This document shows, piece by piece, positions 1 to 35,626 of a stretch of DNA of 35,626 nt. Position 1 is the first letter of the stretch. Each line of letters starts with the position of its first letter. The notes under the pieces were generated by a model, which saw only the letters and a program-made list of their open reading frames with translations, did not search any database and was not told where the DNA came from. The stretch is from Candidatus Omnitrophota bacterium (GTDB lineage: Bacteria; Omnitrophota; Gorgyraeia; Gygaellales; Profunditerraquicolaceae). Location: assembly GCA_016208765.1 (NCBI GenBank), contig JACQXK010000044.1, positions 1 to 35,626 of the forward strand, read 5' to 3'. Position numbers and translations under genes: made by a program.

Positions 1-1
1 A

Positions 2-1231
2 CAGAATGTTATTCTAAACGGGATCGTTCAAGGGTTCTCAAGAGATGAAATGAATGCAAAAATCCCTCAGATAGAGGAGTTTGCAGATATAGGTGAATTT
101 TTTGACCAGCCTGTGAAAATTTATTCTTCAGGCATGTTTGTGAGGCTTGCATTTGCAGCGGCTATTAATGTTGACCCTGATATACTTATTGTAGACGAGG
201 CTCTAGCTGTTGGTGATGCGAAGTTTCAGCATAAATGCTACAATAAATTTCTCGAATTTCAGGAAAAGGGCAAGACCATCTTGTTTGTCAGTCACAGCAC
301 AGACGCTATTGTTAGGCATTGTGACAATGCCGTTTTGCTTGAGGGCGGCAGAGCGATAGAAAGTGGCGAGCCGAAGACAGTAACAAACTACTACATTGAC
401 CTCCTGTTTACAGGCAAAATACACGGCTATTCATCAACTCCCGTTTTAGTTGAAGAAGGATATAGAGGATTCAATATCGTTCATACCGGAACTAAATACT
501 ACGCATTTTCACAATCTCTCGGGCCGATGGACCTTACGCGTCCGTTTGAAAATGAATTGTACAAATATATAGTTGATCATAAGTGTGCGGTCGGGTCGTC
601 ATTGGAGGAGGTAAGACTGCTTGTGGATAAAACGGTTTCTCTGGAAATTGATATTTCAAATCAGGCAGTCGAAGTTCCCCCTAAAAAAGAGATAACAGAG
701 TTGGAGAGGTTTCTCGAAGAAATCCCCGAAGGGGATAACTGCGTAAATAGGAGGAGCTATAATAAGAATGAATATAGGTATGGCGACAGACGAGCGGAGA
801 TTATAGATTATTTAATTGTATCAGTCGATAAATACGACACTGTTACGATAAATTCCGGAGATGTAGTGGATATATATGTGAAGTATAAATTCCATGAGAA
901 TATGGAGTCTCCAATATTCGGGTTTGCAGTAAAGACAATTGACGGTGTGATTATATACGGTAATAACACGCGGATTGGCAGGATTGTGGTGCCCCCTGTG
1001 CATAAAAACGATATCATTATAACAAAATGGACTTTTAATCTTATTGCAAATAGCGGTGACCTGTTTTTAAATCTTGGTGTAGCAGAAAAATTGGATATAG
1101 ATGTTCCGATTGACAATAGAAAAGATATTATTCATTTGCGTATCCAGACCTTGGCTGATTTCGTAGGGTTGGTAAATTTAAAGACAACTTATCAGGAGAT
1201 TTCAAGAAAAGAAATGGTGGTTATTTCATGA
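2..1231 (+). CDS. wzt: Wzt-type polysaccharide ABC exporter ATPase, 5'-partial
   Basis: ATP-binding subunit of an O-antigen/polysaccharide ABC exporter. The frame is open to the window edge, so Walker A and the true start lie outside; the Met at 50 is internal. Visible are the ABC signature (YSSGMFVRLAFA), Walker B (ILIVDEALAVGD) and the switch His (LFVSHS). Nucleotides about 443-628 then encode a short module (GYRGFNIV, SLGPMDL) that is not part of the ATPase. The last ~160 residues resemble the beta-sandwich carbohydrate-binding domain of Wzt proteins, which recognises the finished glycan end (known for the family). The permease partner Wzm is not in the window and is presumably upstream. 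The stop overlaps the next start as ATGA. The family call is secure; the placement of the extra module between ATPase and C-terminal domain is unusual. Confidence 0.9.
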   Translation, partial: QNVILNGIVQGFSRDEMNAKIPQIEEFADIGEFFDQPVKIYSSGMFVRLAFAAAINVDPDILIVDEALAVGDAKFQHKCYNKFLEFQEKGKTILFVSHSTDAIVRHCDNAVLLEGGRAIESGEPKTVTNYYIDLLFTGKIHGYSSTPVLVEEGYRGFNIVHTGTKYYAFSQSLGPMDLTRPFENELYKYIVDHKCAVGSSLEEVRLLVDKTVSLEIDISNQAVEVPPKKEITELERFLEEIPEGDNCVNRRSYNKNEYRYGDRRAEIIDYLIVSVDKYDTVTINSGDVVDIYVKYKFHENMESPIFGFAVKTIDGVIIYGNNTRIGRIVVPPVHKNDIIITKWTFNLIANSGDLFLNLGVAEKLDIDVPIDNRKDIIHLRIQTLADFVGLVNLKTTYQEISRKEMVVIS

Positions 1232-1923
1232 TGCTAACCCGTAACCTTGCATTACATGTTGAACCGCGTATTACTAAAGAGGATAGTTTTGTACTGCAAC
1301 AGTTATTAAAAAATCTTCCCACACGGGGAATAGTAGTTGAAGTAGGCAGCTTTTTAGGAAATGGAAGTACTAAAACAATTATTGACACTATATTATATAA
1401 AGATGTAAATGGAACTCTGTATTGTATAGATACATGGAAAGGGAATCAGAATGTAGATTGGCATTTAAAATTAGCTGAAGAATATAGTCTATTTGATACC
1501 TTTCTTTATTACGTGACTATGTATGGCGGGCAAAATATAGTTAAGCCAATGATTATGGAAAGCAAGGATGCAGCCTTAACTTTTAAAGATAAATCATGTG
1601 ACCTTATTTTTATAGACGGTGACCACTCCTTCGAGATAACTAAACAGGATATTGAAATGTGGATGCCTAAAGTGAAAAAGGGTGGCATTTTATGTGGACA
1701 TGACTGCGAAGGTGCAATATCAGATTTTGACCCTGTACAGATTAACAAGAATCTTGATAAAGATTTTGTACCTCTTGAAAATTTCCTTTTTGCCGGATGT
1801 CATCCGGGTGTTGTTAAAGCAGTAGATGCTATATTTAATGGCAATGTAACTTTGTGGGCTCATAAAGATTTGACAGAGTATGGAATAAGCGGGCGCTCCA
1901 GTATCTGGCATGAAGTTATGTAG
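1228..1923 (+). CDS. Class I SAM-dependent methyltransferase (Methyltransf_24-like)
   Basis: Predicted soluble SAM-dependent methyltransferase of 231 aa, probably acting on a sugar or glycan terminus. Motif I is VVEVGSFLGNGST near residues 36-48. LYCIDTWKG follows as the acidic end of strand 2, and DLIFIDGDHSFE with KKGGILCGHDC matches the Methyltransf_24/cephalosporin-hydroxylase-like group. ATG 1228 overlaps the wzt stop by 4 nt, so the two are translationally coupled. In Wzt-dependent systems a methyl group can act as the chain-terminating cap read by the Wzt C-terminal domain; adjacency to wzt fits that role, but this is inference. The substrate cannot be read from sequence. Confidence 0.8.
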   Translation: MMLTRNLALHVEPRITKEDSFVLQQLLKNLPTRGIVVEVGSFLGNGSTKTIIDTILYKDVNGTLYCIDTWKGNQNVDWHLKLAEEYSLFDTFLYYVTMYGGQNIVKPMIMESKDAALTFKDKSCDLIFIDGDHSFEITKQDIEMWMPKVKKGGILCGHDCEGAISDFDPVQINKNLDKDFVPLENFLFAGCHPGVVKAVDAIFNGNVTLWAHKDLTEYGISGRSSIWHEVM

Positions 1924-1950
1924 TATATTAGGAACGCTTATTGTATTGAT

Positions 1951-3189
1951 GTGAATATGAAAAATGATAATCCAAAATATCTTGTTGTTGGCCCCCCTCG
2001 TGGTGGTTTTACACTATTAATCAGTGTTATAAACGAGTTGTATCGTTTAAAAAATATTCAGAAGGACGAGATTCAGAATACGGTAAACCACTTTGTTCCA
2101 TTGGCAGGCGAATTTGTTTCCACGTCAATGGATAACTTTTTCAAAAAATATATTAGTTTGGAAGATTTATTTTACTCGGGCGAGTTTAGGAAAGTTCTTG
2201 TCGGCGGTCCGAAGTGGCTGGATAATAATGATACAAATACGATGTGCGTAAGAAAATATCTCGGAGTTAAAGGTTTGGGGGATTTTACTTTTATCCAGTA
2301 CCACCCGCGATTTTTATTGGACTATGATGAGGTTGTCCATTCGCATAACCATCCGAGCCTCTGGCAGGAACATCCTGACTTCGCGGATTATATGAAATTC
2401 GCGTCAATCAGAAACCCGATGGATATTATTCATTCCTCCGTTTATTCGATTAATGCCCTCGCAAGCGAATATATTCAGCGGTGTGTATCGGAAGACGAAA
2501 CTACCATTAGACATAAATTAGCTCTAAACAAGTTTACAAATCCAGACTTTATGGAGGGACTGGTTATTTATCTTGTTAATTATTTGAAAGATTTTTTACC
2601 CGTAAAGAATAAATTTCTATATGTGATGAAATGGGAGGATTTAATCTTTATGCCTGTAGATACAATTTTAAAAATTGCATATGCAGGAGGTTTTAATATT
2701 ACAGGGTCAACTGCGGAAGATATTTGGGAGAAGATTCAATATAGAAACCTTACAAGATGGCACAGGCATAGTTTCAGGAAAGGTGCAATAGGTGATTGGA
2801 AATTAAGTATTACCAATACCCATCTGGAATTGTTTAAGACCTATGGTTTCGACGAATTTCTTGAGGAATTGGGTTACGAGAAAATTAATTATTTTAAAGA
2901 GACCGATTATACACCGATACAAAAGACAATTGAAGAATATTTAAAAAAAGGTAAGATATATAAACCTCACGAGGACGATGACCTATACACATTTGCGTTC
3001 AATAAGACAAACCTTACATCTTCAAAATTCCCATTTAAATCATACACGCGAATTGGAGATGTTTTTATAGAACGCTCAACATTTAAGGATGAATCCATAA
3101 TCCGCGGGATTGTAGAGGTTATCGGTAATGCGGTCGGCATTGCAAACCGCTTTTTGACTGAAATAAGAAAGGTTCATACAATATTGTGA
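1951..3189 (+). CDS. Sulfotransferase-like protein with divergent P-loop
   Basis: Sulfotransferase-fold protein of about 412 aa. The 5'-phosphosulfate loop near residues 11-24 reads VVGPPRGGFTLLI; the usual Ser and first Thr of PRSGTT are Gly and Phe. A plausible 3'-phosphate-binding segment, SIRNPMDIIHSSVYS, lies near residue 151. PAPS-dependent sulfation of a sugar is the expected activity, but the loop changes make it uncertain. The start is GTG 1951 or ATG 1957, with no strong ribosome-binding site for either. The C-terminus is notable: the last 28 nt (3162-3189) are also open in the frame of the next gene, where they encode the beginning of a module recognised elsewhere. The present C-terminus RKVHTIL may therefore be the product of a frameshift. 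Confidence 0.7.
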   Translation: MNMKNDNPKYLVVGPPRGGFTLLISVINELYRLKNIQKDEIQNTVNHFVPLAGEFVSTSMDNFFKKYISLEDLFYSGEFRKVLVGGPKWLDNNDTNTMCVRKYLGVKGLGDFTFIQYHPRFLLDYDEVVHSHNHPSLWQEHPDFADYMKFASIRNPMDIIHSSVYSINALASEYIQRCVSEDETTIRHKLALNKFTNPDFMEGLVIYLVNYLKDFLPVKNKFLYVMKWEDLIFMPVDTILKIAYAGGFNITGSTAEDIWEKIQYRNLTRWHRHSFRKGAIGDWKLSITNTHLELFKTYGFDEFLEELGYEKINYFKETDYTPIQKTIEEYLKKGKIYKPHEDDDLYTFAFNKTNLTSSKFPFKSYTRIGDVFIERSTFKDESIIRGIVEVIGNAVGIANRFLTEIRKVHTIL

Positions 3190-4661
3190 AGATGAATAAT
3201 AAATGCTATGGCGTTCCACAGAGACTCGGTCCGATGGATATTCAGAAAATAGATTTTAATTTATACCCGTCGATTATTCATGGAGACAGTATAGATATGG
3301 TTAAAAACATAATATATAAAAGAACGGGGTTGAATTTACAATTTTATAATCCGGAAGGAGATGCCCTGTTTGAAAATATCGGCAAACTTATCAAGAAGGG
3401 TTATGAAAAATTTTTTTTAATGAATCGGGACGAGAAAAGCGGCTACCTCAAAAAGAAATTTCAGGATGCGGGACAACCGGTTTTTTATACAAAAGAGGAT
3501 TTCAGCGATCCTGAATCGAGTAATGCAGATGTAATCGTGATAACGGAAACAAATACTAATATCGTTTCCGAACTCCTCCTTGATTTCTTAAATCTTCGGA
3601 AAGGTATTATATTAGCCCCCGTAACGGAGAGGCATTATAGTAATCAAACCGTTTTTATCTCATGTATTCCGAAGTCTGGCACACATATGCTTATTAAGAT
3701 GCTTGAGATTATGGGGATTCGACAAAATTTATCCTCTTTGCCCTGTAAGGGTAAATGGAATGTTGTCCCCGAATATTCATACCACACACCGTGTAAGAGA
3801 TTCGTCGAGGAGCAGTTTTTAAATGCCTTTCTTCCTATGGGTAAACACCCTTTATTTTATTCACCGGTTATCTTTATGTATCGTAATCCACTTGATATAC
3901 TTGTATCGGAAGTGTCATGGTTTCAAAGGCAATCGGAGGTCGTCTCTAACTATTTGAACGGTTTTGAAGATTTGGACTCTAAATTATCGAGTCTTATAGA
4001 TGACCGATTCGTATTAGGTAATATCCGTGAAAGAATGCTTAAATATATCGGCTGGTTGGACTTTACAAATGCGATACCGGTAAGTTACGAAGAGTTAGTA
4101 GGATCCGGAGGCGGTGGAAATGATGAGCATCAGATAAGGTCGATCTGGTCTATTCAGCTTAAATTACATATACAGGGTTGTCCTCATGAGATTGCCCCTA
4201 ACATATATGATGTAAATAGTCCCACCTTTACAAAAGGCAGGATAGGACGGCATAAGGAAGTATTAAAAGAACTTCATTACAAAAAGTTTCTGGAATTACC
4301 TCAGGATTTCATGGAAAAGATGGGCTATGATAGCGATATCCTATATTCGAGGCACGTAGAAGGATTTAGACAAAGACCATTAAAAATGGGATATTATTCA
4401 TCGGAAGCTGAACTCTGGCAGCAGAGATTGATAAAAGAATCTTTTTATGGTTTTAACATTGTCTATGCCGGCGGGCAATATGTCGTCCTTGATAAATCCT
4501 TAGGCAATATTGACTTATCAATAGATTCTAATCGTAATCGAGAGGGAGTATATTTAGGTTTCGGCAGTTATGAGGATGCCTTGGCTTTTGCAATCCTTGA
4601 AGAGTGCAAAAAAAATAGAGAGACCTCGAAAAAAGAGATTGAAAATAAACATGCAATATAG
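3186..4661 (+). CDS. Sulfotransferase with flanking GFNIV/LGPMDL modules
   Basis: Sulfotransferase of about 491 aa. Residues 7-45 begin with CYGVPQRLGPMDI, part of the module also seen in wzt. Residues ~45-150 form an unassigned alpha/beta segment. The sulfotransferase core starts with VFISCIPKSGTHML (canonical 5'-phosphosulfate loop), followed by FMYRNPLDILVSEVSW as the 3'-phosphate-binding segment. Residues ~415-475 carry a second, complete module (YGFNIV, SLGNIDL). The start is GTG 3186 overlapping the previous stop, or ATG 3192. The same frame is open upstream to 3162 and reads GSYNIV directly before the annotated start, so the N-terminal module looks cut off by the gene boundary. The likely role is sulfation of the polysaccharide. 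Core confidence is high; module function is unknown. Confidence 0.75.
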   Translation: MKMNNKCYGVPQRLGPMDIQKIDFNLYPSIIHGDSIDMVKNIIYKRTGLNLQFYNPEGDALFENIGKLIKKGYEKFFLMNRDEKSGYLKKKFQDAGQPVFYTKEDFSDPESSNADVIVITETNTNIVSELLLDFLNLRKGIILAPVTERHYSNQTVFISCIPKSGTHMLIKMLEIMGIRQNLSSLPCKGKWNVVPEYSYHTPCKRFVEEQFLNAFLPMGKHPLFYSPVIFMYRNPLDILVSEVSWFQRQSEVVSNYLNGFEDLDSKLSSLIDDRFVLGNIRERMLKYIGWLDFTNAIPVSYEELVGSGGGGNDEHQIRSIWSIQLKLHIQGCPHEIAPNIYDVNSPTFTKGRIGRHKEVLKELHYKKFLELPQDFMEKMGYDSDILYSRHVEGFRQRPLKMGYYSSEAELWQQRLIKESFYGFNIVYAGGQYVVLDKSLGNIDLSIDSNRNREGVYLGFGSYEDALAFAILEECKKNRETSKKEIENKHAI

Positions 4662-4689
4662 TAAAATTTTTCGGGGTAGGGTAATCCGT

Positions 4690-4720
4690 AAAGTGTTTTA
4701 AAAAACATGAACACTTTTTT
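4690..4720 (+). terminator. Possible weak intrinsic terminator
   Basis: AAAGTGTT and AACACTTT form an 8-bp inverted repeat around a 12-nt A/T-rich loop, followed by TTT and an A/T-rich tract. The stem is AT-rich and the T run short, so it may only attenuate transcription between the sulfotransferase and the lipoprotein gene. The 90-nt gap around it is the first real spacer after four nearly contiguous genes. Confidence 0.35.
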
Positions 4721-4753
4721 AAAAAATTAAAAAATAAAAAGGGGGAGTTATCT

Positions 4754-5257
4754 ATGAGAAGATGCAGAAAGTATTTCAATGTATTGGCGATTGTAGCAGG
4801 ATTTTTTATATTAATTCTGGGCTGTACACGGAAACCTACCGGCGAGACGATAAGCGAACAGGAATTCCTATTAAAGGAAGCTAATGTTGTCGGAAGACAC
4901 CATGCGGATCGGGCATTTGATAAGAATATAAGTCCCGATAGGTTCTGGGAGTCTTTATATTTTCCTAATTGGCTGCAGATAGAGTTTAAAGATAATAAAA
5001 GCAAAGAGATTTCAAAGTATTCTTTTCAGGCCGGAGAAGATCCAACGAGAATGCCTAAGGATTGGCAATTTCAAGGGTCAAAGGACGGAGCAACATGGAA
5101 AGATTTGGATATCCGGAAGGATCAGTTAGAATGGAAGGTAAGTGAAGAAAGAACTTATACTGCGGCTGCCTCCGCTGCGTATAGATTCTATAGGTTTTAT
5201 TTTACTGCCGGAAATAATCCTGAGATATTGAGGATATACGAGATTAAGATAATCTGA
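4754..5257 (+). CDS. Lipoprotein with discoidin (F5/8C)-like domain
   Basis: Small lipoprotein of 167 aa. A positively charged start, a hydrophobic stretch and the lipobox ILGC (acylated Cys24) predict lipid anchoring after signal peptidase II cleavage. Residues ~35-167 resemble a discoidin/F5-8 type C carbohydrate-binding fold: WLQIEF early, then RMPKDWQFQGSKDGATWKDL, and NPEILRIYEI at the end. The same pattern ends the membrane glycosyltransferase at 8852-10939 (RMPKDWEFQASDDGTNWKTL, HPEILRLY), so the two probably recognise the same ligand. GGGGGAG lies 8 nt upstream of ATG 4754 as a strong ribosome-binding site. The lipoprotein call is firm; glycan binding is inferred from fold resemblance and context. 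Confidence 0.75.
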   Translation: MRRCRKYFNVLAIVAGFFILILGCTRKPTGETISEQEFLLKEANVVGRHHADRAFDKNISPDRFWESLYFPNWLQIEFKDNKSKEISKYSFQAGEDPTRMPKDWQFQGSKDGATWKDLDIRKDQLEWKVSEERTYTAAASAAYRFYRFYFTAGNNPEILRIYEIKII

Positions 5258-5336
5258 GCTTAATTATTATATTCGAATAAATGGTTAATTAACTTTAGCC
5301 GGCGTCGCCAAAATATATTTGGGGGTTTGCTTTTTT

Positions 5337-7031
5337 ATGAACGGCATTAATAAAAATATCTTTATTAAATTTTTGAAATCTTTAATCCCTGTTGCTATAA
5401 AGCAAAAGATAAAAAAACTGAAGTGGGTAAACAGATTTTACAAGAGTAACGATTACGATTTTGCCCAGTATAAATTGGCAGGTGGTTACCCGTGCGAGAT
5501 TCCTCCCTTAGATGTGGAACCAAACCTGGATTTTCTTGTACTTGAACTGCCTCCCAGATATATGCCGTTTATGCCGAATGGTTTGGGGTATCTCTATAAT
5601 ATTCTGCTGAAATGTAATATTAACTTTCAGATCCTCGATGTGAATATAAGTCTTTATCACAAGTATCATGAAAATAGGCTGCGGAATAATCTTAAAAATA
5701 TTTCGACACCAAACGGATATGTATTGCCGAGGGACCCATGGGATAATACTAATACGAATGAGTGGGTCAAGGATGATCTGGTCGATTATTTCTGGCCCGA
5801 CATCGAACCCCTTATCGAAAAAATAAAGGTTAATCCCCCAAAGGCACTCGGAATCTCTCTGAGCGGGTTTAATAGAAAACTGGCAAAGCGTTTTATAAAA
5901 TCGGTCAAGGAAAAAAATCCGGAGATTATCATCATTGTAGGCGGGTATGATTGTACGTATAAAGATTTAGGTTCTGTTTTATTCCCGGATTTTGATTACA
6001 TGGTGATAGGTGAGGCTGAGGTTACTCTTAAACCGCTGATGGATGCCGTTTTTTTAAAGGGAGAAACGGTTAAGGATTTACCCGGGATTATTTCTCGTTT
6101 CGATACTACCGATAGGGTCTGGACTGCCCCTGTGCTTGAGGATATCGATGAAATTGACTGGCCGAAATACCAGTGGGCAAAACATTATTGGTATCAGACT
6201 TATGATAGACGGCACCTTATTCCTATAACAGGCAGCCGCGGTTGTAAGTGGGGCAGATGCAGATTTTGCGCAGAGCGTTTCTATTTTCGCAGGAGAGACC
6301 CCGTTAGGGTGGTAGATGAGATGGAGCACTTTACAAAACTTGGTTTTCATACATTCCATTTCAACGAGAGTGATGTTAATGGAGACCCCCAAAATCTTTA
6401 TGATATTTGCAGTGGAATAATCGAAAGAAATTTAAAGGTCAATTTAGTTGGACAATTGAGAATTGACCGTAGAAATACTGCGGAATACCTCGGTCATCTG
6501 GCAATGGCCGGATTTAAGCATCTGAGATTCGGGGTTGACGGCTGGAATGATAGGCTACTGGTGTTAATGAGGAAAGGTTATAATATGAATCTGGCTTTCC
6601 AAAATTTGCAAGACTGTCACGGTGCCGGTATCGTTACCACAGTTAATATGGTTATCGGTATTCCCGGAGAGACGGAAGAAGATATCGACGAATGTATTGC
6701 CAATTTTATTAAATGCAAGGCTTTTATCCATTCCGTTGAAAGCTTTAATACCTTGCTTCTTGCATGCGGCAGTGAGTATTATCATAATCCTGAACAGTAT
6801 AAGATTAAATTCAGGTGGCATAAAGATGACATTTATAAGAGATATGCAGACTATATACCTACGGCTTTATGGTACAGCGAAGACCCATATATAGATCAGG
6901 AGGTCAGGTTGAATCGTCTCGATAAGATACTCGATAAGCTCTATCTAAACGGTGTAAACATAGGTCCCTTTGCAACAAAGGTAATAGAAAGACTCAAAAA
7001 TAGGGCACCGGAGGCGGATTTTAGGCCATAG
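5337..7031 (+). CDS. B12-binding-domain radical SAM protein
   Basis: Radical SAM enzyme of about 564 aa with an N-terminal cobalamin-binding-like Rossmann domain (residues ~55-240; GISLSGFN, IIIIVGGYDCTYKD, MVIGEAEVTLKPL). The core begins ITGSRGCKWGRCRFCAERF, with cluster cysteines at about 303, 308 and 311. This is CX4CX2C rather than the usual CX3CX2C. No DxHxxG motif is seen, as is common in the BchE-like branch. Known relatives do methylations and other radical chemistry on lipids, sugars or peptides; the context suggests a sugar or lipid substrate. ATG 5337 is preferred, with GGGGG 11 nt upstream; an in-frame TTG at 5319 is less likely. The next gene starts 5 nt after the stop. Confidence 0.8.
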   Translation: MNGINKNIFIKFLKSLIPVAIKQKIKKLKWVNRFYKSNDYDFAQYKLAGGYPCEIPPLDVEPNLDFLVLELPPRYMPFMPNGLGYLYNILLKCNINFQILDVNISLYHKYHENRLRNNLKNISTPNGYVLPRDPWDNTNTNEWVKDDLVDYFWPDIEPLIEKIKVNPPKALGISLSGFNRKLAKRFIKSVKEKNPEIIIIVGGYDCTYKDLGSVLFPDFDYMVIGEAEVTLKPLMDAVFLKGETVKDLPGIISRFDTTDRVWTAPVLEDIDEIDWPKYQWAKHYWYQTYDRRHLIPITGSRGCKWGRCRFCAERFYFRRRDPVRVVDEMEHFTKLGFHTFHFNESDVNGDPQNLYDICSGIIERNLKVNLVGQLRIDRRNTAEYLGHLAMAGFKHLRFGVDGWNDRLLVLMRKGYNMNLAFQNLQDCHGAGIVTTVNMVIGIPGETEEDIDECIANFIKCKAFIHSVESFNTLLLACGSEYYHNPEQYKIKFRWHKDDIYKRYADYIPTALWYSEDPYIDQEVRLNRLDKILDKLYLNGVNIGPFATKVIERLKNRAPEADFRP

Positions 7032-7036
7032 AAAAT

Positions 7037-7963
7037 ATGCGATACATTATTGAAAATAAAACAGATGTACGGATAAAACCGAAAATAAGCATAATATTAT
7101 TGGATTGGAAAGTAAGAGAAAGCTTTCATACAATTCAGTATCTCAACCGGCAAGATATCAATAGAGACGCATATGAGATCATCTGGGTCGAATTTTATGA
7201 CTATGTTGCAAAACCCCTCTTAAATCTTATCGAAGACTGCAAACTTTCTAACCTTCCGATGCCTATCGACCAATGGCTTGTTTTGGAATATCCGGATAGT
7301 TTTTACTATCACAAGCATGTTATGTATAACGCGGGCATTTTATATGCTAAAGGGGATATCATCGTTATCATGGACTCCGATGCAATTGTAAAAACCGATT
7401 TTCTAAGTTTTATAATAAATGAATTCAATAAAAATCCGGATATGATTCTCCACATCGAAGAGATACGAAATTTTGACCATAAATTTTATCCTTTTTCTTA
7501 TCCGACATTAGAAGAGATATTGGGCGGTAGTATAGCAATGCCCTATGAAGTTAAGGTATTTAATACAACCGAGATTAATCTGGGCAATTCTATGATCAGC
7601 CTTAAGGAAAATCCCGATCTGATTCATGTTTATAATTATGGTGCGTGTTTATGTGTAAGGCGGGATAATGTTATAGCGATAGGCGGAGCAGATGAGCATA
7701 TAGATTATTTAGGACACATATGCGGTCCTTATGAGATGACATTTAGACTTATTAATGCAGGATTTGAGGATAAGTTGCATCCCTCTTATTTTATATACCA
7801 TGTATACCATCCGAATCAGGGCGGCGATAATAATTACTGCGGGCCGAATAATGGGAGGGGTGTTTCTACAACCGCTTTAGCGATATCTAAGGAGGGCAGG
7901 TTTTTACCTCTGAAGGAAAATGAGGATATTAAAAAAATACGCACTGAAGGCCGGTTACCGTAA
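7037..7963 (+). CDS. Family 2-like glycosyltransferase
   Basis: Glycosyltransferase of 308 aa with GT-A features. It opens with KISIILLDWKVRESF, followed by YEIIWVE and then GDIIVIMDSDAIV near residue 107, where DSD is the metal/nucleotide-binding DXD. Later GGADEHIDYLGHICGPYEMT marks an acceptor-side region. It is a clear paralogue of the first ~275 residues of the gene at 15618-17078 (same GGADEHIDYLGHICGPYEMT block), but lacks that protein's C-terminal tail. It sits between a radical SAM protein and an SDR gene, and its last 44 nt overlap the SDR start. Donor and acceptor sugars are unknown. Confidence 0.8.
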   Translation: MRYIIENKTDVRIKPKISIILLDWKVRESFHTIQYLNRQDINRDAYEIIWVEFYDYVAKPLLNLIEDCKLSNLPMPIDQWLVLEYPDSFYYHKHVMYNAGILYAKGDIIVIMDSDAIVKTDFLSFIINEFNKNPDMILHIEEIRNFDHKFYPFSYPTLEEILGGSIAMPYEVKVFNTTEINLGNSMISLKENPDLIHVYNYGACLCVRRDNVIAIGGADEHIDYLGHICGPYEMTFRLINAGFEDKLHPSYFIYHVYHPNQGGDNNYCGPNNGRGVSTTALAISKEGRFLPLKENEDIKKIRTEGRLP

Positions 7964-8813
7964 TTTTAAAAAAATGCTTACTCCTGTCGATCGAGATTAT
8001 GATCCGCATGAATGGAAGAAACATCACTTTGGACTTTCGGATGTCAGATGGGAAAGGCTCAAAGGTAAATGTATCTGGGTGACCGGAGCAGGTACCGGCT
8101 ATGGGCAATGTATAGCTGTTGCCCTGGCCGCGGCAGGGTCATTGGTCATTCTGTCGGGAAGGCGAAAAGAAAAACTTGTCGAGACCACGGAAGTTATGAA
8201 ATCATACGGTATCGAGAATGATAACTGCGAAATAATAGATTTCGACCTCAAAGATTTTAGGGAGATTGAAGAGGCATGTCGGGCAGTTAAAGGGTTAACG
8301 CAAAATCTTTATGGTATAGTAAACAACGCTGCACTTCCGCAGGGTGGAGATAGCCCCTATCCGCTTCAGGCCGGGACGTATGAAATGTGGGATAATATTA
8401 TAAAAACAAACCTTACGGCCCCGTGGTATTTGACAAAGATAATGGCGCCTCATATGATAAAGGGGAAAGAAATAAGGGTGATCTTTATGACTTCAGAGGC
8501 TGGCTGGGCGTTTACTCCGGGTTTTGGGATGTACAATGTCTCGAAGGCGGCGCTGAATAATCTTGCTGCATCGTTTGCGGCAGAGGTAAGCGAGTCAAAC
8601 CCCGATGCAGATATTCAAATGAATATACTCGTCCCCGGAGAGGCAAAAACGGAAATGAATCAGGGTTCGGCCGACAGCCCGTATGCGGTAGTCGGTATGT
8701 CGCTCATTTTATTATCACATCCGGGGGGAGGCCCGAACGGTAAATTTTTTCATAGGGACGGAAGGCATTTGCAATTCGCATATGCCGCGATACACGATAA
8801 GGAGCTTATATAG
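7920..8813 (+). CDS. SDR-family NAD(P)-dependent oxidoreductase
   Basis: Classical short-chain dehydrogenase/reductase of 297 aa. The cofactor loop is VTGAGTGYGQCIA (residues ~53-65). GIVNNAAL is the NNAG-like motif, FMTSEAGWA supplies the catalytic Ser, and YNVSK near residue 204 supplies Tyr and Lys. ATG 7920 has GAAGGA four bases upstream and overlaps the preceding glycosyltransferase by 44 nt. ATG 7974 would remove 18 residues but lacks a visible ribosome-binding site. It probably reduces a keto sugar or epimerises a sugar intermediate. The ~40-residue N-terminal extension before the Rossmann fold is longer than usual. Confidence 0.8.
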   Translation: MRILKKYALKAGYRNFKKMLTPVDRDYDPHEWKKHHFGLSDVRWERLKGKCIWVTGAGTGYGQCIAVALAAAGSLVILSGRRKEKLVETTEVMKSYGIENDNCEIIDFDLKDFREIEEACRAVKGLTQNLYGIVNNAALPQGGDSPYPLQAGTYEMWDNIIKTNLTAPWYLTKIMAPHMIKGKEIRVIFMTSEAGWAFTPGFGMYNVSKAALNNLAASFAAEVSESNPDADIQMNILVPGEAKTEMNQGSADSPYAVVGMSLILLSHPGGGPNGKFFHRDGRHLQFAYAAIHDKELI

Positions 8814-8851
8814 TATTATGATCGCTTCGATCTCAATTTTATTAAACATTT

Positions 8852-10939
8852 ATGAATCCATTTATGGGAATTATTAAAAGAAAATACTTTCTTATCCCTC
8901 TGATTATTATTCCTTTAATTTATTCGGTTTTCATCTTATATTTTATGTCAATTAAAGGTCCTAATTGGTTTATGGTACCAAATGATGTATCTTACGGCTA
9001 TTTATTACAGGGTTTAAGCCTTTTAGAAGGTAAGCCCGTTGGGATATTAAATCACCCCGGAGTGACCAATATGACCCTTAATGCGGTTATAATTAAGATA
9101 GTCTACGTTTTCAAAGGAACCGCAGACGATATACCTTCCGACGTTATATACAATTCGGAATTATACACATCGGCTATAAACTACGTCCTTTTATCTTTAA
9201 ATGTCATAGCCATTTTTATTTTTGGAATAATTGTTTACAAGGTTTTTGATAATATATGGTTTGGTATTCTCAGTCAGATCAGCCCTTTTTTATGGAGACC
9301 GATACAATATGTAATGATCACAAACGGCTTACCCGAAAGTCTGCTATTATCTTCAGGACTGGGTCTTGCCGGCGCTGTTATTTGGACCGGGAAAACGCGT
9401 TTACAAACCGACAAAGACCGTTTAAATTTTACAGTCTTAAGCTCACTACTTTGTGGTTTTGCCCTGGCAACTAAATTTCATTCCGCTCCTTTAGCGGTTT
9501 TACCTTTTCTCCTTTTACCGGGCAATAAATGGAGAATTTATTTTATTGCGGGAGTCATATTTTCCTGGTTACTTTTCATGCTACCCGTTATAGACCAATG
9601 GAGAGAGATAATAAATGGATTTCGCGAAACCATGCATTCTGCTGCTGTCGAAAATAAATTAAGAGGCGGAGAGGAAAAAAATTTTATTGAATGGTTATTT
9701 CTAAGCAGTATCGAGTTAAAAGAATTAATTCCGACAATTGCATGGTATTTAATTTTAACAACCGGGTTCTGTTTGCTGTTATTTATTTTTTCCCCCCGGG
9801 CAAGAAGATTTTATAGGGATATGGATCAATTTAATTATAAACTTCTTTTTCTAACAACTATCTCATTAATTTTAGCATGGCTGTATATATCAATTCGTCC
9901 TAAGGTTCATTATTTGTTTTCATATGCCGGCTATATAGGGTTGGCTACCGTATTATGTTTTAAAATATTATATGAAATAGTCAGTCATAAAAAATACTAT
10001 AAAACCTTAGTTTATTGTGGTATCATATTTTTGCTGTCATTTATTGTGAATATGCAGTTAGAATTTATAAATGCAGATGCTATGTTTATAGTAAAAGAAA
10101 AGAGGGATGCTTTTAAAAATAATGAAATACTTGAAGAAAAATATAAAGATTGGCCGGTATTTCATACTATCCCGTTTAACAATAAGATAACGTCTTTGGA
10201 ACATGCCAATCAAATTTCAAGGTTTAACTTTTCAAAGATAATTGTTTCTTTACATACACCTAATACATATTTTTATTCTGTTGATAGTGGGGTAGATGCC
10301 TTTTACTATAGAAAAAGCGGGGAAAGGGAAGTGATGGAATTATATCCTCTTCTTTCATACCTTGGAAAGGGAGTTTTAGTATCCTCCGGTTTTGAAAAAC
10401 AATTAAAAAATCCTCGTTATAAGGCACCTGTAAATGTAGATTTAAAATGTTCATCCCGTTTAATATTGACTGAAATTTATGAAATGGTTCCCCGAAAAAT
10501 TTATGATCGGCAACTGAAAAGGAGAATACAGGAGAGTATTAAATTAATCGCTTATAAAAAAAATGAAATACAGGCGGAGGTCACGAGCAATCTAAAGCTT
10601 AACGGTAATTTTTGGGAAGGAAGAACTAATTTCCCTGTCTGGCTCCGGCTCGATCTGGGAGAGGACAGGCGGCCGATTTCAAAATATATGATTGCAACTG
10701 GAAATCACGGTACGGATTCAACGGAAAGGATGCCCAAAGATTGGGAATTTCAGGCCTCTGATGACGGAACAAATTGGAAAACGCTGGATGCACAAAAAAA
10801 TCAAACTAATTGGAGATTAAATGAGAAAAGATTATATCGCCTTCCTTTACGGATAAATTTTAGATATTACAGGCTATGGATTACAAAAGGTAATCACCCG
10901 GAAATCCTTAGATTATATATATTTAATGGAGTTAATTAG
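8852..10939 (+). CDS. Membrane glycosyltransferase (GT-C/ArnT-PMT type) with C-terminal discoidin-like domain
   Basis: Integral membrane protein of 695 aa. Multiple hydrophobic segments fill residues ~10-400 (for example FLIPLIIIPLIYSVFILYF at the start). The first loop has NDVSYGYLLQGLSLLEGK followed by NHPG, consistent with GT-C enzymes that use polyprenyl-phosphate sugars. A soluble part follows. The last ~125 residues form a discoidin-like domain (WLRLDLGE, RMPKDWEFQASDDG, HPEILRLY) that is a close match to the lipoprotein at 4754-5257. The likely job is adding a sugar to the lipid-linked glycan or to a lipid on the periplasmic face, with the tail binding glycan. GT-C with a fused carbohydrate-binding tail is uncommon. 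The membrane topology is a reading of hydrophobicity only. Confidence 0.7.
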   Translation: MNPFMGIIKRKYFLIPLIIIPLIYSVFILYFMSIKGPNWFMVPNDVSYGYLLQGLSLLEGKPVGILNHPGVTNMTLNAVIIKIVYVFKGTADDIPSDVIYNSELYTSAINYVLLSLNVIAIFIFGIIVYKVFDNIWFGILSQISPFLWRPIQYVMITNGLPESLLLSSGLGLAGAVIWTGKTRLQTDKDRLNFTVLSSLLCGFALATKFHSAPLAVLPFLLLPGNKWRIYFIAGVIFSWLLFMLPVIDQWREIINGFRETMHSAAVENKLRGGEEKNFIEWLFLSSIELKELIPTIAWYLILTTGFCLLLFIFSPRARRFYRDMDQFNYKLLFLTTISLILAWLYISIRPKVHYLFSYAGYIGLATVLCFKILYEIVSHKKYYKTLVYCGIIFLLSFIVNMQLEFINADAMFIVKEKRDAFKNNEILEEKYKDWPVFHTIPFNNKITSLEHANQISRFNFSKIIVSLHTPNTYFYSVDSGVDAFYYRKSGEREVMELYPLLSYLGKGVLVSSGFEKQLKNPRYKAPVNVDLKCSSRLILTEIYEMVPRKIYDRQLKRRIQESIKLIAYKKNEIQAEVTSNLKLNGNFWEGRTNFPVWLRLDLGEDRRPISKYMIATGNHGTDSTERMPKDWEFQASDDGTNWKTLDAQKNQTNWRLNEKRLYRLPLRINFRYYRLWITKGNHPEILRLYIFNGVN

Positions 10940-10948
10940 TTTAAAATT

Positions 10949-11629
10949 ATGAACGATAAAAAATTATCTGTGACCCTTCTGATCTTAACACTTAATGAAA
11001 TAAGTGGATTAAAGGCCATAATGCCTCAAATTAATAGAGATTGGATCGACGAGATCATCATTGTCGATGGAGGCTCAAAGGATGGAACGATAGAATACGC
11101 AAAGGCGAATGGTTATCCTCTTTATATCCAGCCGACACCCGGTTTAGGCGCTGCCTATAGAGAAGGATTGAAATATTCCAAAGGCGATATAATTATTACA
11201 TTCAGCCCTGATGGTAATTCCGACCCGCAAAGGATACCGGATTTAATTGGAAAAATGCGGGAAGGTCATGATATTGTAATTGTGTCACGCTACTGTGAAT
11301 GGGCTAAAAGTGAGGATGATGACTTTTTAACCGGCCTTGGTAACTGGGGATTTACTAAATTGTTTAATACATTGTTTGGAACTTCATTGACCGATGTATT
11401 AGTGATGTATAGAGCTTTCAAAAAAAGTATTGTTGAAGAATTAGGAGTAAATACCAAGTCTATACCGTGGCAAACCCAGTTATTGGCAAAATCAGCCAAA
11501 AGGAAGCTTAAGATCTGTGAAATTCCGGGTAACGAACCTCCCAGAATCGGCGGGTTTAGAAAAATGAATCCATTTAGAAATGGAATGGCAGAATTAAATA
11601 TGATGTTCGGCGAATTTTTTAAAAAGTAA
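10949..11629 (+). CDS. GT2 family glycosyltransferase (dolichyl-phosphate mannose synthase-like)
   Basis: Compact GT-A glycosyltransferase of 226 aa. LLILTLNE starts the nucleotide-binding fold and EIIIVDGGSKDGTIEYA is the typical second strand. PTPGLGAAYREGLKYSKGDIIITFSPDGNSDP holds the metal-site region, where PDGN replaces the usual DAD. No membrane segments are evident, which resembles soluble polyprenyl-phosphate sugar synthases. It may supply the lipid-linked donor for the GT-C enzyme just upstream (9 nt away); this is inference from gene order. The next gene begins 2 nt after its stop. Confidence 0.8.
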   Translation: MNDKKLSVTLLILTLNEISGLKAIMPQINRDWIDEIIIVDGGSKDGTIEYAKANGYPLYIQPTPGLGAAYREGLKYSKGDIIITFSPDGNSDPQRIPDLIGKMREGHDIVIVSRYCEWAKSEDDDFLTGLGNWGFTKLFNTLFGTSLTDVLVMYRAFKKSIVEELGVNTKSIPWQTQLLAKSAKRKLKICEIPGNEPPRIGGFRKMNPFRNGMAELNMMFGEFFKK

Positions 11630-11631
11630 CT

Positions 11632-13101
11632 ATGAAAAGTAAAAAATTAATCCTTACCACTATAAATGCTAAAAAAACCCTTTATAGCGGAACGGCGGAT
11701 AACTTAGCTGCCATTGCTCCAAATATCCCTATGGCACTTCTTCATTCGTACCTTACAAGTAAGGAAATTCCCGTAGAAACGATCGATTCGGAAAGCGAAG
11801 GTTTACTTATCGATGATTTGATAAATAGGCTTTTGGAAGAAAGTCCCGCTATAGTTGGTGTGATCGCTTCCGGAGCAAACCCTTCTGCATCAACTATGAG
11901 CATGGTCGGAGGAATTGAATTTTTTAAAAAAGTAAATAAATTGAAAGAAAAATCTTTTACAACATTTATTTGGGGGCCTCATCCTACCGTCCTTTCGAAA
12001 CGAACACTTTTGGATACAGGGGCAGATTACGTAATTAAGGGAGAAGGATACGATACTATAGTCGATTTATATAAAAAGGTAGTTGAAAAAAACAATGGGT
12101 GTGCTATCCCGGGCTTAGCCTATTTTGAAAACGACAAATATATGGAAACCACCCCGCCTCTTTTAGTCGATGTCGATAAACTTCCTATGATAGATTGGGG
12201 TTATAAAAAACCGGGCATCTATAGGGCTCACAATTGGCATTGTTTTGGTCCTGAAATAAATAACAGAACTCCATATGCAATAGTCTGGACAAGTATGGGC
12301 TGTCCTTATCCGTGCGATTTTTGTTGTATTAATAACCTTTTTGGGAAACGTACATTCCGTTTTAGGTCTATTAAAAACGTTGTAGCCGAAATAGATATTT
12401 TAGTTAATAAGTACAGCGTAAAACACATAAAAATTTTAGACGAATTGTTTATCATCAAACATAAAAGAATAGATGAATTCTGTGATATGCTGAAGGAGCG
12501 AAATTACGATCTGAATATGTGGTGTTTTGCAAGGGCAGACACCATTACCCCGGACATACTGAAAAAAATAAAAAAAGTCGGAATGAACTGGATAGCTTAC
12601 GGATTTGAATCTCCCGATAAAGATGTCTTAAAGAATACCAATAAGCGTTTAACCGTTGATTTTGACGAGGTCATTAAAATGACGAGGGATGCAGGGATTA
12701 ATATATGTGCCGATGTAATAGTAGGCTTATGGAACGATGATGCCTCTACCATAGAAAGAATGAAAGAGTTTCTGTTCAAACATGAATTTGAGTGGATTAA
12801 TATATACCCGGCCTTTGCCTTTCCCGGTTCGAATTTTTACAATGATCTTTTACAGCAAGGAATAATAACCGAGCCCGGGGATTGGAGCATTTACTCATTA
12901 TATGGCTATGATTGCAAACCCCTCCACTCAAAATATCTCACCTCCGAACAAATATTAAGGTATAGAGATGATATTTTCAATGAATACTATAGAGATACCC
13001 GAATCCTGAACATGCTGGAAAAAAAATTCGGGACGGAAACAAGAAAGCATGTTGAAGGTATGACCTCGATTAAATTAAGACGAAAAATCCTCGGCGATTG
13101 A
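11632..13101 (+). CDS. B12-binding-domain radical SAM protein
   Basis: Radical SAM enzyme of 489 aa. Residues ~1-180 form a cobalamin-binding-like domain (IPMALLHSYLTSKEIP, VGVIASGANPS, TFIWGPHPTVL, YVIKGEGYDTI). The [4Fe-4S] loop is SMGCPYPCDFCCI, with CX3CX2C cysteines at about 224, 228 and 231. IAYGFESPD and DVIVGLW are typical later strands of the barrel. It is co-directional and nearly contiguous with a GT2 upstream and two epimerases downstream, so a sugar-nucleotide or lipid-linked sugar substrate is plausible. The exact reaction (methylation, dehydration or C-C bond formation) cannot be assigned. Confidence 0.8.
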   Translation: MKSKKLILTTINAKKTLYSGTADNLAAIAPNIPMALLHSYLTSKEIPVETIDSESEGLLIDDLINRLLEESPAIVGVIASGANPSASTMSMVGGIEFFKKVNKLKEKSFTTFIWGPHPTVLSKRTLLDTGADYVIKGEGYDTIVDLYKKVVEKNNGCAIPGLAYFENDKYMETTPPLLVDVDKLPMIDWGYKKPGIYRAHNWHCFGPEINNRTPYAIVWTSMGCPYPCDFCCINNLFGKRTFRFRSIKNVVAEIDILVNKYSVKHIKILDELFIIKHKRIDEFCDMLKERNYDLNMWCFARADTITPDILKKIKKVGMNWIAYGFESPDKDVLKNTNKRLTVDFDEVIKMTRDAGINICADVIVGLWNDDASTIERMKEFLFKHEFEWINIYPAFAFPGSNFYNDLLQQGIITEPGDWSIYSLYGYDCKPLHSKYLTSEQILRYRDDIFNEYYRDTRILNMLEKKFGTETRKHVEGMTSIKLRRKILGD

Positions 13102-13104
13102 TTA

Positions 13105-13860
13105 ATGGATATCCTCGTTACCGGCTCAAAAAGCGGTTTGGGAAGATTTTTACAAGAGTGGTTTAATTGTTACGGATACACAAGAGAAAACAGGATAGAA
13201 GACTTAAAAATCCCCTATCAAACAATTATTCATTGCGCCTTTGATCCGATAAAGAAATTGAATAGCGATAATATTAACCGATATATCGAGGACAATTTTT
13301 TATTAACTAAAAGGCTTGTTACAGAACTGAATTTCCAGAAATTTATTTATATCTCCTCAGTTGATATTTATCCTAAAGACGAGGAGCGGCATATCGAAGA
13401 AGAGGTTATCTCTCTCGAAAACCCGGTAAATGCTTATACCTTAGTTAAATTAATCTCCGAGGCTTTTATAGAAAAGCATTGTAAGAATTATTTGATAATT
13501 AGGGCCGGGCTTTTATTAGGGAAATATTCCCGCGTAAATAATCTTATAAATTTACTTAAAGAACCATCTCCTGTTCTTAGCCTGACAGGTGAATCTACCT
13601 TTAATTGTGTCCTGCATTCGGATATCTATGAATTTATTCGATTGGCTATAAATAAAGATTTATCCGGAATTTATAACGCTGTATCGGAAACCGTTATCAG
13701 CTTAAAGTTGATAGCAGATAAGTACAAAAAAATGCCTCAATACGGATCTTTTACATATAAATGCGGTAATATAGACAATAATAAAATAAAAAAACTCTGT
13801 TCTATTTTTAATAAAACATCGGAAAACGCGGTTGAACAATTTATAAGGGAATGCTTATGA
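13105..13860 (+). CDS. NAD-dependent epimerase/reductase (RmlD-like extended SDR)
   Basis: Extended-SDR protein of 251 aa. The start ILVTGSKSGLGRFL is the NAD(P)-binding loop, FIYISSVDIYP carries the Ser, and YTLVK carries the catalytic Tyr and Lys. The shortness and divided NADP loop resemble dTDP-4-dehydrorhamnose reductase-like proteins more than full epimerases (usually ~310-340 aa). It begins 3 nt after the radical SAM gene and overlaps the next epimerase start by 4 nt. It probably reduces or epimerises a keto-sugar nucleotide. Confidence 0.75.
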   Translation: MDILVTGSKSGLGRFLQEWFNCYGYTRENRIEDLKIPYQTIIHCAFDPIKKLNSDNINRYIEDNFLLTKRLVTELNFQKFIYISSVDIYPKDEERHIEEEVISLENPVNAYTLVKLISEAFIEKHCKNYLIIRAGLLLGKYSRVNNLINLLKEPSPVLSLTGESTFNCVLHSDIYEFIRLAINKDLSGIYNAVSETVISLKLIADKYKKMPQYGSFTYKCGNIDNNKIKKLCSIFNKTSENAVEQFIRECL

Positions 13861-14816
13861 AAAAAAAAGTTCTTATTTGCGGAGCAACAGGCTTTATCGG
13901 AAGAAACTTAACCGAACATTTTTCAAAAAAAGGCGGTTATGAAGTTTATGCAGTTTATAACAAGCGTTCTCCCTGGTGGGGGAAAGAGATTCTATCCGTT
14001 CACGCGGACTTAATAAATCCTCAAGAAGTCAATTCTGCCGTAAAAGATATGGATATTATTATCCAGGCTGCGGCAACTACTTCCGGAGTTCAAGATATTA
14101 TGAATCGTCCTTACATCCACGTAACGGATAATGCGGTAATGAACTCTTTTATTTTTAGAGCCGCCCATGAATATAAGGTTAAACATGTTGTCTTTTTTAG
14201 CTGTTCGGTAATGTATCAATCTTCGGATTCTCCCGTAAGAGAGGAAGATTTTAATGGAAATATTTTTCCAAAATATTTTGGAGTCGGCTGGACTAAGGTT
14301 TACATAGAAAAAATGGCAGAATTTTATTCGAGGTTGGGGCATACAAAATTTACGGTAATAAGACATTCAAATATTTACGGCCCTTATGATAAGTTCGATT
14401 TAGAGCGTTCACACGTTTTTGGAGCAACAATTACTAAGGTTTTAACCGCTAAAAATAACGGTATAACAATATGGGGAAAAGGTGAAGAAGAAAGAGATTT
14501 GCTGTACGTTGATGACCTGGTTAATTTCGTTGCTTTAGCTCTTGAAAAGCAGCAAAATCTTTTTGAGTTGGTTAATGTCGGTTATGGAAGGGCAATTTCA
14601 GTTATTGAATTAGTCCAAAAAATTATAAAACTTTCGGGGAAAAAATTGAGTATAGAACATGATCTTTCAAAGCCGACAATCCCTACCCACCTCTGTTTGG
14701 ATATTTCTAAGGCAAAGAGAATTTATAATTGGGAACCGCAAATAAGCCTTGATTTAGGAATACAAAAAACAATTGACTGGTATAAAAATGAAGGTAGGTT
14801 CTCTGAAGTTAGGTAG
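13857..14816 (+). CDS. NAD-dependent sugar epimerase/dehydratase family protein
   Basis: Extended SDR of about 319 aa that acts on nucleotide sugars. KKVLICGATGFIGRNL is the NAD-binding loop, VFFSCSVMYQ carries the Ser region, and SNIYGPYDKFDLERSHV is the RhxNxYGP-like motif. The conserved Lys is in GVGWTKVYIEK, but the residue four before it is Val instead of the catalytic Tyr. I recall a similar sequence in a sub-family, so it may be genuine rather than an error. ATG 13857 (AAGGGA seven bases upstream, ATGA overlap with the previous stop) is preferred over ATG 13851. Without the Tyr, epimerisation or reduction may use another base. Confidence 0.78.
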   Translation: MKKKVLICGATGFIGRNLTEHFSKKGGYEVYAVYNKRSPWWGKEILSVHADLINPQEVNSAVKDMDIIIQAAATTSGVQDIMNRPYIHVTDNAVMNSFIFRAAHEYKVKHVVFFSCSVMYQSSDSPVREEDFNGNIFPKYFGVGWTKVYIEKMAEFYSRLGHTKFTVIRHSNIYGPYDKFDLERSHVFGATITKVLTAKNNGITIWGKGEEERDLLYVDDLVNFVALALEKQQNLFELVNVGYGRAISVIELVQKIIKLSGKKLSIEHDLSKPTIPTHLCLDISKAKRIYNWEPQISLDLGIQKTIDWYKNEGRFSEVR

Positions 14817-14827
14817 AGTATGAAGCA

Positions 14828-14844
14828 ACCAATGTGGGTGTATT
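14828..14844 (+). repeat. Left direct repeat flanking the BrnTA cassette
   Basis: ACC, A, then ATGTGGGTGTATT (17 nt). It matches 15429-15445 with one mismatch (G at the fourth position). The pair brackets the TA genes at 14887-15404. Confidence 0.6.
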
Positions 14845-14886
14845 CGTTTTCTTGATTTATGTATCTACAAATAGTAAACTTAAGCA

Positions 14887-15135
14887 ATGAAATGGGATGA
14901 GTTTATTCCATTGGAATTTGAGTATGATTGGGAAAAGGATAAACTCGGAGAACATGAAGTTACGTTTGAAGAAGCAGTCGAAGCCTTTTTTAATGATTTC
15001 GAGATCAGAAGAAACAAGAGGTTCAGGGATCGCTGGCAGTTAATCGGTCGGACTGACAGCGGACGAAGATTAAAAATAATCTTTCAACTTAAATCTGGCA
15101 ATGTTGTCAGAATAATTACGGGATGGCAGATATGA
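14887..15135 (+). CDS. brnT: BrnT-like type II toxin
   Basis: Small protein of 82 aa matching the BrnT family of RelE-fold ribonuclease toxins. FEYDWEKDKLGEHEVTFEEA corresponds to the family start FxWDxxKxxxNxxKHGVSFEEA. Later RWQLIGRTDSGRRLKIIF and VRIITGW match the strand pair with basic residues. In BrnTA systems the toxin comes first and the antitoxin follows, as here. The cassette sits between polysaccharide genes in the same orientation and is flanked by short direct repeats, which suggests later insertion. Confidence 0.8.
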   Translation: MKWDEFIPLEFEYDWEKDKLGEHEVTFEEAVEAFFNDFEIRRNKRFRDRWQLIGRTDSGRRLKIIFQLKSGNVVRIITGWQI

Positions 15136-15404
15136 AACAAAAAAGAAGATTAACAGAGGAAGAAATTGACAGGTTGGTTGTTACAGAGGCAAATGATATG
15201 AGTAAGTGGGGAAAACCTATAGCCGTCAAGCCCACATCAATTCGTTTTTCACCTCCAATAATAGAAAAGGCAAAATATTTTGCCAAACTTCATAAAACGC
15301 GGGGTTATCGGACATGGTTAAATCAGATTGTGGAAGAACGTATTAAGCTTGAAGAAAAACTCCTCAGTGATTTTAAGCGAGAATTAAGAGCGGCAAGCAA
15401 ATAA
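15132..15404 (+). CDS. brnA: BrnA/CopG-like antitoxin
   Basis: Basic protein of 90 aa that follows the BrnT-like toxin and overlaps its stop by 4 nt (ATG 15132; an ATG at 15123 also exists). IRFSPPIIEKAKYFAKLHKTRG and YRTWLNQIVEERIKLEE fit a ribbon-helix-helix DNA-binding and dimerisation unit as in BrnA/CopG antitoxins. It should neutralise the toxin and repress the pair. The call rests on gene order plus general shape. Confidence 0.75.
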   Translation: MKQKRRLTEEEIDRLVVTEANDMSKWGKPIAVKPTSIRFSPPIIEKAKYFAKLHKTRGYRTWLNQIVEERIKLEEKLLSDFKRELRAASK

Positions 15405-15428
15405 TCATCTGCTACCGATACACATCCT

Positions 15429-15445
15429 ACCGATGTGGGTGTATT
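15429..15445 (+). repeat. Right direct repeat flanking the BrnTA cassette
   Basis: ACC, G, then ATGTGGGTGTATT, the partner of 14828-14844. It is also part of an imperfect hairpin with ATACACATC just upstream. Confidence 0.6.
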
Positions 15446-15503
15446 GAACATATTGAGATATAACTTTTGTTTCAAACTACGATGCAAATATGAGGTGACG
15501 AAG

Positions 15504-15581
15504 GTGAGAAAAACTATGATTTATCTTGAAGACGAACAGTTTATTTTATTGAAAAGGGCTGTATCAGTTCCAGAGTCTTAA
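15504..15581 (+). pseudogene. Truncated ribbon-helix-helix antitoxin fragment
   Basis: GTG 15504, preceded by GAGGTGACGAAG, opens a 25-codon frame: RKTMIYLEDEQFILLKR, then stop. This resembles the first strand and helix of CopG/RHH antitoxins (xKxTxYLxxEQxxxLKxxA), but the rest is missing. It is probably debris of a second TA cassette next to BrnTA. Confidence 0.45.
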
Positions 15582-15617
15582 GGAGGTTAAGTTTGAGACC
15601 TCGGTCATTCTTCTACT

Positions 15618-17078
15618 ATGAAAATTTTATTTGACAATAAAAATAATATTCCCCCCAAGATAAGCATCGTTCTTCTCGACTGGTCATGCAGGGAGAGTTT
15701 TCATTCCCTTGACTATCTCAATAACCAGACGGTGAGTAGAGAACAGTATGAGATAATATGGATTGAATACTACAGCAGGCGTTCACCGGAGATTGAGGTA
15801 AAACTAAAAGAGTGCGAACGATTAGGTAAGCCGCCCATTATTGACAGGTGGATAGCAGCGGATATGCCTGATAACGTGTGTTCTCATAAACATCTTATGT
15901 ACAATATCGGCATAGCGGCAAGTAAGGGAGAGATCATATGTTTCTGTGATTCGGATGCCGTATTCAGCCCGACCTTTGTGGAAAGCATAATCAAGGCATT
16001 TGAAGCAGACAGAAATATTGTATTGCAAATCGATGAGGTGAGAAATATAGATAAAAGGTTTTATCCTTTCAAGTATCCGGCTATTGAGGAGATACTGGGG
16101 GGAGGGTGTATAAACTGGAAAGATGACCGGACCATTGGACTGCTGGATAAAGAAGATCCTTTGCATACAAGGAACTATGGTGCTTGTATGTGTGCCCTGC
16201 GCCAGGACCTCATAAGTATAGGCGGTGCAGACGAGCATATAGATTATCTGGGACATATTTGCGGACCGTATGAAATGACATTCAGGTTAGTCAACTATGG
16301 GAAAAAAGAAATATGGCATCAAGGCGAGTTTATATATCATGTATGGCATCCCGGGACCGATGGAAAGGATAATTACTTGGGTCCGCATGATGGGAAAAAC
16401 ATGTCAACAACTGCTCTCGATATTATAAAAACAGGAAGATCGATGTCTTTTGTCGAAAATCCTGCGATCAGGGCACTCAGGTTAAATAGAAATTATGTAA
16501 TTGCAAATGAGGAATTGATAACATTTGCTGTAACCGGAAGAGATGTTAATGAATGGTCGGCGGAGAGATTAAGAGTTAAAAAAAGACGGGAAAACACTTT
16601 TTTTAAATATTTGAGAAATTATTTCACGGCAGCGACATATGTTGGTTTATTGTGGAAGCAGGTCTCTACAAAAATGGGCAGGGCGTTGAGTTCACCGAAT
16701 CCTTTAAGATATATCTTTAATAAAATATATAAAATACCGGCCATAATGAAAAATATGGTTCTGCATAATTCAAATATCTATGAAAGATGCGGCAAGGCAA
16801 TCCAGGACATTGTCTCAAGGGGAATTACGGAAATATCTATCTGCGGCACCGGCGATGAGGCGAGGGTACTGTATAAATTGATTGACAGCAGGCTAAAAGT
16901 TAAAGCAGTTTTTGATTTGTCAAATGGGAAAACATTTTTTAACCACAATATTGCCTCGATTGAGGAAATAAAAAATTACAATGACATATTTGTTGTGACC
17001 AATCTCAATAATGCAAATGAAATATTAGGAATACTAAAAAAAATGGACGTGCCTAAAAACAATATTATTGTTATATGA
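15618..17078 (+). CDS. Family 2-like glycosyltransferase with C-terminal Rossmann-like domain
   Basis: Protein of 486 aa. Residues 1-275 are a GT-A glycosyltransferase paralogous to the gene at 7037-7963: KISIVLLDWSCRESFHSLDY, then FCDSDAV near residue 112 as DXD, then GGADEHIDYLGHICGPYEMT. Residues ~275-385 are a linker. The last ~100 residues form a Rossmann-like unit beginning ISICGTGDEARVLYKLID and ending NNIIVI. It is similar in style to the C-terminal domains of sugar C-methyltransferases and PglD-like proteins; its ligand is unknown. ATG 15618 lacks a strong ribosome-binding site. The stop overlaps the next gene by 4 nt. Confidence 0.78.
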   Translation: MKILFDNKNNIPPKISIVLLDWSCRESFHSLDYLNNQTVSREQYEIIWIEYYSRRSPEIEVKLKECERLGKPPIIDRWIAADMPDNVCSHKHLMYNIGIAASKGEIICFCDSDAVFSPTFVESIIKAFEADRNIVLQIDEVRNIDKRFYPFKYPAIEEILGGGCINWKDDRTIGLLDKEDPLHTRNYGACMCALRQDLISIGGADEHIDYLGHICGPYEMTFRLVNYGKKEIWHQGEFIYHVWHPGTDGKDNYLGPHDGKNMSTTALDIIKTGRSMSFVENPAIRALRLNRNYVIANEELITFAVTGRDVNEWSAERLRVKKRRENTFFKYLRNYFTAATYVGLLWKQVSTKMGRALSSPNPLRYIFNKIYKIPAIMKNMVLHNSNIYERCGKAIQDIVSRGITEISICGTGDEARVLYKLIDSRLKVKAVFDLSNGKTFFNHNIASIEEIKNYNDIFVVTNLNNANEILGILKKMDVPKNNIIVI

Positions 17079-17950
17079 TTGATATGTATAGAAGATATTC
17101 CCCGTTGGTAAGCATAATCACTCCGGTGAAGAACTGTTCTCAATACATCGAGCAGTGCATCCGGAATGTTTTGGCTCAGGATTACCCTTTTATAGAACAT
17201 GTTTTAATTGACGGCTGCTCTACCGACGGGACACTGGATATAATTAAAAAATATAATGCTATGTATCCGGATAAAATTGTTTTTATTTCAGAGCCTGACG
17301 GAGGAGCATGTGAGGCATGGAATAAAGGGTGGAATTTATCAAAAGGAGAAATAATAGGGTGGCTTGGAGGGGATGATTTTTATGAGCCCGGAGCTATTTC
17401 AACGGTAGTAGAATTTTTTAAATCAAAATTGGATGCATATTTTGTATTTGGCAGATGTAATTTAATTGATGATAGAAATAGAAAAATTTTAACCGTGGGA
17501 ATAAAAGATTTCGATCTCGATACGGTGTTATCAAGCTGTACAAATGTGATTCCTAACCCCTCTGTTTTTTACAGGCGGGAGGTTATTAAAAAGATAGGGC
17601 AGTTAAGAACAGATATAAATTGCTGCGATTTTGACTACTGGATAAGGGCCGGAACGATATATAAGATATATCGTATTAATGAGGTTCTTTCATCCTTCAG
17701 AATTCATAAAAATAGCACATCGGGTTCAAGGAGTTCTTATAGAATTTATGCGATTGAAAGATATAAATTAATAAGGCAGTATGGAGGAGGTCTTTCTCTT
17801 AATTGTCTGATCGGATATTTAATATCACTTATAATGGATATGCTTAAGTATGTCTTTGGCTCTCGATTAATTTATTATCGTATTACTTATTCTTTGAAAA
17901 ACCTGCTCATTACGATTCAATATCATATATATGGGGGAAAAAAAGGCTAA
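17075..17950 (+). CDS. GT2 family glycosyltransferase
   Basis: GT-A glycosyltransferase of 291 aa. SIITPVKNCSQYIEQCIRNV and HVLIDGCSTDGTLDII are the nucleotide-binding strands. GEIIGWLGGDDFYEPGA holds the DXD-equivalent GDD, and CCDFDYWIRAG contains the (E/D)D-Y-W base motif. Hydrophobic residues near the C-terminus may associate with the membrane. It overlaps the preceding gene by ATGA and is directly followed by the sugar transferase gene. It probably adds an early sugar of the repeat unit. Confidence 0.85.
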   Translation: MIDMYRRYSPLVSIITPVKNCSQYIEQCIRNVLAQDYPFIEHVLIDGCSTDGTLDIIKKYNAMYPDKIVFISEPDGGACEAWNKGWNLSKGEIIGWLGGDDFYEPGAISTVVEFFKSKLDAYFVFGRCNLIDDRNRKILTVGIKDFDLDTVLSSCTNVIPNPSVFYRREVIKKIGQLRTDINCCDFDYWIRAGTIYKIYRINEVLSSFRIHKNSTSGSRSSYRIYAIERYKLIRQYGGGLSLNCLIGYLISLIMDMLKYVFGSRLIYYRITYSLKNLLITIQYHIYGGKKG

Positions 17951-19285
17951 ATGTACATGCCAAGCTCCCGCTTGCATAAGTTATTGTTTCTATTCTTTGA
18001 TGGGCTATGTATCATTACATCGGTTTATCTGGCCTATGAAATAAGATTTAAGTCTTTTGGTATCTTTTCCGGTCCTCACCGGCCTATTGATGATATTATT
18101 CTCTGGGCGGTCGCAATCCCTGTTGTCTTTTATATACTGGAGCTTTATAACCGGCTCGGTATTTCCAATATTGTCATGAGGACCTTTGTGGGGGTAATGG
18201 GTTCGGGATTTCTGCTGTCGATATTTTCATATTTATTCTATCAATTTTTTATAGGAAGGATTTTATTTGCACTGGAGGGAATTTCCATAGCTATTCTTAC
18301 GACCGCATGGAGGGTAGGATATAATTTTTTTCGGGGACAGATCGAAAAAACGGTAAATATCATACTTCTTGGTCCCAAAGATATAGTCTTTGGAAAATAC
18401 GATGATTTTATTAAGGAGACAGATAGGTTTTCGGTTAAGCAATATCATTATAATTCTCAATATGAAGGCACGATTACATTTGATGAGATCGCAAAAGCGG
18501 AAAATGCGGTAGTAGTTTTTGTCGACGATCCAAACATACCTGCAGAGGTTATACAGGGACTGGTTCAACTCCGTCTTAATGGTATTACAGTAAAAGAGAT
18601 ATCTGATTTTTACGAGAGTATGTGGGGAAAGTTGCCTGTTTATCATCTCAGGGATCGCTGGTTTGTATATTCCCGGGGTTTTACCGCTGTTCATTATGAC
18701 TTTTATCAAAGGATTAAAAGGCTTCTCGATGTGGGTCTGTCTTCTATTGGTTTAATCCTCACGGCTCCGCTGATGATGTTTACGGCAACACTCATTAAGA
18801 TAGAATCAAAAGGCTCTCTCTTTTATAAACAAGAGCGTATCGGATTAAATGGAAAACCCTTTATCATGATCAAATTTCGTTCTATGGTTCAGGATGCCGA
18901 AAAAGGAATAGCGGTTTGGGCCCGGAAAGGTGATCCGCGTGTTACGAGGGTGGGAAAGATAATCCGAGTTTTAAGGATTGATGAATTGCCGCAACTATTC
19001 AATATATTAAATGGAGACATGTCATTTGTGGGTCCGAGGCCTGAGAGACCGATTTTTGTAAATGAGCTTGAAAAGAATATCCCGTATTACACTTATCGCC
19101 ATCTTCTGAAACCGGGACTCACCGGCTGGGCGCAGGTTAACTATCCATACGGGGACTCTATCGAGGATGCGGTTAGAAAGTTGGAGTTTGATCTTTATTA
19201 CATTAAGAACGCTTCACTTTTTTTAGATATTCAGGTTATTTTTAAGACCATAAGAGTAGTTTTATACAGGGAGGGGAGCCGGTGA
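17951..19285 (+). CDS. Polyprenyl-phosphate sugar phosphotransferase (initiating enzyme)
   Basis: Initiating sugar-1-phosphate transferase of 444 aa that loads the first sugar onto undecaprenyl phosphate. The N-terminal ~130 residues contain several hydrophobic segments and are followed by a cytosolic Rossmann-like region. The catalytic PF02397 domain (~255-444) begins at KRLLDVGLSSIGLILTAP. It shows YKQERIGLNGKPFIMIKFRSM, RVLRIDELPQLFNIL, MSFVGPRPERP, and LKPGLTGWAQVNYPYG. The last motif and YREGSR resemble the subgroup associated with PEP-CTERM/exosortase exopolysaccharide loci (TIGR03013-like). The ATG abuts the previous stop. Confidence 0.9.
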   Translation: MYMPSSRLHKLLFLFFDGLCIITSVYLAYEIRFKSFGIFSGPHRPIDDIILWAVAIPVVFYILELYNRLGISNIVMRTFVGVMGSGFLLSIFSYLFYQFFIGRILFALEGISIAILTTAWRVGYNFFRGQIEKTVNIILLGPKDIVFGKYDDFIKETDRFSVKQYHYNSQYEGTITFDEIAKAENAVVVFVDDPNIPAEVIQGLVQLRLNGITVKEISDFYESMWGKLPVYHLRDRWFVYSRGFTAVHYDFYQRIKRLLDVGLSSIGLILTAPLMMFTATLIKIESKGSLFYKQERIGLNGKPFIMIKFRSMVQDAEKGIAVWARKGDPRVTRVGKIIRVLRIDELPQLFNILNGDMSFVGPRPERPIFVNELEKNIPYYTYRHLLKPGLTGWAQVNYPYGDSIEDAVRKLEFDLYYIKNASLFLDIQVIFKTIRVVLYREGSR

Positions 19286-19291
19286 AAATAA

Positions 19292-21112
19292 ATGCAATAT
19301 CTTAACAAGAGATACGTTCAGATATTGTTTATAGTATTTGTTTCCCTGATAGCCTATTCGAATACATTCCATGCGCCTTTTACATTTGATACTATTCCGC
19401 ATATACCCGACAACCCAATTATAAAAGACCTGAAAAATTTCTTTTCCGGGGTTGCATATAGAGAATATCCCCGGAGATTTGTAGGGTATTTTACACTTGC
19501 CCTTGACTACTATCTCGGCGGCACCTCTGTTGTATATTATCATGTTACAAATCTGATCATACATATATTTTGCGGCATCCTTGTCTATTGGCTTGTTGTG
19601 CTGACGCTCAGAACACAACTCACGATACATGATACACGATACAAGATACACGATAAAAAACGTGCATCATGCATCATGCATCCTGCATCAGGACAGGCCG
19701 ATTCACCAATTCACCAATTCACCTATTCACCTATTCACTCATCGAAGGGCGATTATTTACCTTTGTTTGTTGCTTTGCTTTTTGTCTCTCACCCCCTGCA
19801 AACCGAGGCAGTTACATACATTATTCAGAGGTTTACATCCCTTTCGACAATGTTCTATCTCCTCTCGGTACTAATGTATATAAACGGGAGACTTGCCGGG
19901 TTTAAGCAACCCGTATCGTTCCTCTATTATTTTCTTTCTATTTTCTCGGCCATTTTGGCAATGAAGACAAAGGAGATAGCAGTTTCCATTCCTATCTCTA
20001 TAATAATTTATGATTTATTCTTCTTTAAGACACCTGCAAAAAAGAGACTCCTACTTTTCCTGCCGTTGATGCTTACAATTGTGATTGTGCCGCTCGGAGT
20101 TTTGTACCATGGTCAGTCCCTAAAGGAGCTGTTCATCGCGCTGCTCAGCTATAAGGCTCAAACCAATATGCCCCGAAGTATGTATCTATTCACCCAATTC
20201 AGAGTGATTGTTACATATATAAGGCTTATTTTTTTCCCTGTCAATCAGTGTCTCGACTACCCTTTTGCGGCCTACCGCTCCTTTTTCTCCACACCTGTAG
20301 TCTTTTCCTTTTTATTCCTATTATCTATAGTATTAACATCATTTTATCTCCTGTATTATAGCTCAAGGCATAGAAGCCCATATGCAAGGTTAATATCATT
20401 CGGGATATTATGGTTTTTTGTAACCATAGCACCTCAATCGAGCATAATCCCTATCGTTGATGTCATTTTTGAACACAGGGTCTATCTGTCATCTGTCGGT
20501 GTCTTTATAGCCATTGCATTTGCATCCGGCATTGTATGGAATAGGCTTCATACCAAATGGCGCAATAGGCTCGCTGTTGGAGCTGCGGCCGGAATGATCG
20601 CCATTCTTACTACAGCCACATTTGTCAGGAATACCGTCTGGCAAAGCGAGCTTAGCCTTTGGGAGGATGTAATAAAAAAATTCCCGGATAATGCAAGGTC
20701 GCTAAACAATCTTAGTGCTGCATATATCGATGCAGGGAGATACGAAGATGGGATCAAATCCAGTAGAAAGGTACTGCAATTTTTCCCGGATAATGCCAAT
20801 GCATATAATAATATCGGTTATGCATATTTTAAACTTGGAAAACTAAATGAGGCCAAAGATGCGATGGGCAAGGCAATAGAAAACAAACCTGACTTTGCGA
20901 GGGCATATTCAAATATTGTTGTTGTGTACATACTTTTAAGCGATTATAAAAAAGCATTGGAGGCGGTTGGAGAGGAGATAAAACTTAGTCCCAGCGCGTC
21001 TGCATATAATAATCTAAGCGTAATTTATCAACGACTCGGCAGATATCCGGAGGCAATGCATGCAGCGACCGAGGCAGTCAATATAAAGAGTTCTATGAAA
21101 ATGGTAAAATAA
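19292..21112 (+). CDS. Membrane protein with C-terminal TPR repeats, carrying an in-frame repeat insertion
   Basis: Integral membrane protein of 606 aa related to TMTC/O-mannosyltransferase-like TPR proteins. TNTFHAPFTFDTIPHIPDNP-like N-terminal sequence (read here as SNTFHAPFTFD, IPDNPIIKD) and about ten hydrophobic segments come first. TPR units from ~466 follow (ARSLNNLSAAYIDAGRYEDG, NAYNNIGYAYFKLGKLNEAK). Residues ~110-149 are encoded by simple repeats at 19621-19738 that keep the frame open. The C-terminus SSMKMVK is abrupt: the +1 frame continues as EFYENGK into the small remnant at 21112-21180, so the tail may have been altered by an insertion. Its exact role is unknown. Confidence 0.7.
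   Translation: MQYLNKRYVQILFIVFVSLIAYSNTFHAPFTFDTIPHIPDNPIIKDLKNFFSGVAYREYPRRFVGYFTLALDYYLGGTSVVYYHVTNLIIHIFCGILVYWLVVLTLRTQLTIHDTRYKIHDKKRASCIMHPASGQADSPIHQFTYSPIHSSKGDYLPLFVALLFVSHPLQTEAVTYIIQRFTSLSTMFYLLSVLMYINGRLAGFKQPVSFLYYFLSIFSAILAMKTKEIAVSIPISIIIYDLFFFKTPAKKRLLLFLPLMLTIVIVPLGVLYHGQSLKELFIALLSYKAQTNMPRSMYLFTQFRVIVTYIRLIFFPVNQCLDYPFAAYRSFFSTPVVFSFLFLLSIVLTSFYLLYYSSRHRSPYARLISFGILWFFVTIAPQSSIIPIVDVIFEHRVYLSSVGVFIAIAFASGIVWNRLHTKWRNRLAVGAAAGMIAILTTATFVRNTVWQSELSLWEDVIKKFPDNARSLNNLSAAYIDAGRYEDGIKSSRKVLQFFPDNANAYNNIGYAYFKLGKLNEAKDAMGKAIENKPDFARAYSNIVVVYILLSDYKKALEAVGEEIKLSPSASAYNNLSVIYQRLGRYPEAMHAATEAVNIKSSMKMVK
19621..19738 (+). repeat. Simple-repeat insertion inside the TPR membrane gene
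   Basis: Three kinds of short tandem units lie side by side. They are GATACAC/GATACAT-like 7-mers, GCATCAT-like 7-mers (CATCATGCATCATGCATCCTGC), and an 8-mer (A/T)ATTCACC present about five times. They encode a low-complexity segment (RYKIHDKKRASCIMHP, then SPIHQFTYSPIHS) in a loop between membrane segments. The frame is preserved and two other frames are also open here. Confidence 0.75.
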
Positions 21113-21180
21113 TGAGTTGGAAGGATTTGGGCGAATATATCGAGGATGCAAAAAACAAAAAACTCTCATGGGCGATCTGA
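21112..21180 (+). pseudogene. Short remnant, possible antitoxin 3' end
   Basis: The frame read from about 21084 gives EFYENGKIMSWKDLGEYIED and ends at 21180. Its only ATG (21112) overlaps the preceding stop. The style resembles the C-terminal tail of small antitoxins, but I cannot name the family. It may be debris from a TA insertion that also changed the end of the TPR gene. Confidence 0.3.
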
Positions 21181-21200
21181 AACATTACAAAGGAGGCTTT

Positions 21201-21461
21201 ATGTTAGCTGTCAAAGGATATTATAAAGACGGACGTATTGAAATAATAGAACCATTACCGCCGGATATTAAAGAGGCCGAATTGAATATTGTGATAATCC
21301 CAAAGGAGGAAAGAGAAAAAAAATATATTCCGATGGATAGTTTTAGAATTACGCATGATGATAGTGAAAAAGATTTCAGGATGTTGGGTATGTATAATTT
21401 TTTTGATGCCGAAGATGATAGGTTTATAGATTGGGAGGAGCATTTTGGCCTCAGGAAATAG
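21201..21461 (+). CDS. DUF104/AF2212-like antitoxin, orphan
   Basis: Small acidic protein of 86 aa. MLAVKGYYKDGRIEIIEPLP is typical of the DUF104/AF2212-like antitoxin N-terminus, followed by EAELNIVIIPKEE. AGGAGG lies six bases upstream of ATG 21201, which decides this start over an open frame beginning at 21117. No PIN or other toxin follows; the next gene, 14 nt downstream, is another small antitoxin-like ORF, so this one looks orphaned. The C-terminal half (RMLGMYNFFDAEDDRFIDWE) is family-unspecific. Confidence 0.6.
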   Translation: MLAVKGYYKDGRIEIIEPLPPDIKEAELNIVIIPKEEREKKYIPMDSFRITHDDSEKDFRMLGMYNFFDAEDDRFIDWEEHFGLRK

Positions 21462-21475
21462 AGGAGGGATATTCA

Positions 21476-21688
21476 ATGCAAGCTATTAGAAAGATAGTAG
21501 ATGTTGATGCTATAAGCAGTGTAATTAACATCCCGGAGACTTTTGGCAAGAAAGTAGAAATGATTGTATTGCCTTTATTTAACGACCTGGAATTGACATC
21601 TGAAGACATGATGAAGTTGCAAGAGGGAAGCGGGTTTATAAAGGCTATTTTTGAAAGCAAAAAAGAGGATGTCTGGAATAATGTATAA
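21476..21688 (+). CDS. Small antitoxin of the PemK/MazF-type pair
   Basis: Protein of 70 aa. [20 protein letters not shown] with [10 protein letters not shown] resembles short antitoxins found before PemK/MazF toxins. GAGGAGGG sits seven bases upstream of ATG 21476. The stop overlaps the toxin-RfbH fusion start (TAATG at 21686-21690), the usual coupling in such pairs. If the fused toxin domain is active, this protein would be needed to hold it in check. Confidence 0.6.
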
Positions 21689-23373
21689 TGAAGTACAAAG
21701 GTAAGATTTTTAAGATCCCCTTTCCCTTTACAAATCTAAAAGGGAAGAAGGTTCGCCCTGCCCTTGCTGTGTCTGAGCCGGATGAATATGGAGATATGGA
21801 GTTTCTATTCATTACAACAAAAGAGACCAGAGGTTTTGACAGGACGCTTGATATTCCCGCCGGGCTTTTACCTTTTGAGTCCATCTTGCATGTTGAGAAA
21901 AGATATCTGTTAAATAAATCAATAATTATGGACGAAATGGCCGAGGTTGATAAGGACTTTCTGGCAAAGGTTTTAAAGGAGATAACATTTAACGATACTG
22001 TTAACTATTATCTTACAATCCATAAACCCAACCAGTACTCGGAGTTTGTCCCCAGCAAATCAAAGATCAGCTATGCAGGGCGTATATTTGATGAAAAAGA
22101 GATGATTAATCTTGTTGACAGCAGTCTTGATTTCTGGCTTACCACTGGAAAGTATACGGAAAGGTTTGAGAAGGAATTTGCAGAATTTCTGGGGGTCAAG
22201 TATTGCTCTCTTACCAATTCCGGTTCTTCTGCTAATCTCATTGCATTTATGACATTAACATCTCCCAAGCTTGGCGAGAGAAGGATTAAAAAGGGTGATG
22301 AGGTTATTACCGTAGCAGCAGGTTTTCCGACGACTGTTGCTCCCATTATACAATATGGTGCTATACCTGTGTTTGTTGATATAACTTTGCCTACTTACAA
22401 TATCGATTGTTCACAGCTTAAAACAGCACTGTCAGATAAAACAAAGGCAGTAATGCTGGCCCATACTCTCGGAAATCCTTTTGATATTAAAGCTGTTAAA
22501 GATTTTTGTGATACACATAATCTCTGGTTCATTGAGGATAACTGTGATGCTCTTGGTTCAAGCTATATCTACAACGGAGAATGGAGATATACCGGCACAT
22601 TTGGTGATATTGCCACATCCAGTTTTTATCCTCCTCATCATATGACAATGGGTGAAGGCGGTGCTGTATATACCAATGATGTTCAACTTAAGCGAATAGT
22701 GGACTCCTTCCGTGATTGGGGAAGGGACTGCTGGTGTCCTTCAGGGCATGATGATACCTGCAAAAAGAGATTTGATTGGCAGCTCGGTGAATTACCCTAC
22801 GGATATGACCACAAATATGTTTATTCCCATTTCGGGTATAATCTCAAGGTTACAGATATGCAGGCGGCAATAGGATGCGCACAACTGGGCAAATTACCTT
22901 CCTTTATTGAGGCAAGGAAAAAGAACTGGAAGCTTTTGAGAGATGGTCTCTCTAACTTGCCTGACAGATTTATTTTGCCTGAACCAACGCCGAATTCTGA
23001 CCCGAGCTGGTTCGGGTTTTTGCTTACAGTAAGGGAGAATGCGGGTTTTACGAGAGACGAGATGGTGAATAATCTTGAAACAAATGGAATTCAGACAAGG
23101 ATGCTCTTTGCAGGGAATCTTATTAAGCATCCATGCTTTGATGAAATGAGGAAAAACGGACAGGGCTTCAGAATTGTTAACCCACCTTCACACCATCACA
23201 CTTTCTCAAGTTCTCAACTTCTTAACTTTTCAACTTCTGCCTTGCCGAATACCGACCGTGTCATGCGGGATACATTCTGGATTGGGGTATATCCGGGAAT
23301 AAGAGAGGAAATGTTATCATATATAGCAGAAAAGATAAGAGACTTTGTAAAAGGGAGAGTCCAAAATGGTTAA
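21688..23373 (+). CDS. rfbH: Fusion of PemK/MazF-like toxin and RfbH-type CDP-4-keto-6-deoxyglucose 3-dehydrase
   Basis: Single frame of 561 aa. Residues 1-108 are a complete-looking PemK/MazF domain ([26 protein letters not shown], then LAKVLKEI). Residues ~118-561 match RfbH/E1, a PMP- and [2Fe-2S]-dependent enzyme that removes the 3-OH of CDP-4-keto-6-deoxyglucose on the route to 3,6-dideoxyhexoses. Diagnostic features are His317 replacing the PLP Lys ([14 protein letters not shown]) and cluster cysteines 286 (IEDNCDALG), 348, 350 and 358 ([13 protein letters not shown]). RfbH normally starts ~25 residues before FVPSKS; that piece is replaced by the toxin. No good internal start for RfbH alone is visible. 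Residues ~500-521 are a simple-repeat insertion. Partner enzymes RfbF/RfbG are not in the window. Confidence 0.88.
23203..23238 (+). repeat. Octamer simple repeat inside rfbH
   Basis: Four and a half consecutive 8-mers: TTCTCAAG, TTCTCAAC, TTCTTAAC, TTTTCAAC, TTCT. With the preceding ACCATCACAC they replace the two or three residues that normally join RIV to LPNTDRVM, adding about 19 residues in frame. Confidence 0.75.
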
Positions 23374-24898
23374 AGAAAAATATTTTAAGAATCTCTTTAT
23401 TTTTGAAATGGCCAACAATCACATGGGTGATGTAGAACATGGATTGAGGATTATTAATGAGTTTTGTAAAATATGCAAGAATTTCGAGGGATTTAAATTT
23501 GCATTTAAATTCCAGTATAGAGATCTGGATACTTTTATTCATCCCGACTATAAAGACAGGACGGACTTTAAGTATGTAAAACGGTTTATGGAGACTAATC
23601 TGTCTGAAGCCGAAAGAAGGTTATTGAGGGATGAGGCAAAAAAAAATGGATTCATAACTATATGCACACCATTTGATGAGAATTCCGTTGATTTAATAGA
23701 AAAACATGATTATGATGTCATCAAGATTGCAAGCTGCTCATTCACAGACTGGTCGTTATTAGAGAGAATCTCAAAGACTAATAAACCTGTCATTGCCTCT
23801 ACAGCAGGAGCATCTCTTGAAGATATAGATAAGGTAGTGTCTTTTCTTGAGCATAGAGGTAAAAATTTTTACATAATGCATTGTGTAGGTGAATATCCGA
23901 CTGATAAGAGAAATTTGCAGTTGAATCAAATTGATTTGTTAAGAAAAAGGTATCCGGAAGTGCCGATAGGATATTCTACCCACGAATCCCCCGATAATAC
24001 CGAAGCGGTAAAGATCGCTATCGGGAAAGGAGCAACTGTATTCGAGAGACATGTTGGGGTAAAAACCAATAAGTACGACATCAATGCCTATTCTTCGACT
24101 CCGGAAAAGATTTTAGCCTGGCTGCAAGCTGCTCAAACCGCAATCGAGATGTGTGGTATCTCAGAAATGCGATTCGATGGGACGGAAAAAGAGAAGTCTG
24201 ATTTAAGAGGATTGCAAAGAGGCGTTTTTGCAAAAGGAGATATAAAAAAGGGTGAACGGATTGATTTGTCGAATACATTTTTTGCGATTCCTAATTTTAA
24301 AGGTCAGATTGTTGCTAATGATATGTCTAAGTATACTGAACTTATTTCACTAAGAGACATTAAGGCTAACGAACCTATTAATTTTAAGGATGTCTCGATA
24401 AAAAATTTAAGAGGCTATGTGGTAGAAGTCATCAATCAATTACAGCCGATACTCAAGGAAAGCAAAATCGCCTTGCCTGATAAACTGGAAATGGAAATAT
24501 CGCATCACTATGGCATCGAAAGATTCAAGGAGTGCGGAGCAACGATTATTAACTGCATAAATAGAGAATATTGCAAGAAATTGATAATACTACTTCCAGG
24601 ACAGAAACATCCTGTGCATTATCACAAAAAGAAAGAAGAAACATTCCATGTGCTGTACGGCGATATGGCTGTAAATCTTAATGGAGAAGATAAGAACTGC
24701 AAGGCAGGAGATATGGTAATAGTTGAAAGGGGAATGAAACATAACTTTAGCTCTATTAATGGGGCAATATTCGAAGAAATATCAACAACCCATTATAAAG
24801 ATGATTCTTTTTATGATGATATTAATGTGGTAAATAATAAAAATAGAAAAACCGCTTTGACGTTCTGGTCTGACTGGCTGCTAAAACCGGTCTCGTAA
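23366..24898 (+). CDS. NeuB-like nonulosonate synthase with SAF and C-terminal cupin domain
   Basis: Protein of 510 aa. Residues ~10-275 are a NeuB-type TIM barrel that condenses phosphoenolpyruvate with an N-acyl hexose: [65 protein letters not shown]. Residues ~285-350 resemble a SAF/antifreeze-like domain ([15 protein letters not shown]). Residues ~395-480 form a cupin with metal-type histidines ([18 protein letters not shown] and GMKHNF). A fused cupin is not part of standard NeuB (~340 aa). The cupin may isomerise or bind the sugar substrate. The start overlaps rfbH by 8 nt. No CMP-sugar synthetase is in the window, so the final sugar is uncertain. Confidence 0.82.
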
Positions 24899-24928
24899 AG
24901 TGGTATAGGTCATATAAGTCCTATTATT

Positions 24929-25510
24929 ATGAAAACTATTGCATGGGATGTTGACGATGTGCTCAATGATTTAATGCAGTCATGGTTTGAACAAAAATGG
25001 TTGAAAGATCATCCGGATTGCAATATCAGATATGATGAGATTACAGAAAATCCACCACACAAGTTGTTAGGTGGAAGCATTGATGAATATCTTTTGTCGC
25101 TGGATAGATTCAGATTATCACCATTATATCAGGAAATGAACCCGGTAAATGAAGTCATGGAATGGTTTAGTAAGTATGGAGGCAATTTCCATCATATTGC
25201 CCTTACAGCAACACCGCTTATTGCTGTATCTGCATCGGCACAATGGGTTTTTAGACATTTTGGGAGATGGATAAGAACCTTTCATTTTGTTCCATCTAAA
25301 CGGCAAGAACAGGTGATACCGGAATACGAAAGTGATAAAGGTGACTTTTTACAGTGGATATTCAGAGTGGACGTGCTTGTTGATGATGGTGAGTCAAACA
25401 TTATGAGTGCAGAAAAGGTTGGTTGTAAGGGAATCCTTATACCGCGTCCATGGAATAAAAGTAAAATTTCAATAGGTGAGACTCTATCTATGCTGACAGA
25501 TATACTATAA
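24929..25510 (+). CDS. HAD-superfamily phosphatase
   Basis: HAD hydrolase of 193 aa. Motif I is AWDVDDVLND (nucleophile Asp7, acid/base Asp9), motif II is ALTATP, a Lys is available in SKRQE or SDKGD, and motif IV is DVLVDDGESN. The cap is small and inserted between motifs I and II. It lies 30 nt after the NeuB-like gene, so it may dephosphorylate a nonulosonate-9-phosphate, or the precursor, as in KDO/KDN pathways. That pairing is inference. Confidence 0.72.
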   Translation: MKTIAWDVDDVLNDLMQSWFEQKWLKDHPDCNIRYDEITENPPHKLLGGSIDEYLLSLDRFRLSPLYQEMNPVNEVMEWFSKYGGNFHHIALTATPLIAVSASAQWVFRHFGRWIRTFHFVPSKRQEQVIPEYESDKGDFLQWIFRVDVLVDDGESNIMSAEKVGCKGILIPRPWNKSKISIGETLSMLTDIL

Positions 25511-25547
25511 TAAAGGTCTCAAAATTGAGATTGCATTTTAATCAGAA

Positions 25548-25624
25548 AATCTCCCCTAACCCCTCTTTTTCAAAGAGGGGAAATCCCTCCCTTTGGTAAA
25601 GGGAGGTTAGGAGGGATTTTATAA
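25548..25624 (+). repeat. Double palindromic repeat
   Basis: Two adjacent hairpins fill most of the 176-nt gap between the HAD and ThDP genes. They are CCCCTCTTT/AAAGAGGGG (25560-25580) and the larger AAATCCCTCC ... GGAGGGATTT (25581-25619) with an inner CTCCCTTT/AAAGGGAG. Positions 25586-25624 reappear in inverted orientation at 34124-34162 with one mismatch in 39 nt. Nothing else is seen in the gap. Confidence 0.75.
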
Positions 25625-25686
25625 ATAAATAAAGCTGTTATATTATCTATTAGAGTCTTAATATTTAAAATCTGGAAGACTACTAT

Positions 25687-27492
25687 ATGATTAAGCTATC
25701 GGATTATGTAATAAATTTTATCTCAAGCCTTGGTGTGAAATATATCTTCATGCTTCCCGGCGGCGGGTGCATGCACCTTGTGGACTCCGTCGGCAGAAAT
25801 AAAAACCTTAAATTTATTTGCTGCCTTCATGAGCAAGCTGCAGTAATAGCTGCAGACGGCTATGCCCAATATAACAATGATATAGGAGTTGCACTTGTTA
25901 CAACAGGTCCCGGCAGCACCAATGCAATAACAGGTGTTGCAGCCTCATGGATCGACTCTACGCCGCTTTTAGTCCTATCAGGTCAGGTCAAACGGAAAGA
26001 CCTGCTTTCGGGCAAAGGCGTCCGTCAGATGGGTATTCAGGAGGTGGATATAGTCTCTCTTGTGAAGCCTGTTACCAAATATGCCGTTACAATTCTTGAG
26101 CCCGAGAGTATCCGTTATAACTTAGAGAAGGCAATCTACATTGCCAAAAACGGTCGCCCGGGTCCCGTATGGATAGATATCCCTCTCGATGTGCAGGGGG
26201 CAATGATAGATGAAGATAGCCTGGGAGGCTTTTCTTCCGATGAATTGCCGGAAAGAAGAAATCCGAAATTAGGCAGGTTAGTAGAAGATGCAATAAATCT
26301 TTTAAATAATGCTGAAAGACCCGTTATTCTGGCAGGCCGCGGTATACGTCTTGCCGGGGCCGATAAGGAGTTTTTCAATGTGGTGAAAAGCTTGAAAATT
26401 CCTGTTCTCACTACATGGAGGATGTCCGACGCCATGGCCGAGGATAGCGAAATCTACTTCGGTCGGCCCGGGTCTATCGCATCGAGATATGCCAACTTCA
26501 TACAACAGAACTCGGACTTTATTATGACCATGGGCGCCCGTCTTGATCTTCCGCAGGTGGGACATAGCTATGAAAATTTTGCCCGTGGTGCCAGAAAAAT
26601 CATTGTTGATATCGATGAGGCCGAGATTAAAAAGATAGAGACAAAGATAGATGTGCCCGTGATTTCCGATGCAAAGGAATTTTTAGGTGAATTCGTCAAT
26701 AGAATGTATATGGTTAACCATAAAGACCGCTCGGTATGGTTGTCAAGATGCAATGAATGGAAGGGGAAATATCCCGTTATACTTCCCGAATACTTAGAGC
26801 CGGCTGACTATGTAAATACCTATGCGTTGATTGACGTGCTTTCTGAGGTTTTGACCGATGATGATATTATCGTTCCCGGAAGCTCCGGAAGCTGTGCTGA
26901 AATAACGTGTCAGGCATTTAGAATAAAGATGGGACAGAGGCTTATTAACTCTCCGGGGCTTGGCTCCATGGGTTTTGGATTGCCGCAGAGTATCGGTGTA
27001 TGCCTTGCAAGCAGCAGAAAACGAACTATATGTATTGTTGGGGATGGCGGACTGCAACATAATATTCAAGAGCTTGAGACATTAAAAAGACTTAATATCC
27101 CTATAAAGCTATTTGTTCTCAATAACAATGGATATGCTGCAATTCGGAATACGCATAAAAGATTTTTTGATGGACGGTTGGTTTGCTGCGATCCATCGAG
27201 CGGACTTACGATACCCGATACATGCAAGATTGCGTCGGCATATGGACTGAAGACGGAAAGAATATCCAATCAAACGGATCTGAAAGAAAAAGTTAATAAT
27301 ATACTGAATATGGAAGGGCCTGTGGTATGTGATGTGCTGGTTGCCCCTGATTTGCAGATGTATCCGAAACTTTCATCGGCGGCAAGACCGGACGGTACGA
27401 TGGTGTCGAAGCCGCTCGAGGATTTATGGCCGTTTCTGGATAGAGAGGAGTTCAGGAAAAATATGATTATCCCTCTACTTAGGGAAGAATAG
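25687..27492 (+). CDS. Thiamine-diphosphate-dependent enzyme (acetolactate synthase/YerE-like)
   Basis: ThDP enzyme of 601 aa with the three-domain layout of acetolactate synthases. The N-terminal pyrimidine domain has PGGGCMHLVD and catalytic Glu49 in CCLHEQAAVIAADGYA. The central domain has RPVILAGRGIRLAGA. The C-terminal ThDP/Mg domain has GDGGLQHNIQELETLKR with NNNGYAAI from ~451. In a polysaccharide locus with RfbH it may be a YerE-type enzyme, which attaches a two-carbon acetyl unit from pyruvate to a 3,6-dideoxy-4-keto sugar (known for yersiniose). A housekeeping acetolactate synthase is less likely, with no small subunit or ilv genes nearby. The FAD question cannot be settled from sequence alone. 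Confidence 0.8.
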   Translation: MIKLSDYVINFISSLGVKYIFMLPGGGCMHLVDSVGRNKNLKFICCLHEQAAVIAADGYAQYNNDIGVALVTTGPGSTNAITGVAASWIDSTPLLVLSGQVKRKDLLSGKGVRQMGIQEVDIVSLVKPVTKYAVTILEPESIRYNLEKAIYIAKNGRPGPVWIDIPLDVQGAMIDEDSLGGFSSDELPERRNPKLGRLVEDAINLLNNAERPVILAGRGIRLAGADKEFFNVVKSLKIPVLTTWRMSDAMAEDSEIYFGRPGSIASRYANFIQQNSDFIMTMGARLDLPQVGHSYENFARGARKIIVDIDEAEIKKIETKIDVPVISDAKEFLGEFVNRMYMVNHKDRSVWLSRCNEWKGKYPVILPEYLEPADYVNTYALIDVLSEVLTDDDIIVPGSSGSCAEITCQAFRIKMGQRLINSPGLGSMGFGLPQSIGVCLASSRKRTICIVGDGGLQHNIQELETLKRLNIPIKLFVLNNNGYAAIRNTHKRFFDGRLVCCDPSSGLTIPDTCKIASAYGLKTERISNQTDLKEKVNNILNMEGPVVCDVLVAPDLQMYPKLSSAARPDGTMVSKPLEDLWPFLDREEFRKNMIIPLLREE

Positions 27493-27500
27493 GGTGAGCA

Positions 27501-27998
27501 TTGGAGTTAAAAAAAATCATAGATATATTAGAATCGTCTGTTCAGAACCCGTCAAAGGGGTTGCCGGAGGAACTATTTCTCTTTGTAACAAGAATTACAC
27601 CCATTATTAATGTAGATTTACTTATAAAAGAGGATCAAAACAATACCCTTCTTACATGGAGGGACGACGGCTATTATCCTCCGGGATGGCATATACCCGG
27701 TGGGATTATAAGATATAAAGAAACGATTGCCGAAAGAGTGAAAGCAGTTGCAAAAAATGAGCTTGGTGTCGAAGTGGAGTTTATCAAAACACCTTTAGCG
27801 GTTAATGAGGTAATTCATAATGTAAGAAAAAACCGCGGCCATTTTATCTCCATGTTATATCAATGCAGCCTTGTAACACAGCCGGATGAAAGTTTAAGAT
27901 GTAAGGGTAATTCGCCTAATCCCGATGAATGGATGTGGCACGACTCTTGTCCTGCCAATATTATCTCTGTACACGAGATGTATAGAAAATTTATATAA
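27501..27998 (+). CDS. Nudix hydrolase, GDP-mannose mannosyl hydrolase-like
   Basis: Nudix-fold protein of 165 aa. Its Nudix box GGIIRYKETIAERVKAVAKN plus ELG is degenerate: the REUxEE core is not conserved, as in E. coli GDP-mannose mannosyl hydrolase (Gmm). PPGWHIPGG and RGHFISMLYQC are also Gmm-like. It may hydrolyse a GDP-sugar or control its pool. The start is TTG 27501 with AGGGTGAG upstream. The last 75 nt recur at 28938-29012. Confidence 0.78.
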   Translation: MELKKIIDILESSVQNPSKGLPEELFLFVTRITPIINVDLLIKEDQNNTLLTWRDDGYYPPGWHIPGGIIRYKETIAERVKAVAKNELGVEVEFIKTPLAVNEVIHNVRKNRGHFISMLYQCSLVTQPDESLRCKGNSPNPDEWMWHDSCPANIISVHEMYRKFI

Positions 27999-28037
27999 AT
28001 TATTTTAAACTAAATTGAGCGATTTATTAATGAACCT

Positions 28038-28059
28038 CCCCGCCGCAGAGACGGCGGGG
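28038..28059. repeat. 22-nt REP-like hairpin, copy 1
   Basis: CCCCGCCG, loop CAGAGA, CGGCGGGG, followed by TAT. The perfect 8-bp stem shares loop, CCCC/GGGG base and trailing TAT with 28335-28356, while the inner stem differs by compensatory changes. Confidence 0.75.
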
Positions 28060-28083
28060 TATCAAAAAAATAAATCGTACTTT

Positions 28084-28251
28084 GTCATTCCCGCTTTTGC
28101 GGGTTCGGGTCTCTGACCGGAACCCAATCCTTTTGCGGGTTCGGGTCTCTGACCGGAACCCAATATTTTGATGCAGGCTGACAAGCAGAAATACTGGGTT
28201 CAGGTTACAAACCTGAACCCGCCAGATGGTTACAAACCTGAACCCGCCAGA
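28084..28251. repeat. Inverted-repeat element with tandemly duplicated arms
   Basis: It starts GTCATTCCCGC, the same end as the element at 29819-29918. A 35-nt unit at 28094-28128 is repeated exactly at 28130-28164. A 24-nt unit at 28203-28226 is repeated exactly at 28228-28251. GGGTTCAGGTT, ACA, AACCTGAACCC (28196-28220) is a perfect 11-bp hairpin. Confidence 0.75.
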
Positions 28252-28303
28252 GGGGTTAGGGGAGATTTATTGAAAATTTATTTATTCAAAAATCCCCCTT
28301 CAT

Positions 28304-28322
28304 CCCCCTTTGCCAAAGGGGG
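28304..28322. repeat. CCCCCTTT-GCC-AAAGGGGG palindrome
   Basis: Perfect 8-bp stem with a 3-nt loop, of the same general family as palindromes at 25590-25606, 34144-34161 and 35462-35481. Confidence 0.7.
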
Positions 28323-28334
28323 AATATAAGGACA

Positions 28335-28356
28335 CCCCACAGCAGAGACTGTGGGG
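28335..28356. repeat. 22-nt REP-like hairpin, copy 2
   Basis: CCCCACAG, loop CAGAGA, CTGTGGGG, then TAT. It pairs perfectly despite differences from copy 1 at 28038-28059. Confidence 0.75.
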
Positions 28357-28435
28357 TATTGAAAATTTAATAAATTAAGGAGTATTTACAATAATACCGG
28401 TCTTTATCAAATCTCACCTAACAGGTGATGTAATA

Positions 28436-28522
28436 TTCCCCTCTAAAAAGAGGGGTAGGGGTGTGTAAAAGAAAGGGCATAAAGGAAAACACACCCCTCA
28501 ATCCCCTCTTGATAGAGGGGAA
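28436..28522. repeat. 87-bp MITE-like inverted-repeat element
   Basis: The left arm (28436-28466, starting TTCCCCTCTA) and right arm (28489-28522, ending TAGAGGGGAA) are imperfect inverted repeats of ~31-34 nt around a 22-nt centre. It has no coding content. It lies ~50 nt upstream of hicB. Confidence 0.7.
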
Positions 28523-28575
28523 GCAACAAGAATCGATCAACTTAGGTTTAAACTAAAGAAAGAAAGGAGATTCAA

Positions 28576-28824
28576 ATGCTTACAAAGTATATACAAAAGG
28601 CAATGGAACATGCCCGCTATGAGATACTCTCTGATGATGGGACATTTTATGGTGAAATTCCTGAATGCCCGGGCGTTTATGCAAATGCAGATACATTAGA
28701 GAAATGCAGAAATGAGTTGGAGGAGGTTTTAGAGGAGTGGATATTATTCCGAATTTATAAAAATCTTCCAATTCCCGAGATAGATGGGTTAGAAATAAAA
28801 ATCAGGGAAGAGGTTGCTGCCTAA
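28576..28824 (+). CDS. hicB: HicB-family antitoxin
   Basis: HicB-like protein of 82 aa. ARYEILSDDGTFYGEIPECP followed by GVYANADTLEKCRNELEEVL is the family's partial RNase H-like fold, with EIDGLEIKI near the end. GGAG lies upstream of ATG 28576. Its stop overlaps the hicA start by 1 nt. The toxin partner is broken, so this is now an orphan antitoxin. Confidence 0.82.
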   Translation: MLTKYIQKAMEHARYEILSDDGTFYGEIPECPGVYANADTLEKCRNELEEVLEEWILFRIYKNLPIPEIDGLEIKIREEVAA

Positions 28825-28916
28825 TGCCACTATTTGGACCGATCAAGCGAAAAGAATTGCTATCCATGGTATTGAAGCAGGCAAAAATCGGTAAGGAAGA
28901 ATGGGAAAAGATTTAA
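28824..28916 (+). pseudogene. hicA: Truncated HicA toxin remnant
   Basis: MPLFGPIKRKELLSMV is the normal HicA start, but the frame changes to unrelated residues and stops after 30 codons. The diagnostic G(K)H double-stranded RNA-binding motif is missing. It overlaps the hicB stop as expected for the pair, so an intact hicBA once stood here. Confidence 0.7.
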
Positions 28917-28937
28917 TATGGATTTACTGATTTTCTG

Positions 28938-29012
28938 AATGAATGGATGCGGCACGGCTCCTGTCCTGCCAATATTATCTCCGTACACGAGATGTATAGA
29001 AGATTTATCTAA
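28938..29012 (+). pseudogene. Second copy of the Nudix gene 3' end
   Basis: 75 nt match 27924-27998 at a fixed offset of 1014 nt with about seven mismatches. Read in frame it gives SCPANIISVHEMYRRFI then a stop, against SCPANIISVHEMYRKFI in the intact gene. The rest of that gene copy is absent. It lies directly between the hicBA remnant and the methyltransferase start. Confidence 0.85.
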
Positions 29013-29015
29013 AAT

Positions 29016-30311
29016 ATGAAATCAATAAATAAATGTAGAGTATGCGGGCATAAATTTTTCGAAGAACCATTGCTGCGATACGAAAATATGCCTGGGGCTG
29101 CCCAATTTTTACCGGATGCGAAGTCTCTCAAAAGCGATAAAGGAGTTGATCTTGAGGTCTGCCAGTGCTCGGGCTGCGGATTGGTGCAGCTTAGCAATGA
29201 TCCTGTTCCTTATTATAGGGAGGTTATACGCGCCGCAGCTTTTTCAGGTGAGATGAAAGAGTTTCGGATTAAGCAATTCGGAAATTTTATAGAAAAATAT
29301 TCCCTAAGAGGAAAGAAAGTTATTGAGATGGGCTGCGGTCGTGGAGAGTACCTGTCCATTATGCAGCAAGCCGGTGCAGAGGCGTATGGATTGGAGCATT
29401 CGGAAGAGTCTGTGATGCACTGTGTCAAAAATGGGCTAAGGGTTTCAAAAGGATTTGTTGAAAATAGTGCCTATAGGTTAAATGATGCCCCTTTCGATGC
29501 CTTTTATATATTGAATTTTCTTGAGCATCTGCCCAACCCGAATGCAACTCTTAAAGGAATATATAACAATCTGACGGATGATTGTATAGGACTTGTCGAA
29601 GTACCGAATTTCGACATGATCTTGCGCAAGAAACTTTTCTCCGAATTTATATCCGATCATCTATTTTATTTCACAAAGGAAACTTTAAGCACGGCATTAA
29701 GATTGAATGGTTTTGAGGTCATCTACTGCAGAGAAATATGGTACGAGTATATAATCTCAGCAATCGTAAAGAAAAGGAAAATATCATCCCTCAAAGAGAT
29801 ACAAGAGACAGAAAAAATGTCATTCCCGCAGTCTGTAAGCGGGAATCCAGACCCTGTCTCTGCGAAAGCAGGGATACAGAGAACCAAAGACCTGGATTCC
29901 CGTTTACACGGGAATGACGCATCTGGTGCTTATCAAGCGGAAAAATTAGACATATCGGACTTTTATGAACATCAGGCAAAACTCAAAAATGAGGTAGAAG
30001 AATATATCCGCCGTTTTAAAAAGGTTGCAATATGGGGCGCAGGGCATCAGGCTCTTGCAGTAATTTCTCTATTGAATTTGGCTGACAAGATCAAGTATGT
30101 AGTCGACTCTGCACTATTTAAACAGGGTAAATATACGCCGGCCACGCATATTCCCATAGTTTCTCCCGATACACTTGACTCAAATCCCATGGAAGCTGTT
30201 ATTATTATGTCGGCAAGTTATTCCGATGAGGTAGCGGGGATTTTACGGCAGAAATTCGATAGAAATATAAAAATCGCCATATTGAGAGATTACGGATTGG
30301 AGATATTATAG
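29016..30311 (+). CDS. Sugar C-methyltransferase-like protein with in-frame palindromic insertion
   Basis: SAM-dependent methyltransferase of 431 aa with the three-part layout of NDP-hexose C-methyltransferases. The N-terminal zinc-binding segment has CRVCGHKFFE and CQCSGCGLVQL. The SAM domain has KVIEMGCGRGEYLSIM near residue 104 and YILNFLEHLPNPN. The C-terminal Rossmann-like domain has KKVAIWGAGHQALAVISLL and ends AILRDYGLEIL. Between the last two parts, 29819-29918 is a palindromic element translated in frame (SFPQSVSGNPDP and LDSRLHGNDAS). It may add a methyl group to carbon of a keto-sugar nucleotide. The insertion lies in a linker, so activity may be retained. Confidence 0.82.
   Translation: MKSINKCRVCGHKFFEEPLLRYENMPGAAQFLPDAKSLKSDKGVDLEVCQCSGCGLVQLSNDPVPYYREVIRAAAFSGEMKEFRIKQFGNFIEKYSLRGKKVIEMGCGRGEYLSIMQQAGAEAYGLEHSEESVMHCVKNGLRVSKGFVENSAYRLNDAPFDAFYILNFLEHLPNPNATLKGIYNNLTDDCIGLVEVPNFDMILRKKLFSEFISDHLFYFTKETLSTALRLNGFEVIYCREIWYEYIISAIVKKRKISSLKEIQETEKMSFPQSVSGNPDPVSAKAGIQRTKDLDSRLHGNDASGAYQAEKLDISDFYEHQAKLKNEVEEYIRRFKKVAIWGAGHQALAVISLLNLADKIKYVVDSALFKQGKYTPATHIPIVSPDTLDSNPMEAVIIMSASYSDEVAGILRQKFDRNIKIAILRDYGLEIL
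29819..29918. repeat. 100-bp palindromic (MITE/REP-like) element inside a methyltransferase gene
   Basis: The ends are perfect 10-bp inverted repeats (GTCATTCCCG / CGGGAATGAC). A second nested pair, GGGAATCCAG (29841-29850) and CTGGATTCCC (29892-29901), lies inside. The element is read through without a stop. Confidence 0.85.
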
Positions 30312-30357
30312 GCGTGCTGGCATTGAAATACATTGAAGAAAGGCATTTAAAGCATAG

Positions 30358-30687
30358 ATGAATGATGAACTGCTTGCGACGATCAAGAAATTTGCAAATG
30401 AGGGATGCTACCGTATAAAAATTCATGCTGTTAGGCATATGATAGAGGAAGGTTTTTCAGAGAAAGACATAATTGCCGCAATACTCGGAGAAAGCAGGAT
30501 AATCGAAATGTATGATGAGGATAAAAGGTGCTTGATATTAGGACATTTTCTGTGGGATAATAAAACAAAATCGCCAATCCATGTGGTTTGTGATTATTCA
30601 AATAGAAAACTTATGGATATTGTGACAGCATATATTCCACAAAGACCTTGGTGGATATCGCCAACGCAAAGAGGGAGAAGATCATGA
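30358..30687 (+). CDS. DUF4258 protein, probable toxin
   Basis: Protein of 109 aa. YRIKIHAVRHMIEEGFSEKD, then IIEMYDEDKRCLILG and IHVVCDY, match the DUF4258 pattern (basic start, H-A-x-x-R-M, central acidic stretch). DUF4258 proteins commonly pair with a YgiT/MqsA-type zinc-finger antitoxin, which is the next gene and overlaps by 4 nt. The C-terminus (TAYIPQRPWWISP) is longer than some relatives. It sits between a methyltransferase and a radical SAM gene in the same direction. Confidence 0.7.
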   Translation: MNDELLATIKKFANEGCYRIKIHAVRHMIEEGFSEKDIIAAILGESRIIEMYDEDKRCLILGHFLWDNKTKSPIHVVCDYSNRKLMDIVTAYIPQRPWWISPTQRGRRS

Positions 30688-30950
30688 GAAAAATAGATGC
30701 ATCTAAAGAACCATGCTCTGAATGCGGCGGTAGACTTGAACGGAAACATATCACTCAGGAATTTGAGCGCGAAGGGGTTAAAGTTAATCTATCGGGCATT
30801 GCTGCTTTGGTTTGCGCTGATTGTGGAGAAATATATTTTCAGCCTGGTGGTGCCGATAAGGTTGCCGCTGCAGCAAATTCACTTTTTAGCCTTGCTGTTA
30901 CAGAAAAACAACACAAATGCTCGTTAACCGCCCAGATATGTCAAGCATGA
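30684..30950 (+). CDS. YgiT/MqsA-type zinc-finger antitoxin
   Basis: Protein of 88 aa. CSECGG and CADCGE form the zinc-binding CxxC pairs of YgiT-type fingers, and EREGVKVNLSGIAALVC is typical between them. It lacks a helix-turn-helix domain. ATG 30684 overlaps the DUF4258 stop, and GAGGGAGAAG is the ribosome-binding site. The C-terminal ~20 residues (EKQHKCSLTAQICQA) look unrelated to the family and may be extended by mutation. Confidence 0.72.
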   Translation: MRKIDASKEPCSECGGRLERKHITQEFEREGVKVNLSGIAALVCADCGEIYFQPGGADKVAAAANSLFSLAVTEKQHKCSLTAQICQA

Positions 30951-31289
30951 ATAACACGATAGCATTACACCCTGATAGCATGAGAACTTGCCGGCTTTTA
31001 CAAAGAGACATTTGGCAAACGTAAAAGCAGAAGAAAGCTATATGACCATACCGAAACATATTCACGTGATGACTCTATTTGCTGGGAGTTTTTGCGATAT
31101 GGAGGTACATTAATATCGCATAATTCAGCCAGTATCTCTTGACACCCGGGATACAGCAAATGTGAAAATCTACTTCACCTTGCATATATCACCAATACAT
31201 ATGCCAATATCTTGCTGTATATCCCCCTGCTGTCAGGCGCCATATTGAGGGATTTTGGATTGGAAGATGTTTAACATTGAGAGGTAATA
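30951..31289. other. 339-nt gap with gene remnants
   Basis: No intact gene is seen. A stop-to-stop frame at 30984-31142 (52 codons, no start codon; GFYKETFGKRKSRRKLYDHT near its beginning) looks protein-like, but I do not recognise it. The right end (31238-31274) holds a duplicate of the preceding methyltransferase's 3' end. GAGAGGTAA before ATG 31290 is the ribosome-binding site of the next gene. Confidence 0.5.
31238..31274 (+). pseudogene. 3'-end fragment of a second C-methyltransferase gene
   Basis: In frame this reads AILRDFGLEDV and stop, matching AILRDYGLEIL and stop at the end of the gene at 29016-30311. The first 24 of 37 nt are nearly identical. Upstream sequence does not match. 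It follows the DUF4258/YgiT cassette. Confidence 0.65.
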
Positions 31290-32930
31290 ATGGATAAAAT
31301 TTTGTTTATAGTGCCGCCGCATATTAAATTCGATGATTTCATTAATCCTTTTTATAATGCAAGAATAGTACAAAAAAAATACGGTAATTACGGAAGTGTA
31401 CTTACCGATATGCCTTTAGGCGTAATGGCTATAAGCTCATATCTGAAAAAGAATACAATTGTAGAAACCGTGCTTATAGATTTCAACATCGTCTTAAACA
31501 AATTGGAAGGGTTTGAATTCAATTCTTTCCGGGATTTTTTTTATACCTTTCTTTCATCGCCAAAGTGGGCGGATTATGCTCCAAGTATAATAGGCATATC
31601 CGCCTTATTTACGCCGTCATATCGAAATGTACTGGATATCGCGCAGTGCTGCCGCGATATATTTCCCGACGCCGTTATAACGGCAGGCGGCAGTGTGCCG
31701 ACAAATATGCACGAAGAAATATTCAGAGAAAGCTCATGCTTTAACGCCCTTTGTTACGGCGAAGGCGAAAGGCCTATGTTATATCTTATACAAGCCGGAG
31801 ATAAATTACGGCACTTCGAGGAAAATTCTTCATGGATTACGCGGAGGAAGGTTGAAAGCGGACAATCGTTTCAACATGATTTCATTGAAACCCTTGATGA
31901 AATACCTTTTTATGATTATGACATTTGTGAAATAGACGAATATGGATTGAACCCGGCCATAACGGCTTATGCCGGCGTCGATGAGAAAAGGCAAAACTTC
32001 CATGTAATGACATCCAGAGGCTGTCCTAACCGTTGTTGTTTTTGCGCATCACACACCGTTCACGGTAGAAAGATGCGATATTATAGTATCGACAGGATCA
32101 GAGAGGATTTCATTCGCCTGAGAGATCGATACGGGGCAAAAACATTGGTTTTTCAGGATGATCACTTTATGGCGAATAAACAAAGGGCATTTGAAATCAT
32201 CGATATTGTAAAGGAGTTGCAAATAACTGCCGTTTTTCAAAATGGATTGGCTTTGTATGCTCTCGACAGAAAAATGCTCGAGGCATTAAAAAGTGCAGGG
32301 GTTAATCAGCTTCTTTTGTCGGTTGAGTCGGGAAGCGATAGGGTTTTGAAGGAAATAATGCACAAACCTCTTAACCTTTCTATCGTAAAGCGGGTTGCTG
32401 ATGATTGCCGTGACCTTGAAATTTATACGAATGTGAATATATTGATAGGACTTCCGGGTGAAACGAAGAAGGATATTGAAGATGCGAGATCATTTTTGAA
32501 AACCATTAGTGCAAACTGGTTCTTGATATTTTGTGCCAATCCTCTTGTAGGAAGCGAAATGTACGATATATGCAAAAAAAAGAATTATCTTAAGGAAAAT
32601 TATATCGGTAGTGATTATAAAAAAGCGGTAGTCGAAACCGAGGATTTTACTTCTGAATATATACAAGAGATGGCCTATATCTTAAATCTGGAACTTAATT
32701 TTGTAGAAAACAGCGACTTCCGTCTCGGCGATTACAAAATGGCGTTGAAAGGTTTTGAGAATGCAATAAGGGCAAAAAATGACCATGCTGTTGCGTATTA
32801 CTATGCCGCAAAATGTTACGAAAAACTCGGCAGCTTGGGAAAGGCACAGCAATACATGAATACTGCAAGAATTGCAGCAGAAAAACCTTTTTGGCGCAAA
32901 TATGTCGATATGTTTAATATACCTGTATAG
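31290..32930 (+). CDS. B12-binding-domain radical SAM protein with C-terminal TPR
   Basis: Protein of 546 aa. The N-terminal cobalamin-binding-like domain (~1-180) has PLGVMAISSYLKKNT, IGISALFTPSY and VITAGGSVPTNMHEE. The radical SAM loop MTSRGCPNRCCFCASHT has cysteines at about 245, 249 and 252 (CX3CX2C). LLLSVESGSDRVLKEIM and NVNILIGLPGETKKDIED are typical BchE/YgiQ-like strands. Residues ~480-535 form one or two TPR units (GDYKMALKGFENAIRAKNDH, YYAAKCYEKLGSLGKA), suggesting a protein partner. The role is unassigned; the operon position suggests modification of a glycan or lipid intermediate. Confidence 0.8.
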   Translation: MDKILFIVPPHIKFDDFINPFYNARIVQKKYGNYGSVLTDMPLGVMAISSYLKKNTIVETVLIDFNIVLNKLEGFEFNSFRDFFYTFLSSPKWADYAPSIIGISALFTPSYRNVLDIAQCCRDIFPDAVITAGGSVPTNMHEEIFRESSCFNALCYGEGERPMLYLIQAGDKLRHFEENSSWITRRKVESGQSFQHDFIETLDEIPFYDYDICEIDEYGLNPAITAYAGVDEKRQNFHVMTSRGCPNRCCFCASHTVHGRKMRYYSIDRIREDFIRLRDRYGAKTLVFQDDHFMANKQRAFEIIDIVKELQITAVFQNGLALYALDRKMLEALKSAGVNQLLLSVESGSDRVLKEIMHKPLNLSIVKRVADDCRDLEIYTNVNILIGLPGETKKDIEDARSFLKTISANWFLIFCANPLVGSEMYDICKKKNYLKENYIGSDYKKAVVETEDFTSEYIQEMAYILNLELNFVENSDFRLGDYKMALKGFENAIRAKNDHAVAYYYAAKCYEKLGSLGKAQQYMNTARIAAEKPFWRKYVDMFNIPV

Positions 32931-32978
32931 TCATGATTGTTGGATATTGAAATCGATTTACTAAGGAGAATAAATATT

Positions 32979-34076
32979 ATGTCAGCACTGAAAAAGCAAC
33001 TTACATCGACTGAAATAAATAAAAGGAATTTATTAAAAAAGGAAAAGCCGTATGTCTATGAAAAGATCATGAAATACGATGAAAAAGTTAAAAGAGGAGA
33101 AAGCATAGCTATCCTTCAATTCCAATATGATTATACGTGTAACTTTCACTGTGAACATTGTTGTATAACGAAATTGCGGCGTAAAAAGGGAGAGAGGTAT
33201 TTTACTATTGAAGATGTAAGGGAGCTTTCGAGGCAAGCCGATGAAATGGGGCTTGCCCATATCGTGATTACAGGCGGTGAACCACTGGTATTCCCGGATT
33301 TTGACAATATAGTTAAGGCTATAGACCCTCAGAAATTTTACATTACCTCCGATAGCAATGGATGGTTTTTGGATGAAAAGAGGGCAAAGCATATAAAAAG
33401 TATAGGTGTTGATAAAATTCAATTGAGTCTTGACAGCCTTTCGGCAACAGAACATGATGAATTCAGACGCAAACAAGGTTCGCATGAAAGGGCTATAAGA
33501 GCTATTGATGCATCATTGGATGCAGGACTAAACATTATATTGGCTACTGTAGTCACTAAACAGAGAGTCAGATCGGAAGAATTTGTTGAATTTTTGGAAT
33601 TTGCAAAAAAGAAGGGTGTGGCCGTATTTGTAACATATGCCAAGCCTGTCGGGGATTGGGAAGGGAACTTTGACGTCCTTGTCAGCAGAGATGACATGGA
33701 TTATATGAGAGGGCTCGAGAAAAAATATAATGTATTTACTCATTTAACTCCATCGTACGGCCTTGATATGGGCTGCATATCGGTTAAAAGGATGGTGTCT
33801 ATCACAAAATACGGCGATGTGATGCCGTGTCCGTATATTCATTGTTCGCTTGGAAATTTTTTTAAGGAGCCGTTAAAAGACATTATTGAAAGAGGTTTGA
33901 ATATTAGATATTTCGGAAAATATATTGATACCTGTCTTATTGCAGAGGACAGAAAATTTATTCATGAATATGAGGGTAAAAAAATAATGGGTAAGCCGCT
34001 TCCGGTGCTTTGTTCCGAAGTATTTACAAGTGAGGATTTAATCGAGGCGAATCAACGGCAGCTTTTCCGTCCTTAA
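32979..34076 (+). CDS. Radical SAM/SPASM-like protein
   Basis: Radical SAM enzyme of 365 aa without a B12 domain. The cluster loop YTCNFHCEHCCITK has CX3CX2C cysteines at 54, 58 and 61. IVITGGEPLVFPDF is the SAM-binding GGEP motif, and DKIQLSLDSLSATEHDEFRR is typical of the MoaA/PqqE-like group. A shorter C-terminal SPASM-like region has CISVKRMV and VMPCPYIHC. AAGGAG is nine bases upstream of ATG 32979, which is preferred over an upstream in-frame TTG at 32937. Such enzymes often modify peptides, but no precursor peptide is visible beside it, so a sugar-related role is equally possible. Confidence 0.8.
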   Translation: MSALKKQLTSTEINKRNLLKKEKPYVYEKIMKYDEKVKRGESIAILQFQYDYTCNFHCEHCCITKLRRKKGERYFTIEDVRELSRQADEMGLAHIVITGGEPLVFPDFDNIVKAIDPQKFYITSDSNGWFLDEKRAKHIKSIGVDKIQLSLDSLSATEHDEFRRKQGSHERAIRAIDASLDAGLNIILATVVTKQRVRSEEFVEFLEFAKKKGVAVFVTYAKPVGDWEGNFDVLVSRDDMDYMRGLEKKYNVFTHLTPSYGLDMGCISVKRMVSITKYGDVMPCPYIHCSLGNFFKEPLKDIIERGLNIRYFGKYIDTCLIAEDRKFIHEYEGKKIMGKPLPVLCSEVFTSEDLIEANQRQLFRP

Positions 34077-34123
34077 GTGGAAGTGAAGAATTACTAATAT
34101 GGTTATAAGTATGAAGACATTGA

Positions 34124-34221
34124 TTATAAAATCCCTCCTAACCTCCCTTTGCCAAAGGGAGGGACATACCCCTCTTTAGCAAAGAGGCTGGGCTCCCGTT
34201 GCCACGAAGTATTGCAACGGG
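34124..34221. repeat. Three consecutive palindromes overlapping the 5' end of the epimerase frame
   Basis: First, 34124-34162 is the inverted copy of 25586-25624 (38 of 39 nt identical). Second, CCTCTTT, AGC, AAAGAGG at 34171-34187. Third, CCCGTTGC ... GCAACGGG at 34195-34221. The reading frame of the next gene is open through all but the beginning of this block. Confidence 0.75.
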
Positions 34222-34256
34222 AAGCGGGGAGATTTGAAAGGATTTATAGGAAAACA

Positions 34257-35336
34257 TTGCGCACACAACAAAGCAATCTCCATGAAAACCCTCTTGCAGG
34301 CGATTTGGATCACATTTTAGCCTATACTAAAGGTCTCTGGGAAGATATTCGAGGGAAGCGCCTATTTATTACGGGTGGTACCGGTTTCTTCGGCTGCTGG
34401 CTTCTGGAGAGTTTTGTCCGGGCTAATGACGCCCTCGATCTTAATGCATCGGTCCTTGTTCTTACAAGGAATTGCGATGCGTTCAAAAAGAATGCGCCGC
34501 ACCTTGCCGATCATCCGGCAGTCCGATTTCATATAGGAGATGTTAGGAATTTCAGTTTTCCGGAGGGAGAATTCTCACACATCATTCACGCAGCAGCCAC
34601 ATCGGCTGTTGCTACATTCAATAATGAAGACCCCATGGCAAAGTTCGATACTGTTGTTGAGGGAACAAGACATACCCTCGATTTTGCCGTTCGGTGTAAT
34701 GCCAAGAAATTTCTTCTGACCAGTTCCGGGGTTGTCTATGGCAAACAGCCATCCGGCATGACCCATATTTTGGAAGAGTATTGTGGTGCGCCCGATCCTG
34801 CCGATCCGGATTCCACTTGGGGGGAGGGTAAAAGAGCGGCAGAACTCCTCTGTACGCTTTATTCAAGAAAATATGGCATCGAAGCTAAGATCGCCCGTTG
34901 TTTTTCCTTTGTAGGTCCCTTCTTACAATTAGATATTCATTACGCCGTTGGAAATTTCATCCGGGATGGATTAAATGGCGGCCCAATCAGGGTCAATGGA
35001 GATGGAACGCCTTATCGATCCTATCTCTACGCGTCTGATTTGGCAATCTGGTTATGGACGATTCTTTTTGAGGGCGAGTCATGCCGACCGTATAATGTCG
35101 GCTCGGAAAGAGATATGACTATTGGTGAGTTAGCTAATGCGGTAGCACAGAGTTTTCAGAAGCCTATCGAGGTGACAATAGCTAAGTCGGTTGACCCGAA
35201 TAATCCACCTGACAGATACGTACCATCGACAACGCGGGCACAAATAAACTTAGGGCTTAAGCAGACCGTTAATCTCAGGGAAGCCGTTGAACGAACAATC
35301 GCGCATGTTCAGACCAATAGGACGTTATATCGATAA
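34257..35336 (+). CDS. NAD-dependent sugar epimerase/dehydratase
   Basis: Extended SDR of ~359 aa. GKRLFITGGTGFFGCWLLES is the NAD loop, THIIHAAATSAVATF follows as SHIIHAAATSAV, FLLTSSGVVYG carries the Ser, and the basic Lys region is TWGEGKRAAELLC. ARCFSFVGPFL and RSYLYASDLAIWLW are family motifs. The frame is open back to TTG 34149, but that part is palindromic repeat DNA. TTG 34257, with AGGA five bases upstream, is the first reasonable start; no ATG is available before the NAD loop. The Tyr position of YxxxK appears to be Trp (WGEGK). It probably converts a nucleotide sugar, sub-family unknown. Confidence 0.75.
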   Translation: MRTQQSNLHENPLAGDLDHILAYTKGLWEDIRGKRLFITGGTGFFGCWLLESFVRANDALDLNASVLVLTRNCDAFKKNAPHLADHPAVRFHIGDVRNFSFPEGEFSHIIHAAATSAVATFNNEDPMAKFDTVVEGTRHTLDFAVRCNAKKFLLTSSGVVYGKQPSGMTHILEEYCGAPDPADPDSTWGEGKRAAELLCTLYSRKYGIEAKIARCFSFVGPFLQLDIHYAVGNFIRDGLNGGPIRVNGDGTPYRSYLYASDLAIWLWTILFEGESCRPYNVGSERDMTIGELANAVAQSFQKPIEVTIAKSVDPNNPPDRYVPSTTRAQINLGLKQTVNLREAVERTIAHVQTNRTLYR

Positions 35337-35460
35337 CTGTTGATTTTTAAGTTCAGGGGTGTGTACTATACACATAAATAATAGCTTCTTCAGGGTTTAG
35401 TGTGGGTATAATAGTGTGCAGATATAATAAAGTCTCCCTCTGGCAAAGATATACTCTTGT
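35337..35460. other. Intergenic stretch after the epimerase
   Basis: No gene is seen. A small perfect palindrome TGTGTA, CTA, TACACA lies at 35360-35374 and could be an operator-like site, but nothing supports a function. Confidence 0.3.
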
Positions 35461-35495
35461 CCCCCCTTTGGCAAAAGGGGGTGAGGGGGGATTTT
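35461..35495. repeat. CCCCCTTTGGC-type palindromic repeat
   Basis: CCCCCTTTGG and CAAAAGGGGG hairpin followed by TGAGGGGGGATTTT. It is a member of the same family as the repeats at 25581-25619, 28304-28322 and 34124-34162. Its end forms the 5' border of the DUF559 fragment. Confidence 0.7.
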
Positions 35496-35626
35496 AGAAC
35501 TGGATGGAGGACAACATTATACAGAAGAGGGAAGAACAAAAGATGGGCGGAGAGATGAGTTTATGAGAAGCATTGGATTACGGGTTTTGAGATTTTCTGA
35601 CAGAGAAGTTTTTGAAAACATAGAAG
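35485..35626 (+). pseudogene. DUF559 (Vsr-like endonuclease fold) C-terminal fragment
   Basis: The frame gives LELDGGQHY, then RRDEFMRSIGLRVLRFSDRE, then VFENIE and runs off the window. ELDGGQH and the RVLRF strand are hallmarks of DUF559 proteins. A stop at 35482-35484 inside the palindromic repeat lies just before it, so the N-terminal half is missing. The fragment may end or continue outside the window. Confidence 0.65.

Follow-up and report, generated by a model that had tools for sequence, protein, structure and literature searches.

The stretch ahead of the second of two adjacent sulfotransferase genes is best explained, at a probability of roughly 0.6, as the former C-terminal module of the first sulfotransferase, severed from it by a change in length that broke the frame. 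Compared with the gene pair of the relative G473, about 163 nt are absent, and these hold the linker together with the module's first strand. Sulfotransferase 1 therefore stops seven residues past the break, leaving the rest of the module in frame before sulfotransferase 2. A single step, a change in length by about 163 nt, accounts for both frame and truncation; the loss of one base would not. The junction is an ordinary gene-breaking event and not a new coding trick.

The locus and its two sulfotransferase genes

The window, meaning the whole stretch of 35,626 nt analysed here, is the entire contig C31 of a draft genome (2.41 Mb in 121 contigs, 95% complete, 4.9% contamination). The contig starts already inside its first gene, wzt, which is followed downstream by a methyltransferase, the two sulfotransferases, radical SAM proteins, glycosyltransferases and sugar-nucleotide enzymes. 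Sulfotransferase 1 (ORF1, 412 aa) lies at 1951-3189 on the forward strand and matches PF00685 (E 1.3e-5), with a complete catalytic domain and the C-terminal module absent. The open reading frame ORF2 runs from a candidate GTG start at 3186 to 4661 on the same strand. Counted from the ATG at 3297, it encodes sulfotransferase 2 (3297-4661, forward strand; PF00685, E 9.6e-5), in which an N-terminal region of about 110 aa precedes the catalytic domain. The PF00685 scores of the two genes, 25.2 and 22.3 bits, are both above the cut-off of 22 bits. The catalytic-type segments RGGFTLL/RNPMDIIHSS and PKSGTHML/RNPLDILVSE are largely conserved in the G473 homologues, and because of this conservation both sulfotransferases are probably still working enzymes. 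An AlphaFold model of ORF2 alone reached a pLDDT of 35 and was unusable.

No related locus was found in the other 107 genomes of the same family that were searched. A contig search across genomes with ORF2 as the query gave no relative, and neither ORF1 nor ORF2 gave anything useful against plasmids, phages and viral contigs. Together with the draft state of the source (121 contigs, 4.9% contamination), the lack of a family counterpart is what speaks for a junction made by local misassembly or strain mixing in the metagenome-assembled genome. Such an artefact is nevertheless very hard to credit, as the codon signal is smooth on either side of the junction, the gene order is that of G473 and the junction region is present in a single copy within the source assembly.

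Several other features of the source genome were recorded. Another tandem pair of sulfotransferase genes lies elsewhere in it (G000:C51:1796-3299). At 21688-23373 of the window, a DegT/RfbH-type aminotransferase begins, in one continuous frame, with a PemK/MazF-like domain; this part (E 0.0017) is under the Pfam cut-off and looks like a toxin gene fusion. In addition, small toxin-antitoxin-like genes are scattered within the polysaccharide cluster (14887-15404, 28576-28824 and 30358-30950), the kinds being BrnT, HicB-like/UPF0150 and a pair of DUF4258 with a zinc-ribbon MqsA-like protein.

A module remnant ahead of sulfotransferase 2

Upstream, the ORF2 frame ends at a TGA (3159-3161), so that its open part begins at 3162 and not at 3159. 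Its upstream stretch reads NKKGSYNIVKMNNKCYGVPQRLGPMDI and holds no ATG, GTG or TTG ahead of 3186. That the frame, open upstream of the GTG, encodes a module with no start codon before the GTG was confirmed by translation and by profile scores. Using a leave-one-out module profile from which the 3162-frame copy had been omitted, the score was 42.9 bits when the match began at 3162 and 29.8 bits when it began at the GTG, the upstream residues contributing 13 bits; of 2000 random 8-mers put in their place, 1 reached the observed score. As the earlier note saw, the module begins upstream of the GTG at 3186, and this is more than chance.

The remnant (3171-3323, forward strand; profile positions 8-60) reads GSYNIVKMNNKCYGVPQRLGPMDI..., then a helix, and matches the C-terminal module of G473 sulfotransferase 1. 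The tail of that protein, used as a query, hits window positions 3174-3278 in the ORF2 frame with an E-value of 1.2e-8 and 51% identity, and the match extends upstream of the GTG. However, the remnant is without the conserved first strand, which is kept by 17 of the 17 other confident copies. The profile match starts at position 1-4 in those copies and at position 10 in the remnant; they lie at least 147 residues into their frames, whereas the remnant lies five residues in. The module core is 59% identical between the window and G473, no lower than sulfotransferase 1 itself (57%). By eye the tail of ORF1 (SYTRIGDVFIERSTF...FLTEI) seemed to contain a module-like repeat, but this scored no better than shuffles and was rejected. 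An ORF1-frame prefix completing the module was likewise discarded, as it adds nothing and 631 of 2000 random prefixes do equally well.

G473, the sole relative found with both genes, is itself a draft genome of 660 contigs with 8% contamination. At its locus L078 the two sulfotransferase genes stand side by side in the same order as in the window. Sulfotransferase 1 of G473 (L078:4537-6126, 529 aa) ends ...NDAIPILVGEYKAYNIVKIRKEHYAVPQSLGPMDL..., followed by the module, in its own frame, so that this homologue holds in one frame both parts of what is broken in the window, as would be expected for a gene whose frame was broken by an indel. The search for homologues of sulfotransferase 1 ending with the module, which had been suggested as a check, was thereby positive. 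Because in G473 the module is read in frame at the end of this protein, it represents the sulfotransferase 1 tail, and the segment before ATG 3297 reads as a tail fragment of that enzyme. Sulfotransferase 2 of G473 (597 aa, 43% identical; L078:6113-7906) is a separate gene with a start at ATG 6113 and a good ribosome-binding site, and the two genes overlap by 14 nt in different frames. The number of C-terminal modules of sulfotransferase 2 varies, with three in G473 and one in the window (4425-4661; profile match at 4425-4601, forward strand).

ORF1 is 57% identical to G473 sulfotransferase 1 over 399 residues and is colinear with it as far as FL at 3151-3156. From the FL codons (window 3151, L078 5755) to the YNIV codons (3177 and 5944) the distance is 26 nt in the window and 189 nt in L078. 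The alignment of the two loci is colinear save for this 163-nt gap, which spans the linker together with the first module strand. By alignment and codon signal the frame break is placed at 3157-3176 (forward strand), 20 nt compared with 183 nt in the relative, i.e. 163 nt shorter or 1 mod 3. The residues of ORF1 past the break, RKVHTIL, are its last ones. The ORF1 frame has the better codon usage until about 3170, the ORF2 frame from about 3160 onwards.

The earlier proposal that one base separates the module from sulfotransferase 1 therefore holds in part: the frame is cut and the module belongs with sulfotransferase 1, but 163 nt and the first strand are missing as well. A single split protein made of both genes is not what is seen in G473, which has two separate proteins. 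The frame relations differ from those of G473 at two places, before the module and between the module and sulfotransferase 2, and therefore at least two events separate the window and L078 loci. With one relative, itself a draft, and two loci compared, the change may be either a deletion in the window lineage, which we infer, or an insertion in G473. These points weigh against the severed-module explanation.

The frame break and the start of sulfotransferase 2

Both enzymes would still be made separately, since both sulfotransferase domains stay open and recognisable. Sulfotransferase 1 would lack its module, and sulfotransferase 2 would be translated from 3297, possibly also by coupling from 3186. 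The ribosome-binding site of ATG 3297, with CATGGAGA (3279-3299, forward strand; -6.4 kcal/mol, spacing 10), is the strongest among the in-frame candidates, and that of the G473 start has a value of -6.5. ATG 3297 is homologous to ATG 6113 in L078 and lies near the position of that start. About 8% of random places reach -6.0 kcal/mol or better, and 22% reach the value of GTG 3186 (-3.7 kcal/mol, spacing 12). Judged from these signals, ATG 3297 rather than GTG 3186 is the likeliest start of sulfotransferase 2. For the annotation this means a correction: the second sulfotransferase probably starts at ATG 3297, and the stretch preceding it would be a fragment of the first.

The GTG candidate lies on the TGA stop of ORF1 in a GTGA overlap (3186-3189, forward strand), and the two genes could be read as ordinary translationally coupled genes, with sulfotransferase 2 starting at GTG 3186 and carrying a short N-terminal module. 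Four-base overlaps do occur elsewhere in the operon, between wzt and the methyltransferase (1228-1231) and at 17075-17078. However, a GTGA overlap is unremarkable, as it arises at a TGA stop after any base but C, and the ribosome-binding site at GTG 3186 is weak, with a better one at ATG 3297. Moreover, the module begins ahead of the GTG and no other module copy is N-terminal, which makes simple coupling improbable.

Since the open frame of the module continues into sulfotransferase 2, an intermediate protein made of sulfotransferase 1, the module and sulfotransferase 2 may plausibly have existed. A related possibility is that such a protein of about 900 aa is the true product today, the linker having been shortened in frame and one base having been misread by a sequencing or consensus error. 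It agrees with the coding-like codon signal throughout the common open frame, with a module core that shows no decay, and with proteins known to have modules between catalytic domains (the 1706-aa frame in L040) or before an APS kinase (L009). The well-kept core also counts against the severed-module explanation, as it would equally be expected if the break were very recent, if the junction were a sequencing error or if the joined frame were still translated. On the other hand, G473 encodes two separate proteins, and the site is a run of three A only, while window genes hold 258 longer homopolymers (5-9 nt), every one of them in an open frame. No frame change was seen in the other window genes with homologues in the loci tested, and even if the parts were joined, the module would still be without its first strand. 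For frame transitions that are unclustered and homology-validated, the expected cause is a sequencing error and not a true indel (PMC3711429); because of this expectation, a joined protein hidden by an error is kept as an unlikely yet serious alternative to the severed module.

The earlier note also raised a -1 frameshift product. Here programmed ribosomal slippage at A_AAG (3168-3171, forward strand, in the ORF1 frame) would yield some fusion of sulfotransferase 1, the module and sulfotransferase 2 beside sulfotransferase 1. By the motif rules of PMC4066793 this tetramer is the sole slippery motif at the junction, with no X_XXZ_ZZN heptamer, and slippage at it would lead precisely into the module frame. 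In E. coli no tetramer shifts more readily than A_AAG given a pseudoknot, but tetramers of this type hardly shift if a stimulator is lacking (PMC4066793). In pseudoknot-free folding, the downstream RNA did not stand out in stability against shuffles, with z-scores of -0.03 (80 nt) and -1.23 (121 nt). The frame relation is also not conserved, since in G473, the one relative, the module is in the sulfotransferase 1 frame. Frameshifting at this site is thus quite improbable, and the severed module is preferred.

The module as a recurring unit and comparison with known systems

Of greater interest than the break, which is ordinary, is the uncatalogued module. It spans about 60 aa and reads roughly P.LVE.Y.GYNIV....KYYA..QSLGPVDL, then a helix. 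In none of the module-bearing proteins tested is it covered by a Pfam, NCBIfam or PHROGs model. Its sequence pattern has two matches in the window and none among viral contigs. The copy in wzt (GFNIV...SLGPMDL at 458-553), already pointed out in the earlier note, was confirmed, and a further copy was found at the C-terminus of ORF2. The profile match in wzt covers 440-631 (forward strand), between the ABC and Wzt_C domains. A structure model of this copy (pLDDT 72) has three strands followed by helices and found no match in the PDB.

The module recurs, often in tandem, in polysaccharide-cluster proteins of the phylum of the window and of Azospirillum, its hosts being Wzt, sulfotransferases, methyltransferases, glycosyltransferases and radical SAM proteins. 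A sample of 384 phylum genomes gave 8 with a match at E <= 0.01, of which the weakest is doubtful, and one more genome of the class also has the module. The location between ABC and Wzt_C is shared by the window and G154, in which the module also follows a methyltransferase. In G112 it is present in a radical SAM protein and in a 1706-aa frame (L040) with the order radical SAM-module-GT2-GT2-module-methyltransferase. Other module-bearing proteins were found in G119, G230 and G247, and a further module locus is L041:11986-12300. Radical SAM and GT2 proteins are separate in the window (5319-7963) and form one 1040-aa frame in G247 (L067:4288-7407).

In Azospirillum the module was found in a glycosyltransferase and before an APS kinase. 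The latter protein, encoded on a plasmid of Azospirillum lipoferum (L009:5190-7799, 869 aa), has two modules and then the APS kinase domain; its N-terminal part is sulfotransferase-like by eye, with no Pfam match. We tentatively suggest, as a speculation less likely to be right than wrong, that the uncatalogued module serves as a mobile unit for docking or glycan binding, common to the exporter ATPase Wzt and the tailoring enzymes of surface-polysaccharide clusters, and that at the window locus it was passed from the C-terminal end of one enzyme to the N-terminal end of its neighbour. If this is true, enzyme partnerships in a surface-polysaccharide assembly line would be rewired by module exchange.

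The window pair resembles other PF00685 sulfotransferase gene pairs in that both genes match the domain, and the adjacency and order are the same in G473. It differs from them by the uncatalogued module and by the N-terminal region of about 110 aa in sulfotransferase 2. With the IS1/IS3-type genes that use programmed -1 frameshifting (PMC4066793) the junction shares an A_AAG at the right place and in the right frame, but it has neither a stimulator that we found, nor conservation, nor a mobile element. The junction is also comparable to frame-disrupted genes and pseudogenised C-termini, such as the singleton frame transitions of GeneTack (PMC3711429), in that a frame transition supported by homology on either side is seen in one genome only. 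In contrast to these singletons, a linker-sized stretch is also missing here, and the severed part is a recurring module that stands in frame with the next gene.
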